A stretch of 64,000 nt of DNA, from contig NC_017946.1 in the NCBI RefSeq assembly GCF_000263735.1, forward strand, positions 413,348 through 477,347. Direction: 5' to 3'. Source of the stretch: Pyrococcus sp. ST04. Lineage in GTDB: Archaea > Methanobacteriota_B > Thermococci > Thermococcales > Thermococcaceae. Of this stretch, positions 1 through 64,000 are shown one piece after another (the stretch's first letter is position 1; the number at the start of each line of letters is the position of its first letter). A program made the translations under genes and the position numbers. The notes beneath the pieces were generated by a model that was not told the DNA's origin, ran no database searches, and saw only the letters and a program-made list of their open reading frames with translations.

Positions 1-11
1 GAAGAAAAAGA

Positions 12-2723
12 CTAGCTTCTCCTCCTAAAGTATATTAGTAGGGTTATTAATATCGCTAAAACTCCAGCTCCAATAGCCATCTTCTTCAGCTTCTCTTTTT
101 CTTCAACGTTTTCATACACTGGGATCTTTATTGTATGCTCAAAGATATACACGTTATCATCTCCTTTATCCCTGTCCCCGACTGCCCTGATCCTTATCAG
201 GATGTTGTAGGTCTTCGGAATGGCGTCTTTGTCTACTGTTAGTGTTATAACACCTTGGCCAGTTTGGTTCGGCTCAAGTGTTCCAACATAGTCAGTCCTC
301 TTAACGACTGTGAAGGGTTGGGACGATCTAACAACTCCTTCAACCACAGCACTCTCGGCTTTTTCTCCACCAATGTTTTTGAGCGTTATATAAATGTCGA
401 CGTCTTTTCCTTGAAGGGGCTTGGGCTTGTATGTAACATTGACAACAATTATATTTGGTTTTTCTGCAATTATTATAGGAATGTCGAGTTTTATTTTCTT
501 GAATCTTCCACTTGGATCCTTATATGTTACCTCTATTGGGATATTGTATCTTCCTGGTTTTGCATTCTTATCTACATCAACCTTAAATGAGGCCTGGGCA
601 GAGTCTCCCTGTCTCAGAGTTCCAATATTTATTATTTGATCACTAGTTTCACTCAACTTTAGTGGGTAGCTCGGGAGTGGTTTGAGCAAGATGTATCTTG
701 CTTCACCACTCCCAACATTTTCAACGGAAAACGATACCTCGACGTTTGATGTGCCTGGGAGAATTCTTGAGGGGGATGTAGAAACTTTGCTTATAACAAG
801 CATCTCCGTTCCAGTAACCTCTATTCCGACTATTCTCTCATCTGAAAATGCTTCATCATTGGGGGAGGACAGGTAAGTGAGCTGTATCTTAAGAGGGTAA
901 ACATTATTTTCCAGCCTGTTGTTTGCCTTAAGTTGGAATGTTATCTTGATTGTTTGATTTGGAAGTATTATCCCATCGTACCTAACGTTGTCCTCCCCTA
1001 TTGGTAGGAAAGAAAGTGCTCTTTCTACGGCCAGCCCCTGCATGAGCTGATTTATTGCTAGTTGCAAGTTCTCAGATAATTTCTCGCTTTGAGGAAGTGG
1101 GAGTGTAGCGAGCTGTGACAGGTCGACTTTTTTAATTTCTCTCTGGATTAGAACTTCCGTTGGAATTATTTTTACTTGAAGGCCCTTTGCATATCCTTCA
1201 CCAACATTCTTCAGGACTAGGGTCATGTTGAATGAACTTCCGGGTTCTATTTTCTCTGGCTTTAGAGTTACGTTCTCTATTTCTATGAATGCTGCCCTTC
1301 TCCTAATCACAGTTGTTGAAAATGTAAACTCTTGCGTTACCTGTTGGAGACTATTTCCAGAGTAATAAGTTAACCTAAGCTTAAACACATAAGTTCCGGT
1401 TTTTGCACTCTCATCCACGTGAAGGAGGAAGGTTCTCGTTATGTTCATACCCGGTTCAACAAACTTAACGTAAAAGGAACTTGGGGACTTAGGGGAAAAC
1501 GGTCTCCCCTTTATATCTTCAAGTATGATCTGTCCTCTTATGTCCTTAGCCGTGTCTATACCGCTATTAACGAGGGTAACTGTGACGGTGAAATCTTCTC
1601 CAGGATGAACTATTTTTGGAATTTCCTGTTTTGAGATAGTGAATGTTGCTTCGTAATCCCTGGATATTGTCACTACACTAGAATCGTAGAGGACTCTTTG
1701 ATTGAGATTTTCTCCAGTAGTGTATGCAAAGTATATTACTGTCAAGTACAGCGGATAATCTCCTGGCCTAGCGTTCTCGTTGGCCTTATAAAGGAATGTT
1801 ATAACTTTATCTTCTCCCGGCTCTATAAAGTCAACGTACTTCATTGTCGTTGAGACAGGGTATAGGCTACTTTGGGCGATTCCAGTTTGAGAGAGTGTCT
1901 GAGGTATTATCGAGGCGGCACTTTCTTCTTTGCTTGTGGTTTCTGGAATTACCGGGGTTGGGGAGAGTATCACCGTGACGAATCTAACTTTTCTCGACCC
2001 TATATTCTTCAAGTGAACCTTCACCTCAAAAATTTGGCCGGGCCTTACAGGGCCGTCAACATCAATTTTTGAAAGTAGTAAACCCTGAACCATTGAGACT
2101 CTCCATGTAATTGGTCCACTTATGCTGATCTTCGCTCCATTGGGATAGACAAATAAAGGAGTTATGTACAATGTTTCCCCTTTATACTTAATTTTTACAG
2201 TTTCATTTACGCCTACTGGCTGTGCATTTGGTACATAGTAGGGTTTTGCTATGTCTTCAAGCTTAATTCCAAGTTCTGGATGCTCTTCTATTGTCTTTAC
2301 AATAGCATTCCAAACCTCCATTTGGGATGCAGTTGAAAGCCACCTGAGGAACTCAGCGTATTGGGCTGGATCATCCGGATTATATCCGAGAGTTTCTGCC
2401 ATCGCCCTTAGGAATGTTTGATTTGAGAGTAGCTCTCTAACTTTTTCCTCGTCTGGAACATAGATTAACGTGAGGTTTGGGCCTATGGGATTTAGCTTTT
2501 CATCTAAGACGATAAATAGAACCTTCCACTCCCCGTCGTTTATGTCGTAAACGACATCCTTAATAATCAGAGTTAGTGGGCCTATTAGGAGATAGTCCCC
2601 TTTGTTAAGGTATCCCTCGTATAGTAACTCCGGTCCTTCTCCCTGACCTTGAGCGGTCACGAATGAAGCTAGAGGAGCTAGGATAACTGTCAAGATAATA
2701 AATGTGATAATTAGCCTTTTCAT
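12..2723 (-). CDS. Secreted, membrane-anchored protein with repeated CARDB/NEW3-like beta domains
   Basis: The 903-residue product has an N-terminal signal peptide (residues 1-25, ending near TAQG) and a C-terminal transmembrane helix (about 880-898) followed by RRRS, so it should sit on the outer face of the membrane. Between them are at least four similar beta-sandwich modules with recurring phrases such as 'VxNVGxGxA', 'PGxxxxVxVxLxNxG' and 'ARPGxY', typical of the CARDB/NEW3 alpha-galactosidase-associated families (COG1361/COG1470 type). Its start overlaps the stop of the upstream RND transporter by 4 bp, so the two are translationally coupled. I infer that it is the extracytoplasmic partner of that exporter. 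Its substrate is unknown. Confidence 0.85.
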   Translation of the reverse strand: MKRLIITFIILTVILAPLASFVTAQGQGEGPELLYEGYLNKGDYLLIGPLTLIIKDVVYDINDGEWKVLFIVLDEKLNPIGPNLTLIYVPDEEKVRELLSNQTFLRAMAETLGYNPDDPAQYAEFLRWLSTASQMEVWNAIVKTIEEHPELGIKLEDIAKPYYVPNAQPVGVNETVKIKYKGETLYITPLFVYPNGAKISISGPITWRVSMVQGLLLSKIDVDGPVRPGQIFEVKVHLKNIGSRKVRFVTVILSPTPVIPETTSKEESAASIIPQTLSQTGIAQSSLYPVSTTMKYVDFIEPGEDKVITFLYKANENARPGDYPLYLTVIYFAYTTGENLNQRVLYDSSVVTISRDYEATFTISKQEIPKIVHPGEDFTVTVTLVNSGIDTAKDIRGQIILEDIKGRPFSPKSPSSFYVKFVEPGMNITRTFLLHVDESAKTGTYVFKLRLTYYSGNSLQQVTQEFTFSTTVIRRRAAFIEIENVTLKPEKIEPGSSFNMTLVLKNVGEGYAKGLQVKIIPTEVLIQREIKKVDLSQLATLPLPQSEKLSENLQLAINQLMQGLAVERALSFLPIGEDNVRYDGIILPNQTIKITFQLKANNRLENNVYPLKIQLTYLSSPNDEAFSDERIVGIEVTGTEMLVISKVSTSPSRILPGTSNVEVSFSVENVGSGEARYILLKPLPSYPLKLSETSDQIINIGTLRQGDSAQASFKVDVDKNAKPGRYNIPIEVTYKDPSGRFKKIKLDIPIIIAEKPNIIVVNVTYKPKPLQGKDVDIYITLKNIGGEKAESAVVEGVVRSSQPFTVVKRTDYVGTLEPNQTGQGVITLTVDKDAIPKTYNILIRIRAVGDRDKGDDNVYIFEHTIKIPVYENVEEKEKLKKMAIGAGVLAILITLLIYFRRRS

Positions 2724-4957
2724 TTCCTCACCCCCTTAATCTTTCTTCCAAATTCAAGCTGGAGGATTGCAGGGGTTACGAGATAAGCGGAAAACATTGA
2801 GGCGAATATTCCGACAGCAAGAACTCTTCCAAAGTCATGAATTGCTGTAAGCTGGGCTGTTAAAAGAGCTAAAAATCCTCCCGCTGTCGTTAGTGCTCCG
2901 ACAAGTATTCCTGGTCCTACACTTCCCATCGCTGCAATTATTGGCGTTTTGTTTCCCTCTCTTAGCTCTTCTAAGAATCTGTGTGTTATGTGCATCCCAT
3001 AGTCAACACCTAGACCCACTATCATGGAAACTACTCCGGCTAGCGTTTGGGAAAATGGAATTCCAGCTAAGCCCATGTAGCCGATTGTCCACAGAGCACC
3101 GAGAAACATAGGCATTATCATTGCAATTGATACAGTTGGCCTTCTGAATATGAGGAATACAACGAGAACTACTATCATCGTTCCTATTGTTGATATTTTT
3201 CCCAGTTCCTCATTAACGAGATTGTTTAGAACGTAATTAAGGTAGGCATCTCCAGCTAGTTCTACCTTAGTGCCAGGGGGAAAACTAGCCATTTTTATCT
3301 CTTCTTCAAAATATTCCATGATTTTGTTGAACTCGCTCTGTGTTACCCCCATAAAATTACCTTTGAACTTTATTATCGTCATTGAGTAATCACTAGAAAT
3401 AAGAGAAGAATCCTTGAGCGCCTCTGCTATCTTCTCTTTATCCTGGGGTATGTAGCCGTATTTCTTTAGAACTTCATCGGCAATGCTTTCGGCTTCAAAG
3501 ACATTGTTTATATAAGAATCAGCCTTTACTTCCCGTTCAAACCTAAGAATTGACCTAACAAGCGTGGGATCCCTTACGTCCTCGGCCTTTATAAGAACGT
3601 ACACCTCATCCTGCCCTCCAAATTCTGATCTTATATCCATGAGTGCCTTTATTTCGGGAAGATCCATAGGTATCATTTTCTCAAGCCTGACTTCTGTTGT
3701 AACCTTTGTAAGTCCATAAAAAGAGATTCCTGAGATTATTAGGGCTATTAGAAGTGCTATCCAGGGTAACTTTTTAATCCAGGCTCCCCATATTCTAAAC
3801 AGCCCTGATATCTTACTTTCACCTCCACCAATTGAAATTATTTCACTTTTCTTCAAGACAATTCTCCTGAAGTCTTCTTCGAGTATCGCAAGTGCGGGGG
3901 TTACTATCACAGCATTCAGTGCCGTTAGTCCGAGCCCCATAACTAGGGTTACACTTAGCCTCTTTAGGGATGGTAGTATCGAGATTGACAACGCTAGGAA
4001 TCCTGCAATAGTTGTTAGTGCTGCTCCCAAGAGGGCTTTTCCTGTCTCTGCGATAGCCTCTTCTGCTGCTATCTCCGGTGGCCTGCCCTTGGACCTCTCT
4101 TCATAGTATCTATTCGTGACGTGAACTCCATAGTCTATTCCCATTCCTATGATCATTGCTCCAATAGTGCTCGTGGCTATATCTAATGGAATTCCGAGTA
4201 GTCCCATAAACCCTAAAGTCATGACTACGCCAAATATGAGCGGGATTAGAGGAACTAGCATCCTAATTGGAGACTTGTAGAAGTAAAGGAGAATCAAAAT
4301 TACTATCACTCCGGCGACCATCATCGTTCTGTTCATATCGTTTTGTAACATTTCTAGAATCCTGTACGTTATTCCCAGGTCTCCAGTCAAGACTGCTTCA
4401 ACGCCCTCGGGAAAGTCAGCTCTTTTTATGTCACTCTCTATATCTCTGTATACTCTGACGAGAGCTTTCTGGTTTCTTTCCCTGTTTAGATTGACTATTA
4501 TTATCGTCGATGAATAGTCTCTGCTTATGAGACCATTCCTTGCCTCTGGAGGAAGGAAATTTAGGACAAATTCAACTTCTTCTTTGTTCTTTGGTGGCCT
4601 TCCGAGAATTTGAACACACAGGTCTGCAATGCTAAAAGTACTCGTCACGTATTCTCTTTGCTTCAGTCTCTGTTCAAGGTTGTACATTGCCTGTATTACC
4701 CTAGGATCCCTTATGTCGGAAACCTCTTCGGTTGATTTTATCTTTACGTATATGAGAGCTGAACCTCCTGCTCCAAATTCGTTCTGCAGTGTGAAATAGC
4801 TTTTAACAGCTTCTAAATCGCTTGGTAGCTGCTTTGATAGATCACTTTCAAATCTAAGCTGAGTTAACCCATAAGCTGAGAGTATCAGGAGGAATAGGGT
4901 GATTACAGCCAGTGAGTGCCTATACACTACTATTACCTTAGCCACTTTCCTTAGCAT
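2720..4957 (-). CDS. RND-superfamily exporter (MMPL/SSD type)
   Basis: The 745-residue polytopic protein shows the duplicated RND architecture. TM1 lies at about 10-30, then a large external loop, then a five-helix bundle containing GMGIDYGVH. A second TM/loop/bundle unit follows, with the matching GLGVDYGMH. The paired Gx(G)xDYGxH motifs are the sterol-sensing-like/MMPL proton-relay signature. At 745 residues it is shorter than bacterial AcrB, as is usual for archaeal 'predicted exporter of the RND superfamily' proteins. An RBS (GGTGAGT) lies directly 5' of the ATG. It is divergent from a MarR-type regulator and shares a palindromic operator with it. The substrate (lipid, drug or hydrophobic compound) cannot be told from sequence. 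Confidence 0.9.
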   Translation of the reverse strand: MLRKVAKVIVVYRHSLAVITLFLLILSAYGLTQLRFESDLSKQLPSDLEAVKSYFTLQNEFGAGGSALIYVKIKSTEEVSDIRDPRVIQAMYNLEQRLKQREYVTSTFSIADLCVQILGRPPKNKEEVEFVLNFLPPEARNGLISRDYSSTIIIVNLNRERNQKALVRVYRDIESDIKRADFPEGVEAVLTGDLGITYRILEMLQNDMNRTMMVAGVIVILILLYFYKSPIRMLVPLIPLIFGVVMTLGFMGLLGIPLDIATSTIGAMIIGMGIDYGVHVTNRYYEERSKGRPPEIAAEEAIAETGKALLGAALTTIAGFLALSISILPSLKRLSVTLVMGLGLTALNAVIVTPALAILEEDFRRIVLKKSEIISIGGGESKISGLFRIWGAWIKKLPWIALLIALIISGISFYGLTKVTTEVRLEKMIPMDLPEIKALMDIRSEFGGQDEVYVLIKAEDVRDPTLVRSILRFEREVKADSYINNVFEAESIADEVLKKYGYIPQDKEKIAEALKDSSLISSDYSMTIIKFKGNFMGVTQSEFNKIMEYFEEEIKMASFPPGTKVELAGDAYLNYVLNNLVNEELGKISTIGTMIVVLVVFLIFRRPTVSIAMIMPMFLGALWTIGYMGLAGIPFSQTLAGVVSMIVGLGVDYGMHITHRFLEELREGNKTPIIAAMGSVGPGILVGALTTAGGFLALLTAQLTAIHDFGRVLAVGIFASMFSAYLVTPAILQLEFGRKIKGVRK

Positions 4958-4969
4958 TGGTACTCACCG

Positions 4970-4993
4970 AACTTTCGGAAATTTCCGAAAGTT
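4970..4993. promoter_or_regulatory. Perfect 24-bp palindrome, probable operator
   Basis: The element AACTTTCGGAAA/TTTCCGAAAGTT is identical to its own reverse complement. It lies 13 bp before the exporter start and abuts the TTTTATAAT box A of the divergent regulator gene, covering its BRE side. Bound protein would block the regulator's promoter and the leader of the exporter operon. The obvious candidate ligand is the adjacent GbsR/MarR-like protein. That assignment is inference. Confidence 0.8.
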
Positions 4994-5000
4994 TTATAAT
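4992..5000 (+). promoter_or_regulatory. Box A (TATA) of the regulator gene
   Basis: The TTTTATAAT element is centred about 25 bp before position 5021, which predicts a short leader carrying the GGTGGT ribosome binding site (5023-5028) of the gene starting at 5034. Read on the minus strand (ATTATAAAA), the same element could also serve the exporter operon. Confidence 0.6.
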
Positions 5001-5033
5001 TTCCAAAATTTAAAAACATTATGGTGGTCATTT

Positions 5034-5549
5034 ATGGGCATTGAAGAGGCAAAGAAGATAATAATGGAGACATTTGCAAACACGGCGAGGAGATTGGGTC
5101 AGAGCGAGCTCATAGGTTACATTTATGGTGCCTTGTTTTTAGCTAAAGAACCCTTAAGCTTGAGTGAAATCTCTTCAATAACGGGTTATTCTCTCTCACA
5201 CGTTAGTTCTGCCATGAAAGTTCTGGAGGGAGTTGGGCTTGTTCAGAGGATTAAGAAGCCGGGTGATAGGAAAGCCTACTTCATTGCAACGAAAAACTTC
5301 GGAGAGTGGAGAAGCTCTGCGTTCTATGAAAATATACTGAGAGATATAGAGGAGACTAGAGAAAACCTTCTCAAAGCTCTGAAAGAAGTTGAGAACGATG
5401 ATAGTGAGGAAGCAAAAGAAATCAGGGAAAAGATACAGATGGCGTTGAAGAGGAATGAAATAGCAAAAAAGCTATTGTCAATAGTGATGAAGTTCAAATC
5501 AGAAGAAGAGCTCCTTGAAACTCTCGAAAAGTGTTTAGAAAAAAATTAA
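5034..5549 (+). CDS. GbsR/MarR-type winged-helix transcriptional regulator
   Basis: The 171-residue cytoplasmic DNA-binding protein has an N-terminal helix with GxSELIGxIYGALFLA, then a winged helix at about 30-85 (LSLSEISSITGYSLSHVSSAMKVL, then the GLVQRIKKPGDRKAYF wing). This is the pattern of the GbsR family (COG1510) within MarR-like regulators. A long charged C-terminal helical region follows, probably for dimerisation. The start at 5034 is chosen because GGTGGT lies 6 nt before it and the promoter box lies just upstream. An upstream in-frame extension would run through the promoter and is rejected. It is divergent from the RND exporter operon, which it presumably represses along with itself. 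Confidence 0.88.
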   Translation: MGIEEAKKIIMETFANTARRLGQSELIGYIYGALFLAKEPLSLSEISSITGYSLSHVSSAMKVLEGVGLVQRIKKPGDRKAYFIATKNFGEWRSSAFYENILRDIEETRENLLKALKEVENDDSEEAKEIREKIQMALKRNEIAKKLLSIVMKFKSEEELLETLEKCLEKN

Positions 5550-5609
5550 GGTCAGCCAGGAATCCGGTCATCCCCTTTCAGTATCGGATGGCGCTCATCA
5601 TTCCATTAA
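5544..5609 (-). ncRNA. Box C/D guide sRNA (sR-type)
   Basis: On the minus strand all four boxes appear in order. Box C ATGATGA is at 5595-5601, D' CTGA at 5578-5581, C' GGATGA at 5568-5573 and box D CTGA at 5552-5555. The guide regions are 13 nt before D' and 12 nt before D, the spacing of archaeal 2'-O-methylation guides. Flanking TTAATGG and CCTTAA can form the closing stem. A CTTTTAAAG box A (5626-5634) sits about 24 bp upstream, inside the hisS 3' end. By the N+5 rule the D guide predicts methylation at the fifth base of CCAGGAATCCGG, and the D' guide at the fifth base of TATCGGATGGCGC. Target molecules were not identified. Confidence 0.85.
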
Positions 5610-5619
5610 AAATATGGTG

Positions 5620-6915
5620 TTAGGACTTTAAAAGGTTTTTAATTTCCTCACTCACTTTCTCTAAGCTGATTTCCTTTTGTTCACCGCTTTCCATGTCTCT
5701 GACCGTGACAACGCCCTTCTCGAGATCCTTTTTTCCAACTATTATTGTAAGTCTTACCCCAATTCTGTTTGCATAGTCCAATGCTTTTCTCAACTTTCTT
5801 CCCATTAGCTCTACTTCTGTCTTTATGCCACTCTTTCTGAGGGAAGCTGCTATCATTATTGCCTCTTTGTTTACTCCCCCTACGGGAACAACGTAAACAT
5901 CTGGACTCAGTCTAGGTTGCGGTATTAACCCCTTCCACTCGAGAATTGGGATTAGCCTTTCAATTCCAATTGCAAAACCTGTGGCGGGGGTTGGTTTTCC
6001 TCCAAAGACCTCTATAAGATTGTCATACCTTCCTCCTCCCCCTATGGAGCCTATCCCCAGTTCATTGGGAGCAATTGCTTCAAAGACTATACTGGTGTAG
6101 TAGTCAAAGCCCCTCGCTATACCAAGATCTATTCTGATCCATTTAGACACTCCATAGGCATCAAGCAGGTCTATAAGGGAATATAGTTTTTTGATTTCTT
6201 TCTTAGCTTCTTCACTTGTAAATAGCTCTTCAGCTTTTGGTAGAACTTCACTGGCCTTGCCCTTTATTTCTATAAGGCTTAGAACTTTCTCGATTTTTGC
6301 TTCATCAAGGCCAAACTTTTTGAGCTCTTCTACGAACTCTTCCCTCGTCAGCTTGTCTTTCTTATCTATTATTCTCATTAATCCTATATCGTCTTTAACT
6401 CCAAGCATCTTGGCGAATTCGTCTAAAAGTATCCTATCTCCTATGTTGACTGTGAAATCTCTAAGCCCAGTAGAGAGATAGCTTTCAACGAATAAGCTTA
6501 TCACCTCTGCATCTGCCTCTATTTTTTCACTCCCTATCAGTTCTACTCCCGCCTGCCAGAACTCTCTGTACCTTCCGCTCTGGGGCTCTTCATATCGGAA
6601 CATGTTTGCTATGTAGTACCATTTTATTGGCTTTGGGGCGTTCTGAAATGAGTTAACATATAATCTCGCAACGCTTGAGGTCATGTCCGGTCTTAGAGAA
6701 ACGTCTCTTCCTCCTTTATCCTTAAATGCGTAAAGTTGCTTAACTACTTCCTCACCACTTCTAAGCTCGAAAAGCTTTGTGTATTCCATCACTGGAGTTA
6801 GAATTTCTTTAAAATTGTACCTCTCAAAAACCTGCCTTATTCTCTCAAATACCCATCTTCTCTTTACCATATCTTCGGGTAGGAAGTCTCGAGTTCCCTT
6901 AACCCTCTCTATCAT
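5620..6915 (-). CDS. hisS: Histidyl-tRNA synthetase
   Basis: This class II aminoacyl-tRNA synthetase of 431 residues charges tRNA-His in the cytoplasm. Visible motifs are the N-terminal VKGTRDFLP, LRPDMTSSVARL at 74-85, motif 2 RYEEPQSGRYREFWQ at 107-121, and the HisRS-specific LGIARGFDYYT at 264-274. A C-terminal alpha/beta anticodon-binding domain starts at about 335. Length and motif order are normal for archaeal HisRS. The ATG at 6915 gives the expected MIERVKGTRD start. It is divergent from kbl, and a C/D sRNA lies just beyond its 3' end on the same strand. Confidence 0.97.
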   Translation of the reverse strand: MIERVKGTRDFLPEDMVKRRWVFERIRQVFERYNFKEILTPVMEYTKLFELRSGEEVVKQLYAFKDKGGRDVSLRPDMTSSVARLYVNSFQNAPKPIKWYYIANMFRYEEPQSGRYREFWQAGVELIGSEKIEADAEVISLFVESYLSTGLRDFTVNIGDRILLDEFAKMLGVKDDIGLMRIIDKKDKLTREEFVEELKKFGLDEAKIEKVLSLIEIKGKASEVLPKAEELFTSEEAKKEIKKLYSLIDLLDAYGVSKWIRIDLGIARGFDYYTSIVFEAIAPNELGIGSIGGGGRYDNLIEVFGGKPTPATGFAIGIERLIPILEWKGLIPQPRLSPDVYVVPVGGVNKEAIMIAASLRKSGIKTEVELMGRKLRKALDYANRIGVRLTIIVGKKDLEKGVVTVRDMESGEQKEISLEKVSEEIKNLLKS

Positions 6916-6983
6916 CTTAATCTCCCGTTGCCCTTACCCAAATCTAAATAAAAATCTTCTGAATATTGTAATATGTCCGAAAA

Positions 6984-6992
6984 CTTTTATAT
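6984..6992 (+). promoter_or_regulatory. Probable box A of kbl
   Basis: CTTTTATAT lies about 38 bp before the kbl ATG, which places transcription start near 7013 and leaves a short leader with the GGTGG site at 7016-7020. Confidence 0.55.
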
Positions 6993-7025
6993 GCATGAAA
7001 TATAAAATATTGGCTGGTGGTTCTT

Positions 7026-8213
7026 ATGGGAAAGCTTGACTGGATAAAAGAGGAACTTGAAGAACTTAAGAAGAAAGGCCTTTATGTGACTATTAGAGTC
7101 GTACAGAGCGCTCAGGGGCCATGGATAATTGTCAACGGGAAGAAAGTTTTGAACATGTGTTCAAACAATTATCTCGGCTTAGCCGCACATCCAAAGATTA
7201 AGGAGGCAGCAATAAGGGCCATTCTGGATTATGGAGTAGGTGCTGGGGCTGTTAGAACGATAGCTGGAACAATGGATCTCCACGTTGAACTCGAGGAGAA
7301 GCTTGCGAAGTTCAAGAAGAGAGAAGCCGCGATACTCTTCCAAAGCGGTTACAATGCTAATCTTGGAGCAATAAGTGCCCTCCTAAGGAAAGGTGAGGAT
7401 GGTGTATTCCTTAGTGAGGAGTTGAATCACGCAAGCATAATTGATGGAATGAGGCTTAGTGGAGCACCAAAGGTAATCTACAAGCACCTTGACATGGATG
7501 ATCTGAAGAAGAAGTTAGAAGAAAACAAGGACAAAAAGAAGAAGATAATAGTTACCGATGGTGTCTTTTCAATGGATGGTGACCTTGCTCCACTCCCAGA
7601 AATAGTTGAGCTTGCCGAGCAGTATGATGCAATAGTTTATGTTGATGACGCACATGGGGAAGGAGTACTGGGGGATCATGGAAGGGGAATAGTTGACCAC
7701 TTCAACCTCCACGACAAAGTTGACTTCGAAATGGGAACCCTCAGTAAGGCCTTTGGAGTAATAGGAGGGTATGTTGCCGGCCCCGAAGAAGCCATTGAGT
7801 ACTTAAAGCAGAGGGCTAGGCCGTTCCTGTTCTCAAGTGCAATGAACCCACCAGACGTTGCTGCCGCGATAGCCGCTGTTGAAATCCTCCAGAAAAGTGA
7901 TGATCTCGTTAAGAAGCTTTGGGACAACACTCACTACTTACAGAAAGGATTACGTGATCTTGGCTATGATCTTGGAAACACCAAGCATCCAATAACTCCT
8001 GTTATGCTTTATGATGAGAAGCTTGCCCAGGAGTTCTCAAGGAGACTGTTTGAAGAGTACAACATATTCGCACAGGCAATTGTGTATCCAACGGTTCCAC
8101 TTGGCACGGCAAGAATAAGGCTCGAACCCTCTGCCGCACACACAAAGGAAGATCTTAAGCTTGTTATAGATGCCTTTGAGGATCTTGGAAAGAAGACCGG
8201 ATTTTTGAAGTGA
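7026..8213 (+). CDS. kbl: 2-amino-3-ketobutyrate CoA ligase / alpha-oxoamine synthase family
   Basis: This 395-residue PLP enzyme probably cleaves 2-amino-3-ketobutyrate with CoA to glycine and acetyl-CoA, the second step of threonine catabolism after threonine dehydrogenase. Family features are CSNNYLGL near residue 45, the substrate-pocket NHASIIDG (134-141), [11 protein letters not shown] (207-217, with D207 and H210 contacting PLP), and the Schiff-base lysine K241 in GTLSKAFG. The start at 7026 has GGTGG six nt upstream. A GTG three codons earlier overlaps that site and is less likely. The same fold includes 8-amino-7-oxononanoate and serine palmitoyltransferase enzymes, so substrate is by homology only. 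Confidence 0.9.
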
Positions 8214-8981
8214 CTATCCTTCTTTCTTACAAATTATTCTTTTAAACATCATCTCAGGTATTGAAAGTGCATATTCCTTTCCATTAACCTCAAGAACTAC
8301 CTTAGGCTTAAACACCAATCCAGATACCTCCTTTTCTATTAGGACATATATTACAAGTATCCTCTTGCTTTTTGGAGGCATTGTTTTTGGAAGATCTCTT
8401 GGTTCTGCAGGAACACTAAAAATACTTTCATTCCAAAATCCAAAAGCAAGTATCTTTACGCCTTTTATTGGAAAAACAACATCTTTAATTTTGATTGTTT
8501 TGTTGGTTGGATTGATAATTTCGGCTGTGTATGGAATTAGGTATGGTTCATCAACATAGAGGGTTATTGATGTTGTTACGTTGTTTGTGAAAATAACTGG
8601 ATAGCTACTTCCAAATTCAACTTTAATGTCGACTTTTGTTGAAGCTTTCGATGCATTTGAGACTGCAAGGATATTCCCTTGTACCTCTCCGGTGGGCTTT
8701 ATTATTATACTCTTCTCCAATTCGCCAGCTTTTATATCCATGTCTGTAGGCTTTGCTATTTCTTTGATGTTTTGAAATTTTATTTCAACACTCTCTTCAT
8801 TCTCTAAGCACCAGTGAACTTCTAGCCTTAGGAACTCCTCCGTGGTCAAGTACGCATACCCGATTATCTGATGTGGTTGAAGTCGATGGTTCTCCTCTTC
8901 AGTTAAGTAGGGTTGGAGGGTATGAATGAAGATAAGACCCAGGATAATAAGGAGTGATACCATGAACACCTTTAACTTCAA
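8214..8981 (-). CDS. Conserved hypothetical exported/membrane-anchored protein
   Basis: The 255-residue product has a basic N-terminus followed by one hydrophobic segment (about 6-24), then a beta-rich extracytoplasmic portion with several N-x-S/T sequons. I recognise no enzyme motif. The style resembles archaeal DUF-type surface beta-sandwich proteins. The start is uncertain. TTG at 8981 has a strong GGAGG 8 nt upstream and keeps the lysine-rich signal start. ATG at 8963 has a closer GGTG. The stop codon abuts that of kbl, so the two genes converge without a gap. Confidence 0.7.
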   Translation of the reverse strand: MKLKVFMVSLLIILGLIFIHTLQPYLTEEENHRLQPHQIIGYAYLTTEEFLRLEVHWCLENEESVEIKFQNIKEIAKPTDMDIKAGELEKSIIIKPTGEVQGNILAVSNASKASTKVDIKVEFGSSYPVIFTNNVTTSITLYVDEPYLIPYTAEIINPTNKTIKIKDVVFPIKGVKILAFGFWNESIFSVPAEPRDLPKTMPPKSKRILVIYVLIEKEVSGLVFKPKVVLEVNGKEYALSIPEMMFKRIICKKEG

Positions 8982-8990
8982 GGATCTTCC

Positions 8991-9045
8991 CTCCTTTGCG
9001 GGGTGGAAGCCTTGCCCTTTAGGGCGGGGAGGAGGTCAGCCTTTA
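8991..9045 (+). mobile_element. Solo right-end relic, IS200/IS605-like
   Basis: The sequence TTGCGGGGTGGAAG is followed by a hairpin: CCTTGCCC at 9010-9017, loop TTTA, GGGCGGGG at 9022-9029. GGAGGTCAG follows. This arrangement resembles the conserved 3' end of archaeal IS200/IS605 tnpB elements, which in intact copies forms the transposon right end and part of the reRNA/omega RNA. No tnpA or tnpB lies nearby, so this is a remnant or decayed copy. Two weaker matches occur at 20331 and 35293. The family assignment is from memory of the motif. Confidence 0.55.
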
Positions 9046-9052
9046 GGAGAGA

Positions 9053-9565
9053 TTAAAACTTCGTCCATTCAATTTTGTAATATACTATATCATTGTCCTC
9101 ATCAACGATTGCCATTATCATGCTCTTCCTAACTCCGTGAGCAACTCTTGCCCTTGCCGTAATGTCGTTTGGTGAAAGTTTTTGGTTTTCCCTGAGAACC
9201 CAAATTAACCAGTCTGAATGCTCAGCTCCTTTTCTATAAACCCTAAAATGCGATCCAAACTTAAGGCCAGATTTGACAATATATCCCCTATCCCTAAGAT
9301 CCTTGTAGACGAGAAACTTGATATCAAAGTCTTCATCCCTTTTCTTTCCTAGGGAAAACACTTCATCAAAGGTGAGTTCTCTTCCATTGTCTAAAACTTT
9401 AATCCATCCCCTTTCTATAAGGTATGCTGCCTCAATTAGGGATAGAAATAGCCTTTTTCCTTTTACCTCTCCATAACCTCTGTTGTTATGAAGCTGATTT
9501 ATGGCCTTCTCTCTCTCGCTGTAAACTCTGTCTCCACTTAAGTAGAATTCTATGACCTTCTTCAT
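9053..9565 (-). CDS. endA: tRNA-intron splicing endonuclease
   Basis: The 170-residue EndA homologue cuts the bulge-helix-bulge motif at intron borders in tRNA and rRNA precursors. The C-terminal catalytic domain has the three expected residues: Tyr110 in HFRVYRKG, His116 in AEHSDW, and Lys147 in GVRKSMIMAIVD. At this length it should be a homotetrameric, alpha4-type enzyme. ATG at 9565 is preferred over an ATG seven codons upstream because GAGGGTGA lies upstream of it. It overlaps the stop of the acetyltransferase gene (ATGA), so the two are coupled. Confidence 0.95.
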   Translation of the reverse strand: MKKVIEFYLSGDRVYSEREKAINQLHNNRGYGEVKGKRLFLSLIEAAYLIERGWIKVLDNGRELTFDEVFSLGKKRDEDFDIKFLVYKDLRDRGYIVKSGLKFGSHFRVYRKGAEHSDWLIWVLRENQKLSPNDITARARVAHGVRKSMIMAIVDEDNDIVYYKIEWTKF

Positions 9566-10080
9566 GCAAGTTTCACCCTCTCCCAATCCTCTGGCCTTAA
9601 TATCATATAATATGCATCTTCTCCGTCGGAATAGTAGCTTATTATCCTTTTGACTATTTTAAAGCCAAGCTTTTTGTAGAGGTTTATTGCTCTCTCATTA
9701 CTTACTCTAACTTCAAGCCCTATCCACCTTGCTCCCTTCTTGAACAGCTTATTTATAACGGCAACCATTAGGGCCTTTCCTATTCCATTCCCTCTATAAT
9801 CTGGATGAACTGCTATGCTCATTATATGACCTTCCATATCCGGCTTTAAATAGCCCATAACGTAACCTATAACCTGGCCGTTATACTCAGCTACAAGAAA
9901 AGTTTCAGGGTTTGATTCGAGGAATGTGAGGAACAGTCCTCTTGGGTATTTCTCCCTGAATGATAGATGTTCTATTCTCATGATGTATGCTATGTCAAAT
10001 AACTTAGCTGGTCGTATAGTAACAAGAGCTATTGGGATTTTTCTTTTGGGTCTTGATTCTGGGGAGGCAACGTCTTCCAT
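9562..10080 (-). CDS. rimI: GNAT protein N-terminal acetyltransferase (RimI/Ard1-like)
   Basis: The 172-residue GNAT-fold enzyme transfers acetyl from acetyl-CoA to protein N-termini. Residues around 20-35 (TIRPAKLFDI) open the fold. HIMSIAVHPDYRGNGIGKAL is the acetyl-CoA-binding motif A, and ERAINLYKKLGF is motif B. An extra charged stretch of about 20 residues precedes the fold. The ATG at 10080 has no ribosome binding site, but CTTAAAAGT lies about 26 bp upstream, which fits a leaderless mRNA. It is followed by endA with a 4-bp overlap. Archaeal members have broad NatA-like specificity. Confidence 0.9.
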   Translation of the reverse strand: MEDVASPESRPKRKIPIALVTIRPAKLFDIAYIMRIEHLSFREKYPRGLFLTFLESNPETFLVAEYNGQVIGYVMGYLKPDMEGHIMSIAVHPDYRGNGIGKALMVAVINKLFKKGARWIGLEVRVSNERAINLYKKLGFKIVKRIISYYSDGEDAYYMILRPEDWERVKLA

Positions 10081-10196
10081 GTTTAAAGTTTAGTTTGGGA
10101 GACTTTTAAGTTCATCTCTTATACATCTTCTGATCCTTAATACTCACAAATATTAAAATATGAGAGCAAAAGCATAAATTTTGGCGGTGGTTGGGA

Positions 10197-10946
10197 ATGC
10201 ATGAGTTGTATACAGTCCTCGCCAGATATTATGATTCAATATATCGGAGAAGGATTGAGGAGATAAGGTTGGAGATTGACTTTCTGGAGGAGATATTTAA
10301 GAACGATGCCGAACGAGAAGTTAGGAGAGTTCTTGATCTGGCATGTGGGACAGGTATTCCGAGTCTAGAGCTAGCGAGGAGGGGATATGAGGTTGTTGGG
10401 GTTGATCTGCATGAGGAAATGCTTAAGATAGCTAGGGAAAAAGCAAAGTCATTGGGACTCAACATAAGGTTTATCAGGGAAGATGCTCTTAAGATTAGCT
10501 TTTCAGAAGAGTTTGATGCCGTGACAATGCTATTTTCAAGCATAGCATACTTCGATGAGGACAGTCTTGTTGAGTTGCTCCGCAGGGTTTACAAGGCCCT
10601 AAGAGAGGGAGGTGTATTTGTGGCAGATTTTGGTATGTGGTTCTCTGTTAAATCTAACCATCCTGTAATCTGGAGTGAGTTTCATGGAGAAGAAAAACTT
10701 ATACTCATTGATTGGAGGGAAGTTTTCCCTGGAATCCAAAAGATGAGGTTTAGGAGAGTTGTTCAGATTATAAAACCTGATGGAACAACTAAATCATTTC
10801 TTGTGGATGATGAGCTTAATCTTTACACTCCTAGGGAGATGAGCCTTATAGGGAAGACGATTTTTAAAAAGGTTAGTATATATTCGGATTATCAAAGAAA
10901 GCTGTCCGAGAGACCCAGGAGGATATGGGCAGTTTTCATTAAATGA
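10197..10946 (+). CDS. Class I SAM-dependent methyltransferase
   Basis: The 249-residue protein has the Rossmann methyltransferase motif I VLDLACGTGIPSLELARRGYEV (about 46-68). The acidic GVDLHEEML, motif II EEFDAVTMLFSS and LREGGVFVADF complete the fold. It looks like the structurally solved but functionally undefined P. horikoshii methyltransferase family (ubiE/COG2226-like). The substrate is unknown. The start at 10197 follows GGCGGTGGTTGGGA. It sits alone, divergent from rimI and upstream of alaS. Confidence 0.88.
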   Translation: MHELYTVLARYYDSIYRRRIEEIRLEIDFLEEIFKNDAEREVRRVLDLACGTGIPSLELARRGYEVVGVDLHEEMLKIAREKAKSLGLNIRFIREDALKISFSEEFDAVTMLFSSIAYFDEDSLVELLRRVYKALREGGVFVADFGMWFSVKSNHPVIWSEFHGEEKLILIDWREVFPGIQKMRFRRVVQIIKPDGTTKSFLVDDELNLYTPREMSLIGKTIFKKVSIYSDYQRKLSERPRRIWAVFIK

Positions 10947-11015
10947 TTTGTTGAACTTTACTTAAACGAAATACTTTTCAGAGCTAACTTTCTTTAAATC
11001 TCTTAGGTGGGAAGG

Positions 11016-13745
11016 ATGATAAAAACAAGAATGTTTGAGGAGGAAGGCTGGATTAGGAAGACTTGCAAAGTTTGCGGTAAACCCTTCTGGACGCTGGATC
11101 CAGACAGGGAGACGTGTGGCGATCCTCCATGTGACGAGTACCAGTTCATAGGGAAGCCAGGAATTCCAAAGAAGTATACATTGGATGAAATGAGAGAGAA
11201 GTTCCTGAGCTTCTTTGAAAAGAAGGGGCATGGAAGAGTGAAAAGATATCCAGTACTTCCAAGGTGGAGGGATGATGTCCTTCTTGTTGGAGCTTCAATA
11301 ATGGATTTTCAGCCTTGGGTCATAAGTGGGGAAGCTGACCCACCCGCTAACCCATTGACAATAAGTCAGCCTTCAATAAGATTTACCGACATAGATAACG
11401 TTGGAATAACAGGGAGGCACTTTACGATATTTGAAATGATGGCTCACCATGCATTCAACTATCCTGGGAAGCCAATATACTGGATAGATGAAACTGTGGA
11501 GCTAGCATTTGAATTCTTCACCAAGGAACTGAAGATGAAACCTGAGGACATCACGTTTAAAGAGAATCCATGGGCGGGTGGAGGAAACGCTGGACCAGCT
11601 TTTGAAGTTCTTTACAGGGGGCTTGAGGTTGCTACCCTAGTGTTTATGCAGTACAAAAAAGCTCCAGAAAACGCTCCCGAGGATCAGGTGGTTATAATAA
11701 AGGGAGAGAAGTACGTTCCAATGGAAACCAAAGTTGTCGATACTGGATATGGACTAGAAAGGCTCGTTTGGATGAGCCAGGGAACTCCAACAGCTTACGA
11801 TGCCGTTCTTGGCTATGTTGTAGAACCTCTGAAGAAGATGGCAGGAGTTGAAAAAATAGATGAGCGCATTTTGATGGAGAACTCTAGACTTGCAGGAATG
11901 TTTGACATTGAAGACATGGGAGATCTAAGGTATCTCAGAGAACAAGTAGCCAAGAGGGTCGGAATAAGCGTTGACGAGCTGGAGAGACTTATAAGGCCGT
12001 ATGAGCTAATATACGCCATAGCTGATCACACAAAGGCCCTAACATTCATGTTGGCCGATGGCGTCATCCCCTCCAATGTTAAGGCTGGGTATCTTGCCAG
12101 GCTACTCATAAGAAAGAGCATAAGGCATCTGAGAGAGCTTGGGCTTGAAGTTCCATTGTCGGAGATCGTTGCAATGCACATAAAGGAGCTACACAAGACC
12201 TTCCCAGAGTTCAAGGAGATGGAGGATATAATCCTTGAAATAATAGACATTGAGGAGAAAAAGTATGCTGAAACACTCAGGAGAGGTTCGGATCTTGTTA
12301 GAAGAGAGGTTGCAAAGCTGAAGAAGAGAGGGATTAATGAAATTCCTCTTGAGAAGCTGATAACGTTCTACGAAAGCCATGGCCTGACTCCGGAAATAGT
12401 CAAAGAAATAGCTGAGAAAGAAGGGGTGAATGTGAAGATTCCAGACAACTTCTACAGTCTGGTGGCAAAAGAAGCTGAAAAGCAAATAAAGGAGGAAGAG
12501 AAAGAAATCATAGACTTTGAGCTTGTAAAAGACCTTCCAGATACGAGAACACTGTATTATGAGGATCCCTTCATGAAGGAGTTTGAGGCTAAGGTTCTTA
12601 GGGTAGTAGATGACTGGGTAATCTTAGATGCGACTGCGTTCTATCCAGAGGGCGGTGGACAGCCGTATGATACTGGGGTTCTTGAGGTTAATGGAGAAGC
12701 AGTTAAGGTCGTTAATGTTCAGAAAGTCGGAAAGGTAATTCTTCACAAAGTCGAGAGGCCAGAGAAGTTCAAGGAGGGAATTAAAGTCAGGGGTAAAATT
12801 GACTGGGCCAGGAGAATACAACACATGAGGCATCACACTGGAACGCACGTTCTAATGGGAGCGTTGGTCAGGGTTCTTGGAAAGCACGTGTGGCAGGCAG
12901 GTTCACAGCTGAGCACTGACTGGGCGAGGCTGGATATAAGCCACTACAAGAGAATAACGGAAGAAGAGCTGAAGAAGATTGAGGAGCTTGCAAACAGGAT
13001 CGTCATGGAGAACAGGAAGGTTACTTGGGAATGGCTTCCAAGAACCCAAGCTGAGCAGAAGTATGGATTCAGGCTTTATCAGGGTGGCGTCGTTCCTGGA
13101 AGGGAGATAAGGGTTGTGAAGATAGAGGACTGGGACGTTCAGGCCTGTGGTGGAACTCACCTGCCATATACTGGCCTTGTAGGTCCAATAAAGATCCTAA
13201 GAACTGAGAGAATTCAAGATGGCGTGGAGAGAATAATATTCGCTTGTGGAGAAGCTGCCGTAAAGGAATGGCAGAGGGAGAGAGATCTCCTTAAGAAGAC
13301 CAGTCAGATACTTAGAGTTCCACCAGAAAAAGTGCCGGAAACTGCGGAGAGATTCTTCAATGAGTGGAAAGAGGCAAGAAAAGAAGTAGAAAAGCTCAGA
13401 AAGGAGCTAGCTAAATTACTAGTCTATGAGCTTGAGGGGAAGGTTGAAAGAGTTGGAGATGTTGAGTTCATAGGGGCTATTGTCGATGGAACAATGGATG
13501 ATCTGAGAGAAGCTGCCAACAAGCTCAGAAAAGAGAACAGAGTTGTTGTCCTCATAGGTAACCAAGGTCACTTTGTGGTAGCTGTGGGAGATGGTGTCAA
13601 TCTGAACGCTGGAGAACTTGCAAAGGTTATTACAAGTGTCGCTGGAGGGGGAGGAGGAGGTAAAAAGGAACTAGCCCAGGGAAGGGTAAAAGACATCGGA
13701 AAAGCAGAGAATGCTATAAAAGAGATAAGAAAAAGGCTTCTTTAG
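11016..13745 (+). CDS. alaS: Alanyl-tRNA synthetase (archaeal type)
   Basis: This 909-residue class II synthetase has the archaeal N-terminal CxxC...C extension ([19 protein letters not shown]). The aminoacylation core follows (SISQPSIRF region, [12 protein letters not shown]), then an editing domain with HHTGTHVL and the zinc ligands CGGTH, and a C-terminal helical region ending in a glycine-rich [16 protein letters not shown]1 motif. ATG at 11016 has GGTGGGAAGG directly upstream. A GTG three codons earlier is part of that site. The ligand order is that of a complete editing-competent AlaRS. Its 3' end overlaps the next, convergent gene by 4 bp. Confidence 0.97.
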
Positions 13746-14197
13746 CTTTCTTCTTTTCTTGGTATTAGCTTTACTTTATACTCTGCATGCCATATTGGCA
13801 ATTTTGTTGTTTTTATAGTTATGAAATAATCTCCTTCTCCCCTGTAGAGCTTTTCTACATCATCTCTGGGGAGAGTGAATTTCACTATCACTTCAGTATC
13901 TTTGGTTATCTCTGTTTTGAATTTCGTCGTTCCCTTGAACTCCTCTCCGTTAATTTTTATCAAGTATTCTGTACCCTCAGGGAATATTATCTCAAATGTA
14001 AATCCTGATATTTTCGGTTTTATTGTTAAGGTAAACAATCCCCAGCCGTCATTTTCCACGAAAGTTACTGTCTGATTATTCAGATAGAAGACCTCAGCTG
14101 AAGCTTCAACATTTGCTGGAGGTATTTGGGCGGTTTTTAGTGCGTACACTAAAAAAACTAGGAATATCACTAGTATTGCTACGAGCTTCTTGTCCAT
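13742..14197 (-). CDS. Small membrane-anchored extracytoplasmic protein, unknown function
   Basis: The 151-residue product starts [20 protein letters not shown], a single N-terminal anchor or signal. A beta-rich domain without cysteines or catalytic motifs follows. The start at 14197 is preferred to an upstream in-frame codon because GGGGTG lies about 5 nt before it and a TTTTAAAA box (about 14231-14238) is correctly placed. It converges on alaS and is divergent from the amylase. No family was recognised. Confidence 0.65.
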
Positions 14198-14267
14198 CTT
14201 ACACCCCAAATAGACTTTATGCACTTCGCTTTTAAAAGGATAGTCATATTTTGTGGGCAACAAATAG

Positions 14268-14276
14268 TTTATAAAG
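14268..14276 (+). promoter_or_regulatory. Box A of the GH57 amylase gene
   Basis: TTTATAAAG is centred about 38 bp before the ATG, which predicts a start near 14298 and a leader containing GGTGG (14300-14304). I looked for the TATCAC-N5-GTGATA motif of the Thermococcales sugar regulator and did not find it here. Confidence 0.6.
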
Positions 14277-14309
14277 GTTCACCACTCATAGTGACTATAG
14301 GTGGTAGGG

Positions 14310-16241
14310 ATGGTGAACTTCATATTTGGGATTCACAATCATCAACCTCTTGGAAACTTTGGATGGGTGTTTGAGGAGGCTTATGAAAAGGCATATTGGC
14401 CTTTCCTCGAAACACTTGAGAACTATCCAAACATGAAAGTTGCGATTCATATAAGTGGCCCTCTAATAGAGTGGATACAAGAAAACAGGCCGGAATATTT
14501 TGATCTACTAAAGAGTCTTGTAAGGAAGGGACAGGTAGAACTTGTTGTCGCCGGTTTTTATGAGCCTGTTCTCGCAGCTATACCGAAGGAAGACCGACTT
14601 GAACAGATAAAGCTCATGAAGGAATGGGCAAGGGGGCTAGGATTTGAGGCTAGGGGAGTCTGGCTCACTGAAAGGGTTTGGCAACCAGAGCTAGTCAAAA
14701 CCCTAAAAGAAAGCGGAATAGAGTACGTGGTGGTTGATGATTACCACTTCATGAGTGCTGGGTTAAGTAAGGAAGACCTATTCTGGCCATACTATACTGA
14801 GGATGGAGGAGAAACTATCGTTGTTTTTCCAATCGATGAAAAGCTCAGATATCTAATCCCCTTTAGGCCCGTTGAACAGGTTTTGGATTACCTTCACTCT
14901 CTCGATGACGGAGATGAGAGTAAAGTTGCGGTTTTTCATGACGATGGAGAAAAATTTGGAATATGGCCCGGTACTTACGAATGGGTTTACGAGAAGGGTT
15001 GGCTCAAGGAATTCTTTGACAAAATCTCAAGTGATGAAAAGATAAATCTCCTTTTGTACACCGAATATTTGGAAAGATTTCGACCTAGGGGCTTAGTTTA
15101 CCTCCCAATAGCCTCTTATTTTGAGATGAGCGAATGGTCACTCCCAGCTAAACAAGCCCAACTGTTCGTTGAATTCGTGAATGACCTTAGGGTTAGGGGA
15201 GTTTTTGAAAAGTACAGGGTTTTCGTTAGAGGAGGAATATGGAAGAACTTCTTTTACAAGTATCCGGAAAGCAACTATATGCACAAGAGAATGTTGATGG
15301 TAAGCAAGCTTATCAGGCATCTCCCAGAGGCTAGAAAGTATCTCTTTAGGGCACAATGCAACGATGCATATTGGCATGGTCTATTCGGTGGAATATATCT
15401 CCCCCACCTTAGAAGGGCCGTTTGGAGTAATCTCATAAAGGCCAATACATATGCCAAAGTTGGAACCCTGATAAGAGATGTAGACTTTGATGGGCATGAG
15501 GAGGTATTCTTGGAAAGTGAAGGCTTTTACGCTGTGTTTAAACCGAGCTATGGAGGATCTCTGGTTGAGTTCTCTTCCAAGAGAAGGTTTGTGAATTACG
15601 TTGATGTCCTCCCCAGAAGGTGGGAGCACTACCATGGTTCGCTTGACTCAGCTTATGATGGAGGGGGTGTGGCTAGTATACATGAGCTTGAAAAGAAGCT
15701 TCCAGAACATCTCAGAGGAGAGGTCGCGTACGATAAGTTCAGGAGGTTTATGCTTCAAGATCATGTTCTTCCATTGGATATAAATTTTGACGACTTTAGA
15801 ATGGCAAGATTTACTGAACTTGAGAACTTTCTTGAGGGTAAGTATGACTTTGAGATCTTTGAGAATGGCATAAACCTTTGGAAGGAAGGAGAAAATGTCA
15901 AAGTGGAGAAGAGCTTTAGGTTCCTTGAGAACGGTTTCGTCGTTGATTACTCGGTAGAGGGAAGAGAAGTCGTATTTGGCATTGAGCTTAATGTTGCTGT
16001 TCAGAGCCTCATGGAGAAACCTGAGGTCATGAAGACAAGGGAACTTCTCGTAGATGACAAGTATGCCATTGGGAAGTTCAAGCTTGAATTTGATAGAGAG
16101 GTTGAGCTGTGGAAGTTTCCAGTAAAAACACTGAGTCAAAGTGAGAGCGGTTGGGATCTAATTCAGCAAGGGGTAAGCTATACAATAATTTTAAGGCCAA
16201 GTGAGGAAGAAAAAATAAGGATAAAGTTTTTAGAGGTTTGA
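14310..16241 (+). CDS. GH57 alpha-amylase / 4-alpha-glucanotransferase
   Basis: The 643-residue protein is the counterpart of P. furiosus AmyA and the T. litoralis 4-alpha-glucanotransferase. It disproportionates maltodextrins and has weak amylase activity in the cytoplasm. GH57 motifs are visible: HNHQP at 9-13; GVWLTERVWQPEL with the expected nucleophile E121; and VAVFHDDGEKFG with the acid/base D212, both by alignment to the T. litoralis enzyme from memory. A C-terminal beta-sandwich spans about 390-640. No signal peptide is present, so it is intracellular. ATG at 14310 follows GGTGGTAGGG. The last 12 bp overlap the convergent membrane gene. Confidence 0.93.
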   Translation: MVNFIFGIHNHQPLGNFGWVFEEAYEKAYWPFLETLENYPNMKVAIHISGPLIEWIQENRPEYFDLLKSLVRKGQVELVVAGFYEPVLAAIPKEDRLEQIKLMKEWARGLGFEARGVWLTERVWQPELVKTLKESGIEYVVVDDYHFMSAGLSKEDLFWPYYTEDGGETIVVFPIDEKLRYLIPFRPVEQVLDYLHSLDDGDESKVAVFHDDGEKFGIWPGTYEWVYEKGWLKEFFDKISSDEKINLLLYTEYLERFRPRGLVYLPIASYFEMSEWSLPAKQAQLFVEFVNDLRVRGVFEKYRVFVRGGIWKNFFYKYPESNYMHKRMLMVSKLIRHLPEARKYLFRAQCNDAYWHGLFGGIYLPHLRRAVWSNLIKANTYAKVGTLIRDVDFDGHEEVFLESEGFYAVFKPSYGGSLVEFSSKRRFVNYVDVLPRRWEHYHGSLDSAYDGGGVASIHELEKKLPEHLRGEVAYDKFRRFMLQDHVLPLDINFDDFRMARFTELENFLEGKYDFEIFENGINLWKEGENVKVEKSFRFLENGFVVDYSVEGREVVFGIELNVAVQSLMEKPEVMKTRELLVDDKYAIGKFKLEFDREVELWKFPVKTLSQSESGWDLIQQGVSYTIILRPSEEEKIRIKFLEV

Positions 16242-18548
16242 TCCTCGGATAGGGAGGCCCTCATCACCGTTCAGTGCCCGAAAGACACCCTCATCGGATT
16301 TAAGATAAACCTTTACTTTCTTCCTTCTAGTAGTCGTGAGGTATAATATTCCCATAACCCAAGCCACCAGGGAGTAGTACCTAAGCTTTATAAATGGATC
16401 TTTGAATACCGCAGAGAACATATGCGTTCCCGCAGGCATTTCAACAACAATTAGCCCGGTTCTGTTGTCTCTGAACTTTGGGATCTCTTTTCCATCAATG
16501 TAGATGTGCCAATAGGGGTAGTAGGCTACTGAAACTAGGAGAGGAGTTCTTTTGGAGCAGTTTATCTCTGCCTTAACTATCAAATCTGTCATTGAAAAAT
16601 TACTGTACGTGCATTTCGCTATATCCTCTTCTGCTTTTGAGGACAGTATCATCTCCAACTCTTCTGAAGAGTTCCAATAAAGTGCATGGAAGAGCAGATT
16701 ACCGCCGAAAAAGTACAGAGTTCCGTTTCCTATCTTCCTCTCTCCTATTAGTATACCTTTTGAAGTATTAATTATTGGGGTCAGGTTGCCCTCGGCAAGG
16801 GGGCCGTACCATGCTTTTCCATAATAGTTAAACGGCATTAGTCCTGGAACCTGGGGAATTTTCCTCATCTTCAGCGTTATATTGAACGCTTTACCTCCTG
16901 TATCGGGCACCCACACAACTCTCACACCCTTTTTTAAAAGCTCTATGAGGACACTCTCCTCTTCCTTAGTGGGAATTGATGTGTACACAACAACATCCGG
17001 GTGAATATCAGCCGGAATCCTTTTGAAATACACGTACGCTTTTGTTGGGATATCATAGAATTTCCCCGCCATAACCATATTTATAGGACTAAAAAACGAT
17101 GAATTGAGGATAAATATTTCAAAATCTCCAATTTTCATGTCGGGTTTTCTGTTTGGCCTATATACTTTTTCAGTAGAGACGGCTATATAGAATTTTACTG
17201 CATATGCCTTTAAATAAACTGTTGGGTCTCCTTTAAGTCCCAGGTATAACATCCTATTGTAACCGTCTTCGGCGGGATTTCCTTCATGATACCAGCCATT
17301 TAGGGAGTTCTTCTTTGCTAATATCGCTATAAATGGGAACTGAGAGGCTCCAGACTTGCCGTTAATGAAGAACCTCCAGTCCTCACCCGGTTGTCCATGG
17401 AGGTATGTTGCAAGTTCCATGTAGTCCTTATTGAGGGGAGGTACTGCTGGATAGTGGGGCACTGTAACCAGGAGCACCGCTATGAATGTGGTGATGGCTA
17501 GTGCCTCTCTAACTTCAAGAATTGCGAGTGGTAGTAGAATTATTAAAAGATCAAGCCATCTATAGGGGGGAATTAATGAAAAAGGCTTATGTGCATAGAG
17601 AAAGGAGGTTGGAGAGTAGTACCCGAGGGACAGGTAGAGGGACAGTAGTCCTACTGTTGCGAATCTAACCATCTTCCCTCTCTTCATGAACGACAGGAGT
17701 ACAAAAAATCCCACAATTAATAAGGAAAATGGAAAATTCAGCATCATGCTCGGATGTATGGAATTTAACTTGAAGAGAAATGTTTTTGAGATCTCCCAGA
17801 AATGTGAATACTCTCTGTCAGCAAGGAATGGGATATAAAAGAATGCAGTTAAAGGAAAAACTGTCCCAAGAGTTCTAATCCAGCTACTGGGTTTTATAAT
17901 ATCCGGGAAATATAGTATGAACAGTAAAATGGTCAGGGGTATTAGGATGGAGTGGTGGGAGAGTAAAACTAAGCTAATCAGAATTGAACCTTCAATTATG
18001 TTTCTCCATGAACCATTTGCAATCTTTAGTGCTCCTATTATTGTTAGCGGGGATAGAGCTAATGCAAATGTTCTTGGAAAATTTCCTTCCACAATGTTTG
18101 AGATTGAAAACGCTACGAGTGTTATGAAAGTTAGGGAAGATAGAAGAGCCCGTGTAGTCTTTTTTCCTAGTGAATAAATCCCCATCCCACCGAGAAAGCT
18201 CGCAAATATCAGGGCAGCTCCGTATCCTTTAATGGGCGATCCAAAAAGCCTTCCAAAGAATGCTCCAACCAAATAGGAGAGTGGCGGATAAAATCTCAAG
18301 AACGGATAACCTTCGTACCATTCCTTTATCCATGGGGGCCATCCGCTTTCCATAAGTTTTGCTATCTTGAACAGGTGCCCATTTCCATCCGTGGGTAGGG
18401 CTGGCGGATAGGGTGCTCTGAGGTAGTATGCATAAACCATTATTGAATATGCAAGAATCACTACCGTTGCGATAGCATTTCTGTAAGTTCCTTTATTCCA
18501 TTTATTGTGCCTGAAAAGTAGCAGCCATCCTCTCCTTTTCCTATCCAC
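16230..18548 (-). CDS. Large polytopic membrane protein, PTPS-related/GT-C-like
   Basis: The 772-residue protein has about 11-13 transmembrane segments in the first half and a soluble extracytoplasmic C-terminal portion. Near the N-terminus PTDGNGHLFKI...WYEGYPFLRFYPPLSYL resembles the 'PTPS-related' membrane family, whose topology is like that of GT-C glycosyltransferases. Despite the family name, no pterin function is implied. A role in lipid-linked sugar transfer or surface glycan assembly is inference. GTG at 18548 has GGTGAA upstream and overlaps the preceding gene by 88 bp. A GTG at 18461, touching that gene's stop, is an alternative. The last 20 codons coincide with a C/D-box-like RNA. 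Confidence 0.78.
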   Translation of the reverse strand: MDRKRRGWLLLFRHNKWNKGTYRNAIATVVILAYSIMVYAYYLRAPYPPALPTDGNGHLFKIAKLMESGWPPWIKEWYEGYPFLRFYPPLSYLVGAFFGRLFGSPIKGYGAALIFASFLGGMGIYSLGKKTTRALLSSLTFITLVAFSISNIVEGNFPRTFALALSPLTIIGALKIANGSWRNIIEGSILISLVLLSHHSILIPLTILLFILYFPDIIKPSSWIRTLGTVFPLTAFFYIPFLADREYSHFWEISKTFLFKLNSIHPSMMLNFPFSLLIVGFFVLLSFMKRGKMVRFATVGLLSLYLSLGYYSPTSFLYAHKPFSLIPPYRWLDLLIILLPLAILEVREALAITTFIAVLLVTVPHYPAVPPLNKDYMELATYLHGQPGEDWRFFINGKSGASQFPFIAILAKKNSLNGWYHEGNPAEDGYNRMLYLGLKGDPTVYLKAYAVKFYIAVSTEKVYRPNRKPDMKIGDFEIFILNSSFFSPINMVMAGKFYDIPTKAYVYFKRIPADIHPDVVVYTSIPTKEEESVLIELLKKGVRVVWVPDTGGKAFNITLKMRKIPQVPGLMPFNYYGKAWYGPLAEGNLTPIINTSKGILIGERKIGNGTLYFFGGNLLFHALYWNSSEELEMILSSKAEEDIAKCTYSNFSMTDLIVKAEINCSKRTPLLVSVAYYPYWHIYIDGKEIPKFRDNRTGLIVVEMPAGTHMFSAVFKDPFIKLRYYSLVAWVMGILYLTTTRRKKVKVYLKSDEGVFRALNGDEGLPIRGSNL
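16241..16301 (-). ncRNA. Candidate box C/D sRNA inside a coding 3' end
   Basis: On the minus strand: CGATGA (16291-16296, variant box C), CTGA (16271-16274, D'), GTGATGA (16261-16267, perfect C') and CCGA (16245-16248, variant box D). The guides are 16 nt and 12 nt. ATCC and GGAT flanking the outer boxes can pair as a closing stem. The 12-nt D guide and the stem support a real or recently decayed guide RNA. The one-base departures in both outer boxes argue for caution. Confidence 0.45.
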
Positions 18549-18889
18549 AGTTCTTCACCAGCCTCTATAAACCTTATTCGAAGTTCTGGCCGTTTTCTGA
18601 GCTCTAAACCGCTCTCAGTTTTTGTTTCTAGCTCATGTGAAAATCCAACTATTATTGCATTTTTTAGATATCTTTCGAGTCCACATAATTTTTTTAATGT
18701 TTCTAAAAACTTTTCATCATTTGCAAATATAACTATCTCTCCCGTAGAAAATTCGTAGATTATTTTGAAGAAATCGCTAACAACGACATATCTCTCCCTT
18801 CCGAGATTCTCCTTAACCTCATATTCATTTGTGAGTTCTCTTATCAAGACCATATGATGGGAGGCTCCGGTTATCTTTATTATTGCCAT
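18461..18889 (-). CDS. Conserved hypothetical protein
   Basis: The 142-residue soluble alpha/beta protein has no cysteine cluster, membrane segment or known motif. The middle contains GEIVIFANDEKFLETLKKLCG and the C-terminus GEDGCYFSGTINGIKELTEML. The ATG at 18889 has AAAGGTATGT upstream. Its 3' end overlaps the large membrane protein gene by 88 bp on the same strand, which suggests coupled expression. I do not recognise the family. Confidence 0.68.
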   Translation of the reverse strand: MAIIKITGASHHMVLIRELTNEYEVKENLGRERYVVVSDFFKIIYEFSTGEIVIFANDEKFLETLKKLCGLERYLKNAIIVGFSHELETKTESGLELRKRPELRIRFIEAGEELWIGKGEDGCYFSGTINGIKELTEMLSQR

Positions 18890-18936
18890 ACATACCTTTT
18901 ATATTCCAGCAAGTTTCAATAATCTATCGATAGTTT

Positions 18937-20283
18937 ATGAGGCACTCGGTTAAAATACAGGCGGTGGTTTATCTGTACCTTTTAGTCATCATAGTCGTAC
19001 TGGAAATCGTCCCCTTACCCTGGATACTCGAGGGTACGCTCCTGTTCCTCTTTTTCATGGTTTTCTCGGGTACAATATTTTACTCCCTCCTAATATTGGC
19101 AACGAGGAGAGATTATCCATTTAATGCCCATGAACTAAAACGTGAAAGGCCATCAATTTTTGACCCGTTAGTTTATGTTCTGATACCCGCTCACAATGAG
19201 GAGAGGGTGATAGGAAGAACTGTGAAATCTGTTCTTAACCAGGATTACCTTAACATGAAAATATTCCTTATCAACGACAACTCGACTGACAACACCCTTG
19301 AAGTCATGATGAAGTATGCTGAGCTAGATAAAAGAATAGTCGTGATAAACGTCCCACCCGGAAGGGGAAGGAAAAAGCCAAAGGCCCTTAATTACGCCCT
19401 CGAGATAATAAGCATAGCATTTCCGGAGCCAGAGTTCATCTTTATCCTTGATGCCGACTACATCTTGCCACCAGATGCTATTAGGACTTTAGCTAGAATC
19501 CTAGAAAATGCTCCAAATTACGTGATAGGAATTCAGGGCAATGTTAGGCCAAGGAATTGGAATAGGAACTTTATAACGAGGTTTATAACTTTGGAGAGGC
19601 TTGTTGGCTTTAATGTTGCAATTGAAGGAGACATGAAGCTCAATGAAAATGGGAAATACGGTGGAACAGTCGCGCTCCTTAGATATAGGCATCTTGCGAG
19701 TCTCGGATTTTTTAATGAAGACGTTGTCACTGAGGACACTGAGTTGTGGGCCAGGGCCCTTCTTTCTGGATACAGGTTCTGGTACTACCATGGTGTTATT
19801 GGATGGGAGGAGGCTGTAGAGGATATGAAGAGTTACATAAGACAGAGGAGCAGATGGGCCCAGGGGCACCTTCAGGTAATGCTGGACTACTACTGGTCCG
19901 TTGTTAGAGGGGCAACGAGCATTAAGGAGATGTTCATTGAGCACTTCTACTTAATGAGCTATCTAGTGCCTGTATTCTGGTTTTTATCTGTCGTTCTAAA
20001 CTCGTATCTTCTGATTTCAGGAATACCTAGGGTGGGCATTTTGCCTCCAAAGGTTTCTATTATTAATGCATTGATCGCATTTCTTGTTTTCTGGTTTTCA
20101 ATAGCTTATGCAAACTACGTTGAAAGTCAAAGAATAGGCTTCCATGTGGAGTGGTACTACGTTGCTCTATATCCGATGTATTTTATAATATTCGTTGGGG
20201 CCTCGGTAATCTACACATTAAGGGCACTGTTTAGACTCTTGGTTGGCAAGTTGCACTGGGAAAAGACAAGAAGGTTCACTTAG
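18937..20283 (+). CDS. Membrane GT2 glycosyltransferase (processive type)
   Basis: The 448-residue protein has two N-terminal TM helices (about 8-56) and a GT-A catalytic domain with VYVLIPAHNEE, DNSTDNT, the DxD-type LDADY and the EDTELWAR acidic motif. The Q(x)xRW-like QRSRWAQGH follows, then three C-terminal TM helices. This is the layout of cellulose-synthase/hyaluronan-synthase/N-acetylglucosaminyltransferase GT2 enzymes (COG1215). The polymer made is unknown. It has no ribosome binding site. A TTTTATATT box 32-40 bp upstream implies a very short leader. Confidence 0.88.
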   Translation: MRHSVKIQAVVYLYLLVIIVVLEIVPLPWILEGTLLFLFFMVFSGTIFYSLLILATRRDYPFNAHELKRERPSIFDPLVYVLIPAHNEERVIGRTVKSVLNQDYLNMKIFLINDNSTDNTLEVMMKYAELDKRIVVINVPPGRGRKKPKALNYALEIISIAFPEPEFIFILDADYILPPDAIRTLARILENAPNYVIGIQGNVRPRNWNRNFITRFITLERLVGFNVAIEGDMKLNENGKYGGTVALLRYRHLASLGFFNEDVVTEDTELWARALLSGYRFWYYHGVIGWEEAVEDMKSYIRQRSRWAQGHLQVMLDYYWSVVRGATSIKEMFIEHFYLMSYLVPVFWFLSVVLNSYLLISGIPRVGILPPKVSIINALIAFLVFWFSIAYANYVESQRIGFHVEWYYVALYPMYFIIFVGASVIYTLRALFRLLVGKLHWEKTRRFT

Positions 20284-20330
20284 AATGTGGAAACCTTTCA
20301 ATTATATCCCTAATCAGTGAATATCCACTC

Positions 20331-20366
20331 AACTCCCCTTGCGGACTGAAACCTTGCCCTTGAAAT
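20331..20366 (+). mobile_element. Weak IS200/IS605-like right-end fragment
   Basis: CCCTTGCGGACTGAAACCTTGCCCTT matches the first half of the element at 8991 (cTTTGCGGGGTGGAAGCCTTGCCCTT) at most positions, but the second arm of the hairpin is lost. It lies in the 83-bp gap between two convergent genes. Fragmentary, so identity is tentative. Confidence 0.4.
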
Positions 20367-20870
20367 TTAGACTCTGTGAAAAGAGGAATCAAGGATAACT
20401 AGTCTATCCAAATTACCTCCAGTAAGCTCGAAATGCAGGTATGAAAGGGCCATTATGCTTCTAATCTCCTTTGAGAGGGCAACCTCAAATAATCCCTTTA
20501 TGCCTAGAAAAACTGCGAGGGCAAAGTATCCGCCCCTCAAGAAATCTCCGATCAACAGAATTAGGCTGACTAGGATGTACATGCTACCGTATGCCCCAAA
20601 GGGGGGAGAATACTGCCTGAACATGTTCCAATAGTAGTTAAACCTGCTTTTTCTAATAGTGTCTAGAAAGTCCTTGTACATTAAATACGAGGCAAGAAAG
20701 AAGAACCCTCCAACTAGGTAGGCTAGAGATTTAATCATGACATCCTTATAGAAGAAGTAAATTACGAAATAAAAGCAGAGCCCCGAGGATATTATTAAAA
20801 ACATAAGTTGTAGTTTCAAAAGCTTAAACAGTCTCTGTCTTCTCCCTGGAACGGTGGATATTACTCTCAT
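20367..20870 (-). CDS. Small polytopic membrane protein, unknown
   Basis: The 167-residue protein has four likely transmembrane helices (about 18-40, 46-64, 94-112 and 116-132) between charged termini. No motif is recognised. The ATG overlaps the stop codon of ttuA by one base (TAATG), so the two are co-translated. The link to tRNA thiolation, if any, is unknown. Confidence 0.68.
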   Translation of the reverse strand: MRVISTVPGRRQRLFKLLKLQLMFLIISSGLCFYFVIYFFYKDVMIKSLAYLVGGFFFLASYLMYKDFLDTIRKSRFNYYWNMFRQYSPPFGAYGSMYILVSLILLIGDFLRGGYFALAVFLGIKGLFEVALSKEIRSIMALSYLHFELTGGNLDRLVILDSSFHRV

Positions 20871-21778
20871 TATCTCCTCACCTTAAAATCCAGCGGCTCT
20901 TTTAGCCCCCAGAACTTACAAAATGCACAGATTTCTCCACTTGATGGCATTCCGCATATCTTACATTCCCTCAGCTCTTGCCTTTTAATCTCAACTTCAA
21001 AAAGGTTCTTCTTCCTTAGGTAGCCCCTTACAAAGTTGAACTTTGTGCCAGGTCTCTTCTCCTCCAGCTCGTTTAAAACTGCCTTCATGTCGAGGGTCGT
21101 TGCACCTCTAGCGTGGGGACACTCATCAACTATGTATTCCAGTCCCACTGCCAGGGCATAAGCAACAACTTCCCTCTCCGTCAGCTCGTATAGGGGCTTA
21201 ACTTTCTTAACGAACTTTCCTTCTCCCGGAAGTATGGGGCCGCCTTTAGCTAGGTATTCGGTGTTCCAGTGGAGTAAATTGTTCAGAAGAAAGCTGGCTT
21301 CATCATCAAGGTTGTGGCCAGTAGCAATTGCATCAAAGCCGTTGTCATATGCGAACTTATTCATTATATACCTCTTAGTGAGGCCACAGTATGAACATGT
21401 AGGTCTTCTTGTTTTGACTTCCCCTATCCCGTAGCCGAGGAGCTCCTTTATCCTCACAATATGGAGGGGTGCATCTATGAGCTCGCACTGCTTTTTGGCG
21501 TATTCCTCACTTTTCTTAGAGTATTCTCCTATGCCAAGGTTTATGTGAAGGCACTCTATATCATAGCCGAGCTTCTTAAGCACGTAAGCGGTTACTGCAG
21601 AATCCTTTCCTCCACTTATTGCAACAAGTACCTTTTCATTTCTCTTGAGCATGTTGTACCTTTCGATTGTTCTCTGAACTTTTCTCTCGAAGTATTCTTT
21701 GAAGTGATCAATACATAGATACATCTTTGGATAGTGGAGCTTTATGTAAGCTTCCTTCGAGCAGAACTTACACCTCAC
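20870..21778 (-). CDS. ttuA: tRNA-5-methyluridine(54) 2-sulfurtransferase
   Basis: The 302-residue PP-loop ATPase of the TtuA/TtcA family makes 2-thio-ribothymidine at position 54 of tRNA, a heat-stabilising change in hyperthermophiles. An N-terminal zinc finger (CKFC...CxxH) leads. The ATP pyrophosphatase loop SGGKDS is at 55-60. Cluster ligands C128 and C131 (TCSYCG) and C220 (DECPHARG) would hold the 4Fe-4S cluster. A C-terminal zinc finger (CKICG...CAFC) closes the protein. The start is GTG at 21778 after GGGGAGAGGA. The sulfur carrier TtuB is not in the window. Confidence 0.93.
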   Translation of the reverse strand: MRCKFCSKEAYIKLHYPKMYLCIDHFKEYFERKVQRTIERYNMLKRNEKVLVAISGGKDSAVTAYVLKKLGYDIECLHINLGIGEYSKKSEEYAKKQCELIDAPLHIVRIKELLGYGIGEVKTRRPTCSYCGLTKRYIMNKFAYDNGFDAIATGHNLDDEASFLLNNLLHWNTEYLAKGGPILPGEGKFVKKVKPLYELTEREVVAYALAVGLEYIVDECPHARGATTLDMKAVLNELEEKRPGTKFNFVRGYLRKKNLFEVEIKRQELRECKICGMPSSGEICAFCKFWGLKEPLDFKVRR

Positions 21779-21840
21779 TCCTCTCCCCTTTCCGAGTTCG
21801 TGAAAACCCTTAAAATTTTATACTATACAAATATGTTCCG

Positions 21841-22983
21841 ATGGATGTATTCCTTGAGCTAGCCCTAATCCTGATAGTTGCAAAAATTTTCGGATATGCC
21901 TCACTTAGGCTGGGCTTTCCTGCAGCCCTTGGTCAGCTCATAGGTGGAATAATAATAGGCCCCTCGATTTTGGATGTAGTTGCATATGGCCCGGAGGTTA
22001 GGCTTTTAGCAGAGCTTGGGGTTGTTATACTCCTATTCTTGGCTGGTCTTGAGACTGATGTTGAGGAGTTCAAGCACGTTGGCTTTTCGGCATTTATAAT
22101 CGCTGTTATGGGCGTTTTCTTCCCCCTTCTCCTTGGGTATGTTCTTGGTCTGGCGTTTGGCTACAGTGACATTCAGGCTTTGTTCCTTGGTGGAGTTCTA
22201 ACGGCAACTAGCGTCGGACTAACGACGAGCATTCTAATGGAGATGAAAAAGCTGAGGACAAAAGTTGGAACCGCGATACTTGCGTCAGCGGTTGTGGATG
22301 ACATCCTTGGAATAATGATTCTCACTGTTCTTGTGGCGATGAACGTTAGGGGGAGTGTTAGGGTACTGGACGTTGCAATAATATTAGTAGAAGTTGTTCT
22401 ATTCTTCCTCGCGGGAATTTTCGTTGGGCATCCGGCTGTTAGGGAAGCTTTGAGGATCTCCGAAAGGATAACTCTTCCTGAGACGGTTACTGCGTTTGCA
22501 ATAGCTATAATGCTGTTCTTTGCTTATTTGGCCGAGAAGTTTCAGATAGCTGGAATAACAGGGGCATATCTGGCCGGGATATTAGTTGCAACTACTGAAG
22601 AAGCAAAGAAAATAACAGATAGGATGATAACCATAGGATATTCGCTTTTCATTCCGATATTTTTAGTTAGCATAGGGATTGAGAGCGACATAACGGTTCT
22701 TCTACATGCTGGAATGTTTGCAATCTTATACTCTCTCGTTGCTGTTGTCAGCAAGGTTGTTGGGTGTGGACTTGGGGCATTGCTAATGAGGTTCAAGCCC
22801 ATTGAAGCCCTTCAGGTTGGAGTTGGCATGGTGCCTAGGATGGAAGTTGCCCTAATTATGGCTAACATAGCCCTCAGGGAAGGTGTCTTTGACAGAGGGC
22901 TGTTTGCCATTCCCGTGACGATGGTGGTAGTCACAACCCTTATAACTCCATTTCTCCTTAAGTGGGCCTTCTCAAGAGGTTGA
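21841..22983 (+). CDS. CPA2-family Na+(K+)/H+ antiporter
   Basis: The 380-residue protein of about 12-13 TM helices resembles KefB/NapA-type monovalent cation:proton antiporters. The glycine-rich LGQLIGGIIIGPSIL near 31-45 and the paired aspartates in ASAVVDDILGI, the ion-binding site of this family, are visible. No C-terminal RCK/TrkA-N domain is present. Box A TTTTATACT about 23 bp before the ATG and the lack of a ribosome binding site indicate a leaderless mRNA. It probably serves pH or Na+ homeostasis. Confidence 0.9.
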   Translation: MDVFLELALILIVAKIFGYASLRLGFPAALGQLIGGIIIGPSILDVVAYGPEVRLLAELGVVILLFLAGLETDVEEFKHVGFSAFIIAVMGVFFPLLLGYVLGLAFGYSDIQALFLGGVLTATSVGLTTSILMEMKKLRTKVGTAILASAVVDDILGIMILTVLVAMNVRGSVRVLDVAIILVEVVLFFLAGIFVGHPAVREALRISERITLPETVTAFAIAIMLFFAYLAEKFQIAGITGAYLAGILVATTEEAKKITDRMITIGYSLFIPIFLVSIGIESDITVLLHAGMFAILYSLVAVVSKVVGCGLGALLMRFKPIEALQVGVGMVPRMEVALIMANIALREGVFDRGLFAIPVTMVVVTTLITPFLLKWAFSRG

Positions 22984-24432
22984 CTATTCTTCGGCCTCCA
23001 GAGATTCGATAACTTGTTTCCAGTTTCCGGGCTTCTTGAAATCCTTGAGATTATACAGACCTTCCTTGACGAGGATCCCACGTGCCGCCATTATGCCCGT
23101 TGCAGCAGCATTAACTATATCCCTGCTCAATCCTGCTCCATCGCCCGCAGCAAAAACGTTCTCTATGCTAGTTTCAAGGAGCTCATTTACCTCAACTTTC
23201 ATAGCATAATATTTGATCTCCGGAGCGTATAGAAGTGTGTGGTCACTTGCTACTCCTGGTATCACCTTATCAAGCTTCTCTAACCCTTCGATTATGTTTG
23301 TAACGACCCTATGAGGGAGAGCCATAGCAATGTCTCCAGGGGTTACATGCTTAAGCGTTGGCTCGATGTTGCTCTTCCTAATCCTCGCCCATGTACTTCT
23401 TCTCCCCCTTCTAAGGTCGCCGAGCCTCTGAATTATGGGTTTTCCACCGCCGATTGTTGTTGCTAGTTGGGCTATGCTCCTTCCATATGCAGTAGTGTCC
23501 TCTACTGGCTCGGTTAGCTCTATCCTTGTTAGAAAGGCAAAGTTTGTGTTGTTGCTCTTTTTCTCTCTCATAGAATGCCCATTTACACCGACATAACCAT
23601 CATATCTCTCCTCGACGACGAAACCGTAGGGGTTAGTACAGAACGTCCTGACGAAGTCGTCGTAAGTATCTGTGTATATGTGGAACTTTGGATCATGGTT
23701 TATGCTTGTAATTGGTTCCATTATTATCGCGGGAACTTCAACCCTTACTCCAACATCTATTGGGCCATGCCTTGCCTTGAGTCCTATCTTCTTCGCAACA
23801 TCATGGAACCATTCAGCCCCTCCTCTTCCTGGAGCCACTATTATGTATTTCGCTTCAATTGTGAATACGTCCTTTCCTCTCCTAACCTTAACCCAGCCCC
23901 TGTTGAATTCTAAGGCTTTAGTCCAAAGAAGGAACTTTACCCCCTTGCTCTCAAGGTGTTGTTTTATGCTCTTTATGACACGGGGAGTGTGGTCGCTTCC
24001 AATATGCCTCTGAATTATTGGAATGAACTTAACTCCAGCTTGGGCTGCTTTTCTCTCCCAGTACCTTATCTGATCTGGATCTCCCTTGTAAAGATTCCTT
24101 GGAGCTCCATGCCTTAAGAGAATCTGATCAACCTCCCAAACAAGTTGCCAAGAATAGTTCTCATCGTTTGTTAGTTCCGTTAGATCTCCCCCAATGTCGG
24201 GCCTTAAGTTTACTGTTCCATCACTTAGACCCCCAGCACCACCAACACCACTCATTATATGGCATGGCTTACAACCGATACAGTAGCCGAGCTCATACAT
24301 TGGACAAACTCTCTGGTCTACATCTCCGCCTTCATCTATTATCAGAACGCTTAAATTGCTTTTCTCGGCAAGTTCATAGGCTGCAAAAAGACCCGCGGGA
24401 CCAGCACCGATTATAACAACGTCATACTTCAT
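22984..24432 (-). CDS. FAD-dependent dehydrogenase (COG2509 type)
   Basis: The 482-residue flavoprotein has an N-terminal dinucleotide-binding motif (VVIIGAGPAGLFAAYEL, ending in IIDEG) and a C-terminal FAD motif VFAAGDGAGLSRDIVNAAATG. Between them a cysteine pattern CPMYELGYCIGCKPC near 45-60 could bind a metal or cluster. This matches 'uncharacterized FAD-dependent dehydrogenases'. The substrate is unknown. ATG at 24432 follows GGTAAGG and opens directly on MKYDVVIIG, so the longer TTG start is unlikely. Its stop abuts that of the antiporter. Confidence 0.85.
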   Translation of the reverse strand: MKYDVVIIGAGPAGLFAAYELAEKSNLSVLIIDEGGDVDQRVCPMYELGYCIGCKPCHIMSGVGGAGGLSDGTVNLRPDIGGDLTELTNDENYSWQLVWEVDQILLRHGAPRNLYKGDPDQIRYWERKAAQAGVKFIPIIQRHIGSDHTPRVIKSIKQHLESKGVKFLLWTKALEFNRGWVKVRRGKDVFTIEAKYIIVAPGRGGAEWFHDVAKKIGLKARHGPIDVGVRVEVPAIIMEPITSINHDPKFHIYTDTYDDFVRTFCTNPYGFVVEERYDGYVGVNGHSMREKKSNNTNFAFLTRIELTEPVEDTTAYGRSIAQLATTIGGGKPIIQRLGDLRRGRRSTWARIRKSNIEPTLKHVTPGDIAMALPHRVVTNIIEGLEKLDKVIPGVASDHTLLYAPEIKYYAMKVEVNELLETSIENVFAAGDGAGLSRDIVNAAATGIMAARGILVKEGLYNLKDFKKPGNWKQVIESLEAEE

Positions 24433-24533
24433 TATTTCCCTTACCAACGTGTGATCCAAAGATACTTATAAATCTTTTGGCATGATTAAGTACAACAACT
24501 GGTGTTTATCTGAAGTATTTTTACATAAAAATG

Positions 24534-24845
24534 TTAATCGATTCTCTCAAGAGTTCTTCTCAACCTTGCAATGACCTTAGGGGGTGCTGGGCCATCCAGG
24601 CTAACAATCCTAACATCTTCACCATTTTTGATCCTTTCAAGGACACTTATTGCCCATTCACAGGCCTCTGTATAGTTGTTAACTTCCGGAGTCTCATCTA
24701 CTCTATACCATTCGTCCTCCCTTTTATCGTAGATTGCCAACGCAGGAGGAATTGGCTCACAGGGGCAGTCAACGTAAATAAGCTCTATCAGGAAATCCCC
24801 GAAGTCGAGGAATCCCTCACTTCTCAGTACCTCTCTCCAATCCAT
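24534..24845 (-). CDS. Conserved hypothetical protein, 103 aa
   Basis: This small acidic soluble protein contains the odd motif VDCPCEPIPPALA and, near its C-terminus, LDGPAPPKVIARLRRTL. ATG at 24845 has GGGGGAGGA immediately upstream. An ATG six codons earlier lacks such a site. It lies alone between the FAD protein and the phosphoesterase. No function is assigned. Confidence 0.7.
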   Translation of the reverse strand: MDWREVLRSEGFLDFGDFLIELIYVDCPCEPIPPALAIYDKREDEWYRVDETPEVNNYTEACEWAISVLERIKNGEDVRIVSLDGPAPPKVIARLRRTLERID

Positions 24846-24930
24846 GTCCTCCCCCAAATTCATGAAGAAAGTTTCACCTTTTAAAGCTAAGGCTTATATT
24901 AAGGAAAGCGTAGAAATCTAGGGTGGTAAA

Positions 24931-25572
24931 ATGAAAATTCTAGCTATAACAGATATACACGGGAATTACAAGGCAGTTAAAAGGCTGGTTGGGGAGATTT
25001 CCGAAGTTGATGCAGTTTTAATAGCGGGAGACATAACTCACTTTGGAAATGGAAGGGATGCTGAAGAAATATTGAAGCCCTTATTTGGGCTTGGGGTACC
25101 GATTTTAGCTGTCATGGGAAACTGCGATGGGAGAGATGTTTTGGATGTCCTTGAGAAACTGGGAATAAGCGTTCACAAAAGAAGGAGAGAAATAGAAGGC
25201 CTTGGAGTCGTGGGCTTCGGTGGGTCAAACATAACTCCGTTCTCGACAATATGGGAGTTCTCGGATGATGAGATATACCACTCCCTCAAGGATAACTACA
25301 GGGAAGGGGACATTGTGCTAACTCACGCTCCTCCTTACGGAACATCTCTCGACAGAACGTACTCTGGCGTTCACGCTGGGAGCAAGGGGCTTAGGAGATT
25401 TATAGAAGAATACCAGCCCCCATTCTGCATTTGCGGGCACATACACGAGGCTAGGGGCATTGAAACGCTTGGAACCACTATAGCGGTAAATCCTGGCCCT
25501 CTCTCGAGGGGGTTTTATGCTGTGATAGATACGGAGGATCGAGAGGTATTTAAGCTTAAGCTCAAATCATAA
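24931..25572 (+). CDS. Calcineurin-like metallophosphoesterase
   Basis: The 213-residue enzyme carries the five dimetal blocks: D8-x-H10 (ITDIHGN), G-D34 (IAGDITH), GN64CD, H132 (LTHAPP) and G-H170-x-H172 (CGHIHE). It resembles the MJ0936/YfcE phosphodiesterase type. The natural substrate is not deducible. The GGTGG site precedes the ATG. It is followed 14 bp later by acylphosphatase, probably in one transcript. Confidence 0.9.
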
Positions 25573-25586
25573 AGGCGGGAGGAGGC

Positions 25587-25845
25587 ATGGCAATAGTTAG
25601 GGCTCACTTAAGAATATACGGAAGGGTTCAGGGGGTTGGCTTTAGATGGAGCATGCAGAGGGAGGCTAGGAAGCTTGGGGTAAACGGCTGGGTGCGAAAC
25701 CTTCCAGATGGTAGTGTTGAGGCAGTCTTAGAGGGAGAAGAGGAGAGGGTTGAGGCCTTAATAGGCTGGGCCCACCAGGGACCACCGCTCGCCAGGGTAA
25801 CGAGGGTTGAAATTCAGTGGGAAGAGCCTAAAGGTGAGAAAGGAT

Positions 25846-25862
<17 letters not shown>
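25587..25862 (+). CDS. acyP: Acylphosphatase
   Basis: The 91-residue single-domain enzyme hydrolyses acyl phosphates. The signature [10 protein letters not shown] places the phosphate-binding Arg at 20, and [13 protein letters not shown] supplies the catalytic Asn at 38. GGGAGGAGGC precedes the ATG. The last 17 bp overlap the convergent regulator gene. Confidence 0.96.
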
Positions 25863-27997
<2,135 letters not shown>

Positions 27998-28128
27998 TTA
28001 TTTTTTCAATTATTTTTAACGATCTAGTTAATATATTCAGACTTTGACTATTTATAATTTTAACTATTGACGTGTATTCACAATAAAAATGAAAAATTAT
28101 TTAAAATTAAGATGTAGTACTAAGTTTC

Positions 28129-28953
28129 ATGAGAAAGATTAAAGACCTCTCTAGTGATGAAATTGAAGAAATCATTAAGTATATTTCAGAACTTAGAGAT
28201 GAGGGAATTAGCTACTCGGAAATCGTGAAAAAGATCAAGGAAGCATTCAATGTTAACATTTCAAAAGCCACTGTGATTAGATGGCATAAAGGAGTGCATA
28301 ATCCTCTAAAAAGGATTAAGAAAGTTAGATTGGAACCCTCCCCAGAGTTATCTTATGTCATTGGCGTTTATTTTGGGGATGGGAGTGTGAGTGTTAGTGA
28401 TGGGTATAAGTATAGAATCAGGTTGAAAGTTATCGATAAGGAGTTTGCAGAAGAATTTTATAGGCGCTTAAAATTATCGGGTCTCTCTCCTTCCCTATAC
28501 TACGAAAACGATAGAACTAGGGCTGCTAGATGGGTAGCTGAAGCGTATAGTAAGGAATTATATAGCTTCCTGAGAGGATCTAGGGATATTCTTTTTAATA
28601 TTGCATTGAGATATCCAGAAGAATTCCTTAGGGGCTTTTTTGATAGTGAGGGATATGTTTTTGTAGATCCTAAGAATCCAAGGTCTGCCTATATATCTGC
28701 AACAAACTATGATTTGGGGCTTTTAATGTTCTGTAAGAATCTTTTAGAAATTCTTGGGATCTATTCAAGAGTATGGCTGAAACGGGAGAGAGGTTCTCCT
28801 GTGAAAATCAGGGGAGTCCAATACAGCTACAAATCTAACTTATATGAACTTAGGATTTACAGAAGAGATAGTGTCAGGGCCTTTGCTGTTACTATTGGAT
28901 TTACTATAAAGAGAAAGCAAGAAAAGCTAATGAACTTCTTGCAATCTTACTGA
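28129..28953 (+). CDS. Free-standing LAGLIDADG homing endonuclease with N-terminal HTH
   Basis: The 274-residue protein has an N-terminal helix-turn-helix-like domain (about 8-58, ISYSEIVKKI...ISKATVIRW). Two LAGLIDADG helices follow: YVIGVYFGDGS (76-86, acidic residue D84) and FLRGFFDSEGY (166-176, E174). Two motifs in one chain indicate a monomeric double-strand endonuclease. It is not inside an intein or intron here. It occupies an AT-rich patch between guaB and the initiator tRNA. ATTATTTAAAATT (28097-28109) about 26 bp upstream and no ribosome binding site suggest leaderless expression. Both catalytic acids remain, so it could be active. Confidence 0.85.
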   Translation: MRKIKDLSSDEIEEIIKYISELRDEGISYSEIVKKIKEAFNVNISKATVIRWHKGVHNPLKRIKKVRLEPSPELSYVIGVYFGDGSVSVSDGYKYRIRLKVIDKEFAEEFYRRLKLSGLSPSLYYENDRTRAARWVAEAYSKELYSFLRGSRDILFNIALRYPEEFLRGFFDSEGYVFVDPKNPRSAYISATNYDLGLLMFCKNLLEILGIYSRVWLKRERGSPVKIRGVQYSYKSNLYELRIYRRDSVRAFAVTIGFTIKRKQEKLMNFLQSY

Positions 28954-28992
28954 AGAATTTTCAAAATCTACAAAAAATTTCCGAAAATTCTA

Positions 28993-29070
28993 TGGTAGCG
29001 GGGGGAGGATTTGAACCTCCGACCTCCGGGTTATGAGCCCGGCGGGCACTCCTAGCTGCCCCACCCCGCT
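28993..29070 (-). tRNA. Initiator tRNA-Met (CAT)
   Basis: The cloverleaf reads AGCGGGG...CCCCGCT with encoded CCA. Anticodon CAT is at 29033-29035 in the loop CTCATAA. Three consecutive G:C pairs at the base of the anticodon stem (GGG/CCC) and the A1:T72 end pair are the hallmarks of the archaeal initiator, separating it from elongator tRNA-Met. The T-loop GGTTCAAATCC is normal. No intron is present. Confidence 0.95.
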
Positions 29071-29100
29071 GCGCGACCCGATATTATCTCTTTAAGGTCG

Positions 29101-29110
29101 GTTTATAAAC
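29101..29110 (-). promoter_or_regulatory. Box A of the initiator tRNA
   Basis: GTTTATAAAC lies 31-40 bp upstream of the mature 5' end of the tRNA, giving a short 5' leader for RNase P to remove. Confidence 0.6.
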
Positions 29111-29145
29111 TTTACTTTTCAAATTCCTTATTAATGTGGAATTTT

Positions 29146-29670
29146 TCAAATCATTCCAAGTCTTCTCTTGGCCTCTTCACTCATCCTATCTGGGGTCCAT
29201 GGGGGATCGAATGTTAGCTCAACCTCAACATCCTTTACTCCTGGAATCTCGAGAACCTTCTCTTCAACGGCCCTCAATATCCATAGGGTTAGGGGGCATC
29301 CTGGAGTTGTCATTGTCATCTTTATATAAACGGTGTTATCGGGGTTTATCTTGAGCTCGTATATTAGGCCGAGGTTTACAACGTCTATCCCTATCTCAGG
29401 ATCAATAACCTCTTTGAGCCTCTCTAGTATCATCTCTTCTGTTACCTTCACGTTTTCTCCCTCTTTAACCTCTCTTGCAAAGCTTATTTCCACCTGCTTG
29501 ACACCCTCGATCTCCTTTATCCTATTGTACACCTTGAGTAGCGTTGCGTCATCAACTTTTTCTTTGAACTTAATTCTCACGGTTCCGTCTTCAACCTCAA
29601 GACTTTCTACTATGTCCTCCCTACCCGTTACCTCTTTAACGGTCTTCCAGATCTCCTCTTTTTCCACCAC
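29146..29670 (-). CDS. MIP18/SufT-type iron-sulfur assembly protein
   Basis: The 174-residue protein has a C-terminal MIP18 (DUF59) domain: VIDPEIGIDVVNLGLIYEL, then MTTPGCPL with the conserved reactive cysteine, then a final ELTFDPPWTPDRMSEEAKRRLG. Relatives act in Fe-S cluster maturation. An N-terminal domain of about 75 residues has a related fold. GTG at 29670 is chosen because GGGGAG lies 6-8 nt upstream and the GTTTAAATTT promoter box (29703-29712) would fall inside any longer reading. Confidence 0.85.
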   Translation of the reverse strand: MVEKEEIWKTVKEVTGREDIVESLEVEDGTVRIKFKEKVDDATLLKVYNRIKEIEGVKQVEISFAREVKEGENVKVTEEMILERLKEVIDPEIGIDVVNLGLIYELKINPDNTVYIKMTMTTPGCPLTLWILRAVEEKVLEIPGVKDVEVELTFDPPWTPDRMSEEAKRRLGMI

Positions 29671-29867
29671 TTTTAACTCCCCAGCTTGAGTTTCAATAAA
29701 CAAATTTAAACCTTTTGGGCCATATGTGTGTATTAAGCTTTTGACATATTTTCCCCTTATTTAAGATCTTTATGAAGAATTGACAATTATCTTGGTAATA
29801 ATATGTATTTTAAGTCAATAAAATTTAATAACGTCAAAATGCACACATTTAAGCAAGGGTGAAGAAA

Positions 29868-31742
29868 ATGAGCGATGCGCTCGAAAGGCTTAAGGATCTC
29901 CTTGAAGAGGAGCAGTTTGAAAAGCTTAAGGCAATTAATAACCCTTATCTTCACGAATTTCTTGCATACTGGATAGAATGGCTTCAGCCGAGCAAGATTT
30001 TCGTCTGTACGGACAGTGAGGAGGATGAGGAGTACGTTAGGTGGAAGGCCCTCTACTATGGGGAAGAGAGAATGCTGGAAACTCCCAGGCACACCGTTCA
30101 CTATGACAACTACTATGATCAGGCAAGAGATAAGGCAAACACCAAGCTTCTGGTCCCAAAGGGAGTCTCACTTCCTTTTCTGAATACCATGGAGAGAGAG
30201 GAGGGGCTTAGAGAAATTAAGGAGATAATGAAGGGAATAATGAGAGGAAAAGAGCTGTTTATATGTTTCTTCGTTCTAGGGCTCAAAAACTCTGTTTTCA
30301 CGATTCCAGCTGTGCAGCTGACTGATTCTGCCTACGTTGCACACTCAGAGTTTTTACTTTACAGGAAGGGATACGAGGAGTTTAAGAGGTTGGGTCCAAC
30401 TAAGAACTTCCTAAAGTTCGTTCACTCCGCTGGAGAGCTTGATGAAAGGAAGACCAGTAAGAACCTTGACAAGAGGAGGATTTACATAGATCTAGTAGAT
30501 GAGACCGTCTACTCTGCCAACACCCAGTACGGTGGGAACACCATCGGGCTGAAGAAGCTTGCATTCAGGCTGACCATTCAGAGGGCGGTTAGGGAGGGCT
30601 GGCTTAGTGAGCACATGTTCTTAATGCGCGTTAACGGTCCCAACGGCAGGAAGACTTATTTCACGGGAGCATATCCGAGCATGTGTGGTAAAACATCAAC
30701 GGCAATGATTCCGTGGGAGAACATAGTAGGAGATGACCTTGTGTTCATAAAGAACCTAGATGGAACTGCAAGGGCTGTCAACGTTGAGATAGGCGTTTTT
30801 GGAATTATTGAGGGAATAAACGAGAAGGATGATCCAATAATATGGAAGGTCCTCCACTCTCCAGTAGAGATAATTTTCTCTAATGTTCTCGTCAAGGATG
30901 GTAAGCCTTACTGGAATGGCATGGGGATTCCGATACCGGACGAGGGAGAGAATCACAGTGGTAAATGGTGGAGGGGTAAGAAGGACGCTGAGGGCAGGGA
31001 AATTCCACCCAGCCACAAGAATGCCAGATTCACGGTTAGGCTGGAGGCTTTTCCAAATCTGGACAAAGAGGCCCTTGAGAACCCATGCGGTGTTGAGGTT
31101 GGCGGAATGATCTTCGGTGGCAGGGATCCCGATACGTGGCCTCCGGTGAGGGAGGCTTTCAGCTGGGAGCATGGGGTTATAACAATGGGAGCCGCGCTTG
31201 AGAGCGAGACAACGGCGGCAACGCTTGGCAAGGAGGGGGTTAGGGCTTTCAATCCAATGTCAATTCTTGACTTCTTGAGTGTTCACATTGGCGACTATCT
31301 AAGGAATTACCTTGAGTTTGGAAGGATGCTTAAGAAGAAGCCAAAGATATTTGCGGTCAACTATTTCCTCAGGGAGAATGGGCAGTGGCTTAATGAGAAG
31401 CTTGACAAGGCTGTGTGGCTGAAGTGGATGGAGCTGAGGGTTCATGGAGATGTCGAGGGGATTGAGACTCCTATAGGCTACATTCCTAAGTATGAGGACT
31501 TGAAGGTGCTGTTTAAGAAGGTTCTGAATAAGGATTATTCGAAGGAGGATTATGAGAGGCAGTTCAAGATAAGGGTTCCAGAGTTGCTTGCGAAGATAGA
31601 CAGGATCTGGAAGATATATGAACCGATAGATAACATTCCTGAAGAACTGTTCAAGCAGCTTGAAGAGGAAAGAGAAAGATTAATTGAGGCTAGGAAAAAG
31701 TTTGGGGATTATATAAGCCCTTTCAGGCTTGAGAAGCCTTAG
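29868..31742 (+). CDS. pckG: Phosphoenolpyruvate carboxykinase (GTP)
   Basis: The 624-residue enzyme converts oxaloacetate and GTP to PEP, CO2 and GDP, linking C4 acids to gluconeogenesis. Signature segments are YGGNTIGLKK, the P-loop/kinase-1 segment AYPSMCGKTS (268-277) with the reactive loop cysteine of the GTP family, GDDLVFIKNLDG, and a nucleotide-site HENGVDxW-like region. ATG at 29868 follows GGGTGA. A GTG three codons upstream is part of that site. It is divergent from the MIP18 gene, with about 200 bp between the starts. Confidence 0.95.
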   Translation: MSDALERLKDLLEEEQFEKLKAINNPYLHEFLAYWIEWLQPSKIFVCTDSEEDEEYVRWKALYYGEERMLETPRHTVHYDNYYDQARDKANTKLLVPKGVSLPFLNTMEREEGLREIKEIMKGIMRGKELFICFFVLGLKNSVFTIPAVQLTDSAYVAHSEFLLYRKGYEEFKRLGPTKNFLKFVHSAGELDERKTSKNLDKRRIYIDLVDETVYSANTQYGGNTIGLKKLAFRLTIQRAVREGWLSEHMFLMRVNGPNGRKTYFTGAYPSMCGKTSTAMIPWENIVGDDLVFIKNLDGTARAVNVEIGVFGIIEGINEKDDPIIWKVLHSPVEIIFSNVLVKDGKPYWNGMGIPIPDEGENHSGKWWRGKKDAEGREIPPSHKNARFTVRLEAFPNLDKEALENPCGVEVGGMIFGGRDPDTWPPVREAFSWEHGVITMGAALESETTAATLGKEGVRAFNPMSILDFLSVHIGDYLRNYLEFGRMLKKKPKIFAVNYFLRENGQWLNEKLDKAVWLKWMELRVHGDVEGIETPIGYIPKYEDLKVLFKKVLNKDYSKEDYERQFKIRVPELLAKIDRIWKIYEPIDNIPEELFKQLEEERERLIEARKKFGDYISPFRLEKP

Positions 31743-32346
31743 CTTTCTTTAATTCTTCTATAAGTTCTTTTAGACTTTTCTCGGCCTCTATCCTCGAATA
31801 GAACTCATACTCATCTTTCAAGAAGTTATAGTGGTCTCTTTCATCCTCGGCCAGCTTTAAGAAGAGCCTCTTATAGTCTGGTTCTTCTAGGATATCTGCT
31901 AGCATTAAGTAAACTCCTTCCGCAAGTTGCTCTGCATCCATTCCTATCTCAAGGACATCCAAGTAGTCTTTAACTTTCTCGAGCCTAAAGTCCCTCTCTT
32001 CAAAAATTTTCGGCCAGGTTTTTAGCTCTACTTTTAAGGGTTCTTCTCTGGGAAATAGGGCTTTAAATATTCTCATTACTTTCTCATCATGATCTTGTTC
32101 AATTCTCATGAACTCGAGAAACTTCATTTTCGGATATCCGTCGGGCAACTTTTTGTAGAGGAACTTGTAAAGTTTCGTGGAATCCACCTCTCCGGTTAGT
32201 GCGTAGCTCAGGATCTCTTTTAATGACTTCCCTCTAAGTTCATTGATGACTTCCTTCACTTCATCCTTGATCCCTGCCCTCTTCATGAAAAGCTCGAGTG
32301 GAGATGGCACGATCCCACCCGTTGGAAAATATGCATTTATCTTCAT
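31723..32346 (-). CDS. Ferritin-like (rubrerythrin-related) protein
   Basis: The 207-residue all-helical protein has helices carrying EFMRIEQDHDEKV, MDAEQLAEGVYLML and LAEDERDHYNFL. Their ExxH-type spacing suits a di-iron site of the COG1633 ferritin-like group. No rubredoxin domain is present. Function in iron or peroxide handling is by analogy only. The start is uncertain. ATG at 32346 lacks a ribosome binding site, while GTG at 32310 has GGTGG five nt upstream. The 3' end overlaps pckG by 20 bp. An inverted repeat lies 25 bp upstream. Confidence 0.75.
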   Translation of the reverse strand: MKINAYFPTGGIVPSPLELFMKRAGIKDEVKEVINELRGKSLKEILSYALTGEVDSTKLYKFLYKKLPDGYPKMKFLEFMRIEQDHDEKVMRIFKALFPREEPLKVELKTWPKIFEERDFRLEKVKDYLDVLEIGMDAEQLAEGVYLMLADILEEPDYKRLFLKLAEDERDHYNFLKDEYEFYSRIEAEKSLKELIEELKKAKASQA

Positions 32347-32370
32347 AACTTTTTGGACTTTGGCCTATCT

Positions 32371-32400
32371 AATTAGAAGAGAGTTATGTAACTTCTAATT
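32371..32400. repeat. Imperfect inverted repeat between valS and the ferritin-like gene
   Basis: AATTAGAAG at the left and CTTCTAATT at the right pair perfectly. Inside them GTTA-TG-TAAC pairs again, with a 3-4 nt insertion in one arm. It lies 23 bp after the valS stop and 25 bp before the ferritin-like start. It may be an operator of the latter or a structure at the valS mRNA end. Confidence 0.55.
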
Positions 32401-32423
32401 CATAAAAACAAAATTAAGAGGAA

Positions 32424-35102
32424 TCAGGCGAAGAAGAGGATTGTTGCATCCCTGACTATTGCGGTTTCGACTTCTTCTCCCTCGCTGAAGACGGCCCTCT
32501 TTATCATTAAGTCGTCTTTAGTAAGTTCTATCCTTGTTCCTTCAATCTCAAACTCAGCCTTTCCAGATTCTCTGATTGCTCTGGCAACTTCTTCAGCATT
32601 TTCTTGGAGGTATTTGACTATCTTTGGAACCAGCTTACCGTACCTTGGGCCTATTCTCTTGAAGTTTGGCTTTATCTCAACAACTTTCTCCTCAAGCTGG
32701 GGCTCTCCTTTCACTATCTCTAGCTTCTCTATGTTCATCGTTCCGGCTATGTCTCTCTCTATGGTCTTTAGCATTTCATAGCTGTCAGTTGCATAGATTG
32801 CCACGTGCTTGAGCTTTGCATTCAAAGGCATTCCGTGGGAGTTCTTGTATTTTCTCATTGCGCTTATTACTTCTCTTGCCAGCTCTCCTATTTTTTCTGC
32901 CTCTTCGTTGATTCTGTCTTCTCTGGCCTCTGGCCAGTTGAGAAGGTGAACGCTTTCAGCCCCAATTTTTTCCTTGAATATGTGGTGGTAGAGTTCCTCG
33001 GTTATGTGTGGGACAAAGGGTGCTAGTAGGAGGATTATGTTGTAGAGTAGCTCGTACAGGGTGACTTTGGCCTTAAGTTTTGATTCTTCATCTTCTCCAT
33101 AGAGCCTGTACTTTATCATCTCTATGTAGTCGTCGGCAACTTCGTGCCAGATGAACGTCATTAGTTCTCTCGTTATGAGGTTGAACCTGTACTTCTCAAG
33201 TTCCTCAGTTGCAAACTTTATTATCCTGTGTAATCTTGAGAGTATCCATTTGTCGAGGGGCTCTAGCTCGATGTCTTTGTGCTTTTCATAGTCGAAGTCC
33301 TTTATGTGTCTCTCGGCAAAGCGGTAGATGTTCCAGAGTTTCTGGAGGAAGCGGAAGTTGTAGTCTACGGTTTCCCACTTGAATGGGTGATCCTCTCCGG
33401 GCGGTGCGAGGGCTGTCCATAGTCTGAGTGCATCTGCACCGTACTTAGGAATAACTTCGTCAGGTGCTACAACGTTTCCATAGCTCTTACTCATCTTCCT
33501 CCCGTCTGGTCCAGCTACCATTCCGTTGATCACTATGTCGTTCCAAGGTTTCTTGCCGGTGAGCATATAGGTTCTGAATATCGTGTAGAAGGCCCACGTC
33601 CTTATTATGTCTGTTCCTTGGGGTCTTAGTGCTGTTGGGAAATTATGCTCGAACCACTTCTTCGCTTCCTCGTCTCCTTTCATTGCCTCGTACCATCTCG
33701 TTATTATGAGGGGTGTTATGCTTGAATCTACCCAGCAGTCGAGGACGTCTGTCACTGGCTCGAGCTCGGCCCCGCACACGGGACACTTCTCTACGGGTGG
33801 CTTGTCGAATCTTGGGTCTACTGGCAGGTCTTCCTCTCTGGCCGGCACTATGTGGCCGTTCTTACACACCCAGAATGGGAAGGGAGTTCCAAAGACTCTC
33901 TGCCTACTTATAACCCAGTCCCAGTCCATTGACTCTGCCCAGTCCTTTAGCCTTAGGAACATGTCCTCTGGGTACCAGTTTATTTCCTTTGCAACTTTCA
34001 CGATTTCGTCCGTGAAGTCCTTCACCTTTATGAACCACTGCTTCTTTGGTAGCAGTTCGATTGGGGCCATACAGGAGCTTCTCTCAGTATGCCTTAGGAC
34101 TCTGTGCTTTATCTTCTCCTTCTTATAGAGCAGCCCCATCTTCTCTAGGTCTTCGGCTATTTTCTCCCTGGCTTCTTCGATTTTTAACCCGGCATAGGGT
34201 CCTGCTTTTTCATTTAAGGTTCCGTCTTCATTTATCACAATGATTACTGGGAGGTTGTACCTCTTCTGCCACACTATATCCTGCTCGTCACCGTATGTAC
34301 AGTTATAAACAGCTCCAGTTCCAAAGCTTGGATCGACATCCTCATCGGCTAGGATTGGAACTTCCCTCTCGTATATTGGAAGCTTTACTTTTTTCCCGAC
34401 TAAGTGTTTGTATCTTTCATCATCTGGGTGAACGAACACAGCAACGCATGCTGGCATTAGTTCTGGTCTCGTGGTTGCTATGGGTATGTAACCTGAACCA
34501 TCCGCTAAGGGGAGCTTTATGTAGTAGAGGTAGCCTTCCTCTTCGACGTAACCGACTTCTGCCTTGGCGAGGCTCGTCCTACATCTGGGGCACCAGTAGA
34601 CTGGGTGCTCCTCTCTGTAAAGGAGGCCCTTCTTGTAGAAGTCTAGGAGAGTCTTTTGGACTGTGGCCTTGTACTCATCGTCCATGGTGTGATATTCTAA
34701 ATCCCAATCAGCTGAGTATCCTATCCTTATAAACTGGTTTCTCATAGCCTCTATAGCCTGCCATGTCCACTCTATACATTTCTGGAGGAACTTTTCAGGC
34801 TCATCTTTGCTTATTCCGAATTCCTTCTCTACCTTAAGCTCGGTTGGGAGTCCGTGGTTGTCAAAACCTTGGGGGAATAGGACGTTGTATCCCCTCATTC
34901 TCTTGTATCTAGCTATTATATCTATCCACGTGTGGCTAAGAACGTGGCCGAGGTGGAGAGTTCCGCTCGTAAATGGTGGTGGGGTGTCTATTGCGTAGCT
35001 TGGCTTCTTTTCGTCTAGTCTATACTTGTATATCTTTTTCTCGAGCCAATACTTCTGCCATTTAGGTTCTATCTCATTTGGATCGTAGTTCTTCGGTAGC
35101 AT
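32424..35102 (-). CDS. valS: Valyl-tRNA synthetase
   Basis: The 892-residue class I synthetase has the HIGH-type motif PPPFTSGTLHLGH (42-53), an editing CP1 domain, zinc-binding CP insertions (CPRC near 170, CPVCG near 440), WVISRQRVFGTPFPFW and the KMSKS motif GRKMSKSYGN. A C-terminal helical anticodon-binding domain follows. The archaeal form lacks the bacterial C-terminal coiled-coil arm. GGTGGTAAACT precedes the ATG at 35102. The sequence is full length. Confidence 0.97.
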   Translation of the reverse strand: MLPKNYDPNEIEPKWQKYWLEKKIYKYRLDEKKPSYAIDTPPPFTSGTLHLGHVLSHTWIDIIARYKRMRGYNVLFPQGFDNHGLPTELKVEKEFGISKDEPEKFLQKCIEWTWQAIEAMRNQFIRIGYSADWDLEYHTMDDEYKATVQKTLLDFYKKGLLYREEHPVYWCPRCRTSLAKAEVGYVEEEGYLYYIKLPLADGSGYIPIATTRPELMPACVAVFVHPDDERYKHLVGKKVKLPIYEREVPILADEDVDPSFGTGAVYNCTYGDEQDIVWQKRYNLPVIIVINEDGTLNEKAGPYAGLKIEEAREKIAEDLEKMGLLYKKEKIKHRVLRHTERSSCMAPIELLPKKQWFIKVKDFTDEIVKVAKEINWYPEDMFLRLKDWAESMDWDWVISRQRVFGTPFPFWVCKNGHIVPAREEDLPVDPRFDKPPVEKCPVCGAELEPVTDVLDCWVDSSITPLIITRWYEAMKGDEEAKKWFEHNFPTALRPQGTDIIRTWAFYTIFRTYMLTGKKPWNDIVINGMVAGPDGRKMSKSYGNVVAPDEVIPKYGADALRLWTALAPPGEDHPFKWETVDYNFRFLQKLWNIYRFAERHIKDFDYEKHKDIELEPLDKWILSRLHRIIKFATEELEKYRFNLITRELMTFIWHEVADDYIEMIKYRLYGEDEESKLKAKVTLYELLYNIILLLAPFVPHITEELYHHIFKEKIGAESVHLLNWPEAREDRINEEAEKIGELAREVISAMRKYKNSHGMPLNAKLKHVAIYATDSYEMLKTIERDIAGTMNIEKLEIVKGEPQLEEKVVEIKPNFKRIGPRYGKLVPKIVKYLQENAEEVARAIRESGKAEFEIEGTRIELTKDDLMIKRAVFSEGEEVETAIVRDATILFFA

Positions 35103-35557
35103 AGTTTACCACCATCCTGCCTTTTCCTAAAATAGTTTCTTTTAAAATGTTAAACTCCAAGCTAACCCAGAAAAGAACGGTCCTTATGTAGGTTTTAAGT
35201 TCGAGAGCGATGGACGATATGCACCACCAAATAGCTTAAGTCTCCTAGAGCCTTAAAAAGTTTTCTTGAAGTCGCTTTCAGATCCTTATCTTTTCTCTTG
35301 AAAACCCTACCCTTTAAGCTGGGATGCCACAATTTTAGGTCAGCCTAAAGAAAGTGTAATAAACCTCAATGATAAAAAATATTAATTTAAATGTTTGGAG
35401 GTGCAGATAGTTGGGGCGCCCCTTTTGTCTTTGTATTAGTTTTAATGTCTTTGTTAGATTGTGATTTTGAATTTTTTAGTGTTGAGAGCTCCGATGACAG
35501 TAGAGGGGGAAGTGTTTCTCTGGTTATTGAACATAAGCTCTTTAGTGGGGTGGTAAG
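35103..35557. other. 455-bp intergenic region
   Basis: This gap between divergent valS and the surface module holds the degenerate mobile-element end at 35293-35350 and an AT-rich TTAATTTAAATG box (about 35382-35392). A 62-codon open frame (35391-35579) with a hydrophobic stretch has no convincing start signal of its own and overlaps the next gene. I regard it as probably non-coding. The rest shows nothing clear. Confidence 0.5.
35293..35350 (+). mobile_element. Degenerate IS200/IS605-like right end
   Basis: TCTTGAAAACCCTACCCTTTAAGCTGGGATG is followed after a spacer by TTTAGGTCAGCCT. Compared with the relic at 8991, the order (TGrAArCCyTrCCCTTTA, GGGrwG, AGGTCAGCCT) is kept, while the hairpin is weakened and the second part is stretched. 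No transposase gene is near. Tentative. Confidence 0.35.
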
Positions 35558-35971
35558 ATGGGATTTTTCAAATCCTTAAAGAAGGTAGCGACGGACTTAT
35601 CGAAGCAGTTAAGGGAAAAAGAAGTTGAGATATCTGCCAGAGATCTTGCAGAGAAGTGGGATAAGATAAAGTCTTACAAGCCAAAAATAGGAATTAAAAG
35701 AGGAGGAGAGACCTACTGGTATCCTCTAGAGAGAGTGTGGACAGAAAACGTTGAGGTAGGCCTATTTAGGAAGTCTCAGAAGGAGATAGTTTTCGTTGAA
35801 TATTGGGAACCGAATACTTATTATGACGAGGAAGAAGAGGAAGATAGAGGTTGGTTTGAGGAAGAAGAGTACATAAAAACTGAGCGTTTCTCCCTGGATG
35901 ATAAGGTTCGTCTTCGTTTCACCCTCGCAAACTATGAGAAGCTTGTTGAGAGGGAGGGCGAAATTTTATGA
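35558..35971 (+). CDS. Small acidic cytoplasmic protein, unknown
   Basis: The 137-residue product has no signal peptide. A basic N-terminal helix and a middle KIGIKRGGETYWYPLERVW are followed by a very acidic run (about 88-108, with DEEEEEDRGWFEEEE). GGGGTGGTAAG precedes the ATG. Its stop overlaps the next start by 4 bp (ATGA), placing it first in the surface-protein operon. No family was recognised. Confidence 0.7.
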   Translation: MGFFKSLKKVATDLSKQLREKEVEISARDLAEKWDKIKSYKPKIGIKRGGETYWYPLERVWTENVEVGLFRKSQKEIVFVEYWEPNTYYDEEEEEDRGWFEEEEYIKTERFSLDDKVRLRFTLANYEKLVEREGEIL

Positions 35972-36564
35972 GAAAGAGGTTCTCTGCTTTTCTTATTATT
36001 TTACTCACAACAATTGTCATAATTGGGGGATGTGTAGGAAATTATGGACCTCTTACGAAGACTAAAGAGGGGCAGGAAAAAACTGTGCCTAAAACATCTG
36101 AAGTTGAGGAAAATAACACTCCCTCATCCACTAAACCTGAGGAGATATCGGTTAGAAAGAAAGGAGTAATTAGGACAAACATTATGAATACTACTATTGC
36201 GGTAAATGCCTCTCTACTTCCACAAGCTACCTTTGAATGTCTGGACAGGGCTCCGGATGTTGTTCTCTCATACTATCAGAGGGTTGAAGAAGAGGGAGAT
36301 GTTAGAGAGTTCTTTGATCTTGATGTTGTAGATGAGCTTTCCCTAGTAGAGCTTCATAATGCCTTATATCGGGCGATTGACTTTAAACAGCTCAATGTGA
36401 GGAATGTAACATGTGCCATCGTTAGCATTAACATGGTTGCATGTGAGTATGAGTATTCCGCTAGCATAGTCAGAAATGGGGAGGAGAAGTTAATTCAGAG
36501 GAAGTATGTAACTTTCTTGAACACGGACTCGTGTAAGATAGTGTGGACGGAGGAAGAAGGATGA
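35968..36564 (+). CDS. Lipoprotein, unknown function
   Basis: The 198-residue protein has a signal sequence ending in the lipobox IIGGC, so Cys22 should be lipid-anchored on the outer membrane face. A Thr/Lys/Glu-rich linker (about 27-70) leads to a small C-terminal domain with cysteines in TFECLDR, NVTCAIV, MVACEYE and TDSCKIV, which could form two disulfides. It overlaps both neighbours by 4 bp, so it is translated in a tight operon with them. Confidence 0.75.
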   Translation: MRKRFSAFLIILLTTIVIIGGCVGNYGPLTKTKEGQEKTVPKTSEVEENNTPSSTKPEEISVRKKGVIRTNIMNTTIAVNASLLPQATFECLDRAPDVVLSYYQRVEEEGDVREFFDLDVVDELSLVELHNALYRAIDFKQLNVRNVTCAIVSINMVACEYEYSASIVRNGEEKLIQRKYVTFLNTDSCKIVWTEEEG

Positions 36565-39293
36565 AGAAGTGCATTTTCTTGTTCGTACTCCTTCTTCTCA
36601 TTGCAATGTCCTTGAACTTTCCTGTCATAAGTCAGGGCAAGCCTGACATTGATACAGATGGGGATGGACTAAAAGATTATGAGGAGCGGAATATCTATGG
36701 TACTTCCCCTGTATCCTTTGACAGTGACGATGACGGTGTTGGAGATGGCTACGAGGTGATGATAGGGAGTGACCCACTTGATAGTGATACTGATTCTGAC
36801 AGGTTGAGCGATGGTGAGGAGCTTGCACTTGGAACGAGCCCTCTCCTAAAGGATACGGATGGTGATGGGTTGAGTGATTACTTTGAGGTTGTTACGTTGC
36901 CAGAGGTCTATAAATTGCCTCCTTCAAATCCAACGAATCCAGACACAGATGGTGATGGGCTTAGCGACGGCTTTGAATGGGAGCATCATGGTTCAAACAT
37001 GAAAAGGTATCTCAACCCAGATGAAGATGGTGATGGTATTAAGGATGGAGATGAACACTATTTTGTAAGTAGTGGATATGGGGGAGTTCACCACTACTCA
37101 TGCGATTTTACGCCTGACTGCGACGGTGATTTCATTCCAGACAACGAAGAGCTCAGGCTTGGAACACTCCCCTATAACCCCGATACCGACGGAGATGGAT
37201 TACCAGACAACCTTGAGCTTAAATTTGGATCCAGTCCCTTCGATGTTGACACGGATGGAGATGGCATAAGTGATTTCAATGAAGTTCTACCCGAACTGAT
37301 TTATGAATTCAAAAAGACTGAAAACCTTAGTGCGTTTCTTGGGCGTTCAGTCCCGAATAGGTTGGAATATGAATGGTGGGGAGCATTTGTCTCAAACTTC
37401 CTTAACACTACAGATACCTGTGTCCCGAGTATGAGGGAATTAAGATATTACCTAGAGCTAAACTTAAAGTTGCTTAGCGTTCCTCAAAGATATATTCGTA
37501 CTGGAATGCACAGCTATCTAAATCCATTATTTACAGCAGATTATGCGGAGAGATACGAGAAAGGGGAAATACATAGTGATAATGCGGTATGCTACTTTGG
37601 CATCCCAACTGATCCGACTAAGTACGATAGCGATGGCGATGGATTGAGTGATTACGAGGAGATGCACTACACCGTTATCACTAGGACAAAGCCAGGAGGA
37701 AAAATAAGGTGGATAATGAGAGTCCATGAGTCTGATGGAAGACTTGACATGACGGAAATGGATCAGTTAAGACCATTAATTCTCGATCCAAACGATCCGG
37801 ACAGCGACGGTGATGGAATAATAGATTCAGAGGATCCAGTTCCAGTTAAGGATGACATAGATGGAGATCTTTTAAATGAGCAGGATGTCTGTGCCTACTA
37901 CATTGATTGCGATGGAGATGAAATATCCGACTATTATGAACATATACTTGGAACTGATCCAAAGAATCCTGATACAGACGGGGATGGTTTAACAGATTAT
38001 GAGGAGATGGGCCAGTTTGGAGTCATTTCGTTGTGGCAGGATTATCCTTATAATATTCCCTTGGATAACCTTACTGTTCCCACTAAAACGAAATATTGGA
38101 GGTATAGCGATCCTCTCAACCCAGACACGGATGGAGATGGGTTTACGGATTTCCAAGAGAAGGAAGCCGGAACCGACCCAACAAATCCGAAAAGCCATCC
38201 TAAGGAACTCTCTACAGTTCAAAAGCCCAAGTATGAAAAAACTCCAGAATTAAAGAAAGCTCCAAAGTACGAGGAGAGGTACAAAGTTGAGTTCATGATA
38301 AACGGAAAGAAGATAAAACCTGGAACTTCGACTATGATACTTGACACTGACAGCATTACACTCGAAATTAAAGCTCATCCAATGAAAATTATTAAAGATA
38401 ATGAAACAGAGGAAATCGTCGCAAGGAAAATTGGACTTTATTCCAGGCTGACAGAGTACACAGAGGTTTCGGAGGACACCTTCACGAAAACGTTAACCCT
38501 TGAAAACTTCACCGATGTGGGACTGGCTTTTGTAGAGTTCCGGGTATCGGTTTATTATGGTGAACACAGGAGAGACTTGGAATATGATGTAATGTTCAAG
38601 TACAAAACCCTTCCTCAAGTTGAGCTTGTAAATGCTACTTGGAGCAACTATCTGGACGTTGGAAGGCTAACTCTTGAGTGCAGATTCTGCAAAAATATCA
38701 CGATAATAGTTCCAGGAGCCCTCGTTAATGGTAGGAAAAAGAGAATTATTGAGTTTGGAGAGACCAAACCACTCAAATATGTTTATGCCAGAATAATTCC
38801 CCACCGCTACATCGTTGCCAGTCAGTCGGATGTGGGAACAATCTACACTAAGTACGAGGACACCGTTGAGGTACTGAAGACTGGCAAAGATATCGGCTTG
38901 CTAGCGGCCAAGGCTGTTGAAGCCAAGAGCCTGGGATCAAAGATAATTTACGGGATGGTGGCGACGGCAAAGGGCATAAAAACTATAGTTGGTGGGGTTG
39001 AAGTTTTCATACCTGAAGAGGAGGTGGAAAAGCCTGAGGGTATAGACACACCAGAATCTGCAAAGTTCGATAAAGAGGCATTCAAGGAAGGAATCCTTGA
39101 TTGGGTGAAGGAGAAGATCGTCGATGCAACCTTCGACTACGTCACCGAAAAGGCAGTTGAATATGCAGATGCCAAGGAGCTCGAGGCAAGGAGGCACGAG
39201 ACTACCTACAGGGTTACGGTCAAAGCGTGCAATGAATTCGGATGTAAAGCGTTTGCATTCAGCGTTAATGGATATGCTTACGACTTTGAGTAA
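36561..39293 (+). CDS. Secreted protein with about 14 thrombospondin type-3-like calcium repeats
   Basis: The 910-residue protein has a signal peptide (1-25). The region to about 550 carries about 14 copies of D-x-D-x-D-G-(L/I)-x-D-x-x-E, the Ca2+-binding loop of thrombospondin type-3/dockerin-like repeats, with spacers of different length. Two repeats are preceded by paired cysteines (CDFTPDCDGD, CAYYIDCDGD), which suggests disulfide bracing. A Lys/Pro linker leads to one or two beta-sandwich domains (about 565-770). An amphipathic Ala/Val-rich stretch and CNEFGC near the C-terminus follow. No C-terminal membrane anchor is obvious. ATG at 36561 overlaps the upstream stop. An upstream in-frame start lacks support. 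Confidence 0.82.
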   Translation: MKKCIFLFVLLLLIAMSLNFPVISQGKPDIDTDGDGLKDYEERNIYGTSPVSFDSDDDGVGDGYEVMIGSDPLDSDTDSDRLSDGEELALGTSPLLKDTDGDGLSDYFEVVTLPEVYKLPPSNPTNPDTDGDGLSDGFEWEHHGSNMKRYLNPDEDGDGIKDGDEHYFVSSGYGGVHHYSCDFTPDCDGDFIPDNEELRLGTLPYNPDTDGDGLPDNLELKFGSSPFDVDTDGDGISDFNEVLPELIYEFKKTENLSAFLGRSVPNRLEYEWWGAFVSNFLNTTDTCVPSMRELRYYLELNLKLLSVPQRYIRTGMHSYLNPLFTADYAERYEKGEIHSDNAVCYFGIPTDPTKYDSDGDGLSDYEEMHYTVITRTKPGGKIRWIMRVHESDGRLDMTEMDQLRPLILDPNDPDSDGDGIIDSEDPVPVKDDIDGDLLNEQDVCAYYIDCDGDEISDYYEHILGTDPKNPDTDGDGLTDYEEMGQFGVISLWQDYPYNIPLDNLTVPTKTKYWRYSDPLNPDTDGDGFTDFQEKEAGTDPTNPKSHPKELSTVQKPKYEKTPELKKAPKYEERYKVEFMINGKKIKPGTSTMILDTDSITLEIKAHPMKIIKDNETEEIVARKIGLYSRLTEYTEVSEDTFTKTLTLENFTDVGLAFVEFRVSVYYGEHRRDLEYDVMFKYKTLPQVELVNATWSNYLDVGRLTLECRFCKNITIIVPGALVNGRKKRIIEFGETKPLKYVYARIIPHRYIVASQSDVGTIYTKYEDTVEVLKTGKDIGLLAAKAVEAKSLGSKIIYGMVATAKGIKTIVGGVEVFIPEEEVEKPEGIDTPESAKFDKEAFKEGILDWVKEKIVDATFDYVTEKAVEYADAKELEARRHETTYRVTVKACNEFGCKAFAFSVNGYAYDFE

Positions 39294-39335
39294 TCTTTCT
39301 TTTTTTCTCTTTCGTCATGAAAGGGGGGTTTTAAG

Positions 39336-41804
39336 ATGAGGAAACTCCTTGTTTTGGCTTTAGCGTTTATGTTAGTTGTGGTAGTCAGCGGATGTGTGGG
39401 GAAGACCTCTCCAACAGGAAGTCCCCAGCAAGAGACATATTCAGAACAGATAGAAACATCGACTCCCACTCCCACTAGCCAGGAACAACCCAAGGAAGAG
39501 TCATTGACGCTTGAGGAAATCTTTTCACTGGTACATTTTGAAGGCATCGATAACGGGATAAAAGGGCTGAAAATATGGGTTGAGGGTGCTACCTGGGTTA
39601 GTGATAGCAACTCTTTCAAGGCTCAGTTCCCACCAGACAACTTATTTTACTCTAGAGGAGTTCTTTACGTTATCAATAACACCCCTGAGTATGGTGGGGG
39701 GTACATTGAAAGTGGAAAAGTAGGTAGGGTCTATTATATTGCCCTAAGGGTGCCCTTTGAGCTTAAGGAAGCCAGTTATTCTGGACTGCCAATGGCTATA
39801 GTGGCACTCGATGAGCGCGGTACTCTCCATTTAGTCAAGTACTCCTCAAACTACGAGTACTGGCCTAGTGAGGATAATCCACAGGTTCAGTATCTTCGTG
39901 ACGTTGAGGGTGACATAACGTGGGATTTAGGAGCCAATAGACTTATCTCTGGGCCGGATTATTCAATGGAATATGCCTACTATGTTGCATGGAACAATAA
40001 AAAGTTGTACACCCTAACATTTACTGGAGAGAGTCTAAATGACCTACTTGAAGGGATTGGAGAAAAGCCGTCGCCTAAGGAGTTCCATTTTTCCGACATC
40101 AAGGACGTTGTAATAGGGTGGAATGGTATATACGTCCTTAGCGGAGAAGGATTGACTGTCATAAAGCTGGGAGACGAGCCGGAAATTAGCGAGAATTATA
40201 GAGTAACAGGCTACATGATGTCGGTTCAGCTTTCAAGAAGTGATATAGTGGCGGTCTATGACGGAAGCAAACTAACGCTAATTTGGGTTAGGGATGGAGA
40301 AGTAGAATCCTCCAAGGAATTCAGCCTTCCTGGGTATGAGAAGGTTTTCATCCATCTTCCTCAACGGGATGACTTAGAAACGGTTGAGATAAGTGGAATT
40401 AATGGAAAATTAATTGACTTCTACACAATATCAGGAAACAGAATAGAGAAAGTTTTTTCGGGAGAATTACCCGAAAGGCCTACATGGTTGGTGGCAACAA
40501 AGGAAGAGGAGAATGGGGGAATAATGGTATCTTTCTGGGGTGAAGATAAAGCCTTCTACTATCTGTGGATTAGAGAAGGAGGAGAAAAGGTGGAAGAATT
40601 TACAAAAACTGAGGCCCCAAGTGAATCAACCAAAACTAAAACAACAACGGAAACCCCGGAGGAAAATCTCTTTAGTTACTTTGAAATAAAAACTGTTCAT
40701 CTGGACAATCTTGAGGGAGTTGCAATAGAGGTAAAAGATGCTCCAACTTTCAGAAATGTGAAGCCATGGTTCGTAGGAAAAGGGGGCTATGAAGTTTCAG
40801 ATTTGTCCGAGGCATACTTTGCAGTTGGGAATAAGCTGTACGTATTCTCAGGGGTGGGTCTGAAAAATAAATATGTTGATGGGGAGGATGTAACGTCTTC
40901 CTTTAGCGGTGAGGTCTATATTCTGCCGGCTGGTGTCAAGGATTTGGCTTATGGAAGTAAAATATTCTTTGTATCGACGGACGGGAAATTATACCTAGCC
41001 TATGACTTTGAAAGTGACGAAGTGAACAGAGAAGATGCGACATTATACATAAGGAAATACACCAAGTGGGTGAGCTGGAGCCTAAACGTCGAGGGCGTTA
41101 CGGCAATGTCCAGTGGAGATTACCACAACTATGTGGCATGGACTGGAACCAAAATCTACATCTTTGTATATTCTAACGACGATCTCTTCTACGCTGATGA
41201 AGAGGGGTTAGAAGCAGTGAAACCTAAGACATTCACATTGCCAGAAAACATAGAGGCAGTGTTTGTTGATAGGTATGGATATGGCCTTATAATAAGAACC
41301 GAGAATGCCCTCTACTTCCTGGACACAAGCGGGAGATATGGTTACGGTAAATGGCACCTCTATAAACTAGGGGAGGATCTAGAGGGAAGAATCAGTTACA
41401 ACTTGGAAACGGGAATCATAACATTGTTCCATAAAGGAAAGTTCTACTGGTTGGAAGTGTACTCCGTGTATGACGAAAATGACGAGATGGTGCCCAAGCT
41501 GGAAGTTAGGGGAGAGGTGGAGTTCAAGGATGAGGTTGATGCATTCTCGCTAATGTACAATACGTACGCTTACCAGCTCATCGTTGCTACGCCTGGTGAA
41601 CTAAGGATATACAATGTGACAATTGACTATGAAGAATCTAGCATTGTCCTTGATCAGAGTTTTAGCGTTCCATTCACTCCAGATGCAGTTTACGGTGAAG
41701 ACTTCTGCTACTGCCACGTGAATAATTACGAGAATTACTTCTACTTATGGGCTGGAAAGACTTATTACTCCCTCATAGGGCCAAATAATGGGAGATCTGA
41801 GTAG
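39336..41804 (+). CDS. Large lipoprotein with two similar beta-propeller-like halves
   Basis: The 822-residue protein has lipobox VVSGC (Cys20) and a Thr/Pro/Gln linker (about 24-55). A first beta-rich region (about 60-420) follows, then a second Thr-rich linker (about 430-450) and a second beta-rich region (about 455-815). The halves share wording: 'YYVAWNNKKLYTLTFTGESL' resembles 'NYVAWTGTKIYIFVYSNDDL', each followed by 'PKxFxxxxxIxxVxxxxxGxxI'. This points to an internal duplication of a propeller-like domain. GGGGGG precedes the ATG. A 42-bp gap from the calcium-repeat gene suggests one operon. Confidence 0.78.
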   Translation: MRKLLVLALAFMLVVVVSGCVGKTSPTGSPQQETYSEQIETSTPTPTSQEQPKEESLTLEEIFSLVHFEGIDNGIKGLKIWVEGATWVSDSNSFKAQFPPDNLFYSRGVLYVINNTPEYGGGYIESGKVGRVYYIALRVPFELKEASYSGLPMAIVALDERGTLHLVKYSSNYEYWPSEDNPQVQYLRDVEGDITWDLGANRLISGPDYSMEYAYYVAWNNKKLYTLTFTGESLNDLLEGIGEKPSPKEFHFSDIKDVVIGWNGIYVLSGEGLTVIKLGDEPEISENYRVTGYMMSVQLSRSDIVAVYDGSKLTLIWVRDGEVESSKEFSLPGYEKVFIHLPQRDDLETVEISGINGKLIDFYTISGNRIEKVFSGELPERPTWLVATKEEENGGIMVSFWGEDKAFYYLWIREGGEKVEEFTKTEAPSESTKTKTTTETPEENLFSYFEIKTVHLDNLEGVAIEVKDAPTFRNVKPWFVGKGGYEVSDLSEAYFAVGNKLYVFSGVGLKNKYVDGEDVTSSFSGEVYILPAGVKDLAYGSKIFFVSTDGKLYLAYDFESDEVNREDATLYIRKYTKWVSWSLNVEGVTAMSSGDYHNYVAWTGTKIYIFVYSNDDLFYADEEGLEAVKPKTFTLPENIEAVFVDRYGYGLIIRTENALYFLDTSGRYGYGKWHLYKLGEDLEGRISYNLETGIITLFHKGKFYWLEVYSVYDENDEMVPKLEVRGEVEFKDEVDAFSLMYNTYAYQLIVATPGELRIYNVTIDYEESSIVLDQSFSVPFTPDAVYGEDFCYCHVNNYENYFYLWAGKTYYSLIGPNNGRSE

Positions 41805-41817
41805 CTCTTCTCTTTAC

Positions 41818-42804
41818 CTAATTTTTTGTAGTAGTTATATCTCTTTCACTTAAAAGTTCCTTCAATGTCTCTATTAACACTGTGTTTTCTTCCCTCCTCC
41901 TAATGGAGAATCTAATGTACTCAGGTAGTCCAAATCCGCTACAATCCCTAACTAGAATCCCTCTTTTCTTGAGCTTTTCCATGAAGGTCTTTCCATCTCC
42001 AACTTTGAGCATGAAAAAGTTCGCATCACTCTTAACGTTCAGCTCCTTCTCGACTCTCTCTTTCTCCCTCCATATCAGTGGCATCGTCTTCCTTAAATGC
42101 TCGAAATTGTCCTTAATCACGAATTCGAGGAAGGCCAAACCAGAAGAACCTATACTCCATGGCATCCTGATGCTCTTGAAATACTCAGGAAAGCCGAGAA
42201 CATAACCGACTCTTATCCCGGGAAGGCCATAGCTTTTAGTAAACGTTCTCAGCTTCACGATGTTTTCACCTTCTGAACTTTTGGCGTCTTTCACGAAATC
42301 TATGAAGGCCTCATCGAGGACTAGAAGTGCCCTTTTATCCTCGACGGCATCAAGTAGAGGTTTGAGCTCCTTTGGTTGGTAGAACCGTCCATCGGGGTTA
42401 TTAGGGTTACAGAAGAAGACAATGCTTTCTTTTTCTACAAGCGTGGCCAGCTTTTTGGGCTCGTTGGGGCCTTTCACAATCCTCGCGCCAAAAATTCTGG
42501 CAACGCGCTCATACTCCTCATATGTATGCTTTGGAATTATGACCCTTCTATCCCTCAGAGCGGGTCCCAGGAGATATAGGGCCTCAGTTATACCTGCTGT
42601 TATCGTCGTTGGCTCACCTATCAAGGACGAAAACTCATCCTCCAAGCGTTCCCAGTAGGGGTAGCGTCCACTCAAACTTTTAGCCCTCTCAAACATCTCG
42701 TCGAGCCATTCAGGAGGATAGGGATTCACAGAGGCTGAGAAATCTAGGAACCCCTCTTCTCTAGCACCACCGTGGCTGGTTTTAAAGGTTATCGGCCTTA
42801 GCAT
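41818..42804 (-). CDS. Aminotransferase-fold cobalamin protein (CobD/CobC-like)
   Basis: This 328-residue class I/II PLP enzyme is related to histidinol-phosphate aminotransferase and threonine-phosphate decarboxylase. It has SHGGAR and SASVNPYPP near the N-terminus, [34 protein letters not shown] and the PLP lysine in [15 protein letters not shown]. In this context it likely supplies (R)-1-amino-2-propanol phosphate, the linker arm of cobalamin, by decarboxylating threonine phosphate. ATG at 42804 has GGAGGTGT upstream and overlaps cbiB by 7 bp. The choice between CobD activity and a true aminotransferase rests on context. Confidence 0.8.
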
Positions 42805-43673
42805 ATCCACACCTCCAGTGTTAGCAGTAGTACACAAATTAGGACCCATTCCCCAATCACAATCCAGTAAACATTCAGTGCTCTCCTTATGTCTTCTAGC
42901 CTTGGTTCTCTTCCTTCAAATCGATATACTCCCTCCTTTTCAAGCCAGACACCAAGAACAGCACTCATAGCTGCTATGGGTTTGTCTGAGTTTATCTTAA
43001 ACTTGGCCTTCCGCCAGTAAGAGGGTACCTTTTTGGGATTGAGGGGGAGGAAGAGTAGGACTGTAATTCGGGCAGGTATGAAGTTTAGGATATCATCAAG
43101 TCTCGCTGCAAACTTGCCAAAGTACTCATATCTCTCATCTCTATAACCTATCATCGCATCGAGCGTGTTAACTGCCCGGTAAAAGAGCGCCCCAGGGAGG
43201 CCAAATAACAGGTAGTATAGTAAAGGAGCTACCACACTGTCGTTGATGTTCTCGGCAAGGCTTTCTATTGCGGCGGAATTGAGATGAGGTTTATCGAGCT
43301 TTGAAACGTCCCTGCTAACTACCATAGCAACGTACCGTCTTTGTTCTTCGATATCCTCTTTTATTGTGTTTTTTATGTGCTCAGCGAGGCTTCTTATGGC
43401 AAAAGAGCTTTTTAGGAAGTAGATTGCTGAGATAAAGCTAAGCCAGTTTGGGAGAATTTTAGGAGTGTTTGAGAGAACTAAGGCAAAGGCAGCGACTAAA
43501 AGTGACGAAAGGACACCGGCAAAGAAATCAGCCTTTGGGTTCCTTCTTCTGTAGTGCTTGTCAAGGAATTCAATTAATCTTCCGAACCAGACGGTTGGAT
43601 GGACTAATGCTGGAGGTTCGCCGAGGAACAGATCCCAGGTGAGGGCGAATAGTAGGATCATGACCTTTTCCAT
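42798..43673 (-). CDS. cbiB: Adenosylcobinamide-phosphate synthase
   Basis: The 291-residue membrane protein of the CbiB/CobD family joins cobyric acid to aminopropanol phosphate. Family segments are [21 protein letters not shown] (15-35), [59 protein letters not shown] and [15 protein letters not shown]. It has about 5 TM segments. GGAGGAAT precedes the ATG. It is divergent from cobQ and coupled to the downstream aminotransferase. Confidence 0.94.
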
Positions 43674-43745
43674 TTAAACATTCCTCCTTGGATTATTTAA
43701 CCAAAAATGTTTATATTTGTCCCGCCAATTCTTCGTGGTGATTGG

Positions 43746-45197
43746 ATGGGTAAGGCTCTCATGGTTCTTGGAACTTCATCAGGAGCCGGAAAATCCCTCC
43801 TTGCCATGGCCCTCTGCAGAATCTTCTCTAACATGGGATACGATGTTGCTCCCTTCAAGAGCCAAAACATGAGTCTTAACTCAGCTCCAAGCATTGAAGG
43901 AGGTGAGATAAGCCGTGCACAGTATTTGCAGGCAATAGCATGCCGGAAAAGCCCTTCCGTGAAGTTCAACCCAATACTTCTTAAGCCCGAGGGCAATATG
44001 AGGAGTCAAGTCGTCTTTATGGGAAAGCCCATTGGAAGTGTCTCTGCTCGAAGTTACATGTTTTCTAAGAAAAGAGAACTATTCGAGAAGGCAATGGAAG
44101 TCCTTGATGAACTCATGAGGAAACACGATCTGGTGATAATTGAAGGTGCTGGCTCACCTGTTGAGATAAACCTCAAGGACTACGACATAGCTAACACGCG
44201 CGTGATGAGGCGTGTTGGGGCTAAGGCAATTCTCGTTACTGATATTGATCGTGGAGGAAGCTTTGCCTCAATAGTTGGCACAATGGAGCTCTTGAGCGAA
44301 GAAGAAAGGAACTCTATCATCGGTTTTGTCTTCAACAAGTTCCGTGGGGATCCTTCATTACTCGAGCCTGGCTTTGAATACTTGGAGAGGCGATACGGAA
44401 AAAGAGTTCTTGGTGTGATTCCTTATGTAGAGCATCGTCTTCCAGAAGAGGATTCCCTAACGGAGTTTCCAAAAGTGAAAGGCGATCTACACATCCAGAT
44501 TATCAAGTTGCCTCACATGAGCAACTTCACTGATTTTGAGCCGCTTCATTGGGCGAACGGTATTGATTATGTCACGCGAGCTGAGGAAATAAAGGGAGAT
44601 GTAATAATTATTCCAGGTAGCAAGAACACTGTCGAAGATTTGCTTTGGATGCGAGAGAACGGGATAGAGGATGCCATAGTTCAGATGCATAGGGAGGGAG
44701 CTTTTGTCGTGGGAATCTGTGGTGGCTTTCAGATGCTGGGTGAGGAAATAGTTGATGAGGTTGAATCAAAGCGCGGAAGGGTTAAAGGAATTGGTCTCCT
44801 TCCTGTTAAGACGATCTTTGCACCCATAAAAAGGACGAATCATTTGAAGGCTGAGCTCCTCTGGGAGCCAATGAGAGGAATGATGGTTGAAGGATATGAA
44901 ATAAGAATGGGTCGTTCAACCTCGGTGAGGCCCTTTTCTGTGATACGCGAGATAAATGGGGTTAAAACTTTCGAGCCTGAAGGTGCTGTTGGGGAGAGAA
45001 TCTTTGGCACGTATCTACACGGGATATTTCATAACTTCACTTTCACGAGGCGGTTTTTAAACATTCTAAGGATCGAGAAGGGACTTGAACCAATCAGCAT
45101 ATTAGGCTGGAGCATCGAGGAAGAGATAGAGAAGTTCGCAAGAATCGTTAAAGAGAGTCTTGATGTGGAATATATACTCGATGTATTGGGTCTTTAA
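43746..45197 (+). CDS. cobQ: Cobyric acid synthase (glutamine-hydrolysing)
   Basis: The 483-residue enzyme amidates positions b, d, e and g of adenosylcobyrinic acid a,c-diamide. The N-terminal P-loop-like GTSSGAGKS (9-17) binds ATP, and SQNMSLNS and [10 protein letters not shown] are synthetase motifs. The C-terminal class I glutaminase has the nucleophile C325 in [11 protein letters not shown] and the triad His in [13 protein letters not shown] at 43746 follows GTGGTGATTGG. A longer reading from 43707 would include the promoter area. In archaea it is also called cbiP. Confidence 0.94.
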
Positions 45198-45201
45198 AAG
45201 T

Positions 45202-45987
45202 ATGGTAAAGGTTATTTTGTCTGGGGCTATAACTCATTTGATGGATCTCGGTGAACACTTCCTGAGGATCGCGGAGGAAACTTTCCAAGAGCTCTCCAAA
45301 AAAGAATTGAATCTAGAAGATCTCCTGACTATTCAAGCTAGTGTTATAAAGAGCCTTGCGGATTCTTCCCTGATATTCTTTTCCCAGGAAAAAGATGAGA
45401 AAGTTTTAAGGGCTTTTTCAGACTTTAAGGATGTCTTGGATCTGCTAAGGGAGAGAAATGCGTTCCTCGGAGGGGAGTTGCTTCAGCTGAACATGCTTAA
45501 GAATATTGACCTTGAGAAGGGATTCTCCCTCGACAGGAGGTTTGGAATCCCGAAGGAAATCTTAGTTTGGGCCAACAGGATAATAAAGCCTAGGCTTTTC
45601 ATAGTGTCCAAGAATAGAGACTACAAATACTTTAAGGATCCTATGTTTTCCCTGGGTGTTGACATAGAACCTACGGACAGGCTGTTTCCCTACTTGGTGA
45701 GGTCGGTCAGGAGGATAATAGAAGAGACTGGGGCACCTTTCAGGGTTGTTGCAGAGCTCATGAAGTGGGAGCTCTTCCTAGGTGATGTCAAAGATCCTCC
45801 AAGATGCTTTGATGGGTACGTTGAGGTAATTAGGAAGCTTCCCCGGGTCTTTGAAAATGCCTTAGAGTATAGGCTCTCCAAGGACGTGGTTATATATGAG
45901 GTCCCCGAATATCCATTTGGGAGTGCCAAGGAAGTTATAGGGTTCTCAACAAAGAAAAAGATCGGATTCATAGCAAGGAGGTGGTGA
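45202..45987 (+). CDS. Unknown protein of the cobalamin cluster
   Basis: The 261-residue soluble, mostly helical protein has no motif I recognise. Residues 1-90 are rich in Leu/Glu/Lys helices. The middle has FSLDRRFGIPKEILVWANRIIKPRLFIV and the C-terminus VIYEVPEYPFGSAKEVIGFSTKKKIGF. The start could also be ATG 45241, since neither has a strong ribosome site. It begins just after cobQ and ends one base before the ATP-pyrophosphatase start, so it belongs to the cobQ-cobS operon. That position is the only functional hint. Confidence 0.7.
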   Translation: MVKVILSGAITHLMDLGEHFLRIAEETFQELSKKELNLEDLLTIQASVIKSLADSSLIFFSQEKDEKVLRAFSDFKDVLDLLRERNAFLGGELLQLNMLKNIDLEKGFSLDRRFGIPKEILVWANRIIKPRLFIVSKNRDYKYFKDPMFSLGVDIEPTDRLFPYLVRSVRRIIEETGAPFRVVAELMKWELFLGDVKDPPRCFDGYVEVIRKLPRVFENALEYRLSKDVVIYEVPEYPFGSAKEVIGFSTKKKIGFIARRW

Positions 45988-45988
45988 A

Positions 45989-46633
45989 ATGAGGGCAATT
46001 GCCCTGTTTTCTGGGGGAAAGGATGGTCTGTACTCAATATACCTGGCTGAGAACATGGGGTATGACGTTGCTTATCTCCTGGCCCTCAAAACCACCATAG
46101 GTATCTCCCCCCACTACGAGAACCTCCCCTCATTAAGGAGGATAGCTAACGCAATGGGGAAGGCAATGATAACTTTTGACATGGTCAGGGGAAGGGAGGA
46201 GCTGGTTGAGTTGCTAAAGGCCTTAAGCGTTGAAGCAATCGTCGCTGGGGATGTTAAGATAGAGGATCACTACAGGTGGCTTGAGGGGATAGCTAGAGAG
46301 GCGGGCATAGAGTTAGTCGAGCCAATATTTGGGAGGAACACGCTGGAGCTCGCCAGGGAAATACTAAGAAGCGGGTTCTCGTACTCTATAATAGCCGTGG
46401 AGAAGGGAAAGGTTTCGGAGGAATACCTAGGCTACACCTTTGAGGGGGAGGGAGATTTACTCAAGTTCCTCGATGATAATCCCGGCGTTGATCCTCTTGG
46501 GGAATTTGGAGAGTTCCACACGGTGGTTCTCTCATCTCCCCTGTACTCGAGGAGGTTTAAGCTCGTTAAGGAGAAAGTTCTTGAGGACGAAAGGTATAGA
46601 TGGCTCAAATTTAGGTTGGTGGAGGAGGGATGA
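45989..46633 (+). CDS. DPH6-like ATP pyrophosphatase (adenine nucleotide alpha hydrolase)
   Basis: The 214-residue PP-loop protein has ALFSGGKDGLYS near the start, VAGDVKIEDHYRWLEGIA in the middle and a C-terminal GEFGEFHTVVLSSPLY. This is the pattern of the diphthine-ammonia ligase (DPH6/COG2102) family, which activates a carboxylate with ATP for amidation. AGGAGGTGGTGAA precedes the ATG. It lies inside a cobalamin operon. It may therefore be a paralogue recruited to amidate a corrinoid intermediate, or the cell's only diphthamide ligase. The sequence here cannot decide. Confidence 0.82.
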   Translation: MRAIALFSGGKDGLYSIYLAENMGYDVAYLLALKTTIGISPHYENLPSLRRIANAMGKAMITFDMVRGREELVELLKALSVEAIVAGDVKIEDHYRWLEGIAREAGIELVEPIFGRNTLELAREILRSGFSYSIIAVEKGKVSEEYLGYTFEGEGDLLKFLDDNPGVDPLGEFGEFHTVVLSSPLYSRRFKLVKEKVLEDERYRWLKFRLVEEG

Positions 46634-47034
46634 AGATAGTTAAGTTGCTGGAGGAGAAGGGAATAAGGATAGAAGACATAGTTTCGACCGCCCTAGACCT
46701 TTACATAGGGGAAGAGAGGGAAAAAGTTGCGGAGATGTTCAAGAGGATACTCCTAAGATATCTAGAGGACATCAACGTTCAAGCTTTACTCCTAGCTGCA
46801 GTGCTCCTCGAGGAGAACTTTAAGGTTGAAGGAGATCCAGTGGAGTTGGTTGCTGACGAGATTATAGGGATTGAAATAGCAGAGTACATAGGAGGAAGGC
46901 TAGCCCTTTTCAACTTCTTCTACTACGACACAAGAAAGCCAGGGATACTAAAAGATCTCCCTCCCTTTTTGGATGATGCTATAGGCGGATTGATAGCCGG
47001 TTGCATGGTTAAGGTTTTTGAGGTGCTCAAATGA
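46630..47034 (+). CDS. cobZ: Alpha-ribazole phosphatase, archaeal CobZ type
   Basis: The 134-residue protein of the PgpA-like fold has [12 protein letters not shown] near residue 14 and a C-terminal [17 protein letters not shown]. Methanosarcina CobZ, the non-orthologous replacement of CobC that dephosphorylates alpha-ribazole phosphate, belongs to this family. Its place between the DPH6-like gene and cobS, with 4-bp overlaps on both sides, supports the same role. GGTGGAGGAGGG precedes the start. Confidence 0.82.
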
Positions 47035-47726
47035 GGAATCTCATCCCTTTCTTCACTAGGATCCCACTTAGGGGAGACTTTGAGAAAGCCAGGGAAGAGC
47101 TCTGGGCTCTCCCTTTAATCGCCGTTTTAACGTCCCTTCTCCCAATGCTAATACTGTACCTTGATATTCCATTGGCAAACGTTCTCTCCTTGCTCGCTTT
47201 GTACTTCATAATCGGCTTATTGCACCTCGATGGCCTCGCGGATTGGGCGGATGGGATAATGGTTAAGGGGAGCAGGGAGAGGAAGATAAAGGCTATGAAA
47301 GACGTTAATACTGGCATAGCCGGGGTTTTTGCGGTTGTTAGTGTAATGATGATTCAAGCGTACTCCCTTTCCCTAGTTCCGTGGTGGGCCTTTTTCCTCG
47401 GCGAGCTGAACTCGAAGCTTTCAATGCTGCTGGCAATCTCAACTAGGAAACCCCTTGGTGAAGGGCTTGGAAAGTTTTTCATGGATGGTGTTAAGAGAAG
47501 AGATGTTTTAATCGGGCTCGGGATTTACGCCCTCTTCTTGGCTATTCTAGCTTATTACAGCCCTCCTTCCCTACTGGGGATTCTCGGCCTTGTTCCGGGC
47601 CTTTACGCGTTGCATCTTTCAATAGAGAACTTTGGTGGCTTGAACGGGGACTGCATAGGAGCCATCGCTGAGATAACTAGGGCAGGAACCTTCTTGGTAC
47701 TGGCCTTAGTCTTTAGCCATTCATAA
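47031..47726 (+). CDS. cobS: Adenosylcobinamide-GDP ribazoletransferase
   Basis: This 231-residue integral membrane protein of the cobalamin synthase family joins AdoCbi-GDP and alpha-ribazole(-phosphate). Visible motifs are [14 protein letters not shown] at the N-terminus, the metal-binding [26 protein letters not shown] and [16 protein letters not shown]. It has about 6-7 TM segments. It is coupled to cobZ by a 4-bp overlap. Its 3' end overlaps the opposite AEC-type gene by 14 bp. Confidence 0.94.
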
Positions 47727-48597
47727 CGAGATTTAGGGCCGAGAAGAATGCTATTATTATCAACGTCCAAACGAACGTTACGCTTATTGCTTCCTCTGCT
47801 TTAAGCCTGTACTGGGCAAGTATGGCATTCGCAGCTATTGCAGGGGGCATAGAAGCTTCCACCAGGACGGCATAGAATATTTCCCTTTCCGCATTTCTCA
47901 ATGTTAAGAAGACGAAGAGAAAAGGTATTATACTTCTAAACGTTGCAACCTCGGCTAGCCTCCTTGGGGAGAACTTCCCCAGGGAAATCCTTGAGCCGAA
48001 ATATATGAGGAGGAGCGGTATGTTCATCCATCCAACCGTTTTTATGGGGTTAAGAAACCAGTCTGGGAGCCTTATTCCGGCTACAACCAGCGATAAGGCA
48101 AGCAAATTCGCGAGTGTGGGCGGAAACCTCAGGGCCTTTTTAAAGCTTTCCTTTATTGAAGCCTTCTCGCTTGAGAAGTGGGCCGCTATGAAGGTAACTA
48201 TTGGCAGGATTATCAGGGAGTTCGTCGTTGAGTAGAGTATCGCCGGTGTTATGTCCTTTAAGAATAAGCTGGCTATTGGGAAGCCGAGTGCGGCCGTGTT
48301 TGGATAGGAGGACAGAACCATTAAAGCACCCATCCACTTCCTGTCTTTGACAAACAGCCTAGAGTAAAAGAACGAGCTTGAGAGGCTTATCCCTATGACG
48401 AGAAAAACGTAAAGGAAGACGAGCTTTATCCTTAGCAGGTACTCTAGATTCTTGCTAGCAACGTTTCCAAAGACGAAGAGTGCGAAAAGAACCTCATTAA
48501 CGAGGAACCTAAGGCCTTCGAAAAACCTCTCGCTTTTTATAACTCTCCTGAGGATGAAGCCGATGAGAATTAAGCTCAACATCTCTGGAATGTTCAT
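47713..48597 (-). CDS. AEC-family (auxin efflux carrier-like) permease
   Basis: The 294-residue protein has about 10 TM segments and the family's internal two-fold pattern. N-terminal [16 protein letters not shown], the central [18 protein letters not shown] and the C-terminal [18 protein letters not shown] are typical of AEC transporters (organic acids in bacteria). It sits opposite to the cobalamin genes and splits cobS from cobY. It may carry a precursor or be unrelated. A CTTTAAAAGG box 24 bp before the ATG and no ribosome site suggest a leaderless mRNA. Confidence 0.85.
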
Positions 48598-48616
48598 GGT
48601 AGTTCATCGGACTTCC

Positions 48617-48626
48617 CTTTTAAAGC
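48617..48626. promoter_or_regulatory. Shared bidirectional box A, AEC carrier / cobY
   Basis: A palindromic TTTAAA core inside CCTTTTAAAGC is centred about 27 bp before the cobY ATG and about 24 bp before the AEC ATG on the other strand. Neither gene has a good ribosome binding site, so both mRNAs are probably leaderless and share one TATA element. Confidence 0.55.
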
Positions 48627-48648
48627 CTTTAGCGTTTAACTTAGGGCG

Positions 48649-49194
48649 ATGATAGTCATAATGGCCGGTGGGAAGTCCACGAGGATGGGAGTGGAGAAGC
48701 CGATCCTTGAGATTAAGGAAAAGCCCATGCTCCTCTGGGTCTATGAAGAGGCCTCAAAGGTTGACGAGACCTATGTTGCGGTCAGCAAAAACTCTCCTAG
48801 GACTAGGGATCTGTGCTTAAAAGAAGGCATAGAAATCATCAAAACGCCAGGGGATGGGTACGTTGAGGATGTCAGGTTTATCTTAAGTGAGTATGGGGAT
48901 TTCATAAGCTCTGTTGCCGACGTTCCCTTCGTAAAGGCCAGCGACTTCTACGAGCTTAAGAAGGCCTTCAAGGGGAGAAGTTTAACTGGGGTACTTCCTC
49001 TATCTAGGATTCCCAAAGACCTTAGGCCTTTAACTTACAAAGGCTATGCTATAGTTGGCCTGAACGCCGTTTCATGGGAAGGGGAGGAGCTCTTCATCCT
49101 CTCAAATCCCCTCCTAGCCCTGAACGTTAATACTCCCAAAGACTTAGAGCTGGCTAGGAAGATCGCGAAAATGATTGGGAGAAAGGATTTTTAA
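48649..49194 (+). CDS. cobY: Adenosylcobinamide-phosphate guanylyltransferase (archaeal CobY)
   Basis: The 181-residue nucleotidyltransferase has the N-terminal IVIMAGGKSTRMGVEKPIL GTP-binding signature and VADVPFVKASDF. The C-terminal LNVNTPKDLELARKI is typical of the CobY/MobA group. It forms AdoCbi-GDP and replaces the bacterial CobU transferase. It starts at 48649 without a ribosome binding site. The adjoining cobT makes the pair functionally coherent. Confidence 0.9.
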   Translation: MIVIMAGGKSTRMGVEKPILEIKEKPMLLWVYEEASKVDETYVAVSKNSPRTRDLCLKEGIEIIKTPGDGYVEDVRFILSEYGDFISSVADVPFVKASDFYELKKAFKGRSLTGVLPLSRIPKDLRPLTYKGYAIVGLNAVSWEGEELFILSNPLLALNVNTPKDLELARKIAKMIGRKDF

Positions 49195-49224
49195 GTTAGG
49201 ATAAAATATCCAGATGGTGGTTAC

Positions 49225-50226
49225 ATGGAGAGCCTATTTCTCCTGGTATTGGGAAACACCGAGATTAGCCTCATTCCTGGAATAAGTGTGGCCGGAGCAA
49301 CTCCTGAACTTACAAAGTTCACTCCCCCAGCCGATGCCGAGTATCTCTTCTATGAGAAGCCAAGGATAATAAATGCGATTCCTGTAACGCCCGAGGGCCA
49401 TCCCACACCGGCAATAATAACTAAAGCATCCAGAGAGCTCGCGAAGTTTCCGATTTTAGTTGTCAGGGGTGGAAGCTACCTGGCCCCGCTCCTCCCACAC
49501 GTTCACATAAGTGATATCGTTGGAAGGGACTTCAGGAAGGAAAAAGCAATTCCAAAAGTCGAGGAAATAATCGAGAGGACAAAGCTCCTAGGGGAAGAAC
49601 TGAACAGAACAAACATCAAGGAACTAGTAATAGGCGAATCAACGCCCGGAGGAACGACAACGGCCCAAGCGGTGCTATGGGCGTTGGGATATGATGCCAA
49701 AACTTCTTCAGCATCTCCGAGAAATCCCCAGGAGCTTAAGGAGAAGGTGATAAAGGAAGGCTTTGAGAGGGTCGGAATAAAGAATGGAGACCTTAAAAAC
49801 GAGCCTATTAAAGCATTAGCTGAATTCGGGGATCCAACGCTCGCAACGATTCTCGGAATATCAATGGGCTTTAAGAGGGACGTTGTTTTAGCTGGAGGAA
49901 CTCAAATGCTTGCCGTTGCAGCCCTGCTGAAAGCTCTCGGAGAGGACTTGTCAAGGTTCATGATAGCAACGACGAAGTGGGTAGTTAACGACGAGAGCGC
50001 TACCTTCCTCAAGACTGCCAGAGAGATCGGAATAATAACGTATTCTGCAGATTTGGACTTTAGTGGCCTTAAGTACAGGGGCCTTCAAGATTATGAGAAG
50101 GGCTATGTAAAAGAGGGCGTCGGTGCCGGAGGTTCCGTGTGGCTCGCCGTTAAGGCCGGCTTTTCTCCAGAGGATGTTGCAAGGAAGGTTGAAGAGCTCT
50201 ACGAAAGGTTAATATCTCGGACTTAA
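49225..50226 (+). CDS. cobT: Archaeal CobT-like nicotinate-nucleotide phosphoribosyltransferase
   Basis: The 333-residue protein of the archaeal CobT family activates the lower-ligand base by transferring ribose phosphate from nicotinate mononucleotide. Visible are [23 protein letters not shown], the glycine-rich [30 protein letters not shown] and [27 protein letters not shown] precedes the ATG. It lies 30 bp after cobY. Family assignment is by motif and neighbourhood. Confidence 0.9.
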
Positions 50227-50247
50227 TTTTATGTTTTTGGTGGTTGA

Positions 50248-51249
50248 ATGAAGGCTTTAATAATGGCCGGTGGTTACGCCACTAGGCTTTGGCCAATCAC
50301 CAAGAGCAAACCCAAGCCCCTCCTTCCCGTGGGAAATAAAGTTATCCTCGAGTACATTCTAGAAAAGGCCCTCGATCTTAACATTCCCGTTTACATCTCC
50401 ACGAACAAGTTTTTCGAGGAGGACTTCAAGAATTATGCGGAAAAGTATGGGGTAGAGCTCATCGTTGAGGAAACCTACAAGGAGGAGGAAAAGTTAGGAA
50501 CTATAGGGGCTATTAGGAATGCCTTGGAGACCTTGGGCTTAGACGATTACCTGATAATAGCTGGGGATAATCTGTTTTCCCTCTCCCTGCGGGACTTCTT
50601 GGAGAAGTTTAAGGAAGTGGGAAAAACTCTGACGGCCGTTTACGATATAGGAGATCCAGAACTCGCCAAGAGGTACGGTGTTGTCATCCTAGAAGGTGAC
50701 AGGGTTGTTAGCTTTGAGGAGAAGCCTCCAGTTGCGAAGTCAACATTGGTCAGCACGGGAATATATGCCTTCCCTTCTGAGGTCATAAGACTCGTTTATG
50801 AATATTTGGAAAACGGTAACAAGGACGCTCCCGGGTACTTCCTCCAGTGGCTTATTGAGAGGGGAGAAGAGATTTACGCCTACCGCTTTAGTGGATATTG
50901 GTACGATATCGGAAGCGCTGACAGTTACCTTGAAGCCCTAAAGGAGTTTCTCAAGGACAGCATAATTGAGGAGATCCAGATAAGTCCATACGCAAAAATA
51001 ATTCCCCCCGTTGTGATAAAGAGGGGGACGAAGATACTCGGCAGGTCGATAATAGGGCCCTATGCCTACATCGGGGAAGAGTGCATTATAGAGAACTCCG
51101 ACATAAGCGATTCAATAATATTCGACAAAACGATTATTAGGAACTCTACTATATGGAGGTCGATAATAGACGAGAAGTGTGAGATAAGGAACCTCGAGCT
51201 TAGGAAGAGCCTCGTTGGGGGGCATGCGAAGATTCAAAGGGGGGATTAG
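50248..51249 (+). CDS. Sugar-1-phosphate nucleotidyltransferase with left-handed beta-helix
   Basis: The 333-residue COG1208-type enzyme makes an NDP-sugar. MKALIMAGGYATRLWPITKSKPKPLLP (1-27) binds nucleotide and phosphate, IIAGDNLFS supplies the metal aspartate, and VSFEEKP and YWYDIGSADSY contact the sugar. A hexapeptide-repeat C-terminal region spans about 255-330. GGTGGTTGA precedes the ATG. Glucose-1-phosphate thymidylyltransferase or mannose-1-phosphate guanylyltransferase are the usual options. It opens the glycan locus and overlaps the oligosaccharyltransferase start by 26 bp. Confidence 0.88.
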   Translation: MKALIMAGGYATRLWPITKSKPKPLLPVGNKVILEYILEKALDLNIPVYISTNKFFEEDFKNYAEKYGVELIVEETYKEEEKLGTIGAIRNALETLGLDDYLIIAGDNLFSLSLRDFLEKFKEVGKTLTAVYDIGDPELAKRYGVVILEGDRVVSFEEKPPVAKSTLVSTGIYAFPSEVIRLVYEYLENGNKDAPGYFLQWLIERGEEIYAYRFSGYWYDIGSADSYLEALKEFLKDSIIEEIQISPYAKIIPPVVIKRGTKILGRSIIGPYAYIGEECIIENSDISDSIIFDKTIIRNSTIWRSIIDEKCEIRNLELRKSLVGGHAKIQRGD

Positions 51250-53572
51250 ACCTTTGAGGTATCCAAAAATTGAGGAACCAAAGTATGCAATCCCAATAAT
51301 TGTCATCATCTCAACTTTCTTTAGAATGGTAACCTTCAGGTTTAAGTACTTCCTTGGCTTCGACCCTTACTTTCACCTAGCCTACATAGAGGAAGCTTTG
51401 AAAGCTGGGAAGTGGTTCAACTTCTTCACGCTAGCCCATGGGCCGTGGGGCTTTCAAATAAAGTATTTCCACCCCCTCGGTCTCTGGATGACCCCCGCTT
51501 ATATATACAAGATCTTAGCGCCCTTCGGCGTTTCGTTGGTGACGACCTTCAAGATAACTCCAGTGATATTTGGAGTTCTAACTATAGTTTTCTTTTACCT
51601 CTCCCTCAGAAAGCTCTTCAACGATAGGGTTGCCTTTCTATCATCTCTACTACTTTCGATGAGCTACGGCCACATGTTTAGATCCATGGCCAACTACTAC
51701 AGGGGTGACAACTATATGCTCTTCTGGTACTCTGTTGCACTGCTGGGCATCGCCTACGCTTTAACATTGAAAGCTAGGTGGAGGTACGCTTTTTATTTAG
51801 TTCCAGCTCTTGCTACGGGTTTTTCTGCAGCTTTTTGGCAGGCTTACTATCCAATCTTCATCTTCATATTAGCTTCGGGACTTTTCTTGGCCGTGTGGGC
51901 CTACCTTAAAGAGGAAAAGTACTTTATCGATTCCCTTTTAATAATTCTTTCCACTGCACTAGGAGCATTAATTGCTAACTGGATTGGAGGAAAGCTCAAC
52001 TATGGGATGCTCGGATATTATAGATGGATTGGCAAGATTGTCGCCAAAAAGTTAAACCTAACCTTCGGCTTCATAAAGGACGTTTACCTTCTCATTCATC
52101 TCAAGTACCTCCTTCCCCTTTCCCTCGTCTTCATTTTCCTACTTTACCTAACGGCGAGGTTTAGTAAGAACACTAGGGTGAGAGAGGCTGTTCTTGTAGG
52201 ACTAACAATACTCGGCTTAACGGTTCTCTTCCTTAAGTTTCCCGCCCTCAAAGACTTATCAACGGGGTTTGGCATATTCAAGGAGTCTCCAATACAAGAA
52301 ACTCATCCTCCCAGCTTTAATGACCTTTGGGCTGCTTATAATATAACTTTGTTTCTTATTCCTCTTTACCTCCTCCGCTTCCGGAGGATATCACTGGGGG
52401 ATTTCTTGATGTTTGGATATATTTTTCCGACCCTCTATATGCTTTCCATTTGGACCCGGTTTCTCTTCATCTCCGCCCCCTCAATAGCCTTCCTTGCTGG
52501 TTTCGGCATTCTGGAGGTTTATGAGTTCATTAAGCCTAAACTCTCTGGAAGAAAGTTAATTGCAGTAACATTAGCTTTGCTCATTTTAATTCCTTCAATC
52601 TCTGGTGGCTTGGCATTTAAAACAATTTGGGAGATGAAGCCCCTTATCAATGAGCACTGGGTTGAGGCCCTCGAATGGCTGAGGAATAATTCAAATGAAA
52701 ATGATGTAATCTTAACTTGGTGGGACTATGGTCACTGGGTTACTTATTACGCGAGGAGAGCCCCAGTGGCTCAGGGTAGTCCAAGTGCTTGGGTTGCTGC
52801 ATATCTTTTAGGTTTGGTTGACTGGAAGTGGGCCCAGAGTATTGGAGTTGATTATGTCATTGTATCCTACTATGACTTCCTAAAACTACAGGCAATATTC
52901 GACACCGCAAGACTCAGCAAGAGGTGGGCTAACATTACAATGCAGGGGTATGGCTTTTCCGTGCTCCCTATGACAGCTAATCTTGGCGACGTTATGATGT
53001 TTGAGAACAACCTCTATGCTGTTATTATCAAACCAGGAACGAACGCTTGGGATGTTACGATTCGTGTTGGCAACACCTTTAGGTATCCAAGAGAACTCCT
53101 CGTGGAAAAGGGAACAAGGGTTATGAGGGTTCCACTCTTAAGATTCTCGAATTCAGGACCTTACTTGTACGTAAACCTAAACTACAACTACGCCTTCCTT
53201 ATGACGGAGAAAACGTACAACACGACTCTAGCTAGGCTGTTTGTGGGGAATGGAGGTAAAAAATATAGCCTAGTTTACTCGGATGGTGGGATAATAAAGA
53301 TATTTAGATTGCAACATCCAAATGTTGCCGTGGAGAGAGTGGACGGGAGGATTATTCTAAGGTTCAATAATGCAACGGGAACTGGCCTTGGGATATGGGG
53401 CTTCCTCGACAACGGTACCTTAGTTTTTAAGAAGTGGTACTCCGTAAAGGGTAAGGAGGAGTTTCTCCTGCCCCTTGACCTGAACGGGAGCGTGGTCGTT
53501 AGGTATGCTTATGCTGAGGGAAGAACGATAGTGGACAGGGGTGTTCTCAGGTTAGATTTAAGTGGGAGATAA
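51224..53572 (+). CDS. aglB: Oligosaccharyltransferase AglB/STT3 paralogue
   Basis: The 782-residue GT-C protein has about 11-13 TM helices. It transfers a lipid-linked glycan to Asn in N-x-S/T outside the cell. The first external loop carries the DxD-like FLGFDPYFHLA, and NYYRGDNYM is the second acidic motif. WWDYGHW (WWDYG at 499-503) is the sequon-binding signature. FKESPIQETHPPS is a candidate external-loop-5 glutamate motif. Pyrococcus has longer (AglB-L) and shorter (AglB-S) forms, and this length is nearer the short type. ATG at 51224 follows TTGGGGGGC. A TTG at 51254 is possible. Confidence 0.92.
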   Translation: MRRFKGGIRPLRYPKIEEPKYAIPIIVIISTFFRMVTFRFKYFLGFDPYFHLAYIEEALKAGKWFNFFTLAHGPWGFQIKYFHPLGLWMTPAYIYKILAPFGVSLVTTFKITPVIFGVLTIVFFYLSLRKLFNDRVAFLSSLLLSMSYGHMFRSMANYYRGDNYMLFWYSVALLGIAYALTLKARWRYAFYLVPALATGFSAAFWQAYYPIFIFILASGLFLAVWAYLKEEKYFIDSLLIILSTALGALIANWIGGKLNYGMLGYYRWIGKIVAKKLNLTFGFIKDVYLLIHLKYLLPLSLVFIFLLYLTARFSKNTRVREAVLVGLTILGLTVLFLKFPALKDLSTGFGIFKESPIQETHPPSFNDLWAAYNITLFLIPLYLLRFRRISLGDFLMFGYIFPTLYMLSIWTRFLFISAPSIAFLAGFGILEVYEFIKPKLSGRKLIAVTLALLILIPSISGGLAFKTIWEMKPLINEHWVEALEWLRNNSNENDVILTWWDYGHWVTYYARRAPVAQGSPSAWVAAYLLGLVDWKWAQSIGVDYVIVSYYDFLKLQAIFDTARLSKRWANITMQGYGFSVLPMTANLGDVMMFENNLYAVIIKPGTNAWDVTIRVGNTFRYPRELLVEKGTRVMRVPLLRFSNSGPYLYVNLNYNYAFLMTEKTYNTTLARLFVGNGGKKYSLVYSDGGIIKIFRLQHPNVAVERVDGRIILRFNNATGTGLGIWGFLDNGTLVFKKWYSVKGKEEFLLPLDLNGSVVVRYAYAEGRTIVDRGVLRLDLSGR

Positions 53573-53928
53573 TTGCGAGTTTGCATACATATCTTACAGG
53601 AGGATAGGGGCTAAGGTTTAGGAAGATATCATTTTATGGGATCGTGCTATTAGAGGCAGAGTAATTTATGAGAAAAGTCTAACTTGATCAATCATAGTAA
53701 ACTAAAATGTGCGTCATATGCATAATTTAAAGAATTTCAAGGAGAGACGAAATAATGGATAAGTTCCAAAATGTTGTTGTAAATAATAGTTCAATTTTTA
53801 ACCTTCAGATTACACATCGAAGTTGGTAGGTATCATAAAAAACACTAATAGTACTTCCTGGAGTACAGTGGAGGGGTTGTCGAGAAAGTTTGGTAAGGAA
53901 GTAGATGAATATCGTGGAGGTAAGTCTG
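53573..53928. other. 356-bp intergenic region
   Basis: The gap separates the oligosaccharyltransferase from the glycosyltransferase cluster. It contains only very short frames, such as a 24-codon one at about 53755 after AAGGAGAGACG. A GGAGGATAGGGG and a GGAGGTAAG look like isolated ribosome sites; the latter belongs to the next gene. This could be a decayed gene, but no protein similarity is readable in any frame. Confidence 0.4.
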
Positions 53929-54852
53929 ATGTATGAGAAAGAAAAGCTTGATCCTTCAAAAGTTACGATAATAATCCCGACACTAAATGAGGAAAAAGGA
54001 ATTGGCTATGTCATTGATAGTTTTAAAAAGCTTGGATACAATAACATTCTTGTTATAGATGGAAACAGTAAGGATAGGACCAGGGAGATAGCAAGAGAGA
54101 AAGGAGCGAGGGTTATAGTACAGAGCGGTAGGGGAAAGGGCCAAGCGGTTGCTGAAGCCTTCAATTTGGTTGACAGTGATGTTGTGGTTCTCATCGATGG
54201 AGATGGTACTTACCCTCCCGAGGACATTGAGAAGATGCTCGAGCCAATTAGGAAGGGGATAGCTGATCATGTAATAGGAAACAGATTGGTAAACTATGAG
54301 AAAGGAGCCTTCACGAGGTTAAACCTGCTGGGAAACAAGATATTAAATTGGGTATTTCGGTTTCTATATGGGCATAATCTGTACGACATTTTGAGCGGAT
54401 ACAGAGCCCTAACAAAAGAAGTTTACAAGAGCGTTGAGCTGGAGAAACATGGGTTTGAAGTTGAGGCGGAGCTAACTGTTGAGACCCTCGCGAAGGGTTA
54501 CAGGATCGTTGAAGTCCCAATAAACTACAGAAGGAGAGCTGGGGATACCAAATTAAGTCCACTAAGGGATGGCCTCAGGATAGGGAAAGCCTTAATTGAA
54601 CTCCTGGTGAGGTACAATCCTGCCAGGTATTTTTATCTCCTTGGCATATTGTTCTCGATATTGGGATTAATCACTGGAATATATGTTGTCTCTGAGTGGC
54701 TTAAGGGGGTAACTCATTACCTCTTGGCTACTTTGACAGCAATATTTGTACTAATGGGCGTTCAGTTTGCTGTGATTGGCTTTGTTGTGAGTTTGCTATT
54801 TAGAGTTATGGTGGAGCTAAAAAGGGCCATAAGGGAGTTGAAGAAGTTATGA
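53929..54852 (+). CDS. GT2 glycosyltransferase, Dol-P-sugar synthase-like
   Basis: The 307-residue protein has a GT-A domain with VTIIIPTLNEEKGIG, VIDGNSKDRT, the DxD-type LIDGDGTYPPED, ILSGYRALTKE and GFEVEAELTVE. Two C-terminal TM helices (about 235-255 and 262-295) follow. This is the dolichyl-phosphate mannose/glucose synthase pattern, charging dolichyl phosphate with a sugar for later membrane transfer. ATG at 53929 is selected for the GGAGGTAAG site. An upstream ATG lacks one. Confidence 0.88.
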   Translation: MYEKEKLDPSKVTIIIPTLNEEKGIGYVIDSFKKLGYNNILVIDGNSKDRTREIAREKGARVIVQSGRGKGQAVAEAFNLVDSDVVVLIDGDGTYPPEDIEKMLEPIRKGIADHVIGNRLVNYEKGAFTRLNLLGNKILNWVFRFLYGHNLYDILSGYRALTKEVYKSVELEKHGFEVEAELTVETLAKGYRIVEVPINYRRRAGDTKLSPLRDGLRIGKALIELLVRYNPARYFYLLGILFSILGLITGIYVVSEWLKGVTHYLLATLTAIFVLMGVQFAVIGFVVSLLFRVMVELKRAIRELKKL

Positions 54853-54998
54853 AAGCAACTCTAGGTGGTGTTGGAATGTCATGTATGCTTAGAACTCCTA
54901 TCCTCACGAATAAGGAGGGGAAATGTTTTAAGATTGGGGAGATGGTTATAAATCTGAATCTGTCTGCATGGCCTGACAAGCCAAAGGAAACAAACTAG
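54849..54998 (+). CDS. Small open frame, 49 aa
   Basis: The frame starts on the stop of the upstream transferase (TTATGA overlap) and ends 18 bp before the next gene. An internal ATG at 54876 has GGTGGTGTTGGA before it and would give 40 residues. The product has two cysteines and no recognised family. It may be a real small operon member or chance. Confidence 0.35.
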   Translation: MKATLGGVGMSCMLRTPILTNKEGKCFKIGEMVINLNLSAWPDKPKETN

Positions 54999-55016
54999 GA
55001 AATACAAGGTGGGATA

Positions 55017-56183
55017 ATGAAAAAACAAGGGATAGCAATAATAGGGCTTCGAGGAATCCCTCCAAAGTATGGGGGTACAGAAACTTTTGTTCATGAACTC
55101 ACCTTTAGGCTTAAAGATGTATTCCAGTTTTATGTTATGCATGAGGATAACAAGTTTTTCGAGGATGAGTATAATGGGATAATAAGGGTTCATTCTCTGG
55201 CAATTGAAAGTAGAAGCACAAGCATACCTTCAATAAATGATTCCCTTAACACTGTATATCTCCTCTCAAAGCATGGGAGAGACGTTAGGCTATGGTATTT
55301 CCTTGGACCAGATAGTTCCGTAGCAGCGATTTTGGCAAAGTTTGCAAGGAAAAAGGTTATGATAAATCCTGATGGCGTGGAATGGCGTAGGTTGATAAAG
55401 AGGAGCTATTTCGTGCCATTCTATCTGTTTCCAATTTACTTGGCAACAATGGTCTACATGTATTTGATGGAGCATCTGTCATGTAAGTTATCTGATGTCG
55501 TGGTCGCTGACTCCATGGGAATTAAGGAACACCTTGAAAAGCGACATAAACCGAGAAAAATCGTTTATATCCCCTATGGTGCCAGGGAGCTACTGCCCTC
55601 AAGGCTTTCAAAGGAGGAAGAGCTGAAGATTCTTGGCAGATTCAGCCTTGAGCCCAACGGCTATTACCTCACAGTTGCAAGGATAGTTGCCGAGAACAAT
55701 ATTCACCTTGAAATTGAAGGGTTTAAGATGGCAAGATCAAGAAAGAAGCTGGTAATAGTTGGAAACTTCAACAAGAGGGATCCATATACACGGCACCTGC
55801 TTAAGTTAAAGGGTGATAATCCCAATATAATATTTTTAGATCCAATTTACGACAGAGAAGTCCTCGGAGTTTTGAGGAAGAACTGCTTTGCCTACATTCA
55901 CGCTTATGAAGTTGGAGGGACGAATCCTTCTCTACTTGAGCAGATGTTATTTAAGAGACCGATATTAGCTTATGATGTGCCATTTAATAAAGAAGTCCTG
56001 CAAGAGGGAGGGATATACTTTAAAGATGCCGAAGATTTAGCTAACAAAATGGAAATGCTTGAGAGAGGGGAGTTTGATTTAAAGCTTATAAAGAAGACTC
56101 AGATTAAGAGAATAAAGAGGCAGTATAACTGGGAGAATGTTGTGAGGGAGTATGAGAGGTTGTTTAAAAGAGTTTTGAGGTGA
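55017..56183 (+). CDS. GT4 glycosyltransferase with DUF1972-type N-terminus
   Basis: The 388-residue GT-B protein has the N-terminal IAIIGLRGIPPKYGGTETFVHEL typical of DUF1972/rhamnosyltransferase-like enzymes. LGPDSSVAAILAKFARKKVMINPDGVEWRR follows. The C-terminal half has HAYEVGGTNPSLLEQMLFKRPILAYD, the nucleotide-sugar EX7E-like motif. GGTGGGATA precedes the ATG. It is soluble or peripheral and acts on the growing lipid-linked glycan. The sugar is not determined. Confidence 0.88.
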   Translation: MKKQGIAIIGLRGIPPKYGGTETFVHELTFRLKDVFQFYVMHEDNKFFEDEYNGIIRVHSLAIESRSTSIPSINDSLNTVYLLSKHGRDVRLWYFLGPDSSVAAILAKFARKKVMINPDGVEWRRLIKRSYFVPFYLFPIYLATMVYMYLMEHLSCKLSDVVVADSMGIKEHLEKRHKPRKIVYIPYGARELLPSRLSKEEELKILGRFSLEPNGYYLTVARIVAENNIHLEIEGFKMARSRKKLVIVGNFNKRDPYTRHLLKLKGDNPNIIFLDPIYDREVLGVLRKNCFAYIHAYEVGGTNPSLLEQMLFKRPILAYDVPFNKEVLQEGGIYFKDAEDLANKMEMLERGEFDLKLIKKTQIKRIKRQYNWENVVREYERLFKRVLR

Positions 56184-56185
56184 AA

Positions 56186-57196
56186 ATGGACATGGAAGGC
56201 CTCCCCCCTGTCACAATATTGATATTGAACTGGAATGGAAAGGACGTAACATATAACTGTGTTTCATCCATAATTCGGAATACAGATTATCCAAGGGATA
56301 AGTTAAAAATAATTGTCATAGATAATGGCTCTACTGATGGTTCCTATTACTACCTCAAGCGAAAATTGTACCAGTTTAGAGATGTTATTACTGTCATACG
56401 ACTTAAAAAGAATTATTATTTTATTAGAGGAAACAATATAGGAATTTCATATGTTTTGGAACATTTTGATCCAGACTATATTTTGCTGTTAAATAATGAT
56501 ACAAAGGTAATACAAAAAGATTGGCTAAGAAAACTTGTAGAGCTTGCAGAAAGCGATGACAAAATTGCCATTGTAGGCCCAAAGTTAATTTTTCCAAATG
56601 GAATAATACAGTGGAGTGCAAGAAAAAAAGAAAAGAATCCATTTTTCTTAATTTTACAAACAATTACGGCGAGACTAAACCCTGGGTTTGGTGAGCATGA
56701 AGAACAAGCAATATCAGCAAATTTCATAGGTGAAGTGAATACTATAAGTGGAGCATGCATGCTCATTAGAACAGAATTTGTTAAAAAATATGGAAAATTA
56801 GATATTTCTTTATATCCTATGTATCAGGAAGACGTTGAGTATTCATTTAGAGCTTGGAAACATGGATATAAAGTAATGTATAGGGGGGATGTAAAAGTAA
56901 TCCATTACGAAGGATATAGTATGGAGAGCAAGAAATTAGATGAGTTAGAATATAAAAAATTTTATTGGGCATTAAGGAACAGTATTTTAGTGTCTTTAAG
57001 GTATTTTGGATTTTGGAAAGTTATCATTTTTGGATTGCTAATTTATTTGTTTGTAACTTTCTTTGACAAAAAGGATAAAACTAAAAAGCTAGGAATTACA
57101 AATATTGCTCTTAAAAAAAACGTCAAAGCAAGGATCAAAATTCTAAAAGAAATTATCACAGAAATCAAAAGAAGGAATGATTTATGGAGGGGATAA
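56186..57196 (+). CDS. GT2 glycosyltransferase (rhamnosyltransferase-like)
   Basis: The 336-residue protein has VTILILNWNGKDVTYNCVSSI, IDNGSTDGS, YILLLNNDTKV (DxD-like), GACMLIRTEF and MYQEDVEYSFRAWKHGYKV, the WcaA/RfbF-type GT2 set. A hydrophobic helix near 280-300 may tie it to the membrane. ATG at 56186 has GAGGTGA upstream; the GTG two codons earlier is part of that site. From here on the DNA is clearly richer in A and T than the preceding genes. Confidence 0.88.
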   Translation: MDMEGLPPVTILILNWNGKDVTYNCVSSIIRNTDYPRDKLKIIVIDNGSTDGSYYYLKRKLYQFRDVITVIRLKKNYYFIRGNNIGISYVLEHFDPDYILLLNNDTKVIQKDWLRKLVELAESDDKIAIVGPKLIFPNGIIQWSARKKEKNPFFLILQTITARLNPGFGEHEEQAISANFIGEVNTISGACMLIRTEFVKKYGKLDISLYPMYQEDVEYSFRAWKHGYKVMYRGDVKVIHYEGYSMESKKLDELEYKKFYWALRNSILVSLRYFGFWKVIIFGLLIYLFVTFFDKKDKTKKLGITNIALKKNVKARIKILKEIITEIKRRNDLWRG

Positions 57197-57198
57197 CT

Positions 57199-58428
57199 GT
57201 GAAAATACTATTCGTATCATGGGACATACCCTCAAAACACACTGGAGTTGGAATTCCCTCATATTACCTAATAAAATATCTCTCAAAAAAGCATGATGTT
57301 TTTTTAGTGTCTTTTAAACTAACTAGAAAAGAAAACAGATATGAAGATTTGTCCAAATATTGCAAAGATATAATTATCGTGGAACATTTTTTAGATGATA
57401 TGCATTATCTCAAGAGAGTAATCTTTGCATTGAAAAATATGTTTTCACCTAAACCATTTGTGGTTGAATTAGCATATTCTCAAAAAATGGTAGAGAAAGT
57501 AAGGAGTGCTATTAACAAAATTAATCCGGATGTTATTTATGTGGATAGTTATGCTATGCTACAATACATTCCAGACGAAATTTGCTGTTTTAAAGTTTTA
57601 AGTCCTCCCGATGCCGAAGCAGAGGCAGCAAAAAACATATGTAAACAGGAGAGGAATCTAATTAAAAAATTGTTTTTTGCTATAGAATATGTTAAAATCA
57701 AATACTACGAAATTAAAAATTACAAAAAAGTTAATCTATGTATTGTAAAATCAGATTACGACAGAAAGATACTAAAGTCGTATCTTACATCTGTAAATAT
57801 ATATGCAATTCCAAATGGTGTTGATATTGAATACTTCAATCCACAAGTTATTCATAATACAAATTTAGGGGCATATTATTGCAATAACTATATTATTTTC
57901 TTTGGAGATATGAGTCCAACAGTTAATGTACAGGCAGTATTATTTTTTTACAAAAAAATTTTTCCATTAATTAGAAAAAAATATCCAACTATTAAGTTCT
58001 ATATTGTCGGAAGAAACCCCTCCCCAGAAATCAGGAATCTTCAAAAAGATCCAAACGTCGTTGTTACAGGAGCAGTTGATGACATTAGACCATATGTAGC
58101 TTGTTCAGCGGTTGTGATTGCCCCAATGATTTCTGGTGGGGGGATAAAAAATAAAGTATTGCAGGCTATGGCTATGGGAAAGCCCGTAGTCACGACATCT
58201 ATTGGAGTTAGGGGGGTAAGAGCTGAACATTTAAAAGAAATAATAATAGCTGACGATCCGGAAGAATTTGCTAATTATATCCTTGAATTATTTAGGAATC
58301 CAAAGTTAAGAAAAAAGATAGGATATAGAGCCAGGAAACTTGTTGAAATAAAATATACCTGGGATAAAATAGGGGAAAAATTTGAGACATTGTTAAAATC
58401 TAGAATTAATTTTGATACTCGTTATTAA
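57199..58428 (+). CDS. GT4 glycosyltransferase
   Basis: The 409-residue GT-B enzyme has an N-terminal acceptor domain with TGVGIPSYYLIKYLSKKHDV and a C-terminal donor domain with IFFGDMSPTVNVQAVLFF, FYIVGRNPSPEI, GAVDDIRPYVACSAVVIAPMISGGGIKNKVLQAMAMGKPVVTT. The latter is the GT4 donor signature. GTG at 57199 is chosen over ATG 57184 because GGAGGGGAT sits just before it. It follows the upstream gene with almost no gap. The 3' end overlaps the opposite GT2 gene by 23 bp. Confidence 0.86.
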   Translation: MKILFVSWDIPSKHTGVGIPSYYLIKYLSKKHDVFLVSFKLTRKENRYEDLSKYCKDIIIVEHFLDDMHYLKRVIFALKNMFSPKPFVVELAYSQKMVEKVRSAINKINPDVIYVDSYAMLQYIPDEICCFKVLSPPDAEAEAAKNICKQERNLIKKLFFAIEYVKIKYYEIKNYKKVNLCIVKSDYDRKILKSYLTSVNIYAIPNGVDIEYFNPQVIHNTNLGAYYCNNYIIFFGDMSPTVNVQAVLFFYKKIFPLIRKKYPTIKFYIVGRNPSPEIRNLQKDPNVVVTGAVDDIRPYVACSAVVIAPMISGGGIKNKVLQAMAMGKPVVTTSIGVRGVRAEHLKEIIIADDPEEFANYILELFRNPKLRKKIGYRARKLVEIKYTWDKIGEKFETLLKSRINFDTRY

Positions 58429-59485
58429 CATCTATTTTCCCTATTTTTAAACCAGCTAATATTCCATTTAAAAAGGCTATGTACACTTTTGGGGACTTAT
58501 AGTAAAATAGGTAAATTGCAAGATATTTCCATAATGCCACTAAAAATAGATACAACAGAAACATCTCCCTTAAATGGAAGTCTAAGTTTTTGAAGGCAAA
58601 AAGTAAGCTATTTCTTATCAATAAGCGGATCTTAAATGGATTAATTTCTCCCCCACTAGTAGCGGAAACTTTATGCCATATTCTTGCTTGAGGAACATAG
58701 ACTATCTTGTAGCCTTTATTTTTAGCTCTAAAACACAAATCAGTTTCCTCCCAATAACAGAAAAACTTTTCGTCAAAAAGCCCTACCTCTTTAAACACTT
58801 CTTCTCGTACCAGCATACAGGAACCTTCAATTTTATCAATACTCATAATTCTGTCCCATTGTCCCTTGTCGATATCCCTAAACCCATACCTTTTTTCAGC
58901 TCCCCTCCAAAGAACTAAATCTGCACCAGTAAAGTTAATTACGTCACTTCTCCCATTATAATCATAATAATAAATCTTAGGCCCAACAATCCCAGTATTT
59001 TCATCGCTCTCGGCAACTTTCACAAGCTCAGTCAAAAAGTATCTATCAACCACAGTATCGTTGTTTAGAAGTAGGACATAATCGGGATTCAAAACACTTA
59101 GGGCAAATTTTATCCCAACATTATTCCCACCAGCAAAGCCATAGTTATTCTTGTTTTTAATTAGAATCATTCTCCTATCAACGTCAAATTTCTCATAAAG
59201 TAACCTGTTAAACCTACCCTTCCCTGCATCATCTTCGTTTATCTCAAAAACCTTAATGGGCTTGTTATTTGGATTGTACTCAAAAAACTTCGAATTAACT
59301 TCAATCCTTCCCTCAGCGTACTCTTTAATCTTCTCTATTGAATTGTCCTTAGAACCATTATCAACAACAATAACATCATAATTAGGATATGTTATCCTAT
59401 ACACTGATTCCAAGCACTCGATTGTATCTCTCCACCCGTTCCAGTTTAAGATTATTATGGAGACCCTAGGAGCATTCATGTACAT
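58406..59485 (-). CDS. GT2 glycosyltransferase (rhamnosyltransferase-like)
   Basis: The 359-residue protein has SIIILNWNGWRDTIECLESVY, VVDNGSKDNS, NNYGFAGGNNVGIKFAL, YVLLLNNDTVV, GSCMLVREEVF and CYWEETDLCFRAKNKGYKI. A hydrophobic C-terminal segment (about 300-345) could bind the membrane. An N-terminal insert between the first two motifs (about 55-95) is longer than usual. ATG at 59485 sits about 25 bp from a CTTTTAATATT box, so leaderless translation is likely. It is the only reverse-strand transferase in the locus. Confidence 0.86.
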   Translation of the reverse strand: MYMNAPRVSIIILNWNGWRDTIECLESVYRITYPNYDVIVVDNGSKDNSIEKIKEYAEGRIEVNSKFFEYNPNNKPIKVFEINEDDAGKGRFNRLLYEKFDVDRRMILIKNKNNYGFAGGNNVGIKFALSVLNPDYVLLLNNDTVVDRYFLTELVKVAESDENTGIVGPKIYYYDYNGRSDVINFTGADLVLWRGAEKRYGFRDIDKGQWDRIMSIDKIEGSCMLVREEVFKEVGLFDEKFFCYWEETDLCFRAKNKGYKIVYVPQARIWHKVSATSGGEINPFKIRLLIRNSLLFAFKNLDFHLREMFLLYLFLVALWKYLAIYLFYYKSPKVYIAFLNGILAGLKIGKIDVNNEYQN

Positions 59486-59552
59486 CCCATCTTGTTCTGT
59501 CAAAAAATATTAAAAGGCTTTTTGGCGGTACCATATTTGGAGTGGGGTTTGA

Positions 59553-61661
59553 ATGGATAGAAAATCGCTAATAATCGTCATTTCAGTCTTAGTAGGGCTA
59601 AACTCAGCAATACTGATGGATTATTTAGGCATTCATATACCATTAGTTAGGCAGATTTTTGGATTTGTTGCTTTGACATTCCTGCCCGGGTATCTCCTTT
59701 TAAAAATCTTTAGAACAAAGCTGGAAAGTTTTTTAGAGGGGGTATTTCTGAGTGTTGCCTTAAGTGTCTCTGTTGTTATGTTTGTGGGAATTTTTGCGAA
59801 TTTTATATACCCCCTTCTTGGGATTGAGAAGCCAATTACATTAGGTCCAATTTTAATAACATTCAATGTGATTATAATAGCACTTTTGTTTATTCAGCAG
59901 AAACAAACACTATTCACGCAAGAGATTGAAATTTACAGAAAAATCAAGATAACAAAATGGGATTTATTCTTCTTACTCTTGCCATTTGTCTCCCTATTAA
60001 GTGCTTACAGATTCAGTTTTTACGGAGACAATCGTGGTCTGCTTACTCTTTATTTTCTCGTTTCATTGACCCCTATAATCTTTGTTAAGGTGAGAAACTT
60101 CAATAGGACTTTTGCGATATGGTCGATTGCTATCTCCCTTATGTGGTCGACAGTTTTTGGAATGTCTTGGAACTATATTTGGGGATATGATATTAATGGG
60201 GAATATCACTACGCCAATTTAATTTTATCGAGAGGGATCTGGGATATTTCGGTTTATTATGCGTACAATACGGTTGCAAGTGTAAACATATTGGCCCCCA
60301 TTTATTCTCTGATTCTGAATACTGGTGTTGTTCTGGTCTTTAAAGTTATTTATCCTCTAATTTTCTCTCTGGTTCCGATAATACTTCTAAAGGCTTATGA
60401 ACGGCTCTTAGGGAAGAAAGTTTGGGCTGGGTTGTCAGTCCTTTTCATAGTATTCTTCTTTCACTTCTTCTTCAATACAATGGCACTTGCTAGAATGATG
60501 ATAGTTGAACTATATCTAGCGTTATTGGTTTATGCAACTGTTAAAAGAGTGAATACCATTTTTTTGATGCTGTTCCTAGCTTCTTTGGCAGTCTCACATT
60601 ACGGAACGGCATATTTGACTATGTTTGCTCTCCTTGCACTAATTCCTTTCTCAAACCTAAAACCACTTAAGGGTAAAATAAATAATATAAATATAGTTGT
60701 AGCATTTTTCTGGGCAATAACCTTGTTATGGTACCAATACACCGGAGGAGGATTCGAATTTCACGTTCTGACTGACATTGGATATCAAACATTTTTAATG
60801 CTTGGAGATATCTTAAATTTCCAATACTCTCAGGGTCTGTATCTAATAGTATCATCTCAAAAAAGCCTCTTGAGACAAATTGCAAAGTGGATAAATTTGA
60901 CTGCTCAAGGACTAATTGTTGTCGGCGTTTTAACAACAGTTCGTAAGTTAATTAGAAACAAAAGTAAGGAATACCTAGAGTTTTATGCATTTTCTTTAGT
61001 CTTTTTTGCTTATGATGTTGCTGGAGTAGTGGTACCGTTTTTTGCAAACAGAATGAATGTGAACAGGTTATATCATCTAACCCAGTTCTTTATAGCTCCC
61101 TATCTTTTAATTGGATTTAATGTGATTAAAGAGGCAATAAATAGCCTTAGCAACATAATAAGGGTTAATCACCTACCAAAAGATACCACAAAAATTGCAA
61201 GTATATTCATAATAATTTATTTCCTATTTACATCTGGCTGGAGTTTGGTAATTGCAAAAGATTCAAATCCACCTATGTGGTTAGAGAAAATCGACTCACC
61301 TGTATGGAGTATTTCTGAGATAATCGGAGGAAAATGGATAGTGACATACAGATATGACGACCTGAATATATATTCAGATCAATACAGGGCATTGTTGTTC
61401 TTGGGACTTATGGGCCAGGGGATAAATAAAGTATCATTTAGAGGAGAAAGAAAAATATCTAATCTTCCAAAAGGAGAGGCCTATGTATATCTCGGGAAAA
61501 TAAGTGTAAAGGAAAAGAAAATTTTAGTTGTAAATCAGAAGTATTTGGGTACAATAAAAGAATTTTACTATCTTTCTATTTATGATAAATCTATATTTGG
61601 AAGAGTTTGGATCTCGAACAAAATATATTCTAGCCAAAACGTGGCTATTTACAAAACTTAA
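59553..61661 (+). CDS. Large polytopic membrane protein (DUF2206-like)
   Basis: The 702-residue protein has about 14-15 TM helices and a C-terminal soluble domain of about 120 residues. WGYDINGEYHYANLIL in an external loop after TM6-7 recalls the sugar-polymerase or GT-C style of archaeal membrane proteins annotated as DUF2206. ATG follows GGGGTTTGA. In this setting it could be the glycan polymerase, or add a terminal sugar from a dolichyl donor. That is inference. Base composition is AT-rich. Confidence 0.72.
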   Translation: MDRKSLIIVISVLVGLNSAILMDYLGIHIPLVRQIFGFVALTFLPGYLLLKIFRTKLESFLEGVFLSVALSVSVVMFVGIFANFIYPLLGIEKPITLGPILITFNVIIIALLFIQQKQTLFTQEIEIYRKIKITKWDLFFLLLPFVSLLSAYRFSFYGDNRGLLTLYFLVSLTPIIFVKVRNFNRTFAIWSIAISLMWSTVFGMSWNYIWGYDINGEYHYANLILSRGIWDISVYYAYNTVASVNILAPIYSLILNTGVVLVFKVIYPLIFSLVPIILLKAYERLLGKKVWAGLSVLFIVFFFHFFFNTMALARMMIVELYLALLVYATVKRVNTIFLMLFLASLAVSHYGTAYLTMFALLALIPFSNLKPLKGKINNINIVVAFFWAITLLWYQYTGGGFEFHVLTDIGYQTFLMLGDILNFQYSQGLYLIVSSQKSLLRQIAKWINLTAQGLIVVGVLTTVRKLIRNKSKEYLEFYAFSLVFFAYDVAGVVVPFFANRMNVNRLYHLTQFFIAPYLLIGFNVIKEAINSLSNIIRVNHLPKDTTKIASIFIIIYFLFTSGWSLVIAKDSNPPMWLEKIDSPVWSISEIIGGKWIVTYRYDDLNIYSDQYRALLFLGLMGQGINKVSFRGERKISNLPKGEAYVYLGKISVKEKKILVVNQKYLGTIKEFYYLSIYDKSIFGRVWISNKIYSSQNVAIYKT

Positions 61662-61725
61662 AATGAAAGCAAAGTTAAGTTTTAAAATTGAAAAACAGCA
61701 CAGCAAACAATTGAGGAGATGATAG

Positions 61726-62937
61726 ATGACAGATTACCCAAACATAATCTTCATAGTTATTGACACTCTTCGAAAAGACTACGCCAAACCGCTAGAAGAA
61801 GAACTAAAGAAACTAGGATTCATTTCATATGAAAACGTAATTGCTCCTGCTTCGTGGACAACTCCAAGCCATGCATCAATATTTACTGGGTTGTACCCTG
61901 CTTTACATGGTGCACATGAAACTAAAGCACAAAAAGATTTAAATGTTAAGCTGAGTTCCCGCTTTCCCCTTTTAAGTGAAATACTTTATGAGGGAGGATA
62001 CAATACGTATATGTTTACTGCAAATCCTTACATTAATCCAAAATTTGGATTTAGGGGATTCACTAAGATTGAAGATGTCCTTTTTATACCAAAAGGAAAA
62101 TACAAACGGCTTATTTGGCACCTAGCAAAAAAATGGCCTTTAGATAAAGGTGCGAGCCACTTTATAAGTTCAATTTCAAAACTTGAAATATCACATGAGG
62201 AACATTTTTTTATTTTTGCAAATTTGATGGAAGTTCACGAACCATATCTAGTGTTCGACAAGATGGGTTCGGAGTTCAAAATAAACCTAAAGACGAATAG
62301 GATTAATCAACATTTAGTTCAAAAATGGAAGAAAAAATATCCCAAAGAGGTAGAGTATGTAACAAAGAAACTTATTGAACTGGTAAGAATTCTAAAAATC
62401 AAAAACATATTTAATGACTCCCTCATTATCATCACAAGCGATCACGGTCAACTATTAGGGGAATATGGAAGAATAGGCCATGGAACATTCCTTTATGACG
62501 AACTCCTGAAAGTCCCCCTCTTGGTAAAATATCCAAAAGGCTATGAAGTTGAACATGTTTGGAATAGGTCAAAATACATAAGCCTAGTGAAACTCAAGCC
62601 GTTCATCCTTAAGATAATAGAAAACAAGCTCAGCGATGATAGTATTCTATACTCAGATATCGTATTTGCAGAATCTTACGGTGTGCATATAGACATCGAT
62701 AATATCTCAAATGAGATCGAAAGAAAGAACATTGAACAACTCGACAAATACAGGATTGCTATTTATTACAAGAACTTCAAAGGAATTTTCAATGTTGAAG
62801 AATGGAAGTTTGAAAGTATAATATCTTATGACTCAAAAACAGAAATTGATGGAAATGTCGTAAAACATATGAAAAAAGAAGTTTCAAAATTCTTAAAAAC
62901 CGTAACAATAACAAAAGTTCTAAAAATAAAACCCTAA
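61726..62937 (+). CDS. Sulfatase/alkaline-phosphatase superfamily protein with Thr at the nucleophile position
   Basis: The 403-residue protein has IIFIVIDTLRKDYA (metal-binding D13), APASWTTPSHASIFTGLYP (42-60), NLMEVHEPY and IIITSDHGQLLGEYGRIGHG, the sulfatase fold. In sulfatases the nucleophile motif is C/S-x-P-S-R. Here it is T45-T-P-S-H, so no formylglycine can form. Thr nucleophiles occur in phosphoethanolamine-type transferases and alkaline-phosphatase-like enzymes. No signal peptide or TM is visible, unlike those transferases. A glycan-modifying role (phospho-group transfer or hydrolysis) is inferred. GAGGAGATGATAG precedes the start. Confidence 0.82.
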   Translation: MTDYPNIIFIVIDTLRKDYAKPLEEELKKLGFISYENVIAPASWTTPSHASIFTGLYPALHGAHETKAQKDLNVKLSSRFPLLSEILYEGGYNTYMFTANPYINPKFGFRGFTKIEDVLFIPKGKYKRLIWHLAKKWPLDKGASHFISSISKLEISHEEHFFIFANLMEVHEPYLVFDKMGSEFKINLKTNRINQHLVQKWKKKYPKEVEYVTKKLIELVRILKIKNIFNDSLIIITSDHGQLLGEYGRIGHGTFLYDELLKVPLLVKYPKGYEVEHVWNRSKYISLVKLKPFILKIIENKLSDDSILYSDIVFAESYGVHIDIDNISNEIERKNIEQLDKYRIAIYYKNFKGIFNVEEWKFESIISYDSKTEIDGNVVKHMKKEVSKFLKTVTITKVLKIKP

Positions 62938-62942
62938 ACTTC

Positions 62943-64000
62943 CTATATTTTTAATCCCCTTAAGGTTTCTGCCAGTTTCTTTCTTTCATCTTCTCTTAGC
63001 ATCTTATTCAACTTGTCTACAAATATCGATGTAACTTCCTCATCCTTAATGGGGTGTTGCTCATATGGGTCTTTTTTGAGGTCAAAAAGCCATTGAACGT
63101 TGTCATCTGGAGAGTATATGAGCTTATATCTTCCTAAAATTAAAGCCTTTTTCTCATAACCATAACCAACAGCCTCAGAAAGCAAAGGTCTTTTCTTGTT
63201 TTTGACTTTAAATAAGTCTTGCCCATCGAAAGTTAAATTATGAGAAACACCTAACAAATTCAAAATTGTAGGAGTAATATCTGCAGAGCTAACCCTGTTT
63301 TTAACATAATCTCCGTGGCTCTTAACGGCACCATCAAGTAAAATAGGTACTTCAATAATTTCATTAAAAACGTTATGTCCATGTCCCACACCGTAGTACC
63401 CTCTGGGATCGTAGAAATTCTCAGCTTCTAATTTTGCATGTTCCCAAAATTCTTCTCCATGATCTGCTGTAATTACAAGAATTGTAGTGTCTAACAAGCC
63501 AGAATCTTCAAGGAAAGAATAAAACTGTTCTATTGCATAGTCAATATATTTAAGCGTATTGTCATAAAGCAACATTCTGTTTATCATATATTCATTAAAC
63601 TCTTTCCCCTTTTGTTCTTCGGGTCTTCTAAAATCCCAGCGTTCTAGATTTGGGATATTTTTTACTTTCCCAAAGTAGTTCCTAAATTTATTTGGTGGAA
63701 CTAATGGCTCGTGGATATCTCCAAGATGCAAGTATGCAAAAAATGGTCTTTTCCTTTTTAGTATCCATTTTTTTAAGTCATTTAATAACTTTTCAGCTGG
63801 GGTATCACTCTGGTAACGCTTATAAATAACTCTATTTCTCATAGAATATATTGCAACCTCAATTGCTGCACTAAAATATATGTCATAATCAAATGTAAAT
63901 AATATTTCAGGTAAAGTCAGTATACTGCTCCTAATGGGTTTAAATCTTTTGAAACTATCAAAATTTTTGAGTTTACCATAAATATATGCCCCATGGTTAT
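62943..64000 (-). CDS. Sulfatase-superfamily protein, 5' end beyond the window
   Basis: The frame stays open from its stop at 62943 to the window edge without a stop, so the gene continues past 64000. The first visible residues (NHGAYIYGKLKNFD) match the block that follows the sulfatase nucleophile motif in this family, so about 60 N-terminal residues including the nucleophile lie outside. Inside, FFAYLHLGDIHEPLVPP, ITADHGEEFWEH, GVGHGHNVFNEIIEVPILL, SSADITPTILNLLGV and the C-terminal WLFDLKKDPYEQHP are typical arylsulfatase features. It converges on the other superfamily member 5 bp away, and the two are only distantly alike. Confidence 0.85.
   Translation of the reverse strand, partial: NHGAYIYGKLKNFDSFKRFKPIRSSILTLPEILFTFDYDIYFSAAIEVAIYSMRNRVIYKRYQSDTPAEKLLNDLKKWILKRKRPFFAYLHLGDIHEPLVPPNKFRNYFGKVKNIPNLERWDFRRPEEQKGKEFNEYMINRMLLYDNTLKYIDYAIEQFYSFLEDSGLLDTTILVITADHGEEFWEHAKLEAENFYDPRGYYGVGHGHNVFNEIIEVPILLDGAVKSHGDYVKNRVSSADITPTILNLLGVSHNLTFDGQDLFKVKNKKRPLLSEAVGYGYEKKALILGRYKLIYSPDDNVQWLFDLKKDPYEQHPIKDEEVTSIFVDKLNKMLREDERKKLAETLRGLKI

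Follow-up and report, generated by a model that had tools for sequence, protein, structure and literature searches.

A horizontally exchanged gene cassette of Thermococcaceae, possibly encoding a cell-surface recognition or adhesion system

Introduction

Little is known about how archaea recognize their neighbours, adhere to one another or distinguish kin from strangers, and the locus described here touches on this question. Most archaeal lipoproteins are uncharacterized (PMC8416519). The locus lies in a stretch of 64 000 nucleotides of the Pyrococcus sp. ST04 genome (positions 413348–477347 of the single-contig 1.737 Mb genome; hereafter the window, in which all coordinates are given unless a locus is named). 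An earlier note, made from the letters of the window, had described at 35558–41804 a set of four tightly overlapping genes matching no known pathway, and had proposed a surface adhesion, matrix or calcium-dependent complex. Do these genes form one unit, and what might such a unit do?

Results and discussion

Organization of the locus

Open reading frames of the window place four plus-strand genes, A, B, C and D, at 35558–41804, as the earlier note had it. They are flanked by valS on one side and by a cobalamin-pathway aminotransferase gene on the other, both on the minus strand, and their base composition is unremarkable. Gene A (35558–35971) overlaps gene B (35968–36564), and gene B overlaps gene C (36561–39293), by 4 nt each, as ATGA. 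The description as tightly overlapping is thus correct for A/B and B/C but not for C and D (39336–41804), which are separated by 42 bp (39294–39335). Within this gap, the T-rich sequence ctttctttttttctctttc may act as a partial terminator. Scans of the locus with promoter and terminator models gave no excess over shuffles; these models are bacterial and not applicable to archaea. The start of C is most likely ATG 36561, six codons inside a GTG-started reading frame, rather than GTG 36543, because of the ATGA overlap with the B stop codon and of the ribosome site GGAGGAAGAAGG.

Proteins encoded by the cassette

Gene A, the family marker of the cassette, encodes a protein of 137 aa with a pI of 5.0 and no signal, hydrophobic or transmembrane segment, in agreement with its previous description as an acidic cytoplasmic protein. 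Its N-terminus is a basic amphipathic helix (MGFFKSLKKVATDLSKQLR) with a helical hydrophobic moment of 0.65, this moment being at least 0.41 in every homologue with a correctly read start, and its middle part contains an acidic DEEEEE stretch. The helix is predicted to lie on the membrane. Gene B encodes a lipoprotein of 198 aa, in which lipobox Cys22 is followed by a Ser/Thr/Glu-rich linker and a C-terminal domain; the four cysteines already noticed in this domain (Cys91, Cys149, Cys159 and Cys189) are invariant across nine homologues. Matches to B in almost all genomes of the family reflected similarity of the leader and linker, not of the domain, and were discarded.

Gene C encodes a protein of 910 aa composed of a signal peptide, a thrombospondin type 3 (TSP3) stalk (residues ~29–540) and two Ig-like domains, the first (Ig1) at ~570–681 and the second interrupted by an insert (~755–877 of the ATG form; 38823–39191, plus strand). 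The stalk matches PF18884 (TSP3_bac) with an E-value of 1.8e-43 and 146 bits for a cut-off of 25, over 11 stretches. The strict DxDxDG pattern is found 14 times in the GTG-started reading frame, three matches overlapping another, which leaves 11 distinct loops; composition shuffles contained 0.1 on average and two at most. The protein had been described as secreted with about 14 Ca2+ loops: the signal peptide and PF18884 match bear out the first part, whereas a count of about 13–14 is reached only if degenerate loops are included. From these motifs, C is expected to bind Ca2+. Conservation is uneven along the protein, with a mean pairwise identity of 81% in the insert, 75% in the last Ig strands, 54% in the stalk and 39% in the fast-diverging, internal Ig1. 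The C-terminal model has a pLDDT of 62, falling to less than 50 across the insert; Foldseek matched the predicted Ig regions, with low TM scores, to PECAM-1, titin and other Ig-fold or adhesion proteins. It was also observed that residues ~245–350 of C (~37293–37610) interrupt the TSP3 stalk with a stretch that exists in two allele types, the core of which is 5–14% identical between types and ~50% within a type; this stretch is a candidate second variable domain.

Bacterial TSP3 proteins, among them myxobacterial CglD and MtsD, which NCBIfam names link to gliding motility and cell–cell cohesion, share with C the tandem DxDxDG calcium loops and the secreted stalk. The likeness is confined to the repeats, however, and the scores of the whole C protein (119 of 400 bits for CglD, 49 of 800 bits for MtsD) are both under the curated cut-offs. 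Plasmid matches to C likewise involved TSP3 repeats only.

Gene D encodes a lipoprotein of 822 aa (lipobox Cys20), for which the AF2 model is a tandem double beta-propeller with a pLDDT of 80, as anticipated by its first description as a duplicated propeller-like lipoprotein. Structure matches were tandem WD40 proteins such as Utp21 (4nsx), which also have two propellers per chain but share ~10% sequence identity with D, itself secreted, lipid-anchored and shuffled; TM scores were low because the domain orientation differs. A fifth gene, E, is often part of the cassette: it encodes a cytoplasmic protein of 165 aa, 79–96% identical between the eight genomes that carry it, and is always inside the A–D locus. 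Sub-threshold chance matches were all that Pfam, NCBIfam, PADLOC and PHROGs returned for A, B, D, E and the C-terminal Ig and insert region of C; no toxin, defence, viral or enzyme family matched the cassette proteins, and no PADLOC model matched A–E.

Distribution, linkage and pairing of B with C

The Thermococcaceae and the rest of the phylum were searched. Family A is present in 23 of 115 genomes, all Thermococcaceae, and roughly one in four of the sampled members of this family carries the cassette. All 14 genomes with B, all 10 readable genomes with C and all 8 genomes with E also encode A, as do 18 of the 19 with D (16 strong direct matches, G055 and a fragment in G047; the 19th consists of contig-end fragments in an incomplete genome that lacks A). 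The probabilities of falling inside the A set by chance are 2e-12 for B, 2e-8 for C, 8e-7 for E and 1e-15 for D, so that chance co-occurrence is excluded, by a statistic that ignores relatedness. Physical linkage is the stronger argument: the parts of the cassette are adjacent in every locus read, in the order A-B-C-D (A first and C third in the window) or D-A-B-C, and the families are linked in up to 23 genomes. Hence, the proposal of a single module, for which the neighbourhood of the four families in Thermococcales was the proposed check, is upheld as regards co-occurrence and linkage.

A and D occur without B and C in some genomes, and A-B-C without a detectable D in others; therefore, not every part is needed everywhere. 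In five metagenome-derived loci (L078, L084, L085, L086 and L087), a run of 2727–2763 N, standing for masked or gapped sequence, extends from inside B over the position of C, which is why C is not readable there; one of these genomes (G058) is nevertheless counted among the ten with C, owing to a short C-terminal fragment. This N run, of 2.73–2.76 kb, also accounts for an artefact seen in five genomes, an apparent fusion of B to a 1100-aa protein. In two loci without B and C, a small predicted lipoprotein is encoded upstream of A (L081:12288–12884 and L077:3752–4282); it may stand in for B or be an insertion that has nothing to do with it.

B and C travel as a pair, and the strictness of this pairing, together with their translational coupling, keeps alive a reading in terms of antagonism, akin to polymorphic toxin systems: C would be a contact-delivered effector carried on a TSP3 stalk, the insert its active part and B, although it matches no immunity family, the immunity protein. 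The archaeal polymorphic toxin systems resemble the cassette in being secreted, accessory and shuffled and in having a stalk. One protein of a haloarchaeal plasmid, annotated as having a PBECR2 nuclease-fold domain, contains TSP3 repeats as well, and no part of C is better conserved than the insert. However, the cassette has no toxin domain, and 20 loci contained neither additional C-terminal cassettes nor arrays of immunity genes. The C-terminal end shows conservation instead of polymorphism and has no match among toxin or nuclease families, and the hydrophobicity of the insert peaks under the transmembrane level. We consider antagonism unlikely on account of this constant C-terminus and of the lack of a match to any toxin family.

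Exchange of domains and alleles between genomes

D proteins were cut at their Ser/Thr/Glu linker, and a tree of all propeller domains distinguished types N1, N2, C1 and C2. The window D is made of N1- and C1-type propellers, as are those of L069 and L070; N2C1 is found in L071–L075, N1C2 in L076–L083 and N2C2 in L086. Relatives of D with a single propeller are present in the same loci (N2 at L069:15197–16363; C2 at L074:9713–11173 and L075:12966–14423), and are free-standing halves of D and possible shuffling intermediates; the C2-type single-propeller proteins seem to have no lipobox. Near the end of the second propeller, all C1-type D proteins carry a CYCH motif (Cys791, Cys793 and His794 in the window D; 41706–41717), which may bind a metal or form a vicinal disulfide; N2 has a cysteine pair, and N1 and C2 have neither. 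Either relaxed constraint or diversifying selection can account for the fast evolution of D.

Different parts of the window cassette group with different genomes. The stalk and Ig1 of C group with those of L075 and L076, and grouping with L069 is rejected (AU P of 1e-6 or lower; lnL −77 for the stalk), whereas B and the C-terminal propeller of D group with L069 and reject the grouping of the window with L075 and L076 (AU P of 0.007 and 2e-4 respectively). A leans the same way as B and the D C-propeller, not significantly (AU P of 0.08). As judged from these phylogenies, cassette parts reassort between species, D and C being mosaics.

Genomic site, gain and loss

Among the 18 loci fetched outside the genus of the window, a gene for an AEC-type (auxin-efflux-type) permease adjoins the cassette in 17, and an M42 peptidase gene also adjoins it in 10. 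In 14 genomes free of the module, the permease and M42 peptidase genes are directly adjacent and form an empty site. In Pyrococcus, the cassette occupies a different site from the permease site of Thermococcus, and the valS–cobC slot of the closest relative contains no module but two unrelated reading frames, one methyltransferase-like and one MFS-like. The empty permease–M42 site and the module-free valS–cobC slot indicate that the cassette is gained and lost as a unit.

Adjacency to a permease gene, and often to a peptidase gene, in Thermococcus could suggest that a ligand outside the cell, for instance a polysaccharide, a peptide or a metal, is captured by D and C and passed on to transporters, the permease and M42 peptidase being partners. 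Ligand binding by lipoprotein propellers and Ig domains is common to many systems, and the conserved CYCH motif of the C1 propeller would fit such a capture function. Nevertheless, the two genes lie side by side without the cassette in 14 genomes and so do not need it, the cassette is sited elsewhere in Pyrococcus, and neither enzyme nor transporter genes move together with it; capture of a substrate or polymer is in our opinion quite unlikely.

The 14 empty sites, the accessory distribution, the shuffling and the fast divergence would also be compatible with virus-driven surface variation, the cassette being a virus receptor or a block to adsorption, and its gain, loss and shuffling reflecting escape. 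We regard this as improbable: the viral contig collection, searched for A and C, encodes no relative of either, no PADLOC family matches, and receptor variation alone would leave the conserved cytoplasmic partner A unexplained.

A possible cell-surface recognition or adhesion cassette

Several features together point to an accessory, horizontally exchanged cassette for surface recognition or adhesion: the proteins carry secretion signals and lipid anchors, C combines a calcium stalk with Ig-like domains and D has propellers, there is an insertion site, and binding domains are exchanged while a core stays constant. We favour this function tentatively, at somewhat less than an even chance. The original proposal of a surface, calcium-dependent complex is in line with the signal peptides, lipoboxes and TSP3 loops as regards location and predicted calcium binding; the specific roles below are conjectural. 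C would be exported and, once bound to Ca2+, would form a rigid TSP3 stalk presenting the fast-evolving Ig-like domain. Its conserved C-terminal insert would bind a partner that does not vary. The simplest candidate is lipoprotein B, which is inherited together with C and would hold it at the membrane, although an anchoring by D may also be envisaged. D would provide a second, interchangeable binding surface as a lipid-anchored tandem propeller. On the inner face of the membrane, A, attached by its amphipathic helix, and E, where present, may have a role in assembly or signalling. Because cells differ in their D propellers, C allele and presence of B and C, surface specificity would vary between strains and species.

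A narrower version of the recognition or adhesion reading, in which the cassette serves modular self/non-self recognition, appears rather unlikely: strain identity would result from mixed D propellers, C alleles and an optional B-C pair, brought in as a cassette to one chromosomal site, and A and E would relay contact inwards. The cassette is a bounded, testable unit of four to five genes; close relatives with an empty site provide a control, D offers domain swaps made by nature, and calcium is a handle.

Comparison with VARTIG

A search of open-licence papers found no description of the A–D module, which the earlier note had presented as a candidate for an undescribed system. The nearest described system is VARTIG, a hypervariable Ig-domain gene module of Thermococcales, the hallmarks of which are a large Ig protein of the arCOG07710 type encoded first in the operon, a C-terminal D[ND]NxxxG[GD] motif and a hypervariable C-terminal Ig domain (PMC8416519). 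Both are accessory islands restricted to Thermococcales, which encode secreted or membrane Ig-like proteins with one fast-varying Ig domain and recombine between species; the cassette fits this pattern by its presence in 23 of 115 genomes, all Thermococcaceae, and by its shuffling. In contrast, judging by order, size and domains, the first gene of the cassette in the window encodes the 137-aa protein A, devoid of Ig domain. None of the A–E homologues has the DNNxxxGG-type motif in its last 25 residues, and the variable Ig domain of C (Ig1, 39%) is internal and followed by a conserved insert (81%) and last Ig strands (75%). The genomic site is also different, and so is the make-up of the cassette, with its TSP3 stalk, lipoproteins and propellers; of these terms, the VARTIG paper uses 'lipoprotein' alone, once, in its introduction (PMC8416519). 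Since motif, gene order and C-terminal hypervariability all differ, membership was rejected, and the cassette is, on the basis of these comparisons, analogous to VARTIG but not a member. VARTIG is then not the sole shuffled surface island in Thermococcales.

Finally, a gene set encoding zinc-ribbon proteins, a coiled-coil protein and an SPFH/band-7-like protein with zinc ribbons was observed next to the cassette in several genomes (L069:4283–7715, L076:15788–19000, L082:4726–8135, L085:70–1555 and L087:3516–6892).
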